From positions 1-43,710 of the forward strand of contig CALXMX010000173.1 in NCBI GenBank assembly GCA_944389575.1: a DNA stretch of 43,710 bases, given 5' to 3'. A program made the position numbers and the translations under genes. The notes below the pieces were generated by a model, which was given only the letters and a program-made list of their open reading frames with translations, did no database searches and was not told the DNA's origin. This document shows, piece after piece, positions 1 to 43,710 of this stretch; within the stretch, counting starts at the first letter, position 1, and each line of letters starts with the position of its first letter. Source of the stretch: an uncultured Opitutales bacterium (lineage in GTDB: Bacteria > Verrucomicrobiota > Verrucomicrobiia > Opitutales > Intestinicryptomonadaceae).

Positions 1-98
1 AGCTTGCCCTTCGGCCCCTCGACATTTACCGTGTTGTTTTCGACCGACACCTTAACTCCGGCCGGAATTGGAACGGGAAGTTTGCCTATTCTACTCAT
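1..98 (-). CDS. rplF: 50S ribosomal protein L6, N-terminal part (cut by window edge)
   Basis: Only the first 32 codons are present; the gene continues below position 1. The translation begins [15 protein letters not shown] and continues with [13 protein letters not shown], the L6 N-terminal domain. L6 binds 23S rRNA near the sarcin-ricin loop. The start ATG at 98 is preceded by a strong TAAGGAGG Shine-Dalgarno sequence whose TAA is the rpsH stop codon, so the two genes are 9 nt apart and probably translationally coupled. Position after rpsH is canonical for the spc operon. Confidence 0.95.
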
Positions 99-107
99 GA
101 GTCCTCC

Positions 108-503
108 TTACCAGACCTTGCATATTATTTCCCCGCCGACCTTCTTGGCGCGGCAGTCGGAATCCTTCAGCACGCCCTTCGACGTGGTGAGAATCGCTAT
201 GCCAAGACCGTTGAGAACGCGCGGAATATCGCGGTATTCGTGGTACATTCTGCAACCCGGCTTGCTTATTCTGGAAATGCCGGTCAGAGCGGGCACCCCG
301 TTGACCGACTTCATCGTCAACGTAATGACCCTCTTCTTCGGATCGCCGGATACCTCGTACGCGGAAATGTAGCCCTCGCTCTTGAGTATCGACGCTATGC
401 CCTCGCGCATCTTCGACCACTGAGCCGTGCAGCTCTCCTTGCCGGCCGCGCTGGCGTTGCGAATGATTGTGAGAAAGTCGCCTATGCTGTCGTGTGTAGC
501 CAT
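108..503 (-). CDS. rpsH: 30S ribosomal protein S8
   Basis: A 131-residue S8 of normal length, starting MATHDSIGDFLTIIRNA. S8 binds helix 21 of 16S rRNA and organises the platform of the small subunit. In enterobacteria it is the translational repressor of the spc operon; whether that holds here cannot be seen. It follows rpsN after 19 nt and its stop codon lies inside the rplF ribosome-binding site. Confidence 0.97.
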   Translation of the reverse strand: MATHDSIGDFLTIIRNASAAGKESCTAQWSKMREGIASILKSEGYISAYEVSGDPKKRVITLTMKSVNGVPALTGISRISKPGCRMYHEYRDIPRVLNGLGIAILTTSKGVLKDSDCRAKKVGGEIICKVW

Positions 504-522
504 CTTGTGAATTCCTTTCGCC

Positions 523-828
523 TTACCACGATGATTTCGTCACGCCCGGCAGCTTGCCGTCGAGAGCAAGCTCCCGAAACGTTATGCGCGACACCCCGAA
601 CTTCCCGACGTACCCGCGGCTCCTGCCCGTGATGGAACAGCGGTTGCGTATGCGGATCTTGGACGCGTTGCGCGGCAGTTTGCACAGCTTGCGCTGGGCC
701 GCAAAAAAGTCCTCGTCGCTCGTCGCCGGATCCTTCAAAATCTTCTTGAGCTGCTCCTTCTTGGCCGCAAACTTCGCAACCAATTTCTGACGCTTCAAAT
801 TACGCTGTATCGATGATTTCTTAGCCAT
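523..828 (-). CDS. rpsN: 30S ribosomal protein S14, long zinc-free type
   Basis: A 101-residue S14 with the C-terminal signature [18 protein letters not shown] and the ending PGVTKSSW. The length and absence of the paired CxxC motifs place it in the long, C-minus class that does not bind zinc. S14 sits in the head of the 30S subunit next to S3 and S10. It lies 12 nt after rplE. No sign of a second, zinc-binding paralogue is present in this window. Confidence 0.97.
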
Positions 829-840
829 GATATTCTTCCA

Positions 841-1407
841 TTATTTTTGGGCGACCACTGGCGCCGACGGTTTGCGGAAAGGAACCCCTAAAAGCTTCAA
901 AAGCTCGCGACCGGCATTGTCGTTGTCGGCGGTCGTCACTATAGTGATGTCCATGCCTATGCTCTTGCGGCCCGGATCGACCGTCACTTCGGGAAAAATG
1001 GTGTGGTCGGCAATGCCGTAGTTGTAGTTGCCCGCCCCGTCAAACTTGGAGGGCACGCCGCGAAAGTCGCGTATCGAGGGAAGAACCACGCCGATAAACT
1101 TGTAGAGAAAATCCCACATGCGCGCGCCGCGAAGCGTCACCTTCACGCCGTTGGGCTGCCCCGCCCTGAGCTTGAAGTTGGCTATGCTCTTCTTGGCCTT
1201 CGTCACAACCGGGCGCTGGCCGCTGATCTTGGCTATCTCCTTCGAGACCTCCTGAACCCAATTCTTGTCGCTCTCGCTGCGAAGGCCTGAACTTATCACA
1301 ATCTTCTCCAGATTGGGTATTTGGTGCGGATTCTCAACGCCCAAAGTCTTCTTCAGCTCCGGAACAACCTTCTCCGCATAGATTTTTTTGAGTACGGGTG
1401 TTTTCAT
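841..1407 (-). CDS. rplE: 50S ribosomal protein L5
   Basis: A 188-residue L5, in the family's usual 180-190 range, with the conserved stretch KAKKSIANFKLRAGQPNG and the C-terminal FPEVTVDP..KSIGMDITIVTTA. L5 binds 5S rRNA and contacts the P-site tRNA in the central protuberance. The ATG start at 1407 gives MKTPVLKKIYAEKVVPELKK. It follows rplX after 24 nt. Confidence 0.97.
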   Translation of the reverse strand: MKTPVLKKIYAEKVVPELKKTLGVENPHQIPNLEKIVISSGLRSESDKNWVQEVSKEIAKISGQRPVVTKAKKSIANFKLRAGQPNGVKVTLRGARMWDFLYKFIGVVLPSIRDFRGVPSKFDGAGNYNYGIADHTIFPEVTVDPGRKSIGMDITIVTTADNDNAGRELLKLLGVPFRKPSAPVVAQK

Positions 1408-1431
1408 TTTCTTAGTTTTTCTAACCTCCGC

Positions 1432-1686
1432 TTACGCCTTCTTCCTCTTGGAATCAAAACGCCCGGCAGGCATTACGTTGGAAATGTGTATGGAAACTTC
1501 GCGCTCTACCGCGGCCCCCTCGGGATTCTTTTCGCTCTTGCGCTCGTAAAATTTGCGCACGTTCACGCCCTCGACCAAAACGCGCTCCTTCTTAGGAAAT
1601 ACGGCAAGTATCTTGCCGCGCGAACCCTTCGACGAACCGGCGATTACGACAACCTCGTCGCCCTTCTTTACAAAACTCTTAGCCAT
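1432..1686 (-). CDS. rplX: 50S ribosomal protein L24
   Basis: An 84-residue protein starting MAKSFVKKGDEVVVIAGSSKG; the KOW motif GDEVVVIAGSSKGSRGKI is evident. L24 is an early assembly protein that binds the 5' end of 23S rRNA near the exit tunnel. The ATG at 1686 is preferred over an in-frame upstream extension because it gives the family N-terminus and lies one base after the rplN stop codon. The protein is shorter than the roughly 104-residue E. coli form, within the range of compact L24s. Confidence 0.96.
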   Translation of the reverse strand: MAKSFVKKGDEVVVIAGSSKGSRGKILAVFPKKERVLVEGVNVRKFYERKSEKNPEGAAVEREVSIHISNVMPAGRFDSKRKKA

Positions 1687-1687
1687 C

Positions 1688-2053
1688 TTAGAGAACCTCC
1701 GGTGCAAGGGATATTATCTTCATGAAATTCTTGCCGCGCAACTCGCGCGCAACAGGCCCGAATATGCGCGTGCCCTTCGGGTTTCCGTTGCCGTCGAGTA
1801 TGACGACCGCATTGGTGTCAAAGCGCAAATACGAACCGTCCGGACGGCGTATCGGCGCCTTTGTCCTGACTATCACAGCCTTGGCCACCGTGCCCTTCTT
1901 TACGGCGGCGTCCGGCGAGGAGGACTTTATCGCCACGACAATTATATCGCCGACGGAAGCCGTCCTGCTGAGCTGCCCGAGGCGGCGAATCATCATCGCC
2001 TCCTTCGCTCCGGTGTTGTCGGCAACAACCAGTCTGGTCTGCATCTGTATCAT
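1688..2053 (-). CDS. rplN: 50S ribosomal protein L14
   Basis: A 121-residue L14 of standard length, starting [20 protein letters not shown] with the ending [13 protein letters not shown]14 sits at the subunit interface and forms an intersubunit bridge. A strong Shine-Dalgarno sequence, AGGAGGCACGAGTC before the ATG, fixes the start. Its stop codon is separated from the rplX start by a single base, which suggests coupled translation. Confidence 0.98.
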
Positions 2054-2065
2054 GACTCGTGCCTC

Positions 2066-2356
2066 CTATTCGACCGTGGAAAGCGTCTCCGGCGCCTTCT
2101 CGACTATGCGCACAACGCGGAACCTCTTGTTCTTGCTGATCGGGCGCGTCTCCATGACCTCGACCTTGTCGCCCAATCCGCACTCGTTCTTCTCGTCGTG
2201 AACGTGAATGACGGTCTTGCGGTTAATTTCCTTGTGGTAGGCCGGGTGCGGCACCTTGTACGAATATACGACCTTGACGCTCTTGTCTCCCGACCGCGAT
2301 GTCACAACACCGACGAGGGTTCTGCGCGCCTTTCTTGCTTGTGCTTGTTCGGACAT
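2066..2356 (-). CDS. rpsQ: 30S ribosomal protein S17
   Basis: A 96-residue S17 containing the OB-fold pattern RRTLVGVVTSRSGDKSVKV and the conserved VHDEKNECGLGDKVEVMETRP block. S17 is a primary 16S rRNA-binding protein of the small-subunit body. It lies between rpmC and rplN with 12-nt gaps on both sides, the canonical order. Confidence 0.97.
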   Translation of the reverse strand: MSEQAQARKARRTLVGVVTSRSGDKSVKVVYSYKVPHPAYHKEINRKTVIHVHDEKNECGLGDKVEVMETRPISKNKRFRVVRIVEKAPETLSTVE

Positions 2357-2368
2357 TTTTATCGCCTT

Positions 2369-2551
2369 CTATTTCTCTCTCTTGATTGTTTCGCAGCGAA
2401 CTATGTCGCGGCGCAGCTGCCGGATGCGCGCCGTGTTCTCGACGGCGCCCGTGCCCTTGCGGATATTCAGATTTAAAAGCTCCTCGCGCATGTCGCGCAG
2501 CCTCTTTTCAATCTCCTCAACGGAAAGTTCCCTAATTTCCTTGGCCTTCAT
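2369..2551 (-). CDS. rpmC: 50S ribosomal protein L29
   Basis: A 60-residue protein, MKAKEIRELSVEEIEKRLRD, with two helices and the family motif ELLNLNIRKGTGAVENTARI. L29 lies beside L23 at the polypeptide exit and contributes to the docking site for SRP and trigger factor. Length and position between rplP and rpsQ are typical. Confidence 0.96.
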   Translation of the reverse strand: MKAKEIRELSVEEIEKRLRDMREELLNLNIRKGTGAVENTARIRQLRRDIVRCETIKREK

Positions 2552-2566
2552 GGTTAGTCGGTCTCC

Positions 2567-2995
<429 letters not shown>

Positions 2996-3016
2996 ATCGT
3001 GTGCTTTCCCCTAAAA

Positions 3017-3649
3017 TTAGATGTTGTCCTCCGACTTCAGGCAGAGCCAGCACTTGACGCCGATTTTGCCGTAAACGGTATTGGCCTCCGTAAAGCCGTA
3101 GTCGATGTTCTCGCGGAGAGTGTGCAGCGGTATGCGGCCCTTCCTCTGCCATTCGGTGCGCGCAATTTCCGCTCCGCCCAAGCGCCCCGAAACTTGAATC
3201 TTCACACCGTCGGCCCCCATGCTCATGCAGGTGGCTATGGCCTTCTTTATCGCGCGGCGGAAAGATATGCGGCGCTCCAGCTGAAGCGCGACGCTCTCGG
3301 CGACCAAAAACGCCACCAAATCCGGCTTCTTTATCTCCTGGATGTCAAGCAAGACGTCCTTGCCTATGAACTTGGACAGCTCCGCCTTCAAAGCCTCGAG
3401 AGCCGCGCCCTTCTGCCCTATTACCACGCCCGGACGCGCAGTGTAAATCTTGACGCGAATCCTCTGGCCGGCACGCTCTATAAATATGCGGGGAACCGCC
3501 GCGGCCTTCAGCTTCTCGCGGATAAATTCGCGGATTCGATAGTCCTCATTTACGGATTTGGCATAGTCGCCCTTGTTCGCAAACCAGCGCGACTCCCAGT
3601 CTCGACGAACGGCGAGACGAAAACCTTTCGGATTTACTTTCTGACCCAT
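3017..3649 (-). CDS. rpsC: 30S ribosomal protein S3
   Basis: A 210-residue S3 starting MGQKVNPKGFRLAVRRDWES, with a KH domain containing the GVVIGQKGAALEALKAEL motif near residues 75-95 and the C-terminal domain GRLGGAEIARTEWQRKGRIP. S3 lines the mRNA entry tunnel and participates in unwinding of structured mRNA. Length is slightly below that of E. coli (233) because the acidic or basic C-terminal tail is absent. Confidence 0.98.
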   Translation of the reverse strand: MGQKVNPKGFRLAVRRDWESRWFANKGDYAKSVNEDYRIREFIREKLKAAAVPRIFIERAGQRIRVKIYTARPGVVIGQKGAALEALKAELSKFIGKDVLLDIQEIKKPDLVAFLVAESVALQLERRISFRRAIKKAIATCMSMGADGVKIQVSGRLGGAEIARTEWQRKGRIPLHTLRENIDYGFTEANTVYGKIGVKCWLCLKSEDNI

Positions 3650-3668
3650 TGTATCTACCTCTCAATTT

Positions 3669-4004
3669 CTATTTCTCGTCGCTGAGGACTATTGAAATGT
3701 GGCTGGTTCTCCTCCTTATAGGATGCGCGCTTCCGCGCGCCACGGGGCGGAAACGCCTAAACGCCACGCCCTGATTTACCACCGCGCTCTTGATCTTCAG
3801 ATTAGCCGCAGAAAGCCCGTTGTTGTTCTCGGCGTTCGCAATCGCGCTGGCGAGTGTCTTGGCTATCAGCGCAGCGCTCTTGCGGGGCACGAGCTTGAGA
3901 ATCTCAAGCGCCTCGGCCGCATTCAACCCGCGCAACTGGCGAGCCACATCGCGCACCTTCTTGTCCGACATGCGCGCAAACTTTGTTAAAGCCTTTACTT
4001 CCAT
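3669..4004 (-). CDS. rplV: 50S ribosomal protein L22
   Basis: A 111-residue L22, MEVKALTKFARMSDKKVRDV, with the conserved C-terminal hairpin region AFRRFRPVARGSAHPIRRRT that lines the exit tunnel. The ATG at 4004 is preceded by AAGGAAATACA, a fair ribosome-binding site; an in-frame upstream extension is only a shadow of the preceding gene. Unusually, its upstream neighbour is not rpsS but a small gene for an exported protein, 19 nt away. Confidence 0.97.
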   Translation of the reverse strand: MEVKALTKFARMSDKKVRDVARQLRGLNAAEALEILKLVPRKSAALIAKTLASAIANAENNNGLSAANLKIKSAVVNQGVAFRRFRPVARGSAHPIRRRTSHISIVLSDEK

Positions 4005-4023
4005 TGTATTTCCTTTTATAAAT

Positions 4024-4377
4024 TTATTTCGCCAACAATATGTCAACCTCGTCGCCGGGCTCCACATTTCCGCCCGACAGCACCAATACGACGGCCCTTC
4101 CGGCGTTCGCCTCGACAACCACCGCCCTCGCGCGCTCCAAATCGCCCTTGCGCACAAGGCACGGCGCCCCTATCTGAAGCCTCCTCTCGGAACCAGTGTT
4201 GATTGCCGCAATTTCGGCGGGACCGTCCCTATCGACGGCGACAACCCTAATCTGCTTTGAATACGAGGCATTCTTGGGAACATTCTTGAGCGGCCATATC
4301 GGCGCGCCCGCAAAGCAAGGCGCCAGCGGCGCATAGAGCGCGCAGCAAAGAGCCAAAACTTTGACGAGGCCTGACAT
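4024..4377 (-). CDS. small exported protein of unknown function inside the S10 operon
   Basis: Not a ribosomal protein and not recognised by name. It has 117 residues. The first 23 or so (MSGLVKVLALCCALYAPLA followed by PCFA) form a clear Sec signal peptide: a Lys, a hydrophobic core and an AxA-like cleavage site before GAP. The mature ~94 residues look all-beta: short V/I/A-rich strands separated by Gly turns, with AAINTGSERRLQIGAPCLV, RARAVVVEANAGRAVV and a closing EPGDEVDILLA. This strand pattern is reminiscent of small barrel domains common in Verrucomicrobiota hypothetical proteins and of FlgT-like C-termini, but that is inference. The gene starts 3 nt after the rpsS stop and ends 19 nt before the rplV start, so it must share the S10-operon transcript. 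No strong Shine-Dalgarno sequence precedes it, which suggests coupling to rpsS. Base use resembles the neighbours. Confidence 0.85.
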   Translation of the reverse strand: MSGLVKVLALCCALYAPLAPCFAGAPIWPLKNVPKNASYSKQIRVVAVDRDGPAEIAAINTGSERRLQIGAPCLVRKGDLERARAVVVEANAGRAVVLVLSGGNVEPGDEVDILLAK

Positions 4378-4380
4378 GGT

Positions 4381-4659
4381 TTACATCGTAGCCTTCTTGG
4401 TGTGCGGCTGGTGACCCTTGAAGAAGCGGGTCGCGGCAAATTCGCCAAGCTTGTGCCCGACCATGTTCTCGGTGACATAAACAGGCATAAACTTCTTGCC
4501 GTTGTGCACGTTGAAGTTCAAGCCGATGAAGTCCGGAGTGATGGTCGAACGGCGCGACCAAGTCTGAATGGGCTTGTGCGAATTCGTCTTTTGCGCTTCG
4601 TCAATCTTGTCCTGGAGACTCGGATCAACAAACGGACCTTTTTTAATTGAGCGTGACAT
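4381..4659 (-). CDS. rpsS: 30S ribosomal protein S19
   Basis: A 92-residue S19 starting [20 protein letters not shown], with the conserved [25 protein letters not shown] split across the middle and the basic tail [11 protein letters not shown]19 binds 16S rRNA in the head with S13. It follows rplB after 18 nt. The TAA stop lies 3 nt before the ATG of the inserted exported-protein gene. Confidence 0.97.
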
Positions 4660-4677
4660 TTATGAATCTCCTATGGT

Positions 4678-5523
4678 TTATTTCTTCAACTTCTTGCCGT
4701 TGCGGCGCGTAATTATCATCGAGTTCGAAGGCTTGCTCTTCGTGCGGGTCGGATAGCTCTTGGCCAGCTGCCCCCACGGGGAGACCGGCTGCCCGCCGCC
4801 GCTCGTCTTGCCTTCGCCGCCGCCCATCGGGTGGTCGACAGGATTCATCGCTACGCCGCGCACGCGCGGGCGCCTGCCCAGCCAGCGGGAACGCCCCGCC
4901 TTGCCGAGGCTCTGGTTGCGGTGCTCGGAATTTCCAACAACCCCGATTACCGCCCTGCAAGCCGCATTGAACATGCGCAACTCTCCGCTGGGCATCTTGA
5001 CCGTGGCAACCTTGCCCTCTACGCCGACCAGCTGCGCCCCGACACCCGCTCCACGGGCGACCTTGGCGCCCTTGCCGGGCTGCATTTCTATGGAGTGAAT
5101 CTTCATCGCCGGAGGAATCAGCTCCAGCGGTATGCACAAACCCACGGGAAATTCGCTCTGCTTCTGGTTTGTGGAAAGAATCTTGTCCCCCTTCTTGAGG
5201 CCGTCGGGCGCTATGATGTAGCGCTTTTGGCCGCTCTCATATTCGACCAAAGCCAAATATGCCGTGCGATAGGGATCGTACTCTATGGCGACAACTGTCG
5301 CGGGAACGTCGATAATGTCGCGCTTGAAATCAACCACGCGATAGAGCTTCTTGTGCCCGCCGCCGCGGCGGCGCGAGGTAATGCGCCCGTAGCAGTTGCG
5401 GCCGCGCGCCCTGTGCTTGCTCTGCGTAAGGGAGCGCTCGGGACGCTTGTTGTCAACTTCGTGGCGGGCGAGCTCGAGAAATCTCTGCGCCGGAGTCAAA
5501 GGTCTTCTTTTAATAATAGCCAT
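4678..5523 (-). CDS. rplB: 50S ribosomal protein L2
   Basis: A 281-residue L2, close to the usual 273-280. Conserved features include RGGGHKKLYRVVDFKRD, GTVARSAG-like segment KVARGAGVGAQLVG, and the C-terminal MNPVDHPMGGGEGKTSGG that carries the conserved histidine near the peptidyl-transferase centre. L2 is essential for subunit association and peptide-bond formation. Spacing is 17 nt after rplW and 18 nt before rpsS. Confidence 0.98.
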   Translation of the reverse strand: MAIIKRRPLTPAQRFLELARHEVDNKRPERSLTQSKHRARGRNCYGRITSRRRGGGHKKLYRVVDFKRDIIDVPATVVAIEYDPYRTAYLALVEYESGQKRYIIAPDGLKKGDKILSTNQKQSEFPVGLCIPLELIPPAMKIHSIEMQPGKGAKVARGAGVGAQLVGVEGKVATVKMPSGELRMFNAACRAVIGVVGNSEHRNQSLGKAGRSRWLGRRPRVRGVAMNPVDHPMGGGEGKTSGGGQPVSPWGQLAKSYPTRTKSKPSNSMIITRRNGKKLKK

Positions 5524-5540
5524 CGTAATCGCCTCCTACA

Positions 5541-5828
5541 CTATGCCAACTGGATAGTGTCGCCCTTCTTGAGCGTCACTATCGCCTTCTTCATTCTGCC
5601 CTTGACGCCGGGATTAGCCTTGCGCATGCGGGAAACCTTCACCTTCCCCTTGGCGTTCATGATGTTCACCTTCTCAACGGTGACTTTGAACGCCCGCTCC
5701 ACCGCGCAGGCCACCGACACCGCATTGGCATCGTCCGAAACTTCAAACGTGTACTTGTTGGCGACCTGCAAATCGGTAGCCTTTTCGGTCACGCGAAACC
5801 CCTTTATAATTTTTTCCGCATTAATCAT
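5541..5828 (-). CDS. rplW: 50S ribosomal protein L23
   Basis: A 95-residue L23 with the family opening INAEKIIKGFRVTEKATDL and the segment FKVTVEKVNIMNAKGKVK. L23 sits at the tunnel exit and is the main docking site for trigger factor and SRP. The start lies 2 nt after the rplD stop codon. Length matches the bacterial norm. Confidence 0.97.
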   Translation of the reverse strand: MINAEKIIKGFRVTEKATDLQVANKYTFEVSDDANAVSVACAVERAFKVTVEKVNIMNAKGKVKVSRMRKANPGVKGRMKKAIVTLKKGDTIQLA

Positions 5829-5830
5829 GA

Positions 5831-6460
5831 TTAACCCCTGTTTGCGCGAACCAAAACCGTGTCAAAACCCTTGCGGCTGACGATTATCTTTTCAAAGCGA
5901 ACAAGCTCAAACGCGCTCAACATGGAAGTCTCGCAAAAGTTGACGCGGTTTATATTGCGGCTGGCCCTGATGAAGTTGTCGTCGAAAGTGTCGTCTATCA
6001 GGAGAACTTTGCCTTCGGGAACTATCTTCTTCAAAACGGCGTCAACTGCCTTGGTCTTGAGCTCCGGAGCCTCGAACTGCTCGATGATGCAGATGCCGTC
6101 ATCGGAACACCTGTCAAAGAGAGCCCTGTTGAACGCCAGCGACTTCACTTTGCGGTTTATCTTCTTCGACCAGTCGCGCGGCTTGGGGCCGAACACCACC
6201 GCCCCTCCGCGGTGAATGGGGCTCTTCATCGTCCCGTGGCGCGAGCGACCGCCGCCCTTCTGCTTGAAAGGCTTGCGGGACGTGCCGCCGACTTCGCCGT
6301 AATCGAGCGTGGAGGCGTTGCCCTGGCGGGCGTTGGCCTGGTACGCGACCAAAGTTTCCTTGAGCGCGAACACGCCCTTGTCGCCTTCAAACTGGGGAAT
6401 GGCGTCAAAATCCTGCTCGACAAACTCCGAACCGTCTTTCTTATAAACTTTAAGTTTCAT
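5831..6460 (-). CDS. rplD: 50S ribosomal protein L4
   Basis: A 209-residue L4 with the internal loop TSRKPFKQKGGGRSRHGTMK followed by SPIHRGGAVVFGPKPRDWSKKINRK, the extended arm that lines the exit tunnel. In E. coli L4 also autoregulates the S10 operon through its leader; here the nearest leader is the one before rplC (7114-7320), so a similar role is possible but unproven. Eleven nt separate it from rplC. Confidence 0.97.
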   Translation of the reverse strand: MKLKVYKKDGSEFVEQDFDAIPQFEGDKGVFALKETLVAYQANARQGNASTLDYGEVGGTSRKPFKQKGGGRSRHGTMKSPIHRGGAVVFGPKPRDWSKKINRKVKSLAFNRALFDRCSDDGICIIEQFEAPELKTKAVDAVLKKIVPEGKVLLIDDTFDDNFIRASRNINRVNFCETSMLSAFELVRFEKIIVSRKGFDTVLVRANRG

Positions 6461-6471
6461 TGTGCGGCTCC

Positions 6472-7113
6472 CTATTTAGACTGCTTGACCTTCTTTGCGG
6501 GGCGAACGACGACAAAATCGCCCTTCGCGCCGGGAAGACTGCCCTTTATAAGGAGAATATTTTTGTCTTCCAAAATTTTCACTATCGGGTGGTTCTGCGT
6601 AGTGCGGCGCACCTGCCCCATGTGGCCGGGCATCTTGCGCCCCTTGTAAATGTGGCCAGGAGTCTGGCGGCAGCCCACGGAACCGGGACGGCGGTGCATC
6701 ATGTGGCCGTGAGTTTCGGGCTGGCCGGCAAAGTTGTAGCGCTTCATCACGCCCTGGAAGCCGCGACCCTTTGTGGTGCCTATGATGTCGACAATCTGAC
6801 CCTCCTGGAAGGCCGAAACCGTCAAAACGTCGCCGGGCTTGTACTCCGAGGCGTTTTCGACGCGAAATTCCATCAATTTGCGCACGGGCGCAACGCCGGC
6901 TTTCTTCAGATGCCCGAGCGAAGGCTTGCTGACGCGCTGTTCCTTCTGCGCGCCGAAACCGATTTGCACGGCTTCGTATCCGTCGCTCTGAGCGGTTTTT
7001 ACTTGGGTGACGGGGCACGGACCGGCCTCGACGACCGTCACGGCAACCATGTTGTTGCCCTCGTCAAAAATCTGGGTCATGCCCAGCTTTTTACCTATCA
7101 GTATTTTGCTCAT
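6472..7113 (-). CDS. rplC: 50S ribosomal protein L3
   Basis: A 213-residue L3 starting MSKILIGKKLGMTQIFDEGN, with the long loop GRGFQGVMKRYNFAG and PGHIYKGRKMPGHMGQVRRT that reaches the peptidyl-transferase centre. The ATG at 7113 is chosen over an in-frame upstream codon at 7143 because it gives the family N-terminus. It is the first gene of its transcription unit: a terminator lies after rpsJ and a promoter candidate about 210 nt upstream. Confidence 0.97.
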   Translation of the reverse strand: MSKILIGKKLGMTQIFDEGNNMVAVTVVEAGPCPVTQVKTAQSDGYEAVQIGFGAQKEQRVSKPSLGHLKKAGVAPVRKLMEFRVENASEYKPGDVLTVSAFQEGQIVDIIGTTKGRGFQGVMKRYNFAGQPETHGHMMHRRPGSVGCRQTPGHIYKGRKMPGHMGQVRRTTQNHPIVKILEDKNILLIKGSLPGAKGDFVVVRPAKKVKQSK

Positions 7114-7319
7114 GTCTAAGCGGCAGGCGGAACGGCCTTGCAATCTTGCGGGGAAATTTCTTCCCGAATGCCGACCCCGCAGACCCGTCCCCGCGTTTTA
7201 CAGCGGGTAAAGCTCTCAGGCCGGCGCAGCCTCCCGGCCGCGCGTCGATCGCAAATCAGTCCCTTTTCAGACCTGCTTTAGCGTTATTGTTGTCGTTTAA
7301 AAAATCTGTAAAGAAGGGC

Positions 7320-7348
7320 AATAGTGGATACCTCTATGCCGCTGTCAA
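7320..7348 (-). promoter_or_regulatory. candidate sigma-70 promoter for the rplC ribosomal operon
   Basis: On the minus strand a perfect TTGACA (7343-7348) is followed after 17 nt by ACTATT (7320-7325), a weak -10 with three of six consensus bases. It lies in an A+T-rich patch downstream of the rpsJ terminator and about 210 nt before the rplC start, where a promoter is needed. Confidence 0.5.
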
Positions 7349-7466
7349 TATATTTTTTCCCGCAGAATAATTTTTTTAACAAAATTCGCGCAGATTTTTC
7401 GGTTCTCGGCAAATCTTATGCCGGCACTTCAAAAAATCCGCGCTGAATCCAGCAGAAAAAACCTGT

Positions 7467-7499
7467 AAAAATGCGAATAACGGCCCGGCCGCTATCCGC
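7467..7499 (-). terminator. intrinsic terminator after rpsJ
   Basis: On the minus strand, 11 nt after the rpsJ stop, GCGGATAGCGGC pairs with GCCGTTATTCGC across a CGG loop, a 12-bp stem with two G-U pairs, then runs into ATTTTT. This is a convincing Rho-independent terminator, so S10 ends the str unit and is separated from the rest of the S10 operon. Confidence 0.8.
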
Positions 7500-7510
7500 A
7501 CGAAAAAAGC

Positions 7511-7819
7511 CTAAACGTTGATTGTGATGTCAACGCCGGAGGGAAGATTGAGCTTCTTGAGCTCGTCAACCGTATTGACCGTGGGGTCGATTATGTCGAT
7601 AAGGCGCTTGTGCGTGCGCAGCTCAAACTGCTCCATGCTCTTTTTGTTGACGTGGACGGAACGGTTGACCGAATACTTCTCAATCTTGGTCGGCAACGGC
7701 ACCGGACCGGATACCCTTGCGCCCGTGCGCTTCGCCGTTTCAACGATGTCGCTCGCGCTCTGGTCTATCGTGCGAAAGTCGTAGCCCTTGAGTTTGATTC
7801 TTATTCTCTGAGTAGCCAT
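7511..7819 (-). CDS. rpsJ: 30S ribosomal protein S10 (NusE)
   Basis: A 102-residue S10, [20 protein letters not shown], with the conserved [19 protein letters not shown] and [20 protein letters not shown]10 is a head protein of the 30S subunit and, as NusE, links NusG-bound RNA polymerase to the ribosome and to antitermination. It is cotranscribed with fusA (18-nt gap) and followed by a terminator, so it belongs to the str unit although it heads the S10 operon in E. coli. Confidence 0.98.
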
Positions 7820-7837
7820 ATGTTTTTCCAGTTAAAA

Positions 7838-9997
7838 TTATCTCTGGGCGGCCTTCTTCGCCGCGCCCTCCTGAACCTGCTTGAGGACGTTGGCCGGCAC
7901 CTGCTCAAAGTGGCTTGGCTCCATCGAGTACGACGCCCTGCCGCTGGACAGCGAACGTATGTCCGTCGCGTATCCAAACATCGTTTCAAGCGGAATAAAC
8001 GCCTTGATGTTGCAGAGGTTGCCCTTCGTCTCCATGCCCTGTATCTGGCCGCGGCGGCGGTTGATGTCGCCCATGATGTCGCCCTGATACTCGTCGGGCG
8101 TGGTGACCTCGACTTTCATGATGGGCTCGAGCAGAATCGGAGCCGCGTTCTTCATGGCGTCCTTGAAGGCGAAAATGCCGGCCATCTTGAACGCCATTTC
8201 GGACGAGTCAACCTCGTGGAACGAACCGAACACCAAGCGCACCTTGACATCGACAACCGGATACCCCGCGACGACGCCGTTGAGCATGGCCTCCTTGATG
8301 CCGTCCTCCGTCGGCTTGATGTACTCCTTGGGAATCACACCGCCGACAATCTCGTTGACAAACTCGTAGTGCTTGCCCTTCTCCAGCGGCTCGATCTTGA
8401 TTTCCGCATGCCCGTACTGGCCGCGGCCGCCCGACTGGCGGACGAACTTGCCCACGCCGGCCGCGGGCTTGGTGATCGTCTCGCGATAGGCAATCTGCGG
8501 CTTGCCGGCGTCGGCCTCAACCTTGAACTCGCGCATGAGGCGGTCGCGTATAATTTCCAAATGGAGCTCGCCCATGCCCGCAATCAGCGTCTGGCCGGTT
8601 TCCTGATTGGACGTCACGACGAATGTCGGGTCCTCGTCCGACAGGCGCGAAAGCGCAATCGAAAGCTTCTCCTGGTCCGCCTTGCTCTTGGGCTCTATGC
8701 TCATGGCGATAACCGGCTCCGGGAAGGTCGGCGGCTCGAGGCGCAGCTCGTGGTCGCGCTCGCAGAGAGTATCGCCGGTGGCTATATCCTTGGCGCCGAT
8801 AATCGCGCATATGGAGCCCGAATAGGCCTCGTCGATGTCGTCGCGCTTGTCGGCCTTGAGTATCAGCAGGCGGGAAATGCGCTCCGTCTTGCGCGTGCGC
8901 GGATTGTAAACCTGCATGCCCTTCTTTATGCAGCCGCTGTAAACGCGGATAAACACCAACTTGCCGACAAACGGATCGCTCCAAAGCTTGAACGCGAGAG
9001 CCGCAGGCGGCGCGAAGTCGTCCGAAACAATCTCTAAAGAGGGTTCGTCCTCGTCGCCTTCGGCGTAGGCCTTGATCGGCGGAACGTCGAGCGGAGAGGG
9101 CAGATAGTCCACAACGGCGTTCATCATCATCTGCACGCCCTTGTTCTTGAACGCCGACCCCGGTATGACACCGACAAATTCGCGAGAAAGCGTAGCTTTA
9201 CGAATGCCCCTGCGCAATTCGTCCTCGGTAAAATTCATGTCGCCGTCGAGGAAGCGCACCATGATGTCGTCGTCGAAATCCGCGACCGCCTCGATTAGCT
9301 GCGCCCTGTACTGCTCGGCCTTCTCCTTGTATTCGGCGGGAATTTCAACCTCGTCGAACTTCACGCCAAGCGGGTCGCTCTCGTCGTACATAAAGGCCTT
9401 CATTTTCACCAGGTCCACAAGGCCTATGAACTTGTCCTCCGAACCGATGGGGAGAAACAGCGGATGGGGATTGCCGTTGAGCTTCGTCTTGATGTCGTTC
9501 ACAGCGCCGTAGAAATCCGCGCCGGTTCTGTCCATCTTGTTTATGAAAGCTATGCGGGGAACGTGGTACTTGTTCATCTGCCGCCAGACCGTCTCGGACT
9601 GGGGCTGCACGCCCGCAACCGCGCAAAACACGGCAACCGCCCCGTCGAGAACGCGGAGCGAACGCTCCACCTCGGCGGTGAAGTCGACGTGTCCGGGAGT
9701 GTCTATGAGGTTTATCTGGTGCTCGATATTGGCGTACGGGCCCTCCTTCGTCGTCCAATTGCAGCTGATTGCCGAAGAGGTGATCGTAATGCCGCGCTCG
9801 CGCTCCTGCTCCATCCAGTCGGTGACGGCCGTTCCCTCGTGAACCTCGCCGATCTTATGCACCACGCCGCTGTAAAACAAAATGCGTTCCGAACAGGTTG
9901 TCTTGCCCGCGTCTATGTGGGCGGATATGCCTATGTTTCTCGTGTACTCGAGAGGCTTCGGCCTGTTCGGAGAATTCTTTTCCGATAATTGTGCCAT
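7838..9997 (-). CDS. fusA: translation elongation factor G
   Basis: A 719-residue EF-G with all GTPase motifs in order: [15 protein letters not shown] (P-loop, about residue 27-41), the RGITI switch [17 protein letters not shown], and NKMDRTGAD. Domains II-V follow, including the domain IV segment [16 protein letters not shown] drives translocation and, with RRF, ribosome recycling. It starts [20 protein letters not shown], with a short extra N-terminus. It lies 57 nt after rpsG and 18 nt before rpsJ. Confidence 0.98.
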
Positions 9998-10054
9998 GTC
10001 TTGCTTGCTCTAATTGATGTTCGCCTTGCGATGGATAAAAAGACGCCGTCCGCG

Positions 10055-10528
10055 CTACCAGCGCAAATGCGCAAAGGCCCTGTTGGACTGCGCCATCTTG
10101 TGAACGTCTTCGCGCTTCTTTACGACTGTACCCGTGTTGTTGTACGCGTCCACGAGCTCCGCTGCCAGAGCCTCCGCCATCGGGAGCCCCTTCTTGGCCG
10201 CCGCCGCTTCTATGAGCCAGCGAAATGCGAGCGTCTGCTGCCTGTCGAACGAGACCTCCACCGGAACCTGATACGTGGCCCCGCCGACGCGGCGGCTCTT
10301 GACTTCCAGCTTCGGGCGAACGTTCTCAAGCGCGCCGAGAAGCAAATCTATGGGATCGCCCTTTTCAAGCTTTTCGCTGACGCGCTCGATTGCGCCGTAA
10401 ACTATGCGCTCGGCAACCGACTTCTTGCCCCTCTTCATTATCATGTTGATGAGGTGGCTTACCAACGGGCTCTTGTAGCGCGAATCGGGAATGCGTTCTC
10501 TTTTTTCAGCTCTGTGTCTGCGTGACAT
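10055..10528 (-). CDS. rpsG: 30S ribosomal protein S7
   Basis: A 157-residue S7, MSRRHRAEKRERIPDSRYKS, with VSHLINMIMKRGKKSVAERI and the C-terminal KREDVHKMAQSNRAFAHLRW. S7 nucleates assembly of the 30S head and lines the E site; in E. coli it represses the str operon. It follows rpsL after 30 nt. Confidence 0.98.
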   Translation of the reverse strand: MSRRHRAEKRERIPDSRYKSPLVSHLINMIMKRGKKSVAERIVYGAIERVSEKLEKGDPIDLLLGALENVRPKLEVKSRRVGGATYQVPVEVSFDRQQTLAFRWLIEAAAAKKGLPMAEALAAELVDAYNNTGTVVKKREDVHKMAQSNRAFAHLRW

Positions 10529-10558
10529 AATTTCTGCCTTGTGATAATGTGTTGCTGT

Positions 10559-10939
10559 TTACTTGCCGGCCTTCGGGCGTTTCACGCCGTACTTCGAGCG
10601 GCTGCGGCGACGCTTCTCAACGCCGACGCAGTCGAGGGCGCCGCGGATAATGTGGTAACGGACGCCGGGCAAGTCCTTGACGCGGCCGCCGCGCACGAGC
10701 ACTACGCTGTGCTCCTGGAGCGAGTGCCCCTCGTCGGGAATGTATGCAATGACTTCATAGCCGGAAGTCAGGCGGACTTTTGCGACTTTGCGGATAGCCG
10801 AATTGGGCTTTTTGGGAGTGCGGGTCATGACCTGCACGCACACGCCGCGGCGAAATGGGCATGCCTTGAGAGCGGGAGCCTTCGTCTTTGAAACGACGAG
10901 ACGGCGCGGTTTGCGAACTAATTGATTTATTGTAGGCAT
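10559..10939 (-). CDS. rpsL: 30S ribosomal protein S12
   Basis: A 126-residue S12 starting [13 protein letters not shown]; the in-frame upstream extension to 11026 is not part of the family protein. The decoding-centre loops [11 protein letters not shown] (Lys 43 and Lys 44) and [13 protein letters not shown] are unchanged at positions where streptomycin-resistance substitutions occur. S12 monitors codon-anticodon pairing in the A site. It is the first gene of the str unit, with a promoter candidate 35-60 nt upstream. Confidence 0.98.
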
Positions 10940-10973
10940 ATTTTGTGTCTGATTAAAGAGAAAGAAAAGGGAA

Positions 10974-10999
10974 AGTATATTTGCCCCATTCTTTGGCAA
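10974..10999 (-). promoter_or_regulatory. candidate str-operon promoter overlapping an inverted repeat
   Basis: On the minus strand TATACT (10974-10979) makes a good -10 box 34 nt before the rpsL ATG. A TTGCCA (10994-10999) lies upstream, but the spacing is only 14 nt, so the true -35 is uncertain. TTGCC and GGCAA form a short inverted repeat (10981-10999) abutting the -10 box; on the plus strand the same repeat is followed by nine T residues. Confidence 0.4.
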
Positions 11000-11228
11000 G
11001 TTTTTTTTTGATTTATTTTTCCGCAATCGCGCGGATTGCCCCGTTTTAGCGGCCTGCGCCGCATGCGGGACGCGGATTGCAATGTTGGAATTTTACTCTT
11101 CCAAGCTGCGCAGAGCGCGGCGCAAACTTTGCGCTTATCCGCTCCGCCAGCCCGGCCGTTCCCCGCGTTCGGGAAGCTGCAACCCTCCTCCCCGAAACGC
11201 CGAAAGAGCACACCCGAAAGCCGACGGG

Positions 11229-14200
11229 CTACTCGCGCGCCGAAAGCGCGCTTTCCGCCCCTACGCCCTCCGAAGATTCGCCGCCGTCGAGCATGCCGGC
11301 CCCCGCCGCAAAGACTTTCAGCTTGCGGTAGGCGTTCAGCCCCGTACCCGCAGGTATCAGGTTGCCCATGATGACGTTTTCCTTGAAGCCGGTAAGGTCG
11401 TCCTTCTTGCCGAGCGTCGCGGCTTCCGTAAGGACGCGCGTAGTCTCCTGGAAGGAGGCCGCGCTGATGAAGCTCTCCGTCTCAAGGCTGGCCTTTGTGA
11501 TGCCGAGCAGTATGGGCTCGCCCGTGGCGGGCTTGCCGCCGGCCTCAACAATTCCGCGGTTCGTCTCCATGAACTCGAAGCGGTCAACCTGCTGGCCCCA
11601 GAAATAGTCGGAGTCGCCAGGCTCGGTCACGCGGACCTTGCGCAGCATTCTGGAGGCGATCACCTCTATGTGCTTGTCGTTGATGGTGACGCCCTGAGAG
11701 CGGTAAACCTTCTGAATCTCGCGCAGAATATACTCCTGCACGGCGTTCGAACCAAGCACCTCCAGGATTTCGCTCGGATCCGCGCCGCCCTCGGTGAGGA
11801 ACTGGCCCTTCTTCACCTCGTCGCCGTCCTGGACGGTGATGCGCTTGTTGGCCGGTATGAGATGCTCTTCCGCGCGCTCGTCGGCCTCGTCGCCCTTCAG
11901 CCCCTTTTCGTCGCCCTTCGGGACGATCTTGAGAACGCGCTTCTTGCGGCGAATTCCTCCGAGCTTCACTATGCCGTCCATGCGCGCCATTTCAGCGGCC
12001 TCCTTCGGCCTGCGCGCCTCAAAGAGGTCAGCGACGCGCGGCAGACCGCCGGTGATGTCCTGCGTCTTGGCCGCCGAACGCGGAGTCTTGGCTATCATCG
12101 CGCCCGCGGCGATAGTGTCGCCGTCGGAAACTACAACCTGCGCCCCGGTCGGTATGGCGAGGAAGGAAACCTCCTTCTTCGTCTTGGGGTCGATTATGGC
12201 CACGGTCGGATTGAGGTCCTCCTTGTGGTCGGAAATAGTTATGGTGTTTCTCCCCGTGGATGGGTCGAAATCGCTGCGGTAGGTAAGGCCGTCGATCATG
12301 TCGCGGAACACGATCTTGCCGCCCTTGTCCGCCAAAATCGGTATGTTGTGCGGGTCCCATTGCGCGAGCATCTGCCCCTTCTTTATGGGGGCGCCGTCGT
12401 CGAACGGAATGAGGGAGCCGGCGACTATCGCGTAATCCTCGGCAACCTTGCCGTCCTCGTCAATGATATGTATGTGTCCGGTCTTGTTGAGCACGACATG
12501 CGCGTTCTCCTTGATGGTGACCGTGCGGAGGTCGTCGTACTTGACCGTGCCGCTCGTGCGAACCCTTATTTCAGGCGCCTTGACAGACTGCGCCACGCCG
12601 CCGACGTGGAACGTTCTCATCGTCAACTGCGTTCCGGGCTCGCCTATGGACTGCGCCGCAATTATGCCGACCGCCGTCCCGCGCTCCACTAACTTCTGAG
12701 TGGACGGGTCTATGCCGTACGCCTTCGCGGGAATCGAGTTGCGCTTCAAGTGCGTGAGCGGACTCATGACCTTCACGCGCTCAATGCCCAACGCGTTCAC
12801 GCGCTTAGCCATCTCCTCCGTAATCAGCGCGCCGCTGGGTATTACTATCTCGTCCGGATTGGCGGGATTGCGAACGTCGTCGCTGGAGCAGCGGCCGACA
12901 ATGCGGTCGAAGAGCGAGACAATCTCGTCGTCGCCGTCGTATATGGCCTCCTTCCAGATGCCGTTGCGGTTTCCGTCGTCTTCCTCGGTTATGATCACGT
13001 CCATGGCGACGTCGCAAAGCTTGCGCGTCATGTAGCCGGCGTCCGCGGTTTTCAGCGCGGTGTCGGCCAAACCCTTGCGGGCGCCGTGCGTGGAAATGAA
13101 GTATTCGTGAACGCTCAGCCCCTCGCGGAAAGACGACAGAATCGGACGCTCGATAATCTCGCCGTTGGGCTTCGCCATCAGGCCGCGCGCCCCGCAGAGC
13201 TGGCGAACCTGAGCCTTGTTGCCGCGCGCCCCGGAATCCATGAGAATGTAGACCGGATTTATGTGCTGCCTGCCCCAAGTCTTTTCCGGAACCTTCGCCA
13301 GATTTTCAAACGCCCTCTTGGCGATCTCCTCCGTGGCGACGTTCCATATGTCGATCACCTTGTTGCTGCGCTCGCCCTTGGTGATGGTGCCCTTGTGGTA
13401 GTCGTTTTCCACCTCCTTTATCTTCGCGCGCGCCGCGGCGATTATGGCCGGCTTTTCCGACGGAATGTTCATGTCGCCGATTCCGATGGATATGCCCGCC
13501 AGCGTCGCGGTGCGGAACCCCATCGCCTTCATCTTGTCGAGCACGGGCGCGCTGTCCGCGCGGCCACAGATTTTAAACGTGTTCAAAATCAAATCCCCGA
13601 GCTTGCCCTTCGGAACGGAGAAGTTGACAAAGCCCATCTGCTCGGGCCATATCGTATTGAATATCACCCTGCCGACCGTCGTGCGAATGAGCTTTTTGTT
13701 CGGGTCGCCGTAAATGGTCTTTTTGCCGAAGTCGGGATTCACGAAGTCAATCCAGTCGTGCCAGTGCAGCATTCCCTCGGCGTGGGCGGCCTCGACCTCG
13801 CGGACGTTGGCCAGAATCGGAACGCGGTCGCCCGCCTCCTTCTTCTTGCTCGGCTCGTACGTCAGATAATACACGCCCAAAACGATGTCCTGCGACGGCG
13901 TCAAAATCGGCTTGCCCGACGACGGGGAGAATATGTTGTTGCTGGCGAGCATCAGAAGCTTGGCCTCCATTATGGCCTCGAGCGAGAGCGGAACGTGTAC
14001 CGCCATCTGGTCGCCGTCAAAGTCCGCATTGTAGGCCGCGCACGTGAGCGGGTGGAGCCTGATTGCGTCGCCCTCTATGAGAACGGGCTCAAACGCCTGT
14101 ATCGAAAGCCTGTGAAGCGTGGGCGCGCGGTTCAGCATGACCGGGTGCCCCTCGGTGACCTCCTCAAGTATGTCCCAAACTTCCGGCGACTTCTTTTCAA

Positions 14201-15419
14201 TCATCTTGCGCGCGCTGCGCACCGTATGGACGAACCCGAGCTCCTTCAGCCTGCGTATTATGAACGGCTCGAACAGCACCAGCGCCATCTTCTTGGGAAG
14301 CCCGCATTGATGCAGCTTCAAATCCGGCCCTATGACGATCACCGAACGCCCCGAATAGTCCACGCGCTTACCGAGCAAGTTCTGGCGGAAACGCCCCTGC
14401 TTGCCCTTGAGCATGTCGGAAATGCTCTTGAGCGCCCTGTTGCCGGCGCCCGTCACCGGACGCCCGTGGCGGCCGTTGTCGAACAGCGCGTCTATGGACT
14501 CCTGCAGCATGCGCTTCTCATTGTGTATGATGACGTCCGGCGTCTTCATCTGCATGAGGCTGCGCAGGCGGTTGTTGCGGTTGATTACGCGGCGGTAGAG
14601 GTCGTTCAAATCCGACGTGGCAAAGCGACCGCCCTCCAGCGGGACAAGCGGGCGCAAATCCGGCGGAATGACGGGAAGAACCTCGAGAATCATCCACTCC
14701 GGACGCGTCCCGCTCTCTATGAAGCCCTGCACCAGCTTGAGACGCTTTGAAAGCTTCTTCTTTATCTGCTTGGAGCGCGTCGCCTTGATCTGCTCGGCAA
14801 GTTCGACCTCCATTTTCTCAAGGTCGATTTTCGCCAGGAGGTCGCGTATAGCTTCCGCCCCCATTTTGGCGACAAATTCGTCGCCCGCGTCAATCGCGGC
14901 CTGATACTCCGCGTCGGTCAGAAACTGCATGAACTGAAACGACGTGTTCATCGGGTCGATGACGATGTAACGCTCGTAATAAATCACGCTCTCAAGGGCC
15001 TTCGCCGTCATGTCGAGCATGAGCCCGAGACGGCTGGGCATGCTCTTCAGAAACCAAATGTGCGACACCGGAACGGCGAGCTCTATGTGCCCCATTCTCT
15101 CGCGGCGCACGCGGCTGGTCGTCACCTCGACGCCGCAGCGGTCGCAAATCTGATCCTTAAAGCGTATGCGCTTGTACTTTCCGCACGCGCACTCGTAGTC
15201 GCGCACGGGCCCGAAAATTCTCTGGCAGAAAAGGCCGCCGGGCTCCGGCTTGAACGTCCTGTAATTGATGGTCTCGGGATTCTTGACCTCGCCCTTCGAC
15301 CACGAGCGTATCGTGTCCGGCGACGCCAATCCGATGGAAACGCAGTCAAAGCCCGCGTCGTTGTCGAAACCGAGAATCTCGCGCGCCTCGCGCGCTTGAC
15401 TTGTATTGTTTTCGTCCAT
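11229..15419 (-). CDS. rpoC: RNA polymerase beta' subunit, lacking the second zinc site
   Basis: A 1396-residue beta' subunit. The N-terminal zinc site is intact ([20 protein letters not shown]), and the catalytic [12 protein letters not shown] is at residues 464-475 with the three Mg-binding aspartates. The trigger-loop region [13 protein letters not shown] and the C-terminal [20 protein letters not shown] are conserved. The second bacterial zinc site is gone: where E. coli has EDDCGTHEG and LTCETxxxVCAxCYG-type ligands, this protein has EDDGNRNG and [15 protein letters not shown], with His 890, Pro 897 and Ala 900 in place of Cys 888, 895 and 898. The start at 15419 (MDENNTSQ) is chosen because AAGGA lies 8 nt upstream; an upstream TTG at 15440 is also in frame. 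It follows rpoB after 36 nt. Confidence 0.97.
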
Positions 15420-15455
15420 AAAAGAGTCCTTTTTTTGCAAGTGTTCCGGCGGAAA

Positions 15456-18400
15456 TTAGGCGTCGTTCGTCTCCGGCCTGATGTTCAGGCACAGACCCTG
15501 AATCTCCTTCATCAAGACGTTGAAGGACTGCGGCGTCCCGGCCTGAAGGGAGCTGTCCCCCTTGACAAGCTGCTCGTAGATCTTCGTGCGCCCCTGAACG
15601 TCGTCGCTCTTGACCGTCAGAAGCTCCTGGAGCGTGTAAGCCGCCCCGTACGCCTCCAACGCCCAAACCTCCATCTCTCCGAAACGCTGGCCGCCGTACT
15701 GCGCCTTGCCGCCCAAAGGCTGCTGGGTTATCAGGCTGTACGGCCCCACCGCGCGGGCGTGAATCTTGTCGGCCACAAGGTGGTTGAGCTTCATCATGTA
15801 GATGTACCCGACAACCACGGGCTGGTCGAAATATTCGCCGGTAAGCCCGTCGAGCAGGCGTATCTTGCCGCTCTCCGGCATTCCCGACTGCTTCAAATAT
15901 CCGCGAATGTCCTTCTCGCTTATGCCGTCGAATATCGGAGTGGCCACCTTCAGACCGAGCTTCTTGCACGCCCAGCCCAAGTGCGTCTCCAAAACCTGGC
16001 CGACATTCATTCGAGAGGGAACGCCCATCGGATTCAGGCAGATTTCAACGGGCGTGCCGTCGGGCAGGTAGGGCATGTCCTCCTCAGGAACTATGCGCGC
16101 GACCACGCCCTCGTTCCCGTGGAGCCCCGCCATCTTGTCGCCAACCTGAATCTTGCGCTTGGTCGCAATGTAAACCTTCACGCTCTTGATTGTGTTCTGG
16201 TCGGAACCGTCGCCGTTTTCGATGGAATCGACCTTGCGGGCGCGCTCGTTCTCTATCTCGTCAAACCGCCGCTGGTAGCCGTCGATAATCTCCATTATCT
16301 TTATGCGCACGGGCGACGGATCTATGTCTATGTCCTTTGAAATGGCGGCCAAGCGGCGCAGGAGAGTCTTGGTAATCTTCCTGTTGGCCGGTATGATGAC
16401 CTCGCCGGTGGATTTGTTGCGGACGTCGAGGGGAATCTTCTCGCCCAAAAGAACGTTGGAGAGCGCCTCCGTCAGTTCGTCGCGCAGTTTGTCGAACTGG
16501 GCGCGGTGCTCCTCGTTGACCTTCCTGGTGCGGCGGCGCACGTCGCTGGGATTGAGCTTTTCGCTCTCGTGCTCCGACTTCGTGGAGCGCTTAACGTCCA
16601 TCACTATCCCCTTGACCCCGGACGGTACCAAAAGCGACGTGTCCTTTACGTCCGCGGCCTTCTCTCCGAAAATCGCGCGCAGAAGCTTCTCTTCCGGAGC
16701 CAGCTCCGTCTCGCTCTTGGGCGTGATTTTGCCGACGAGAATGTCGCCCGCCTTGACCTCCGCCCCGACGCGTATCACGCCGTCGCGGTCGAGGTTCCTG
16801 AGCGCGTCGTCGCCGACATTCGGAATATCGCGCGTGATCTCCTCCGGCCCGAGCTTCGTGTCGCGCGCGGTGACCTCGTACTCCTCTATGTGAACCGACG
16901 TGAACACGTCGTTTTTAATCAGCTTTTCCGAAAGAAGTATGGCGTCCTCAAAGTTGTACCCGTTCCACGGCATGAAGGCCACAAGAACGTTCTTTCCCAA
17001 AGCCAGCTCGCCGCCGTCCGTCGCCGCGCCGTCCGCAAGAACGGTACCCACGCGAACGACGTCGCCCTTCTTTGCCACGGGCTTTTGGTTGAAGCACGTG
17101 CAGGCGTTCGAGCGCATGAACTTGCGCAGCTCGTAAACGTATATCCCCTTTTCCTTGTCGGTCTTGAGCTTGCCGGAAGTCTTCTTCGGCATCTCCCCGT
17201 CCGGAGTGACGACTATCCTCTTGGCGTCCACGCTGGCGATCTTGCCGTCCGACTCCGAAAGTATCACCGTGCGCGAGTCCGACGCGACGCGCGCCTCTAT
17301 ACCCGTGGCGACATACGGAGCCTGCGTCTTGAGAAGCGGAACCCCCTGGCGCTGCATGTTTGAACCCATCAGCGCGCGGTTTGCGTCGTCGTGCTCGAGG
17401 AACGGTATCAGACCCGCCGCAACCGACACGAGCTGCTTGGGGCTTACGTCCATGTAGTCGACGTCCGCCGGATCGACTTCGCTGACCTCGTCGAACTTCC
17501 TCGCCGTGACGCGGCCGACAAGCCTTCCGTCCTTGATTTCGCTGTTGGCCTGCGCCACCGTAAGGCCCTCTTCGTCGTCCGCAGACAGGTACTCTATCTT
17601 GTTGAGCACCCTGCCGTTCTCAACCTTCCTGTAAGGCGTCTCTATAAAGCCGAACTCGTTTATGCGCGCGTAGCACGAAAGGGAGTTTATCAAGCCGATA
17701 TTCGGGCCTTCCGGCGTCTCAATCGGACAAATCCTGCCGTAGTGCGACGCGTGGACGTCGCGAACCTCAAAGCCCGCGCGCTCGCGGCTCAAGCCGCCCT
17801 GCCCGAGCGCAGAAAGACGGCGCTTGTGCGTAAGCTCGGAAAGCGGGTTTATCTGGTCCATGAACTGCGAAAGCTGGTTGCGCGCAAAGAAGTCGCGTAT
17901 CACCGTGGTCATGGCCTTCGTGTTGACGAGGCGGCTCGGAGTGAGCGAGTCGCTGTTCTGGTCGGAGCCGTTCATCCGCTCGCGGATAACCTTTTCCGTG
18001 CGCGCCAAACCTATGCGGCACTGATTCGCCAAAAGCTCGCCCGCCGTGCGGACGCGGCGGCTGCCCAAATTGTCGATGTCGTCGATTACGCCGTCGCCCT
18101 TCTTCAGGCGGCAGAGATACTTCGTGGCCTCCACGATGTCCTCGCTGGTCAGTATCCTGGTGTCCAGCGGAGTCTTCAGACCCAATTTCTGGTTTATCTT
18201 GAAACGCCCGACGCGGCCGAGGTCATAGCGCTTCGGGTCGCGCAGAGTGCGGCGCATGAGCACGCGCGCATTCTCTATCGTCACGGGCTCGCCCGGGCGC
18301 AGCTGCGTGTAAATGTACTTGAGAGCGCTCTCCTCGTTCTTGGTCTTGTCCTTCTTTATCGCGCGGACTATCGCGCCGTCGTCAACCGTCGTGTCGATTA

Positions 18401-19214
18401 CCTTTATCTCCTGAATGTTGGCGGCTTTGAACTTTTGGACGGCGATGGTCGTGAGAGTCTCGTACTGCTTCAGCAAAACCACGCCCTTGTCGGTATCCGT
18501 GACGGCCTCCGCCAAGACGTAGTGCGAAATGTTATCCATCTTGAGCGCCTTGTTTACGGACAAATCCTCCACCTTGTAGAACAGATTGACAATCTCCTGG
18601 TCGGAGCTGTGGCCAAAGGCGCGAAGCAAAGTTGTGATCAAAAATTTGCGGCGGCGGCGGCGGCGGTCTATGTAGACGTACAGCAAATCGTTCTGGTCGA
18701 ACTGAACTTCCACCCAAGTGCCGCGGTCGGGAATGAGACGGTAGGAAAACAAAACCTTGTCGGAGCTGTGCACGCTCTCCTCAAAGCATATGCCGGGGCT
18801 GCGGTGAAGCTGGCTTACGACGACGCGCTCGGCCCCGTTTACGATAAAGCTGCCGCTGGCGGTCATCATGTTGATGTCGCCCATAAAAATGCGCTCTTCC
18901 TGAGTGCGGTCGCCCTCGCGCAGGCGAAAAGTGACGTAGAGGGCTACGGAATATGTCGCGCCTTCCCTTATGCACTCAACCTCGCTCATCTTCGGCCCCA
19001 CCAATTCGTAGGAGACGTATTCGAGCTTGTGCTTGCCGTCGTAGCTCTCTATGGGGAATATCTCGCTGAAAACCGCGTGCAGACCCTTCATTTCCCTCTT
19101 GGACGGAGGAACGTCCTTCTGCAGGAAATCGGCGTACGACTTGACCTGGTTCTCAATGAGATTCGGAAGGGGCAATACTTCCTTCAGCTTTCCAAAATTT
19201 TTTCGCTCTGACAT
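15456..19214 (-). CDS. rpoB: RNA polymerase beta subunit
   Basis: A 1252-residue beta subunit starting MSERKNFGKLKEVLPLPNLI. The rifampicin-binding region LSQFMDQINPLSELTHKRRL is present, with Asp 453, His 463 and Ser 468 matching the E. coli sensitive residues 516, 526 and 531. Within it, Ile 455 replaces the usual Asn and Gln 472 replaces the usual Pro of ALGPGG. The C-terminal GGKAQYGGQRFGEMEVWALE is conserved. No good Shine-Dalgarno sequence lies close to the ATG; an AGAGGG occurs about 30 nt upstream. A 1064-nt gene-free region separates it from rplL, far longer than usual. Confidence 0.98.
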   Translation of the reverse strand: MSERKNFGKLKEVLPLPNLIENQVKSYADFLQKDVPPSKREMKGLHAVFSEIFPIESYDGKHKLEYVSYELVGPKMSEVECIREGATYSVALYVTFRLREGDRTQEERIFMGDINMMTASGSFIVNGAERVVVSQLHRSPGICFEESVHSSDKVLFSYRLIPDRGTWVEVQFDQNDLLYVYIDRRRRRRKFLITTLLRAFGHSSDQEIVNLFYKVEDLSVNKALKMDNISHYVLAEAVTDTDKGVVLLKQYETLTTIAVQKFKAANIQEIKVIDTTVDDGAIVRAIKKDKTKNEESALKYIYTQLRPGEPVTIENARVLMRRTLRDPKRYDLGRVGRFKINQKLGLKTPLDTRILTSEDIVEATKYLCRLKKGDGVIDDIDNLGSRRVRTAGELLANQCRIGLARTEKVIRERMNGSDQNSDSLTPSRLVNTKAMTTVIRDFFARNQLSQFMDQINPLSELTHKRRLSALGQGGLSRERAGFEVRDVHASHYGRICPIETPEGPNIGLINSLSCYARINEFGFIETPYRKVENGRVLNKIEYLSADDEEGLTVAQANSEIKDGRLVGRVTARKFDEVSEVDPADVDYMDVSPKQLVSVAAGLIPFLEHDDANRALMGSNMQRQGVPLLKTQAPYVATGIEARVASDSRTVILSESDGKIASVDAKRIVVTPDGEMPKKTSGKLKTDKEKGIYVYELRKFMRSNACTCFNQKPVAKKGDVVRVGTVLADGAATDGGELALGKNVLVAFMPWNGYNFEDAILLSEKLIKNDVFTSVHIEEYEVTARDTKLGPEEITRDIPNVGDDALRNLDRDGVIRVGAEVKAGDILVGKITPKSETELAPEEKLLRAIFGEKAADVKDTSLLVPSGVKGIVMDVKRSTKSEHESEKLNPSDVRRRTRKVNEEHRAQFDKLRDELTEALSNVLLGEKIPLDVRNKSTGEVIIPANRKITKTLLRRLAAISKDIDIDPSPVRIKIMEIIDGYQRRFDEIENERARKVDSIENGDGSDQNTIKSVKVYIATKRKIQVGDKMAGLHGNEGVVARIVPEEDMPYLPDGTPVEICLNPMGVPSRMNVGQVLETHLGWACKKLGLKVATPIFDGISEKDIRGYLKQSGMPESGKIRLLDGLTGEYFDQPVVVGYIYMMKLNHLVADKIHARAVGPYSLITQQPLGGKAQYGGQRFGEMEVWALEAYGAAYTLQELLTVKSDDVQGRTKIYEQLVKGDSSLQAGTPQSFNVLMKEIQGLCLNIRPETNDA

Positions 19215-19247
19215 ATTCTTGGATTTTTAAATGTTTGTTCCCTCTCG

Positions 19248-19259
19248 ATTTTTACGAAT
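19248..19259. repeat. left arm of a 12-bp inverted repeat
   Basis: ATTTTTACGAAT, flanked so that CGATT and AATCG also make a local 5-bp hairpin. Its exact reverse complement occurs at 20127-20138. It lies 33 nt upstream of the rpoB start codon. Confidence 0.6.
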
Positions 19260-20126
19260 CGCGCACGTTCAAGCCCCGCGCGCAAGATGCGCGAAAACAA
19301 CGCGCCTCGCGCCGAAAGCGGCCGGCTCTTCAAAAGCCGAAAGCGCCTTGCAAAAGGCCGACATTTCCATGAAGGCGCCGTCGCTTCGAAAGCCGCCCTT
19401 AAAAGGCCGCATATTAGCAGGCTGCCGGCAACGCTCCCCCAAAAAACGCCGCACATATGAAGCGCAGGTTTCCCGAAAATTCCGACGCGCGCCGCATGCC
19501 GCAATGTCGCCTTTTAAGAGCCGCAACCGCACTTCCTTCGCAAACAGCAGAAACGCCCAAAAGCCAAAGGGCGCCAGCGCGCAAAAAGTGGGTGGAACGC
19601 CGAAACGCTCCAGCGATTCAAAAGCCGACAGCCTTCCGAAAATTGAAAGCCGGCAACAGCATCGAAAAACGGCGGAACCTAAGATAATCCTGGCCTCCTG
19701 AAGGTCGCCTCTCAAAGACTGCAAGCCCCCGCGAACAGACGGCACACAAAAAGCGCCGCGCATTCCCAAAAGAATGCCGCCGCTTCCAAAGCTGCCGACA
19801 TGCAGGCGAACCGCCGCTCCCCCCCTAAGAAAGGAGAAACCTCAGCACTCCGCCGCAACCGCCAAAGCGCGCAATACCGCTAAACCGCGCAATGAAACAA
19901 CAAAAACAACCGCGCCCGACCCCGGCTTCCGCGCTCCCCAATAATTTCAAAAGAACACGAAAACGCAATCGCGCCCCGCGCCGTGCTGTCTGCCCATTGC
20001 AACGCCCGAGCACTCCGCCGAAGAACGAACCGCCCGCATTCCCGAAAATTGCGGCGCGCGAATGCGCCCGCCGAATCCCCCGAAGATGCCACAGCCCAAT
20101 CCGCAACAATGCGTCGAACTTTAACA

Positions 20127-20138
20127 ATTCGTAAAAAT
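20127..20138. repeat. right arm of a 12-bp inverted repeat
   Basis: ATTCGTAAAAAT, the exact reverse complement of 19248-19259. It lies 140 nt downstream of the rplL stop codon. Confidence 0.6.
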
Positions 20139-20192
20139 TTGAAAGAACTTTATCTGCAAGCCCGTTTTTTACGCTTCGAACTTTTTAAGCGG

Positions 20193-20209
20193 AAAAAGCG
20201 GACAGCCGC
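20193..20209 (-). terminator. weak terminator or attenuator candidate after rplL
   Basis: On the minus strand GCGG-CTGT-CCGC followed by TTTTT lies about 70 nt past the rplL stop. The stem is only 4 bp, so efficiency would be low. It could be the partial terminator that lowers rpoBC expression relative to the ribosomal genes in many bacteria, but this is a guess from position. Confidence 0.3.
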
Positions 20210-20278
20210 AGCACGGGATATATCCACCGCGCCGCGAACTCTCCGCGAAATGTGTCAACTGTGGTTATAAAAAGCCAA

Positions 20279-20656
20279 TTACTTGATTTCGACCTCCGCG
20301 CCGGCGTCCTTGAGCTTCTTGGCCATCTCTTCGGCCTCCGCCTTTGTGACGCCCTCTTTGAGGGTCTTGGGCGCGCCTTCGACCAAAGCCTTGGCCTCCG
20401 CCAAACCGAGAGAGGTAATCGCGCGGACTTCCTTAATGACCGCAATCTTCTTGGAAGCGTCAACCGACTTCAACACGACGTCGAAAGCGACCTTCTCTTC
20501 CTCCGCGGGAGCCGCAGCCCCTCCGGCGACAACCGCCACGGGAGCCGCCGCGCTTACGCCCCACTTTTCCTCCAGCTCCTTGACCAGCTCTGCCGCCTCG
20601 ACGACCGTCAGCGCGCTGAGCCATTCTATAACCTGATCCTTTGTAATGTCTGCCAT
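20279..20656 (-). CDS. rplL: 50S ribosomal protein L7/L12
   Basis: A 125-residue stalk protein: N-terminal dimerisation helices [20 protein letters not shown], an Ala/Pro-rich hinge near residues 38-53, and the C-terminal factor-binding domain with [20 protein letters not shown] and [20 protein letters not shown]. It recruits the GTPase factors EF-Tu, EF-G and IF2. It follows rplJ after 205 nt, a larger gap than usual. Confidence 0.98.
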
Positions 20657-20861
20657 GATTTTGTTCTCCTTCGGACTCTTAGCGTTCCCCTGCGGAACAA
20701 TTAAGAGGCCAACGCCTCCTAAGTTAGTCCATTAGTTGTTGTTTTGCGCTCCCCAAACTTCGGCAAATAAAAGCCCGGGAAACATTGTTGCCAAGCGTTT
20801 GCCACGCCCGAAAATTGCCTGAAAAATTCCGCCCGCGCAACGCGAGCGAAATGCGTAAAAA

Positions 20862-21350
20862 CTACTCCTTGCCTTCGAGCTTCTCGCCGCGAACGAATAT
20901 GACGCGGACAATCTGCTTGGCGGGCGTATTGAGCAAAGCCAGGAACTTCGCCCGAAGCTCCGGAAGCGACGGAAGGCTGCCCAGGTGGATTACCTCCTCC
21001 TTAGTCATGACCTTTTCGCCCAAAACCCCGAGCTTGATTTCCGCGTTCTCGCGGGTCTTGAAAAATTCCGACACGACCTTGGCCACCGCCGCCGGATCCG
21101 ACCCCCCGCAGATAAAGCCGGTCTGACCCGAAAGAACCGAGGAAACGTCCGGAAGCCCAAGCTCCTTGGCGACTATGTTGATTATCGAATTCTTGGAGAC
21201 GTGATACTCCGCGCCGACCGCCGCAAGAGCCTTGCGGAACGCGGCCGAATCGGAAACTTTCACTCCCGTAAAGCTGACGAGAAAGAGGTGTTCGGCCAAA
21301 GATATGCGGTTGCGCGCCTCCTCAACGAGAAATTTCTTTTCTGGTCTCAT
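20862..21350 (-). CDS. rplJ: 50S ribosomal protein L10
   Basis: A 162-residue L10, MRPEKKFLVEEARNRISLAE, with the rRNA-binding N-terminal domain (YHVSKNSIINIVAKELGL around residues 48-65) and a C-terminal helix that binds L7/L12 dimers. It lies 17 nt after rplA. In E. coli an L10-L12 complex represses its own leader; the 205-nt space after this gene, not before it, is the unusual spacing here. Confidence 0.96.
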   Translation of the reverse strand: MRPEKKFLVEEARNRISLAEHLFLVSFTGVKVSDSAAFRKALAAVGAEYHVSKNSIINIVAKELGLPDVSSVLSGQTGFICGGSDPAAVAKVVSEFFKTRENAEIKLGVLGEKVMTKEEVIHLGSLPSLPELRAKFLALLNTPAKQIVRVIFVRGEKLEGKE

Positions 21351-21367
21351 TGTCTAAACTCCCTCCT

Positions 21368-22054
21368 CTATTCCGAAATTTCGCCCAGCGATATTTTCAC
21401 CGAGGGACTCATCGTCGAACTGATCGACACCGAGTTTACAAACTTACCCTTGACGACTTCCGGGCGAGCCGCCGCCACGCTCGCAAGCGCGGTCTTGACG
21501 TTCTCAACAAGCTTGTCTGCCGAAAAGCTGCGCTTGCCCACCGTCACGCTCATGTTGGCGGTCTTGTCCATCTTGTACTCCACGCGGCCGGCCTTGACTT
21601 CCTGAATCGCCGAAACCACGTCGTCGGTCACCGTTCCGCTCTTGGGATTGGGCATTAACCCGCGGGGACCGAGAACCCTAGCCACCTTGCGGACTTCCTT
21701 CATCGCCGAAACCGTCGAGATTGCGACGTCGAAATCCAGCCAGCCCCCCTCAATTTCCTTTATAAGCTCGGCAAATCCGGCCTTGTCCGCACCAGCGGAA
21801 AGAGCCTCCTCCGGCTTCTCGGTAAAGACGACCACGCGAACCTTTTTGCCGCTCCCGTTGGGAAGGCGCACCGTGCCGCGTACCATCTGATTGCTCTGCT
21901 TGGGGTCGACGTTCAGGTTGAACGAAAGCTCAACCGTCTCGTCAAAACGCGCGGCCGGCATCGCCTGCAACGCGTTCACCGCGTCAACGACAGAAAGCGC
22001 CTTTTCCGAAAGGCCTTCCATCGCTTTCTTGTATCTTTTGCTTCTTTTAACCAT
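21368..22054 (-). CDS. rplA: 50S ribosomal protein L1
   Basis: A 228-residue L1 starting MVKRSKRYKKAMEGLSEKAL, with the signatures FNLNVDPKQSNQMVRGTVRL and KVARVLGPRGLMPNPKSGTV. L1 forms the mobile stalk that handles E-site tRNA and often represses its own operon. The ATG at 22054 gives the family N-terminus; upstream in-frame sequence to 22135 is not conserved-looking. AGGAG lies rather far upstream, about 13 nt from the ATG. Confidence 0.97.
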   Translation of the reverse strand: MVKRSKRYKKAMEGLSEKALSVVDAVNALQAMPAARFDETVELSFNLNVDPKQSNQMVRGTVRLPNGSGKKVRVVVFTEKPEEALSAGADKAGFAELIKEIEGGWLDFDVAISTVSAMKEVRKVARVLGPRGLMPNPKSGTVTDDVVSAIQEVKAGRVEYKMDKTANMSVTVGKRSFSADKLVENVKTALASVAAARPEVVKGKFVNSVSISSTMSPSVKISLGEISE

Positions 22055-22189
22055 GACTTTTTTGTTTGTCTCCTGCCGAAAACGAGTCCAGCAGTGCGGT
22101 TTTACTTGTCTGCGACCCGCCGTAGGACGGATCAAAAAAATCGCTCGCTCAATATCGGGGCGAAATTTTCCCGGATTTTCCGCCCCCCG

Positions 22190-22220
22190 CCGCCGACGCC
22201 TTTCGCAGGCCGAACGGCGG
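22190..22220 (-). promoter_or_regulatory. nested hairpin in the rplK-rplA intergenic leader
   Basis: The 200-nt gap between rplK and rplA contains a 6-bp outer stem CCGCCG/CGGCGG and an inner GCCT/AGGC stem (22198-22210). There is no T tract, so it is not a terminator. L1 commonly binds a structured mRNA site near its genes; that this is such a site is only inferred from position. Confidence 0.35.
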
Positions 22221-22254
22221 CAGAACGCGCCCTCTATGCGAAAACCCGCCGGGA

Positions 22255-22680
22255 TTATCCGACGATGTCGATGCCCATGGAGCGGGCCGTGCCCTCTATT
22301 ATTCTGCAGACAGCTTCGGGGCTCTCGGCATTGAGGTCGTTCGCCTTGATCTTGGCTATTTCCATAACCTGGGCCTTAGTGACCTTGCCGACCTTGTCCA
22401 TATTGGGCTTCGCGCTGCCGGAGGCGATTTTTGCCGCCTTCTTCAAGAGAACCGCCGCCGGAGGCGACTTCAACACAAACGTGAAAGACTTGTCCTGATA
22501 CACGGAGATGACCACCGGAAGAATCATTCCCGCCTGATCCTTTGTGCGCGCATTGAACTCTTTGCAGAAACCCATGATGTTCACGCCCGCCGCGCCGAGC
22601 GCCGGACCTACCGGCGGCGCCGGATTCGCCGCGCCCGCGGGAAGTTGCAACTTGATTTCCTTTACTACTTTCTTTGCCAT
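22255..22680 (-). CDS. rplK: 50S ribosomal protein L11
   Basis: A 141-residue L11, the exact usual length, starting [20 protein letters not shown] with [20 protein letters not shown] and the C-terminal RNA-binding motif [15 protein letters not shown]11 binds the GTPase-associated centre of 23S rRNA and is needed for RelA activation and thiostrepton action. A promoter candidate lies 67 to 94 nt upstream. Confidence 0.98.
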
Positions 22681-22746
22681 TTTTATCCGATTTCCTTTGG
22701 AATTTTCCTTGCTGAGGCTGTGCGTAAATTTTTCTGAAAGCCGTCC

Positions 22747-22774
22747 ATAATCTATGTATTAGGGAAAAAGCCAA
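22747..22774 (-). promoter_or_regulatory. candidate promoter for rplKAJL-rpoBC
   Basis: In the 144-nt gap between nusG and rplK the minus strand has TTGGCT (22769-22774), a 16-nt spacer and GATTAT (22747-22752), four of six -10 bases, in an A+T-rich context preceded by an A/T tract. Confidence 0.4.
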
Positions 22775-22824
22775 GCGTTTTTTTTAAAAATTTCAGCTTC
22801 TTCCCGCCGGCAAAACAAAAGAGG

Positions 22825-23412
22825 CTATTGCTTTACGGTCTTTTCAACCTGCCAATATTCGAGCTCGACCGGCGTAAATCTGCCGAAAATCGAAACGCTG
22901 ACCTTCAGCTTGCCGCGCTCCGGATCCACTTCGTCTATCACTCCCACGAGACTGAGGAAGGGCCCGTCGGTTATCTTGACCTCCTCGCCAACCTCAAAGT
23001 TGACCTTGGGCTTCTCAACGCCCTCCGACTGCCTCATGTGCTCGAACACTTCGCGTATTTCGTTTTCGCGCAGGGGAAGCGGCCTGTCGCCCCCCATGAA
23101 ATTTATTATTCCGTTGATGCCGCGGACAAAATACCACGGCTTTTCAAGAAAATTTTCGTTCTCGTCGTAAAGCTTTACCTTAATAAAAATGTAGCCGGGA
23201 TAAAGCTTGCGCTTGCGCGTGGTCTTCTTGTCGTTCTTGACCTCCGAAACAAGCTCCTCCGGCATGAGAATGTCGTCTTTGGAAATGTATTCGCCCATGT
23301 CCTCGACGTCTATCATGCGCTTGAGGCCCTCCACAGCCTTCTGCTCCATATTGGAGCGCGTCTGGACCGCGTACCACTTGTAGAGACTGTTAGGATCGTA
23401 TTCCAATTCCAT
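22825..23412 (-). CDS. nusG: transcription termination/antitermination factor NusG
   Basis: A 195-residue NusG. The N-terminal NGN domain opens with WYAVQTRSNMEQKAVEGLKR and contains YPGYIFIKVKL; the C-terminal KOW domain contains FEVGEEVKITDGPFLSLVG. It binds RNA polymerase and, through S10, the ribosome or Rho. A charged insertion of about 20 residues (VSEVKNDKKTTRKRK region) precedes the YPGYIF strand. It lies 12 nt after secE, the classical pairing. Confidence 0.97.
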   Translation of the reverse strand: MELEYDPNSLYKWYAVQTRSNMEQKAVEGLKRMIDVEDMGEYISKDDILMPEELVSEVKNDKKTTRKRKLYPGYIFIKVKLYDENENFLEKPWYFVRGINGIINFMGGDRPLPLRENEIREVFEHMRQSEGVEKPKVNFEVGEEVKITDGPFLSLVGVIDEVDPERGKLKVSVSIFGRFTPVELEYWQVEKTVKQ

Positions 23413-23424
23413 TGAAGATCCCTT

Positions 23425-23637
23425 TTACTTTCCGCCCCGGACGAACGAAGTGAACAAATCGACCACGTTGTAAACGGCGAAGTCCACCACGCTGACGAAT
23501 ATCCCCAACAGGCCTATCGCCACGAAAACCACCACGATGGAACTGCGCAATTCCTTGCGCGTCGGCAACGTGAGCTTTTTAAGCTCCGTCATGGTCTCTT
23601 TGTAAAACTGCCTGATTTTTGGGAATGGATTTGTCAT
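23425..23637 (-). CDS. secE: preprotein translocase subunit SecE
   Basis: A 70-residue single-spanning SecE: an amphipathic helix KIRQFYKETMTELKKLTLPT with the conserved LKK..WP-like turn, then one membrane segment (SSIVVVFVAIGLLGIFVSVV). It clamps SecY in the inner membrane. The ATG at 23637 is chosen by family length; the in-frame upstream sequence runs into the tRNA-Trp gene. It is 75 nt after tRNA-Trp and 12 nt before nusG. Confidence 0.95.
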   Translation of the reverse strand: MTNPFPKIRQFYKETMTELKKLTLPTRKELRSSIVVVFVAIGLLGIFVSVVDFAVYNVVDLFTSFVRGGK

Positions 23638-23712
23638 TGTAATTTGCTGGCGGCCGACCGCCTTCGACATTCTTTGCCCGCGCGAAACCGCGCGCCGCAA
23701 ACGTTTTGAACG

Positions 23713-23785
23713 CAGGGAAGGAGGGACTCGAACCCCCAACACGCGGTTTTGGAGACCGCTGCTCTACCAATTGAACTACTTCCCT
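23713..23785 (-). tRNA. trnW: tRNA-Trp (anticodon CCA)
   Basis: A 73-nt cloverleaf: acceptor AGGGAAG pairs with CTTCCCT, D arm GTTCAATTGGTAGAGC, anticodon stem GCGGT/ACCGC with loop CTCCAAA (anticodon CCA at 23750-23752), T arm GGGGGTTCGAGTCCCTC, discriminator G. CCA is not encoded. It sits between tuf and secE, the common bacterial arrangement. Confidence 0.97.
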
Positions 23786-23974
23786 ATGTTCCGCCGCCGC
23801 GCGCCCCTTGCCGAAAAAAAATATCCGACAAAAATGCGCGCGGGCGGCAAAATTTTTCAAATAAATAAAAAGAACTGCGCACCCCCGCCTAAACCCGCCA
23901 AAAAACCGCCCGAGGCAAACTATGCGCCGCCGATAAATTTTTTAGCGGAAGCGGGAACGCGAACTCCATGTCGC

Positions 23975-24003
23975 AAAACCCGGCGGAGAACCGCCTCCGC
24001 CGG
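23975..24003 (-). terminator. intrinsic terminator after tuf
   Basis: On the minus strand, 18 nt after the tuf stop, CCGGCGGAG pairs perfectly with CTCCGCCGG across a GCGGTT loop and is followed by GTTTT. The 9-bp G+C stem is strong although the T tract is short. The tRNA-Trp-secE-nusG genes downstream therefore need read-through or a promoter in 23786-23974; no clear one was seen. Confidence 0.75.
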
Positions 24004-24021
24004 ATTTGAAAAACGCCAAAC

Positions 24022-25212
24022 TTAGGCCAAAACTTCCGTTATGCGTCCCGCGCCAATCGTGCGGCCACCTTCGCGGATTGCGAAACGCTGGCCCTTCTCC
24101 ATGGCGATGGGCTTCTGGAGGTCGATTTCAATGGAGACGTTGTCCCCCGGCATGACCATCTCAACTCCCTCGGGCAGTTTGCAGACGCCGGTGACGTCGG
24201 CCGTGCCGAAGAAGAATTGCGGACGGTAGTTCGAGAAGAACGGCGTGTGGCGGCCACCCTCGTCCTTGGTGAGGACGTAGATTTCAGCCTTGGCCTTGGT
24301 GTGCGGAGTAATGGAACCCGGCTTGGCCAGAACCATTCCGCGCTGGATTTCGTTCTTTTCTATGCCGCGCAAAAGCAGGCCAACGTTGTCGCCCGCCTGT
24401 CCCTGGTCGAGGAGCTTGCGGAACATTTCAACGCCGGTGACGACCGTCTTGCGGGTGTCGCCCATGCCGACGATTTCAACTTCGTCGTTGACCTTGATTA
24501 CGCCGCGCTCAATACGGCCGGTGGCGACGGTGCCGCGCCCGGTGATGGAGAACACGTCCTCAATGCTCATCATGAAGGGCTGGTCGACGGGGCGCTGCGG
24601 CTCCGGAATTTCGGAGTCGATGGCGTCCATGAGGGCGTCTATGCTCTTTACGCCAAATTCGACGCCTTCGAGAGCCTGCGTGGCCGAACCGCGAATGATT
24701 TTAATATTGTCGCCGTCGTACTGGTACTTGTTGAGAAGGTCGCGCACTTCCATCTCGACGAGTTCGAGCAGTTCGGGGTCGTCGAGCAAATCGCACTTGT
24801 TGAGGAACACCACGATTTGCGGAACGCCGACCTGCCTGGCCAAAAGAATGTGCTCGCGCGTCTGGGGCATCGGGCCGTCGGCGGCGCTGACGACGAGGAT
24901 TGCGCCGTCCATCTGCGCCGCACCCGTGATCATGTTCTTAACGAAGTCGGCGTGGCCGGGGCAGTCCACGTGCGCATAGTGGCGCGTCGGAGTTTCGTAC
25001 TCGACGTGGGCGACGGCGATTGTGACAGTCTTGGTAGCGTCGCGAACAGTGCCGCCCTTAGCGATGTCCTGATAGGACTTAAATTGAGCCAGGCCCTTGT
25101 CCGACTGAACCTTCAAGATTGCGGTCGTGAGTGTGGTTTTACCATGGTCAATATGGCCTATGGTGCCCACATTTACGTGGGGCTTTGTTCTGACGAATGA
25201 TTCTTTCGACAT
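24022..25212 (-). CDS. tuf: translation elongation factor Tu
   Basis: A 396-residue EF-Tu, [20 protein letters not shown], with [10 protein letters not shown] (P-loop), [22 protein letters not shown] and the domain III segment [20 protein letters not shown]. It delivers aminoacyl-tRNA to the ribosome. It is the only tuf in the window: the str operon here carries none. It lies 48 nt after tRNA-Thr and is followed by a strong terminator. Confidence 0.98.
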
Positions 25213-25260
25213 GGTTCTTTCGGTTTATTTTTTTAGGTTTAGTTGATGACTTTTCCAACG

Positions 25261-25333
25261 AGCCCCAGAGCGGATTTGAACCGCCGACCCCGTCCTTACC
25301 AAGGACGTGCTCTGCCAGCTGAGCTACCAGGGC
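25261..25333 (-). tRNA. trnT: tRNA-Thr (anticodon GGT)
   Basis: A 73-nt cloverleaf: acceptor GCCCTGG pairs with CTGGGGC including two G-T pairs, D arm GCTCAGCTGGCAGAGC, anticodon stem CGTCC/GGACG with loop TTGGTAA (anticodon GGT at 25298-25300), T arm GGCGGTTCGAATCCGCT, discriminator T. CCA is not encoded. It precedes tuf, as in many bacteria. Confidence 0.95.
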
Positions 25334-25340
25334 GACGTCG

Positions 25341-25363
25341 AAAAAGCCGCCAGTTGTCTGGCG
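25341..25363 (-). terminator. terminator-like hairpin just upstream of tRNA-Thr
   Basis: On the minus strand CGCCAG-ACAA-CTGGCG is followed by GCTTTTT, 7 nt before the tRNA-Thr gene. No minus-strand gene lies upstream, so the structure sits between any tRNA-Thr promoter and the tRNA itself. It could act as an attenuator or protect against antisense transcription. Confidence 0.55.
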
Positions 25364-25387
25364 TTTCTAATTTAAAGCGTCAAAATG

Positions 25388-25412
25388 TGTATAAAGCGCA
25401 AAGGAACGTCAA
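25388..25412 (-). promoter_or_regulatory. possible promoter of tRNA-Thr-tuf
   Basis: On the minus strand TTGACG (25407-25412) and TATACA (25388-25393) lie 13 nt apart, shorter than the sigma-70 optimum, downstream of two runs of eight or nine A/T bases that could serve as an UP element. Position fits a strong promoter for the tuf unit, but the spacing is poor. Confidence 0.35.
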
Positions 25413-25501
25413 CCATTTTTTTTTGCGCGGCCAAAAAAAAGTCGTTGACACCCCGCAAAGTTAAGTGCGACAAAAAATCCGAATCAACCGCGTTTGAAAG
25501 C

Positions 25502-26158
25502 ATGGAGATTTCCACACAGGCGCGCACGGCCGCGCGCGCAGAGCTGGAGAAGTGCCTAAATATCCGCGCCGCCCGCGCGGCCTGCAAGGCGTGCGCAAAT
25601 TACGCAAAGGTGTGGAGCTGCCCGCCGTATCCGGCAGGCGCGCTGCGCTTCGCGATTCCCAAGACGTGTTCCGAAATAGTGCTGATACGCCGCCGGGCAA
25701 AGTTCGCGCCCGGCGAATTAGACCGCAAATCCGCCGCGGAGGCGTTCAAGCTGCTGCGCGGGGATTTCGACCCTTATGTCTTGGACATCGAGCGGAAAAC
25801 GCCGGGGGGATTCGCGCTGCTTGCGGGAAGTTGCTGCAACTGCCTGTGCGGCCCCGGCGGGTGCCCGCGCAAAGACGGGCTCCCCTGCCCGGCGCCGGAA
25901 AAGTTGCGGCCGTCATTGGAGTCTTTGGGATTTGACGCGGCAAAAATTCTCGAAAAATTTTTCGGCGAAAAACTTTTTTGGGGCGAAAGGCCGAAAGAGT
26001 TGACCCTGCTTGCCGCCGTCGCAATCCGAAGCGACAGCGCATGTGCGGCGCAACGCTCCGCAACTTTAGACGGCGGCGCGCATTCGGGCGATTTTGCATG
26101 CGCAAAAACCCGCTTTGCCGACTGGCTGAACAACATGCGCAGCAATGCGGCTCTCTGA
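25502..26158 (+). CDS. DUF2284-type predicted metal-binding protein
   Basis: A 218-residue cytoplasmic protein rich in cysteine. The N-terminal cluster Cys 28, Cys 31 and Cys 40 (ACKACANYAKVWSCPPYP) and the later GSCCNCLCGPGGCPRKDGLP with C-P-A-P-E-K-L-R-P-S-L-E-S-L-G match the DUF2284 signature of a predicted iron-sulfur or metal site. Biochemical function is unknown for the family. The ATG at 25502 is chosen because the upstream in-frame 39 residues are a Lys/Ser-rich translation of the intergenic region. It is transcribed away from tRNA-Thr-tuf. No clear promoter or strong Shine-Dalgarno sequence is seen. Confidence 0.8.
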   Translation: MEISTQARTAARAELEKCLNIRAARAACKACANYAKVWSCPPYPAGALRFAIPKTCSEIVLIRRRAKFAPGELDRKSAAEAFKLLRGDFDPYVLDIERKTPGGFALLAGSCCNCLCGPGGCPRKDGLPCPAPEKLRPSLESLGFDAAKILEKFFGEKLFWGERPKELTLLAAVAIRSDSACAAQRSATLDGGAHSGDFACAKTRFADWLNNMRSNAAL

Positions 26159-26210
26159 GCGATTACGCGTTTTGGAGCGCGCTCGCCTCCCTTCCCCTTT
26201 CCGCAAGCGC

Positions 26211-26315
26211 GCGAAAGAATATATTTTATTATTAGGCGCGGTGAATATGTGTGGCGAAATATATTTATTTTATTAGGCGCGGTGAATAGACGCGAAGGAA
26301 TATATTTATTGGGTA
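26211..26315. repeat. three imperfect direct repeats of about 40 bp
   Basis: Units begin with GCGAA at 26211, 26254 and 26292. Each has GCGAA followed by an ATATATTTTATT-type block; the first two continue with TATTAGGCGCGGTGAATA (26230-26247 and 26271-26288), which the third lacks. The A+T-rich units stand out from the G+C-rich surroundings. No CRISPR-like regularity and no coding frame. Confidence 0.7.
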
Positions 26316-26368
26316 CGGCGGCCATTTTTATCCGGCGCTTTTTTTCGGCTTCCTTTTTTGCGCGGCGC

Positions 26369-26410
26369 ATAAAATAAAGGCGCGCCGCTTCAAAGCCGAA
26401 AGCGGCGCGC
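26369..26410 (-). terminator. intrinsic terminator of the PEP-CTERM gene
   Basis: On the minus strand GCGCGCCGCTT pairs perfectly with AAGCGGCGCGC across a 9-nt loop (26391-26399), followed by CCTTTATTTTAT. It begins about 54 nt after the stop codon of the gene at 26464-27978. Confidence 0.8.
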
Positions 26411-26463
26411 GAATTGCGCGGATTTCACCTTCACAGAAATTCGCCGCAAAAAATCCGCCGATA

Positions 26464-27978
26464 TTACCTACGCCTGCGAATCGCAACCGCCGCGGCAACG
26501 GCTCCGAAAATCGCGGCCCATTCCGCGGGCTCCGGAATCTGGTAGGAGATGTACAGTCCGTCGGCGGCATTCTGCACGGTGAAGTAATACAGCTCGCCGT
26601 AGTAGTCGTGAACTTTGTAGTCGTCCGCGGCGGTAAAGGTTATTCCGCTTTCAGCCGCCTCCGCCCATGAAATGACCTTCAATGTGATGTCGTTTTCTAT
26701 CATTATATCTATAAATTCGTCGGGATTGTTCCCGTTGAAATTCTGGAGATCTATAACTACGGTTCCGTTTCCGGAAACGGAATTTTCCAGAGACAAACAG
26801 TCGTAAGAAAGGGAGGAGCCGTCGGCGGAATCCAGTCTGACTATTATGCTTCCCCCGCCGTCTGAGACTTCAATGGCTGAAAACGCAAACGTACCACCAA
26901 CGGTGTCGGAGGAATTGCCGAACGCCGCAGTTCCCGCCCCGGAGGCCCTCGACAGTATCAAGTTTCCGCGCCCCGCCAAATCCGCGCCGGACGCCCCATA
27001 ATTGAGCTTCAGCGTTCCGCTTATGAGAGCGACATTCCCCTTAAAGCCCATATCGTCTCCGGTGAACGACTGCGTGCGGTCAAAATAAGTATACGCGCCG
27101 TCGCCGTTGCTCTGGGAGGAGCGCATTACGATATTCATTTTGCCCGTTCCCGCAGGATTTGCCATGGACAAATTTCCGCCCGAAGACGCATCGCTCAAGT
27201 TCGTAAGAACGACGTTGAACACGCCGGAGGAATTTGAGTTGCCGCCCATTGAAAGCCCTACATACCCGTTCACCCCGTTAATCCATGCGCAAGACTGCGC
27301 GTTCACAGCAACCACGGGAATGCGCGCCCCAAACTGCATAGATATTGGCCGGGTGACACTGGCATGACTCGTCAGCCCGCCGGCGAATACGGCGTCGGGC
27401 TCGTCTATCCCATGGCTTCCGCTTCCGGAAGCGCAAAAGATGAACTCTCCTACATTAGCCAAGGTTGTCAGTCCGCCGACATACAAACTTTCCAGGGGAA
27501 AATCAATGTTTCCAATGGAATAGTTTTGATTCATGGTAAGGTCCCCCTGAATCGAGATCGCCCCGCCCCCGCCGGACGCCCCATATAACGCGGAACTCCA
27601 ATTTCCCAACCTTGCATTGCCCTCGACGGTAAACGTCTTTCCCGGTTCCATTCTAAAGTAGGAATAGGCAATGCTGGCATCGTGAAAGCTTGCCACGCGA
27701 ACGTCCATGTCAAAGACGAGAGTGACGTTGTTCTCAGTAGTCGACGAAGGCTTTACAAAAACTATGTCGTCCCCGCCCGATGTGAGGAAGTCGAGATTTT
27801 CCACGGGCGTGGAAAACGACGAATCCGCGAACCAATACGATTGCGTTTCCGACAGATTCATATCGGCTCCGGCGGTATGGAATGAGCCGTAGTCGAAATA
27901 GTAAGTCGCCGCCGAAAGCCTGAGAAGGCCTGCGGCAAGCAGGCAGGCAAGGGCGGATATTTTCATGGCCATTTTCAT
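26464..27978 (-). CDS. PEP-CTERM surface/extracellular protein
   Basis: A 504-residue exported protein. An N-terminal signal peptide (MKMAMKISALACLLAAGLLR, cleavage near LSAA-TYY) is followed by a Gly/Ser/Asn/Thr-rich, strand-rich region that looks like a beta-solenoid of the autotransporter-associated repeat type. It ends in the sorting signal PEPAEWAAIFGAVAAAVAI plus RRRR: the PEP motif, a membrane segment and a basic tail. By family knowledge such proteins are processed by an exosortase and reach the envelope or the extracellular matrix; no exosortase gene is in this window. AAAGGAGA lies 6 nt before the ATG. It has its own promoter and terminator and is a single-gene unit. Confidence 0.85.
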   Translation of the reverse strand: MKMAMKISALACLLAAGLLRLSAATYYFDYGSFHTAGADMNLSETQSYWFADSSFSTPVENLDFLTSGGDDIVFVKPSSTTENNVTLVFDMDVRVASFHDASIAYSYFRMEPGKTFTVEGNARLGNWSSALYGASGGGGAISIQGDLTMNQNYSIGNIDFPLESLYVGGLTTLANVGEFIFCASGSGSHGIDEPDAVFAGGLTSHASVTRPISMQFGARIPVVAVNAQSCAWINGVNGYVGLSMGGNSNSSGVFNVVLTNLSDASSGGNLSMANPAGTGKMNIVMRSSQSNGDGAYTYFDRTQSFTGDDMGFKGNVALISGTLKLNYGASGADLAGRGNLILSRASGAGTAAFGNSSDTVGGTFAFSAIEVSDGGGSIIVRLDSADGSSLSYDCLSLENSVSGNGTVVIDLQNFNGNNPDEFIDIMIENDITLKVISWAEAAESGITFTAADDYKVHDYYGELYYFTVQNAADGLYISYQIPEPAEWAAIFGAVAAAVAIRRRR

Positions 27979-28024
27979 TTTGATTCTCCTTTTCTCTCCT
28001 TAAAGGGGGTTGTGTGATAAATAT

Positions 28025-28053
28025 ATTTTAATAAGTTTACCCGGATATGTAAA
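28025..28053 (-). promoter_or_regulatory. sigma-70-like promoter of the PEP-CTERM gene
   Basis: On the minus strand TTTACA (28048-28053), a 17-nt spacer and TAAAAT (28025-28030) match the consensus at five of six bases each. It lies in an A+T-rich patch about 50 nt before the ATG at 27978. Confidence 0.7.
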
Positions 28054-28060
28054 TATTTTA

Positions 28061-28910
28061 AAATGACATCATCACGCTTTTTGGACATCACCCGCCTTTA
28101 CCTTCCTTCCCTCATTTCGCCCATACCCTCCGTTTCTTTTTCATTCAACGCCCAAAGCTCCGCACAAAAAAACGCCGCGCCCGAAATTATCCCGCCCGCA
28201 ACCGCTTTCTTACCAAAACGCCGCGCCCCACAACACGCTGCATGCAACAGCACCCCGCGCCCGGCGGCGAACCATCATGCGCCACAATGTATGCCGCGTT
28301 TTTTCAACCATGCAACTGCATGCGCTCGCCCGCATATCCTGCAACGCACGTACAGCGTACGCATAACCGTAAAAACTGTCGGCGCGCATTTGCACTCGCG
28401 CGCCCGCGCAGCCCCCGCATCACCACACCCGCATACACTCGCGCCAATGGCGGGCAGCATGCGGGAACGCCGGAATATATCGCATAGTTCGCGTTTCGAT
28501 TCAGATATTTCGGCGCATTGGTAAATTCAATTTCTTACAAAAGTGAAACGGAATTAAAAAAGCCTCCGCCCCGTCCGACAATTTTTCACTTACATCGCCC
28601 GACGCGCGCCAGTCCACATTTCAACCCCGCGTTTGCCGCCAGCGCCGCGCCGCAAAAGCGGGCAAGCTTTGCAAAGAATCGGCGCCGAAAAAAAAAGAAA
28701 TATGCGTTCGCTTTTTCAATTTTCAAAACGCCCGCACAATGCGGCTTCGGCCAGGCAAATGACGACTTTCCGCCGCCGAACGCCACCCGCCGCATTTTTT
28801 TAACGCACCCCCGCACACCCTCCGCAAAATTTACGGGCAAAAACTCCGGCCGCCGCCGCCAAACCGCAAACTCAAATGCGCGCTTCCAAGCGGGCGCGCG
28901 AGCCCGCAAC
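28061..28910. other. 850-nt gene-free region
   Basis: I see no supportable gene. Open frames on both strands give Arg/Ala/Pro/His-rich translations with no family motif, signal peptide or ribosome-binding site. The plus strand is strongly C-rich with repeated CGCCC, CGCGC and GCATGC words, for example 28190-28470, so it is likely drifting intergenic sequence. Just after the stop of the gene at 28911 there is a GCGGGC/GCCCGC hairpin without a T tract. Confidence 0.6.
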
Positions 28911-31361
28911 TCACTCGGAAAGCGCGGCGTCGTACGGCTTGGTCTTCTCCCTAATTTGCGAGAGCGTATAATGCGGGCGATAGTCGGGCTTGCCCTTTGC
29001 GGACAAACTTTTCCGTCCCCAATACGAGGGGTGGTAATTCGCCCCGGTGTCCAGCCAATCGACTATCGTGGCAAATTCGTTTCGGCTCATGAACTCCTTT
29101 TGCCCGGGGCAGCCCTTTATTATCCGCTCAATCAATCCGCTTCTGTGCGCGCCGAACTGGTAGCTTTCGGCGTACTCGCCGGCGGCCGTCACCTCGTTTT
29201 CGTTCGGCCAGCGGACATACTCGAACAAATCTTCGTACGACGCGCTGTAAAATTCGGTATGTTCGCCGCGCAAGTCCAGAGGCTCGCCCTTGCCGCGCGG
29301 GGTGTAAAATTTGCCTTCGCCCCACTGCTTAAAGCGCTTTGGGCGCGGAGCCGACGGATTGCCGGAATGGCAGCTTACGCAGTATTTGTCGAGTATCGGC
29401 TGAACTTGCGCCTCGTAGTCGAACACCCGCTCCGGAGAATCCCAATTCGGTTGGGCGACCGCAACGCTCGGAGCGCGTTTGTGGGCGCTCGGCAGAGCCG
29501 CCCGGCGCGTCGGGGCCAAAGAGGAATTTTCGTGGCAGCCTATGCAGGAGCGCATTTCGCCCGGCTTGTAATTTATGTACGTGCGCTCCGTCTGAACCAT
29601 CATGAGGTTTTCGTCGAGGAGCTGAAAATATATGTTCTTGTCCGCGGGGACGAAGAATTTTGCCGACCCGTCCTCATCGACCGGAACGATTCCGTATGAG
29701 TGCCTCGGCGAGAGCAGGTGCGGGGCGGGCGTAATGTGGGAGTGGCGGAAGTAGTCCTTGCGGGAAGTGTCGCGCATTTGGAGAAAGCGCGCGGGCTGTT
29801 CCATAATCCTAATCCCTTTCACGGTTTTTCTTGGCACACCCTTCAAGCCTTCGTAAACGTCCTGCACCGTCACAAGGGCGAGTTTTTTGGCCTTCAGGCT
29901 TTCGTCGTACGCGCCGGAAACGAGGGGCGGCACCGGGCGCGGCTTCAGCGGATACGCGCACCATGACGAAAGCTCCCTGTCGCGGTAGACGAGCTCGTGT
30001 TCGCCCCTGTCGTTGAGCAGATATATCCCGTACGCATCGGGCTGGCCGACGTTTCGGCCGGCGTTGAACGAAACCAAAAACAAGTCCTCGGCTATCGGAT
30101 AGGGATCCTTGTAAAGCGCGACCGACTTTGTGCGCTCGTCGGTAGTCCCCTTGCCGTTCAAGCTGAACGCCTCCCACTTTCCGGATTTTGCGTCGTAATA
30201 GCGGATTGCCCAATGGTAGCGGGCGTCCGTGTACGGCGTAAGGAATGTCATGGCCTCCGGAGTGCGCATGTTTTTGTTCGTGTCAATCATCACCAAAGTT
30301 CCGGTGTCGCGAAAATTGACGTGCGCGGTGACGAGAGCCAGAATTTTGTTCGGCTTTCCCGGAACCTGGACGCCGCGGCCTATGGTGCGCTGCGCGACGA
30401 TGTCGTTGCCGTATATCTCGGCCGTGCCGGAGCCGTCGGGGCGCATGGACCAAAGGCACTTTGGATTCCCGTTGCCCTTGTCGACATACTCCCACCTGTG
30501 GTACATTATCCTCCCGTCCGACATCGCAACGGGATTAAATTCCGAAAGCGCGCTCTCCGTGAGCCGCTCGATTTTCCCGTCCGGCAGAAGCTTGTAAAGC
30601 GACGTTCCCATCAGCCCGTTGGAGTTGTCGCAAAGCGTCATTCTGCGCGCCCGCGTGGAGGAAAATATGATGGAGCCGTCGGGAGCGTAGCACGGGTCCA
30701 TGTCGCAGGTGCGGTAGTTTGCGCCGTATTTTTTGACGATTTCGGCGTTGTCGTCGGCCGGGCGCGTCAGCTGCCTCAAATCGCTGCCGTCAACCCCGAC
30801 TTCGTACAGCAGATACGGATTCGACCAACCGGGTTTTTTGTAGGAAAAGACGATTTTCTTCGCGTCGAACGAGACGTCAATATTCTGAAACGTGCCGCCC
30901 GAAAATTCCGGAACGAGATCCCTCACCTTTCCGGTTTTCAAATCCAACACGCACAGCGCGCCGCCCTCCGGGTCGGTGTGGCGAATGCCGTCGAGAAAAA
31001 ACGTGTAGTAGTGCGACGCCTTGTACGGCCTGCGCTTTATGAACGCAATCCTGTCGAAGTCTATGCGCGGATCCTTCGACAGCTTTCCCTCGACGTACTT
31101 CGGAACCGGCCCCGTTTTCGACATATCCAAATCCGGAAATTTATTTATGCCGCGCTCGCTCGTGATGTCGTAATCCGCGTCGACCGGGGGCATTTGGCGA
31201 ATGCCGGAATAGGGCGGCAGGCCGCCCTCCGCGGCGAACGCACCCGGCGAAACCGCAAAAAGAAAAGCGAGCGCGCACAATTTTAACGCGGACGGCCCTT
31301 TTGAGCAAACCGCCCTCTTCAACGCGCCCGGACCGGCGCTATCTATTGCAAACCTCTCCAT
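28911..31361 (-). CDS. secreted beta-propeller plus diheme cytochrome c protein, hydrazine synthase alpha-like
   Basis: An 816-residue exported protein with a signal peptide near residues 26-44 (LKLCALAFLFAVSPGAFAA) after a longer N-region. The middle is a TolB/PD40-like propeller: recurring blades with DAKKIVFSYKKPGWSNPYLL, CYAPDGSIIFSSTRARRMTL and SDGRIMYHRWEYVDKGNGNP. The C-terminal third has two heme c motifs, CIGCH at 606-610 and CVSCH at 661-665. Propeller followed by such hemes is the architecture of the alpha subunit of anammox hydrazine synthase (HzsA), and many PVC bacteria carry homologues of unknown role. No HzsB or HzsC partner is present, so hydrazine synthesis is not implied. 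It starts 18 nt after the glycoside hydrolase gene and is probably cotranscribed with it. An oxidative or sugar-binding periplasmic role is a guess. Confidence 0.8.
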   Translation of the reverse strand: MERFAIDSAGPGALKRAVCSKGPSALKLCALAFLFAVSPGAFAAEGGLPPYSGIRQMPPVDADYDITSERGINKFPDLDMSKTGPVPKYVEGKLSKDPRIDFDRIAFIKRRPYKASHYYTFFLDGIRHTDPEGGALCVLDLKTGKVRDLVPEFSGGTFQNIDVSFDAKKIVFSYKKPGWSNPYLLYEVGVDGSDLRQLTRPADDNAEIVKKYGANYRTCDMDPCYAPDGSIIFSSTRARRMTLCDNSNGLMGTSLYKLLPDGKIERLTESALSEFNPVAMSDGRIMYHRWEYVDKGNGNPKCLWSMRPDGSGTAEIYGNDIVAQRTIGRGVQVPGKPNKILALVTAHVNFRDTGTLVMIDTNKNMRTPEAMTFLTPYTDARYHWAIRYYDAKSGKWEAFSLNGKGTTDERTKSVALYKDPYPIAEDLFLVSFNAGRNVGQPDAYGIYLLNDRGEHELVYRDRELSSWCAYPLKPRPVPPLVSGAYDESLKAKKLALVTVQDVYEGLKGVPRKTVKGIRIMEQPARFLQMRDTSRKDYFRHSHITPAPHLLSPRHSYGIVPVDEDGSAKFFVPADKNIYFQLLDENLMMVQTERTYINYKPGEMRSCIGCHENSSLAPTRRAALPSAHKRAPSVAVAQPNWDSPERVFDYEAQVQPILDKYCVSCHSGNPSAPRPKRFKQWGEGKFYTPRGKGEPLDLRGEHTEFYSASYEDLFEYVRWPNENEVTAAGEYAESYQFGAHRSGLIERIIKGCPGQKEFMSRNEFATIVDWLDTGANYHPSYWGRKSLSAKGKPDYRPHYTLSQIREKTKPYDAALSE

Positions 31362-31379
31362 ATTTTCAACCTTGTCTGA

Positions 31380-34300
31380 TTATCTGAAAATCATCAGCGG
31401 CCAGAACTGCGGGCTGTTGTCCGTGTGGACACCCGGCTCGGTGGCGTTTGAAACTCCGCCGTAAACGACTTCCCCCTTGCCGTTCTTGTCCCTGTCGTGC
31501 AGGAACAGGCCGAATCCGCAGGCCGTTCCGGAACGCAGTTTCAGCGGCTCTATGTAGCGCTTGGGGAAGGTGATGATGTACTCGCAGCCGCTCTTTGTCC
31601 GCTTAAAGCGGCAGTCTATGCCGGTTGCGGCCTCCTCCGCGGAAGCGTGGGATATGCCGTCCGCCAACTGCTGGTCGACGTCGTGCCACCGCCAGACAAG
31701 CCCCTTGCCGTCCTTGCAGTCGGCGGGCGGAGCGATGTGGTAGACGTAGTCGTTCGTATCGTACGCGCGCTTGCGGCGGCCGTCGTTGGCGATGTCGAAA
31801 CACACGTTGAGCGAACAGTCGAACCAATACAGATTCTTGCGCGACTTCGGGTCCTTCGCGATGTCGGGGAAGTTCAAAACCTGGCTGTCTGAAATGTTGA
31901 CCTTGAGGTACAGGTTGGCGCCGTCCCAGGCAAGCTGGTAGGTTCCGGAAGTATCTTTGGGGGCGGCGGCGCGCTTTGCGGCGTCGGCCTCAAACAGCTT
32001 GTTGTTCAGCGGCAGCTGCGGAATGGACGCCCAATCCGGCGCGCCGTTTACAGCCTGCGGAACGTAGAAGTAGTCCATCTTCCAGACTCCGGAAACTTCC
32101 GCGCCGCGCTCCGGCTCAATCCTAAATACGTCGGACCACTTGTAGAGCGTGCACATGCGCGTCCCGCCCTCCGCGGCGGAGCCTTCAAGGGGCAAAATGC
32201 GTTTGCCGTTCGGCGGAAGCGCATACGGATATTCGGATTTGCCCACAAACAGCTTTCCCTTCAGCGCACGCCCGGTGGCGTTGGCAATCAGGGCGTTCAT
32301 GCCGCCGTCGGAGCGCGGCGAAAAGCTGAGCGCTATGTCCGAGGACGTGTCCTCGACCTCACCCTCCTGAAGCGCCTTCGCTAGCGCGCGCGGATCCTTT
32401 GCCTTGATCGAAAGCGGCGCGCCCGTCAGGGGAATCAGCGAAAGTCCGTCCTTGTCAACGGCCGCCGAGCGCGGATTGCCGGCAAAATCTATGTATTCCA
32501 CGGGCTGGTCGAACTTCACCCTCATTATCGGAGAGGGCGCGCGGCTGCGGTTGACGTCCATGTCGGTGGTCCACACGGCGGCTATGCCCGTTCCGTCCTT
32601 GAGCTCAAACGCGTACCCGCGAACCTTTGCCGACGGCCTGATGTCGGCAATATGCTTTACATCGGGATAGAGATTGCCCAGCGTGTTGACCGTCTTACAT
32701 ATCAAAAGCGGCGACATTCCGTAGTCTATGTACGGCATGTACGTCCAGATATTGACGCTCTGCACCTTCGGCCAATACTTCAGAGCCGCCAGATAATTGC
32801 GCCCGTGCACGCACGCTTGAAATATCTCCTGATTGCCGAAGTCGTAGGAGACTTTTCCCGCATTGTAGTGGTCGTACCAATGCGTGTTCCACGGGGGAAT
32901 TTCGGCGTCGCAGATGTTGCCGCACTCGGTGCAGAAAATGGGAGTGTCGTCCGGATAGCCGTAGTGCTTCATGCGGGAGATCAGGTATCCGAGATTCTCG
33001 TCAAAATCCCATATGGGGTCGTAGTCGTAGTTGCCGTACGGGTGTATGGCCACGACGTCGTATTTGAAACCGCGCTTGTTGGCGGCCTCTAAATAGCCGT
33101 CTATCGCGTCGCGCCCCCTGTGGATATTGTAGCCGGAAGTCCCGTTTGTCGGCGCGACAAGCACGTTCGGATTGGCGCGCTTTGCGCCGCGGTAAACGGC
33201 GTGCTGAGCCTTGACGTACTCGTCGTACTTGCCGGCGGTGTATCCCTCCTCCTCGTTTCCGAACGCGACGGAAATCAAAAGCTCCTGCGGGTAGTTCTTG
33301 ACCGTCAGATACGCCTCCTCCTCTATGAGCTTCTCCATTTCCGGAGTGATTTTTTCCCACTTGGTGTAATAGGGAAGCTCCGACATCTCCTTTAAAATCG
33401 AAGTCGTCGAATATTGGGTATGCGTGTTAAAGAGCATGTTTGACAGCCTGTACTTGATCATGACGTCCGTCCCCGACTGCTTCTGGCGCACGTTCTTCTC
33501 GTAGTCCAATCCCTGGACCGGATTGTACCATGAGCCGGAGCCGAACCCCCACTCCATGAACTTTCTGCCGCGCTTGTCCACGTCGTAATGGTGGCCGGTG
33601 ATGTCGGCGATTCCCGTGCCGAATATGTTTTTGGTCGGGTGCGTGTTCGAGAGTTTCTTCATCACGTCAAAGCGGTAGTACTCCGAATACGGCGCGAACG
33701 AGCCCGTCATGAAATCCGCGCGCACCACAAATATTCCCTGCCCGATTTTTTCCGAATCCAAGTCCACCGGGAAGCTCGCCGTGCCGTCCGGGCCTATTTT
33801 CACGTCGTAGGACTTTTCAAACACGGTTTCGTAAAACATGTTTTTTATCGAGAGCTTCACGCGCGCCTGCGCGCCGGGCTTGCCGACCATCTCAAACTTC
33901 GCCCCTATGGGAGCCCCGAAAGACAGGTCGTTGCAGGGCTCGGAAGTGACGAAGTTGCCATCGACCGGAACGGGAACAAACTCTGTCGGCTTGGCGGAAT
34001 CGGAAGGAGTGCCGGAAGGAATTTCCTCCAGCTGGAGCGCGTCGATAATCGCGTGTCCGCTCAAAACGATGCAAAGGCCCGCCGCGTCGCCCTCCACTAC
34101 GCGCTCGAAACGCTGCCAGTCCGATGCGGCGACCTTGTTGCTCTGCTTCGAGGCGAAATCGCCGCGCCCCCACTTGCCGGGATACTTTCCGCCCGTCTTG
34201 GCCGCGTTCTGAAACGCTATGTTGAAATACGGCGGAGTCTTTTCGTCTACGCGCTTTGCGTAAAGGCTGAACATGTACTTCTTGTTCGGATCGAGCGGAA

Positions 34301-35561
34301 TCGGAAACGACCACAGCGCGACGCCGTCCAACTTCAGCGCCTTCCCACCGTGGCGCGCGGCGCCGACGATAGACACCGGATCCGGAGCCTGCGGGTCGTA
34401 AACGGGGCGCCCCTGCCTGCATTTCCAATAGCGCAAGCCCTGCTCGAACGACGGATTCGGAATCAAATTCCGAGTGGGGCTCTTCGGCAAATGCGTGAGA
34501 TCGAACTCCCAGAAGTCCATTCCGTTTGAGGGCGGAGGAACGTCGCGCGCGACGGCGCACTCGCCCAAGTCTATGACGAACTTTCCGCTCTTGTTGCTCT
34601 TGCCCGCGCATGCGGCGTTCGTGCGGTAGGTCAAGCCGAATATATCCCGCTCGTCGCGGCGGACGTAGGTCTCAGTGAGCGAGCCGTAGGCGGAGTCGTT
34701 TTCAAACAGCACGCGATAACTTCTCACCGGCGCCCCTCCGTTCACTTCGACGGATCCCCTGACGTTGCCAGATATCTCCCCGCGCCCCGCAAACGCGTCC
34801 ACGCTGTTGGCCGACCACGGCTTGCCGTTGAACGAAATCATGGCGTCGCGGTAGTTTTTAAAATGCACCCACGGAGCCGCGCCCAAATCTGAACCCGTGT
34901 CCCACTCGACCTCTATCTTTCCATCGTCGAGCGCGCGCATCGTATAGACGAACACCGCGCGCTTGCCGGAGTTGTCGATATACGGCTTGCGGTATGTGAA
35001 AACTCCGGCGCGCTCGTCCGCCTCGACGGTTTCGGGATCGCCCTCTATGTCCGGGAAGGGATAACCGAATCCTTTGTCCGTCACGCCCCAAAACTGAAAG
35101 AGGGCGACTTCCTCTCCGTCTATAAAAATCGCCGGGAAGTTCGCGCCTTTCAACGTCCTAACCTTCCCCGCGCGGCGGACATAGACCTCCTTGTTGCCGG
35201 CCTTGAAATACGGAACTATAAACTTCAGGCCCTTTGAGTCGTCCCCGCCGTGCTCTATGCGCAATTCCGGGCGCATCAACTCCCCCCTTGCCACGGGCGC
35301 GCGCATCGGAGCCGGATTCGGCAGCAGTTCAAATTTCGGCGCAGACTCCGCCGCAGAGTCCGCCGGCGCACTCGCCTTGGGAGCCTCCTTCGGCTTGAGG
35401 GAAACCGCTCCGGACTTGGCGGCCTTCAAGGCCTCATAGGTGGCCCTGGCATTGGAATCGCGAGAGTTGTCCGCAGGCGCTTTGCGCTCCTGCATCCCCG
35501 CTTCGCAACCGCACAGCAGCGCGCACGCTGCAACCGCAAAAATCGATATGCTCTTTTTCAT
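31380..35561 (-). CDS. large glycoside-hydrolase-like lipoprotein (clan GH-A fold) with carbohydrate-binding modules
   Basis: A 1393-residue lipoprotein: MKKSISIFAVAACALLCGCE carries a lipobox ending in Cys 19. Residues of about 365-520 resemble a CBM4/9-type module (NLIPNPSFEQGLRYWKCRQG start). A TIM-barrel region near 640-1010 has a Gly-Asn-Glu (Glu 770, in SVAFGNEEEGYTAGKY) as candidate acid/base and Glu 879 (PIFCTECGN) as candidate nucleophile; the order and spacing fit clan GH-A strands 4 and 7. From about 1175 to the end, DWASIPQLPL through WDGANLYLKVNI resembles a CBM9 module. Substrate and GH family are not assigned. It lies between a beta-helix protein and the propeller/diheme protein. 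It is probably anchored in the outer membrane or periplasm and acts on a polysaccharide. Confidence 0.75.
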   Translation of the reverse strand: MKKSISIFAVAACALLCGCEAGMQERKAPADNSRDSNARATYEALKAAKSGAVSLKPKEAPKASAPADSAAESAPKFELLPNPAPMRAPVARGELMRPELRIEHGGDDSKGLKFIVPYFKAGNKEVYVRRAGKVRTLKGANFPAIFIDGEEVALFQFWGVTDKGFGYPFPDIEGDPETVEADERAGVFTYRKPYIDNSGKRAVFVYTMRALDDGKIEVEWDTGSDLGAAPWVHFKNYRDAMISFNGKPWSANSVDAFAGRGEISGNVRGSVEVNGGAPVRSYRVLFENDSAYGSLTETYVRRDERDIFGLTYRTNAACAGKSNKSGKFVIDLGECAVARDVPPPSNGMDFWEFDLTHLPKSPTRNLIPNPSFEQGLRYWKCRQGRPVYDPQAPDPVSIVGAARHGGKALKLDGVALWSFPIPLDPNKKYMFSLYAKRVDEKTPPYFNIAFQNAAKTGGKYPGKWGRGDFASKQSNKVAASDWQRFERVVEGDAAGLCIVLSGHAIIDALQLEEIPSGTPSDSAKPTEFVPVPVDGNFVTSEPCNDLSFGAPIGAKFEMVGKPGAQARVKLSIKNMFYETVFEKSYDVKIGPDGTASFPVDLDSEKIGQGIFVVRADFMTGSFAPYSEYYRFDVMKKLSNTHPTKNIFGTGIADITGHHYDVDKRGRKFMEWGFGSGSWYNPVQGLDYEKNVRQKQSGTDVMIKYRLSNMLFNTHTQYSTTSILKEMSELPYYTKWEKITPEMEKLIEEEAYLTVKNYPQELLISVAFGNEEEGYTAGKYDEYVKAQHAVYRGAKRANPNVLVAPTNGTSGYNIHRGRDAIDGYLEAANKRGFKYDVVAIHPYGNYDYDPIWDFDENLGYLISRMKHYGYPDDTPIFCTECGNICDAEIPPWNTHWYDHYNAGKVSYDFGNQEIFQACVHGRNYLAALKYWPKVQSVNIWTYMPYIDYGMSPLLICKTVNTLGNLYPDVKHIADIRPSAKVRGYAFELKDGTGIAAVWTTDMDVNRSRAPSPIMRVKFDQPVEYIDFAGNPRSAAVDKDGLSLIPLTGAPLSIKAKDPRALAKALQEGEVEDTSSDIALSFSPRSDGGMNALIANATGRALKGKLFVGKSEYPYALPPNGKRILPLEGSAAEGGTRMCTLYKWSDVFRIEPERGAEVSGVWKMDYFYVPQAVNGAPDWASIPQLPLNNKLFEADAAKRAAAPKDTSGTYQLAWDGANLYLKVNISDSQVLNFPDIAKDPKSRKNLYWFDCSLNVCFDIANDGRRKRAYDTNDYVYHIAPPADCKDGKGLVWRWHDVDQQLADGISHASAEEAATGIDCRFKRTKSGCEYIITFPKRYIEPLKLRSGTACGFGLFLHDRDKNGKGEVVYGGVSNATEPGVHTDNSPQFWPLMIFR

Positions 35562-35639
35562 AAATACGCCCTCAAAATATTAATCCGCGCCGAACCGGGC
35601 AGACGAAACCAATCCCCGCAATCCGCGCGGCAAACTTCA

Positions 35640-35760
35640 CCGCAGCCATATGTGCAACCGGCGCCGACACAATCGGCGCCGCCGCAAACGCCGACAGAAC
35701 CGGCGCCGCCGCAAAAACCGCCGCAACAGGCGGCGCAGGCAACGGCGGCTCCCGCGCTCG
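35640..35760. repeat. G+C-rich repeat patch between the beta-helix and hydrolase genes
   Basis: CGGCGCCGCCGCAAA occurs twice (from about 35674 and 35701), and further CCGCCGCAA-type units follow. Translated in one frame it is Pro/Gln-rich and in another Cys/Gly-rich, but neither has a credible start or ribosome-binding site, so I treat it as noncoding. It contains the terminator of the beta-helix gene. Confidence 0.5.
35713..35735 (-). terminator. probable intrinsic terminator after the beta-helix gene
   Basis: On the minus strand CGCCGC-CTGTT-GCGGCG is followed by GTTTTTG. It lies about 40 nt past the stop of the gene at 35775-37850. The stem is 6 bp of pure G+C; the T tract is five bases. 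Confidence 0.5.
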
Positions 35761-35774
35761 GCAAATGAATGCGA

Positions 35775-37850
35775 TTACTTTTTTGCAACGTCTATTATTC
35801 CCGGCTTAAAATTCAATATTGTGCGGACAAGCCAGTTGTTTCCAAAATACTTGTCAACCTCCTGCATAGACCAGTATTCGACGTCGCCGACGGGAATCCT
35901 CGGCTTCAGCTCAAACTGGCCGCCCGTCAGATTCCAATATCCGCAGTCCGGCAGCGGCGTGCGGAAATACCAGCACGAGACCATATCATTAAAGCGCGGC
36001 AGAGAGCCGTCCTGTATGTTTTTTAGGTGCGGATACTTCGCCAAAAATATTTCCGAGTTGGCGTACTTGACCGCATGGGGATTCTTGTTTTTCCAATAAT
36101 CGTTCCACCGCTCGTCCGACCACGGCAGCTGGCGGGCGGAAGCCTGGCAGTCTATAAACACATTCTCCTTGCTGACATTCCGCTTGCCAGCGTGTATGTA
36201 GATTGCTCCAAACGGACCCACTTTAGTGCCCGTGCGGCAGAATATATTTTTTTCGATGAGCACGTCGCCCGACCCGTCGTCGACATAGACGCCGCACATC
36301 ATCGAATGCGTCTTTTCCTCGCTCTCGGTGAAGAAATTTCCCCTTATGACATTGCCCGCGCTCTGCGGAGAGCGGCCGGAATATATTATGCCCATGTCGT
36401 GAAAATCGCGGCAGCAGCGCTCAAACCTGTTGAACTCTATCGTGTGCTCCGAGCCGCCATAGCCGACGGACTGGTGGGTCTGGTCGTGGAAATAGCAGTG
36501 GCTTATGAAACCCCCGACGCCGGAGACGCTGGCTTGGGCTGCGTAAGACTTGTTCCAGCGGCAATTATTGAAAAATTCGCAGTTCTCAATGCGGTTGTGG
36601 GAGGGCAGAAGCTTGGCGAAGTTGCCCCCGTGGAGCCTCACCCCGCCGTCGCCCGTATCGAACACCCTGCATCTGCGGACAATATTGTTCGTGCGGGCCA
36701 GCTCCTCCTTGCTGCGTCTGTCAACGGGAGCCGCGTCTATGGCCACGGCATTCCTGCCGAGATTGAAAAATTCGCAGTCCTCAATCACAACCCTGTCGCA
36801 ATTTTTGCCGCGAATCGCCGTAGCGCAACAGGCGGTGAATTTGAGCCCGGACACGGAAAGCCCGTCTATGTTTTTCAAATTGAACAGCGGCTTATCCAAC
36901 AGGGAGAAGTCGAAATACGCGCCGGCCGCGGGCGCGCGCTTGAGCATCACGTAAAATACGAGATTGTCCCTGTCTATAAAATACTCCCCGTCAGCGTCGA
37001 TCTCCTCAAACAGGTTCACCGCATGATACGCATTCACGTCGAGCTTCTTTTTTGCGGTGGTTATTCCCCACGGCAGGAGCGTCTTGACATGGACGGTCTT
37101 GTCGGAGGGGTCGATCTTTTCAACCTCAACCGAGCCGTAAAGCCAGCCGGGATTGAATATTCCGACCAAAAGATAGCCCTTCGCCCCAACCCAGCGCTCG
37201 TGGCGCATATCGGTATAGCGCATGATTCCGCCGATTTTCGCCTGCCCCGGCTTGTTCTTTTCGGGCTCGGCGGTCTTCCAGCCGCCGTCCGGAACCTCGC
37301 CTATTTTTATCGAGCCGCTGCCGTTGGGATAGCGCGCCAAAGTCAACTCGCCCCCGCTGTAAAAGGCCTCCGTCGCCATGGGTGCGTCGCCGTGAAGGGG
37401 AATCTTGGTGACGGGCACTGCCTTTTTGACCCCGAATTTTTTCAGGTCTATACTGTAAAGTTTGCCCTCCGCATCGGCCGAAATCCTTTTCAACAAAGCC
37501 TTGTCGGAAACCTCCGCAAGATTTTCCGCCCCGATCCTAATGCCGCCGAGAAGCGTGGCGTTCTTGCCCTCCGCCCGAATTTTCAAAGATGCGGAGGCAT
37601 TCGGATAGCCGTCCATTTCAACTCCCGTCTCCGGGTGGAAATATTCGCCGTCCGCGAGCACTATTTCCGCCGGCGCGCCCGATTTTTTGGCCGCCGCATA
37701 CGCCGCCCTGAGCGTTCCGAATGGATTGTCTTTCGCGCCGGTCGCCCCCTCGTCAACTCCTTTGGGCGACACATAAAAAACATTGGCCGCAAACGCGGCG
37801 CACGAAAATACGGACAGACAGGCAAAAAACGAAACTTGCTTTTTTATCAT
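35775..37850 (-). CDS. secreted right-handed parallel beta-helix protein
   Basis: A 691-residue exported protein with a signal peptide (MIKKQVSFFACLSVFSCAAF ending AFAA). Right after it come FYVSPKGVDEGATGAKDNPF and LRAAYAAAKKSGAPAEIVLADGEY, the usual opening of pectate-lyase-like beta-helix proteins. From about residue 330 on, coils recur with the pattern of isolated Asn and hydrophobic residues: ISGLKF-like, DRVVIEDCEFFNLGRNAVAI, NNIVRRCRVFDTGDGGVRLH, NRIENCEFFNN, HTIEFNRFERCCRDFHDMGI. Such proteins bind or cleave acidic or complex polysaccharides; the exact activity cannot be assigned. GGGGAAG precedes the ATG and a good promoter lies upstream. It is followed by a terminator candidate and then the glycoside hydrolase gene. 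Confidence 0.8.
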   Translation of the reverse strand: MIKKQVSFFACLSVFSCAAFAANVFYVSPKGVDEGATGAKDNPFGTLRAAYAAAKKSGAPAEIVLADGEYFHPETGVEMDGYPNASASLKIRAEGKNATLLGGIRIGAENLAEVSDKALLKRISADAEGKLYSIDLKKFGVKKAVPVTKIPLHGDAPMATEAFYSGGELTLARYPNGSGSIKIGEVPDGGWKTAEPEKNKPGQAKIGGIMRYTDMRHERWVGAKGYLLVGIFNPGWLYGSVEVEKIDPSDKTVHVKTLLPWGITTAKKKLDVNAYHAVNLFEEIDADGEYFIDRDNLVFYVMLKRAPAAGAYFDFSLLDKPLFNLKNIDGLSVSGLKFTACCATAIRGKNCDRVVIEDCEFFNLGRNAVAIDAAPVDRRSKEELARTNNIVRRCRVFDTGDGGVRLHGGNFAKLLPSHNRIENCEFFNNCRWNKSYAAQASVSGVGGFISHCYFHDQTHQSVGYGGSEHTIEFNRFERCCRDFHDMGIIYSGRSPQSAGNVIRGNFFTESEEKTHSMMCGVYVDDGSGDVLIEKNIFCRTGTKVGPFGAIYIHAGKRNVSKENVFIDCQASARQLPWSDERWNDYWKNKNPHAVKYANSEIFLAKYPHLKNIQDGSLPRFNDMVSCWYFRTPLPDCGYWNLTGGQFELKPRIPVGDVEYWSMQEVDKYFGNNWLVRTILNFKPGIIDVAKK

Positions 37851-37888
37851 TATTTCTTCCCCAAATAGAGTTCAAATTAAGTCGTTTT

Positions 37889-37918
37889 ATGATAATCTCA
37901 ATAAATCTGTTGCGTCAA
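37889..37918 (-). promoter_or_regulatory. sigma-70-like promoter of the beta-helix gene
   Basis: On the minus strand TTGACG (37913-37918), an 18-nt spacer and TATCAT (37889-37894) match the consensus at five of six bases each. It ends about 40 nt before the ATG at 37850. Confidence 0.65.
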
Positions 37919-38931
37919 ACAAAAAATGCGGACGAAGGCCGCGCAACGCCCGCATGCGGCGCGCGCCTAAAAAAAACAAAACGCCCGAAACGCAAAAAAA
38001 ATTGGCGCCCGATTTTCAGGCGATCTAAAGCGCGCAAAAACTCTCCGCGCGGGCGGGGAGTTGAGCGGCAAGTTTAGCCGGCAGTTCCGACCGTAAGGAC
38101 TGACCGAAAGGTTTGACCGGCGGCTCGCATGGCAATTCGGAACGCAAAGCGAAAGTCGCGCATTTGGCGCGCAAATTTTTTTCTGCGCCCAACCCTCGCG
38201 GAATGTTAGTGATATGATACAAATGATATGAAGAGGGCTTAAATAGCCTCAAATGGGCTTAAATATCTTAAATGAAAAATAAATAATTAGAAATGAATAA
38301 TACTATTCAACGATACTCACACCGGACAGCCGAGCATAAAATAACGATGACTCATAATGGGGAATAGGCGCACGCCGTCCAATTATCGGTTCGCTGCTAA
38401 AGCCCCTTCGGTGTTCGCCTGCGGATTGCTTTCGTTATTCGTATTTATTCGCCAAAGATTACTCGCTAACGACAGCGACAAAACCTTATCCGTACAACGT
38501 GCGGCGCAACTACATCAAACCTTTTGGCGCGATATAATGCCGCGCGAGCCTTGAGCAGTCGAACCGTAAAAATTTTTTTTGCGCGCGAAATCCAAAATTC
38601 TACTTGCTCTATAAATACCCCGCCCCATTTGCGCAAATTCCCTCGCGGGTGCGCCAGCTCTCGGGGAAATACAAAAAAACGGCGCGCATCGCCAAGCTTA
38701 CATTTCACCGCGCGCGCCTTTTCAAAATTTGTTTGCCAAAAAAAGCAACAATCCCGAACGGCGAAAAATTTACCGCCAAACTCTGGAAAATACAAAACGG
38801 CAAATCCGCAGGACAGCCGCCCTTCCCGCATTTTTTAAATAAAAATTTTTTTTACACGCTTAAAGCCCGAAAAAATCATTCCAAGCGCGCGCAAAGCCGA
38901 TTCACATTTTCCCGCCGAAAAAACCCGAAAC
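37919..38931. other. 1-kb gene-free region with an A+T-rich island
   Basis: No supportable gene. The part from about 38205 to 38550 is clearly richer in A+T than the rest of the window and has short repeats: GGGCTTAAAT at 38235-38244 and again at 38255-38264 in 20-bp units, a GATATGATACAAATGATATG run at 38208-38228, and a GAATA/TATTC hairpin at 38295-38308. An open stretch of 43 codons without a start codon lies on the minus strand at 38383-38514, and a 65-codon frame overlaps it on the plus strand at 38357-38554; neither has a ribosome-binding site. The rest is G+C-rich or has long A/T runs (38750-38870). Confidence 0.5.
38235..38274. repeat. tandem pair of 20-bp units
   Basis: Two 20-bp units begin with GGGCTTAAATA (38235 and 38255) and end in AAAT/AAATG. 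Each unit start is itself partly palindromic (GGCTTAAATAGCC in the first). Confidence 0.5.
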
Positions 38932-39588
38932 CTACACTTCGCGCACGCGCGGAGGCTTGATTTGCGCGAGCCGCTCCATAATTGCGTCCACAATAATCTG
39001 CGCCCTGTCGGGGGAATCCTTGCCGGGATCTATCTGCGAAGGCTCCACGGCCGCCCCCGCACAAAGCACTATCCGCCTGCCGCCGCGAAGCGCGTTGGAA
39101 CGCGGCAATACCTCCTCAAATCCGAACGAGCGCACCGGCAAAATGGGAATGCCGGCCTTTATGGCAATCAGCCCCGCGCCCGCCTTTCCGCGCTGAAGCC
39201 TGCCGTCCGGACTGCGCGTGCCTTCGGGAAATATTATCACGCTCGCCCCCCCGCCGACGCGGCGCAGAACTTCGCGAAACGTGCTCAAATTGCCGGAATC
39301 CCCGCGCTTGACGGGAATCGCATTCAGCTTTCTAAAGAGCGGCCCCGTGAAGCGCCCGTTCATAAGGGTGTCGCGCGCGACGGCGCACAACGCGGTCTCA
39401 TGGTAAAATCCCATCGCGGTGGGGTCGAGAAAGCTGACGTGGTTGCCTATGAGAATACACGGAGTCTGCGGCACATTTTCATACCCGCAAAGTTCCACGC
39501 GGCCGAACGTGTCGCAGACGATCGCAAAAAAATTCCACCACGCCTTGTAAACATAGCGGCCCTTGAATTTAAAAAACCTGACTCTCAT
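38932..39588 (-). CDS. plsC: 1-acyl-sn-glycerol-3-phosphate acyltransferase family protein
   Basis: A 218-residue membrane-associated acyltransferase. Motif I NHVSFLD (the H-x4-D catalytic pair), motif II region FRKLNAIPVKRGD, motif III FPEGTRSPDG and motif IV GIPILPV are all present, in the order of the PlsC/LPLAT family that makes phosphatidic acid. Start at 39588, MRVRFFKFKGRYVYKAWWNF, because its ATG overlaps the TGA of the preceding gene in an ATGA, a sign of translational coupling. The name is by family; the exact acyl acceptor is not proven. Confidence 0.88.
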   Translation of the reverse strand: MRVRFFKFKGRYVYKAWWNFFAIVCDTFGRVELCGYENVPQTPCILIGNHVSFLDPTAMGFYHETALCAVARDTLMNGRFTGPLFRKLNAIPVKRGDSGNLSTFREVLRRVGGGASVIIFPEGTRSPDGRLQRGKAGAGLIAIKAGIPILPVRSFGFEEVLPRSNALRGGRRIVLCAGAAVEPSQIDPGKDSPDRAQIIVDAIMERLAQIKPPRVREV

Positions 39589-41600
39589 CTCGACTGCGAC
39601 TCCAATATGAGCGAAAGCGTCTTGGCGACGACCTCCTCCTTCGTCATGTGCGAGGTGTCTATTCTCACCGCGCCCTCGGCACACACCAAGGGCGCCGTTT
39701 TGCGCGACCTGTCCATGGCGTCGCGCTTTGTGATCGAATCCGAAATTCCCTCCTTTGCGCGGCGGGCGGCGCGCGTAGCTTCGTCGGCGTCGAGAAATAT
39801 TTTGACGCCCGCGTCAGGAAAAATCACCGAGCCGATATCGCGCCCCTCCATTATCAGCCCTCCAAATCCGTTTCTGCGGGCGAAGTCCGCCATGGAGCGC
39901 TGGTAGTTCTTCAGGAACCCGCGCACCTGAGCGAGCGCGGCAAAGCCGGCCACATTTTCGTTCACGCGGCGGCTGCGTATGAGGGAGTCGTCCGCGAGCT
40001 CCCCGTTCAGCGTCATGCGCGCGCTGCCGCCTTCGATAACGGCCCCCAATTTAAGCTCGCCCAGCACGCCTTCGACCGCGGAGACGTCGGACGGGCCAAT
40101 GCCGCGCTCCAAAAGCCCGAACGCGACAGTCCTGTAATGGGCGCCCGTATCGACATGCATATAGCCCAGCGCCTTTGAGCACTCGCGCGAGACCGACGAT
40201 TTTCCCACGGCCGCACCGCCGTCCACGGCCACCGTTGCGAACTTTTCCGAATCCGCGCGCGCGCGGCCGAGCGCCTCGAAGAAATCGGGCCAAGTCTTGG
40301 AGACGCACTCCGGATTTTCAATCTCGATCCAGCAGTCCGAGCCGAGATTTACGCAGCCCGCAATCGAGAAGGCCATGGCGATGCGGTGATCCTCATAAGT
40401 GCGTATCGCAACAGGGGCGGCCGCCGCCATGCGGGCGAGTTCGCCGGGATCCGGGGGCGCAATGCGCACGGAGCCCTCGCCCTCCCGCACCGCCGCGCCG
40501 AGCTTTGAAAGCTCCGCGGAGACCGCCGCAATCCTGTCCGTCTCCTGTGCGCGCGTGTGGGCTATTCCGCAAATTTCTACGGGCGAATCCAAGAGAGGCG
40601 CGGCGGCGGCCAGAGTCAGAAATGTGTCCGATATGGCGTTGAAGTCGAATTCATGCCTGCGCATGCGCGCGCGACCGCCGGGAACGGAGGAGATTACGAG
40701 CATGTCGCCGCCGACCCGCGCGAGCTTTGCCAGCCCCGCCTCCTCGAGCACGCGGAGAAAGTCGGCGTCTCCCTGAAGCCGGCACTCTCCGAAACGCCGG
40801 AGCAAAACCACCCCGCCCGCCAGCGCCGCAAGCATCGCGAAATACGACGCCGCAGTCGCGTCCGGCTCAACCGAATACGAGCGGCTCCCGTCCGTTGCGG
40901 CTCCCGCAGGCTCCGCGGGCTCCGCCGAAAATCTCCCGCCGCCCAAAGAGCGCGCGCAAAGCCCGAACTGCCCCATTTGGGCGAGAGTCATGGCGACAAA
41001 CGGGAGCGACACCGTCTCCCCCTCAAGCCGGACTTCGGCGGGGGAGGCTGCAAACGGGGCCGCCATGAGGAGCGCGGAGAGAATCTGGCTGGAGGCCGAA
41101 GCGTCCACGCGAATTTCACCGCCGCGCAATCCGCCCGCGAACATTTTGAACGGAAAGCAATCCGGCTTCCCAAAAAACTCGAAGCGCGACCCCTGCCCGC
41201 GGAGGGAGTCGAACAGCCCCTTCATCGGGCGCAAATACATCGCCTTGTCGGAATCGAAAGAGTACACCCCGCCCGCCCGCAGGGCCGCCGCCGCCGTCAC
41301 AAAGCGCGCCGCAGTGCCCGCATTGCCGACGAACAAATCCGCCGAAGGCGCAAACTCCCGCGCGCCGCCCGAAGCGATTTCGACCGCGCGCTCCCCCTCA
41401 TGCAAATCCACCCGGCAACCGAGCTTTGAAAGGCAGTCGGCCATAATCAGCGTGTCGCGCGAAAAGAGCGCGCCCTCAAGCCTCGCGCGCCCGCCCGTCA
41501 GCGCGGCAAGTATCATCGCCCTGTTCGTGACGCTCTTGGAGCCCGGCAAATCGACGGCCGCGCGGCACCCGTTTCGGAAAACTTCTATCTTTTTACCCAT
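39585..41600 (-). CDS. aroA-cmk: fused EPSP synthase / cytidylate kinase
   Basis: One uninterrupted 671-residue frame with two enzymes. Residues 1 to about 447 are 3-phosphoshikimate 1-carboxyvinyltransferase: PGSKSVTNRAMILAALTGG, GNAGTAARFVTAAAALRAG, EPDATAASYFAMLAALAGG, the catalytic region NAISDTFLTLA and TYEDHRIAMAFSIAG. Residues from about 453 to 671 are cytidylate kinase: the P-loop GGAAVGKSSVSREC, the substrate segment HVDTGAHYRTVAF, MEGRDIGSVIFPDAGVKIFL and TKRDAMDRSRKTAPL. No stop or start-like boundary separates them; the linker runs LGRARADSEKFATVAVD. The fused protein would link the shikimate pathway to CMP/dCMP phosphorylation. aroA and cmk are neighbours in many genomes, so fusion of adjacent genes is the simple origin. 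It follows tyrA after 20 nt and overlaps plsC by 4 nt. A much longer in-frame upstream extension was rejected. Confidence 0.93.
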   Translation of the reverse strand: MGKKIEVFRNGCRAAVDLPGSKSVTNRAMILAALTGGRARLEGALFSRDTLIMADCLSKLGCRVDLHEGERAVEIASGGAREFAPSADLFVGNAGTAARFVTAAAALRAGGVYSFDSDKAMYLRPMKGLFDSLRGQGSRFEFFGKPDCFPFKMFAGGLRGGEIRVDASASSQILSALLMAAPFAASPAEVRLEGETVSLPFVAMTLAQMGQFGLCARSLGGGRFSAEPAEPAGAATDGSRSYSVEPDATAASYFAMLAALAGGVVLLRRFGECRLQGDADFLRVLEEAGLAKLARVGGDMLVISSVPGGRARMRRHEFDFNAISDTFLTLAAAAPLLDSPVEICGIAHTRAQETDRIAAVSAELSKLGAAVREGEGSVRIAPPDPGELARMAAAAPVAIRTYEDHRIAMAFSIAGCVNLGSDCWIEIENPECVSKTWPDFFEALGRARADSEKFATVAVDGGAAVGKSSVSRECSKALGYMHVDTGAHYRTVAFGLLERGIGPSDVSAVEGVLGELKLGAVIEGGSARMTLNGELADDSLIRSRRVNENVAGFAALAQVRGFLKNYQRSMADFARRNGFGGLIMEGRDIGSVIFPDAGVKIFLDADEATRAARRAKEGISDSITKRDAMDRSRKTAPLVCAEGAVRIDTSHMTKEEVVAKTLSLILESQSR

Positions 41601-41620
41601 CGAAGAAACGCCAATTTTTG

Positions 41621-42508
41621 TCAGGACGCGCCGCCGAGCTTGTCGCGGTAGGCCTTGGCCTCGCGCAAAGCCGACGCAATGGAGGAAAAGTTTCCGGAAT
41701 CGAAATCGGAAATCAGCGAATCTAAGCACTCCCGATACTCCTTCAGGGCGGCGGTTATCTCGGCGCGGTTGTCCATGCATATCGCGTCCCAAATGTCGGG
41801 CGAGCCCGATACGACGCGCGTACAGTCCCGAAAGCCCGGCCCGGCAAATTGCAGGGCAAAATCCCCCAGCAACTTTTCCACCGCGCGACAGAGGGTGCCC
41901 GCCAGCATGTGCGGCGCATGGCTGACGTGCGCGACAATCCTGTCGTGCTCGGCGGGCGAAAGCTCCTCGACGCGCATTCCCAAAGACTCCCAAAATCCGC
42001 GCACCAGCTCCGCCGAAAAAGCTCCGGACGCCCCGCACGGGACAACTATGCACACCCTTCCGTCAAAAATTCTTCCGTCGGCGAAATCCACGCCGATTTT
42101 TTCCGAACCGGCCATAGGGTGCGACCCCACGAAGTCCGCCCCCGAACCTGCCAGCGCCGCAGAACAATCGCGGCAAATGGCGGATTTCACGCTGCCGACG
42201 TCAGTCACTACCGCGCCGGCCTTCAGATGCGGGGCAATCTCGCCGACAATGGCCGCAATGGTGTCGGTCGGGGTGCACACCACCGCCAAATCCGCGCCGG
42301 AAACGGCCTGAGCGGGCGTCTCGCAAACTTCGTCGAAAACCCGCCCCATCTGCGAGCACTTGAGGCGCGTGGACTTGCTACGCGACCACACCGACACCGC
42401 GACCGCCTTTCCCAAGCCCCCGAAGCCCCGCTCCTTGAGGGCCGCCGCAATGGAGCCGCCCAACAGCCCCGCTCCCAGCACGGCCACCTTTTCAACGCCC
42501 ATATTCAT
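41621..42508 (-). CDS. tyrA: prephenate (or arogenate) dehydrogenase
   Basis: A 295-residue dehydrogenase of the tyrosine pathway. The NAD(P)-binding glycine motif VAVLGAGLLGGSIAAALKER opens the protein; DVGSVKSAI, GSHPMAGSEKIGVDFAD and the histidine in ILVAHVSHAPHMLAG-like AHVSHAPHMLAGTL match TyrA. There is no chorismate mutase domain and no C-terminal ACT domain. Start MNMGVEKVAVLG at 42508 is preferred; a second ATG lies at 42502 and an in-frame GTG at 42538. None has a strong Shine-Dalgarno sequence. It is the first gene of the operon tyrA, aroA-cmk, plsC. Confidence 0.9.
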   Translation of the reverse strand: MNMGVEKVAVLGAGLLGGSIAAALKERGFGGLGKAVAVSVWSRSKSTRLKCSQMGRVFDEVCETPAQAVSGADLAVVCTPTDTIAAIVGEIAPHLKAGAVVTDVGSVKSAICRDCSAALAGSGADFVGSHPMAGSEKIGVDFADGRIFDGRVCIVVPCGASGAFSAELVRGFWESLGMRVEELSPAEHDRIVAHVSHAPHMLAGTLCRAVEKLLGDFALQFAGPGFRDCTRVVSGSPDIWDAICMDNRAEITAALKEYRECLDSLISDFDSGNFSSIASALREAKAYRDKLGGAS

Positions 42509-42607
42509 GTCCGAAAATAATTGCACTTTGCCCGCCACCGCTCAATCAAAAAAGTTTTTTTCAAAAATATATTGCAAAAAAACGCAATCTGCAAAATCCT
42601 AAAAAAA

Positions 42608-43489
42608 ATGGACGAGTGCTTTCTGATAGACGGCTTCAATCTCGGTTTCCGCTGCTTCTACGCGATGCCAGACCTGTCGCGCGCGGACGGATTTCCGACG
42701 GGAGCCCTGCACGCGTTCTTTGCCAGCCTTCTGAAACTGTCCATGATGGACGCCCCGCACGACACGTGCGTATTCTTCGACAAGGGGGGCTCCGCCAGAC
42801 ACAGGGAAATATACCCCGAATACAAGGCCAACCGCGCGCAGACGCCCGACAGCCTCCGCCGCCAAATTCCGGCCATGAAGGACTTGTGCTCTCTGTTCGG
42901 CTTCGACCCTTGCGAAATGGACGGAATCGAAGCCGACGACCTCATCGCCAGCGCGACCGCCAGGCTGCGCGAAATCGGCCGCAAAGTGACGATAGTAAGC
43001 GCGGATAAGGACTTCGCCCAGCTGATTTGCCCCAACGTGCGCCAGCTCCTGCCGCCCTCCGGGAAGAGCAAGGATTGGACGGAGCTCGACCTCATCGGCG
43101 TAAAGACGAAGTTCGGCGTCGCGCCGGCGCAAATTCCGGACTTTCTCGCGCTGGTGGGGGATTCGGCCGACAACATTCCCGGAATAAGCGGAGTGGGGCC
43201 CAAAACCGCCGCAAAATGGATCAAGGATTTCGGCGACGTGGACACCATCATACGCCGCTGCGACTGGCTCAAGCCGGAAAAGTTCCGCGCCGCGGTGCGC
43301 GAAAACGCGGATCTGCTGCGCAGAAACCTCCAGCTCGTCACGGCGGACGCGTCGCTGGAAATGGACATTCCGAAACCCGGGCGCCCGAACTTTCCGGAAA
43401 TAGTAAAATTTTTAGAAGAAATGGAAATGAAAAAGTCCGTCATCGCCCTGCGCAAATTCGCGCGGGAGCTTTTCGGAGAGGAATTGTAG
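42608..43489 (+). CDS. stand-alone 5'-3' exonuclease (PolA N-terminal type)
   Basis: A 293-residue protein like the N-terminal nuclease domain of DNA polymerase I, without a polymerase domain. DGFNLGFRCFYAMPDLSRAD, DKGGSARHREIYPEYKANRA, GIEADDLIASATARL, VSADKDFAQLI and the helix-3-turn-helix GDSADNIPGISGVGPKTAAK supply the acidic metal-binding cluster and DNA-binding element of flap and 5' nucleases. Such proteins remove RNA primers or flaps. The gene is divergent from tyrA and separated by about 100 nt of A+T-rich sequence. The start MDECFLIDGFN has no clear ribosome-binding site, only a run of A residues before it. Confidence 0.9.
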   Translation: MDECFLIDGFNLGFRCFYAMPDLSRADGFPTGALHAFFASLLKLSMMDAPHDTCVFFDKGGSARHREIYPEYKANRAQTPDSLRRQIPAMKDLCSLFGFDPCEMDGIEADDLIASATARLREIGRKVTIVSADKDFAQLICPNVRQLLPPSGKSKDWTELDLIGVKTKFGVAPAQIPDFLALVGDSADNIPGISGVGPKTAAKWIKDFGDVDTIIRRCDWLKPEKFRAAVRENADLLRRNLQLVTADASLEMDIPKPGRPNFPEIVKFLEEMEMKKSVIALRKFARELFGEEL

Positions 43490-43678
43490 AGTTTTCCCTC
43501 CGAAAAATTTTGCAAACCGAAAAAATCGGCGCGCGGCTCTGGCGCATGCGCGCGCCTGAGGCCTGAGGCAAGCCCCGAATGGCGCGCGCAAAGTTCGCGC
43601 CCGGCTTTGCGCCCCGCCTCGCCCTTTCTCCAGCCGAAAACCTCATTTGTAAAAAACCGGGAACCGCACTAAGCACAA

Positions 43679-43710
43679 ATGCACGACATCTGGAATCCTT
43701 GGCACGGCTG
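43679..43710 (+). CDS. first codons of a probable DUF5131 (phage Gp37/Gp68-type) gene, cut by window edge
   Basis: Only MHDIWNPWHGC-type coding (ten full codons) is present. The opening WNPWHGC is the characteristic start of the DUF5131 family, whose members continue with a Cys-rich segment and resemble radical-SAM-like barrels. Identity from ten codons is tentative. In the 189 nt between the exonuclease gene and this start there is a GGCGCGCG/CGCGCGCC inverted repeat (about 43528-43556) without a T tract and a CTGAGGC direct duplication. Confidence 0.5.
   Translation, partial: MHDIWNPWHG

Follow-up and report, generated by a model that had tools for sequence, protein, structure and literature searches.

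Few bacterial gene junctions are as stable as that between rpsS and rplV, two genes whose adjacency is nearly universal. A gene for a putative exported protein at this site raises the question of whether the gene is real, how widely it is kept, and what such a protein might do when it is encoded among ribosomal genes. The locus lies in a stretch of DNA of 43,710 nucleotides, which we call the window.

The gene between rpsS and rplV

An ORF of 117 codons occupies positions 4024 to 4377 of the minus strand, which also carries the neighbouring genes of the S10 operon. rpsS ends at 4381, 3 nt ahead of the ORF's ATG at 4377, and the stop codon at 4024 is followed after 19 nt by the rplV ATG at 4004. 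The original prediction was correct as to the ORF and both spacers and wrong as to the strand, the gene reading on the minus strand from the ATG at 4377 to the stop at 4024. The features of the locus are as follows.

4024-4377, minus strand: gene for the putative exported 117-aa protein, ATG 4377-4375, stop 4026-4024 (ORF list, junction homologues, dN/dS)
4309-4377, minus strand: predicted signal peptide, residues 1-23, MSGLVKVLALCCALYAPLAPCFA (read from the sequence; family N-terminus statistics; AlphaFold2 helix 4-18)
4036-4257, minus strand: predicted beta-barrel domain, approximately residues 41-114, common to all members (AlphaFold2 strands; alignment A1)
4381-4659, minus strand: rpsS, ribosomal protein S19 (Pfam PF00203, E 1.6e-35)
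3669-4004, minus strand: rplV, ribosomal protein L22 (Pfam PF00237, E 1.4e-32)
4392-4398, minus strand: candidate ribosome-binding site of the 117-codon gene, AAGAAGG, within the 3' end of rpsS (sequence reading)
4011-4014, minus strand: candidate rplV ribosome-binding site, AGGA, in the 19-nt spacer (sequence reading)

rpsS ends of the AAGAAGG type are likewise present in the closest relatives. No promoter-like site was detected in the rpsS-gene-rplV junction, and the one terminator-like match at the junction falls inside the ORF, with shuffled sequences giving more such matches. No Rfam elements were detected in positions 1 to 12000 of the window. The spacing of the genes and the absence of a promoter-like site suggest that the gene would be co-transcribed with the S10 operon.

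The 117-codon ORF is a real gene and is neither a chance nor a degenerate frame. Every relative from the genus and family whose junction was readable has a homologue of similar length at this site. By the Nei-Gojobori method, dN/dS was 0.25 in the comparison with the nearest relative (a rough value, given 55% identity and a dS of approximately 1.5), 0.13 to 0.32 among eight further pairs from the order, and 0.10 to 0.21 for six Akkermansia pairs; with dS near 1 or higher in several pairs the single ratios are rough, yet all lie well below 1. These sequence comparisons show purifying selection on the gene. Within the genus and family the junction protein drifts fast, with 19 to 55% identity compared with 85 to 99% for S19. 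Degeneracy in close relatives was looked for, and what we found were homologues that are kept, with dN/dS of 0.10 to 0.32; a degenerate frame was rejected on the basis of the intact junction homologues and of ratios well below 1. A lineage-private ORF was also rejected, the gene being spread across the phylum.

Export of the junction protein is well supported by its sequence. The N terminus in the window, MSGLVKVLALCCALYAPLAPCFA with G as the next residue, reads by eye as a typical Sec signal, with a positive residue, a hydrophobic core, and cleavage between CFA and G. Among 99 distinct junction sequences, 95% have a strongly hydrophobic 12-mer within the N-terminal 45 residues, compared with 2% of S19 and L22 sequences. 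Cleavage sites of the AxA/VxA type occur in 72 of the 99, and lipobox-like sites, some of them probably fortuitous, in 8. The marks of Sec export (a signal sequence, a hydrophobic core, and small residues at positions -3 and -1) were found by sequence reading and in the statistics on the 99 homologues, so that the original prediction of an exported protein with a signal peptide is upheld on these two grounds.

The barrel domain is kept while the apparent means of export varies across members: L088, L163, and L170 resemble lipoproteins (AAGC, GSGC, and AAC lipoboxes), and L159 and L168 have uncleaved-looking anchors. The median pI of the mature part is 5.3 in the family, compared with values above 10 for S19 and L22, and the family is therefore no extra ribosomal protein by this measure, although the window's own mature part has a pI of 9.0. 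Identity as a ribosomal protein was rejected on the signal sequence, the FlgT-like barrel described below, and this family median.

Distribution in the order and the phylum

A scan of genome contigs with the single protein found nothing because the protein diverges fast; homologues were recovered by whole-genome and HMM searches. An HMM built from alignment A1, which comprises 37 junction proteins, was searched against 177 genomes of the window's order and matched 81, all 81 at the rpsS-rplV junction (74 placed by coordinates, 5 by reading of the junction, and 2 as halves at contig ends). In the order genomes that lack the gene at the junction, this HMM found no match elsewhere in the genome, and the gene-free junctions, where read, have short, normal rpsS-rplV spacing. 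Four order genomes with a junction copy also contain, at another site, a longer ORF that matches weakly, and the two of these that were examined are membrane-anchored paralogues. The gene is missing from the junction in approximately half of the sampled order families, including sampled families with genomes of 0.7 to 1.1 Mb and also some with larger genomes. Certain settings thus allow cells to do without the gene, which is not universally required.

Apparent losses inside one family were seen in f14, where G145 (L086), G052 (L069), and G126 (L081) have a junction of 85 to 120 nt without the ORF and other genera keep it. The single-contig genome G010, of the same genus as the window, yielded zero candidates for rpsS, mreC, and the junction gene and looks masked or incomplete.

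A class-wide search gave matches in 209 of 286 genomes, some of them possibly paralogues; the phylum-wide figure of 179 of 289 is no measure of prevalence, since it includes paralogues that lie outside the operon. At the loci of the best hits outside the order, the same domain forms the C terminus of a protein of 215 to 290 aa encoded between rpsS and rplV, in which a signal peptide or membrane anchor is followed by a long helical, coiled-coil-like segment and the C-terminal beta-barrel. Named records with the junction gene are those of Akkermansia muciniphila, other Akkermansiaceae, Haloferula luteola, and Persicirhabdus sediminis. Versions of approximately 160 to 250 aa lie between rpsS and rplV in families f85, f90, f93, f95, f108, f110, f111, f114, and f121, which are assigned to the phylum Verrucomicrobiota outside the window's class. 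In f81, f97, f103, and f107 the gene lies directly upstream of rplV-rpsC-rplP with no rpsS in the upstream stretch, and the S10 operon of these families looks, from the sequence, to be split exactly at the junction. At L164, L165, L166, L167, L182, and L185, which belong to these families, neither rpsS nor rplB was found upstream of rplV in the stretch read.

The gene is carried by 136 of the 167 loci at which both rpsS and rplV were read and is absent from 31 (duplicates included), counts that give no prevalence since many loci were fetched because the gene was present. Over the 99 distinct junction sequences, the median spacer is approximately 17 nt towards rpsS and 14 nt towards rplV, short in both cases. 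Distances between family proteins correlate with S19 plus L22 distances (Spearman 0.48; 0 of 999 permutations as high; n = 99), as mainly vertical descent would predict.

Paralogues off the S10 operon were observed at L192:4266-5048(-), L193:3986-4768(+), L196:4740-5948(-), L194:5319-6910(-), and L195:4499-5248(+). They encode proteins of 249 to 402 aa in which the barrel domain of the family is combined with a membrane anchor and a coiled coil; in three cases they adjoin a conserved ORF of approximately 525 aa, and two lie in tandem in an Akkermansia.

The best reading of these data is that the junction gene represents an ancient family of Verrucomicrobiota, that the window's order lost the coiled coil, and that many lineages lost the gene. 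The suggestion that it might be a lineage-specific marker was too narrow: homologue searches and junction comparisons covering the phylum Verrucomicrobiota found the gene recurrently at rpsS-rplV, in a longer coiled-coil form outside the order and with repeated loss.

Fold and proposed role

AlphaFold2, given the 37-sequence alignment, predicted with high confidence (pLDDT above 90 for most residues) a compact six-stranded beta-rich domain at approximately residues 41 to 114 (strands 44-49, 56-59, 72-77, 80-90, 95-102, and 110-113), in agreement with the small beta-rich mature domain that had been proposed from the sequence. Foldseek searches of the PDB ranked the flagellar LPHT ring and FlgT highest, both for the window protein (E 5.5e-3 and 8.9e-3; TM of approximately 0.5) and for the long form, for which an alignment of four close long forms was used (E 6.9e-5 and 3.0e-4; TM 0.29). 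MreC was further down than FlgT with both models. The resemblance to FlgT is modest, and many unrelated small beta-barrels, among them F1-ATPase N-terminal domains, pyruvate kinase, and alanine racemase, score near it. No Pfam or NCBIfam model scored above its cut-off for the family, and the window ORF had no Pfam match. FlgT_C (PF16538), which has a cut-off of 27 bits, scored no higher than 23.8, in one long form, and did not match the window protein; profile searches of the PDB gave weak matches only. As judged by these profile searches, no curated family covers the junction protein.

We tentatively propose, as a reading that is plausible though short of probable, that the junction protein is a periplasmic adaptor or scaffold module that docks in the envelope and whose dose is tied to ribosome production. 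Translation of the S19-to-L22 stretch of the S10 message would yield the junction protein between S19 and L22, and its signal peptide, whose place is taken in certain relatives by a membrane anchor or a lipoprotein signal, would direct it through the inner membrane. On the far side, the FlgT/MreC-type beta-barrel at the C terminus would probably dock on a larger envelope assembly, and in most relatives outside the order the coiled coil ahead of the barrel probably oligomerises the protein. An envelope scaffold or adaptor would thereby be kept in step with growth.

Beyond the position, conservation, purifying selection, and domain make-up demonstrated here, the predicted fold points to the docking and scaffold role, and the operon position suggests the coupling to growth. 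Because the message would be shared with ribosomal genes, the amount of protein is expected to rise and fall with ribosome synthesis, and hence with growth rate. The earlier idea of a growth-rate-coupled envelope factor stands in this form, its envelope part supported by the predicted export and its coupling following from operon position. A bolder version, in which an ancestor of the Verrucomicrobiota put a coiled-coil/barrel scaffold gene into the S10 operon as a dedicated ribosome-to-envelope coupling factor that sets envelope assembly capacity, is possible, if somewhat doubtful.

Alternatively, the S10 operon might offer the gene only strong constitutive expression and a stable neighbourhood, with no special tie between its envelope role and ribosomes. 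No link of the product to ribosomes was found, and losses of the gene leave normal rpsS-rplV spacing, both of which speak for such an arrangement. However, linkage to rplV persists even without rpsS upstream, and order genomes without a junction copy have none elsewhere; we regard this explanation as unlikely.

The long forms share the plan of MreC (anchor or signal, coiled coil, beta domain), give weak cross-hits to the NCBIfam MreC model (best E 7.7e-6; L120 at 17.7 bits against a cut-off of 343), and retrieve MreC structures among their fold hits. The protein might accordingly be a diverged second copy of MreC's beta domain that works alongside MreC to elongate the cell wall. However, a genuine mreC is encoded elsewhere in the window's genome (G000:C102:481-939, E 7.2e-34), and mreC is found, single-copy, in 161 of the 177 order genomes, with or without the junction gene. 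In addition, FlgT outscores MreC, and the junction protein has one small barrel rather than the two domains of MreC. Identity as MreC itself was rejected, given the genuine mreC elsewhere and the lack of any MreC model above cut-off, and we consider an MreC-like accessory improbable.

The gene for an exported protein immediately precedes that for L22, and L22 lines the constriction of the exit tunnel on which SecM-type arrest acts. This arrangement also brings to mind a secretion sensor, in which the export of the growing chain would adjust how strongly rplV and the genes after it are translated. Such a sensor is very improbable: what is conserved is a folded domain rather than a C-terminal arrest sequence, RAPP/RAGP-like motifs are absent from the 99 sequences, and a candidate ribosome-binding site of its own precedes rplV. 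The few known arrest motifs sought in these sequences gave nothing except three internal PPP, and the junction RNA folds no better than shuffled sequences (z -0.32). A cytoplasmic ribosome- or translocon-associated protein using its hydrophobic N terminus as a membrane anchor only, as the uncleaved-looking anchors of relatives such as L159 and L168 might suggest, is very unlikely given the AxA/VxA-type sites in 72 of 99 sequences, the few lipobox-like sites, and a median mature pI unlike that of ribosomal proteins, although that of the window's mature part is higher.

The periplasmic adaptor or scaffold thus remains our preferred reading. Non-ribosomal genes in ribosomal operons are already known, such as secY and adk in the spc operon. 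We know of no precedent, however, for an S10 operon that retains the gene of an exported protein in much of a phylum, nor of another phylum in which the gene for a periplasmic scaffold is placed there. A search of the literature, with most subscription papers and all supplementary tables outside its reach, found no description of the gene. An exported protein kept by much of a phylum, Akkermansia included, at a highly stable junction offers a concrete system in which a tie between envelope biogenesis and ribosome synthesis can be tested. For Verrucomicrobium spinosum, a saturated transposon data set has been published, and the same study reports targeted mutagenesis of this species (PMC12283558).

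Comparison with known systems

The closest comparison is with the C-terminal domain of FlgT (PF16538) from the Vibrio flagellar H/T ring, which is the best, if modest, fold match of both forms and has weak sequence similarity to the long form; both proteins appear to be exported. The junction protein differs in lacking the N-terminal and middle domains of FlgT and in scoring below the Pfam cut-off, and its gene lies in the S10 operon among ribosomal neighbours, with no flagellar context seen. MreC (PF04085) resembles the long form in its plan and in weak HMM and fold similarity, whereas the junction protein coexists with a separate genuine MreC, reaches the cut-off of no MreC model, and has a single small barrel, without a coiled coil in the short form. 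At most, a FlgT_C/MreC-type barrel is at work in a protein that is a member of neither family. The C-terminal region of TsaP, a secretin-associated LysM protein, gave a weak profile match between the long form and a PDB chain (E 0.041), but a LysM domain was not recognised in the junction protein. Finally, like the PVC signature protein of the CT421.2 type, the junction protein is unannotated and restricted to a bacterial clade. CT421.2 homologues have approximately 53 to more than 80 aa (PMC3444138), whereas members of the junction family have 105 to 290 aa, are predicted to be exported, and carry a beta-barrel, often together with a coiled coil.
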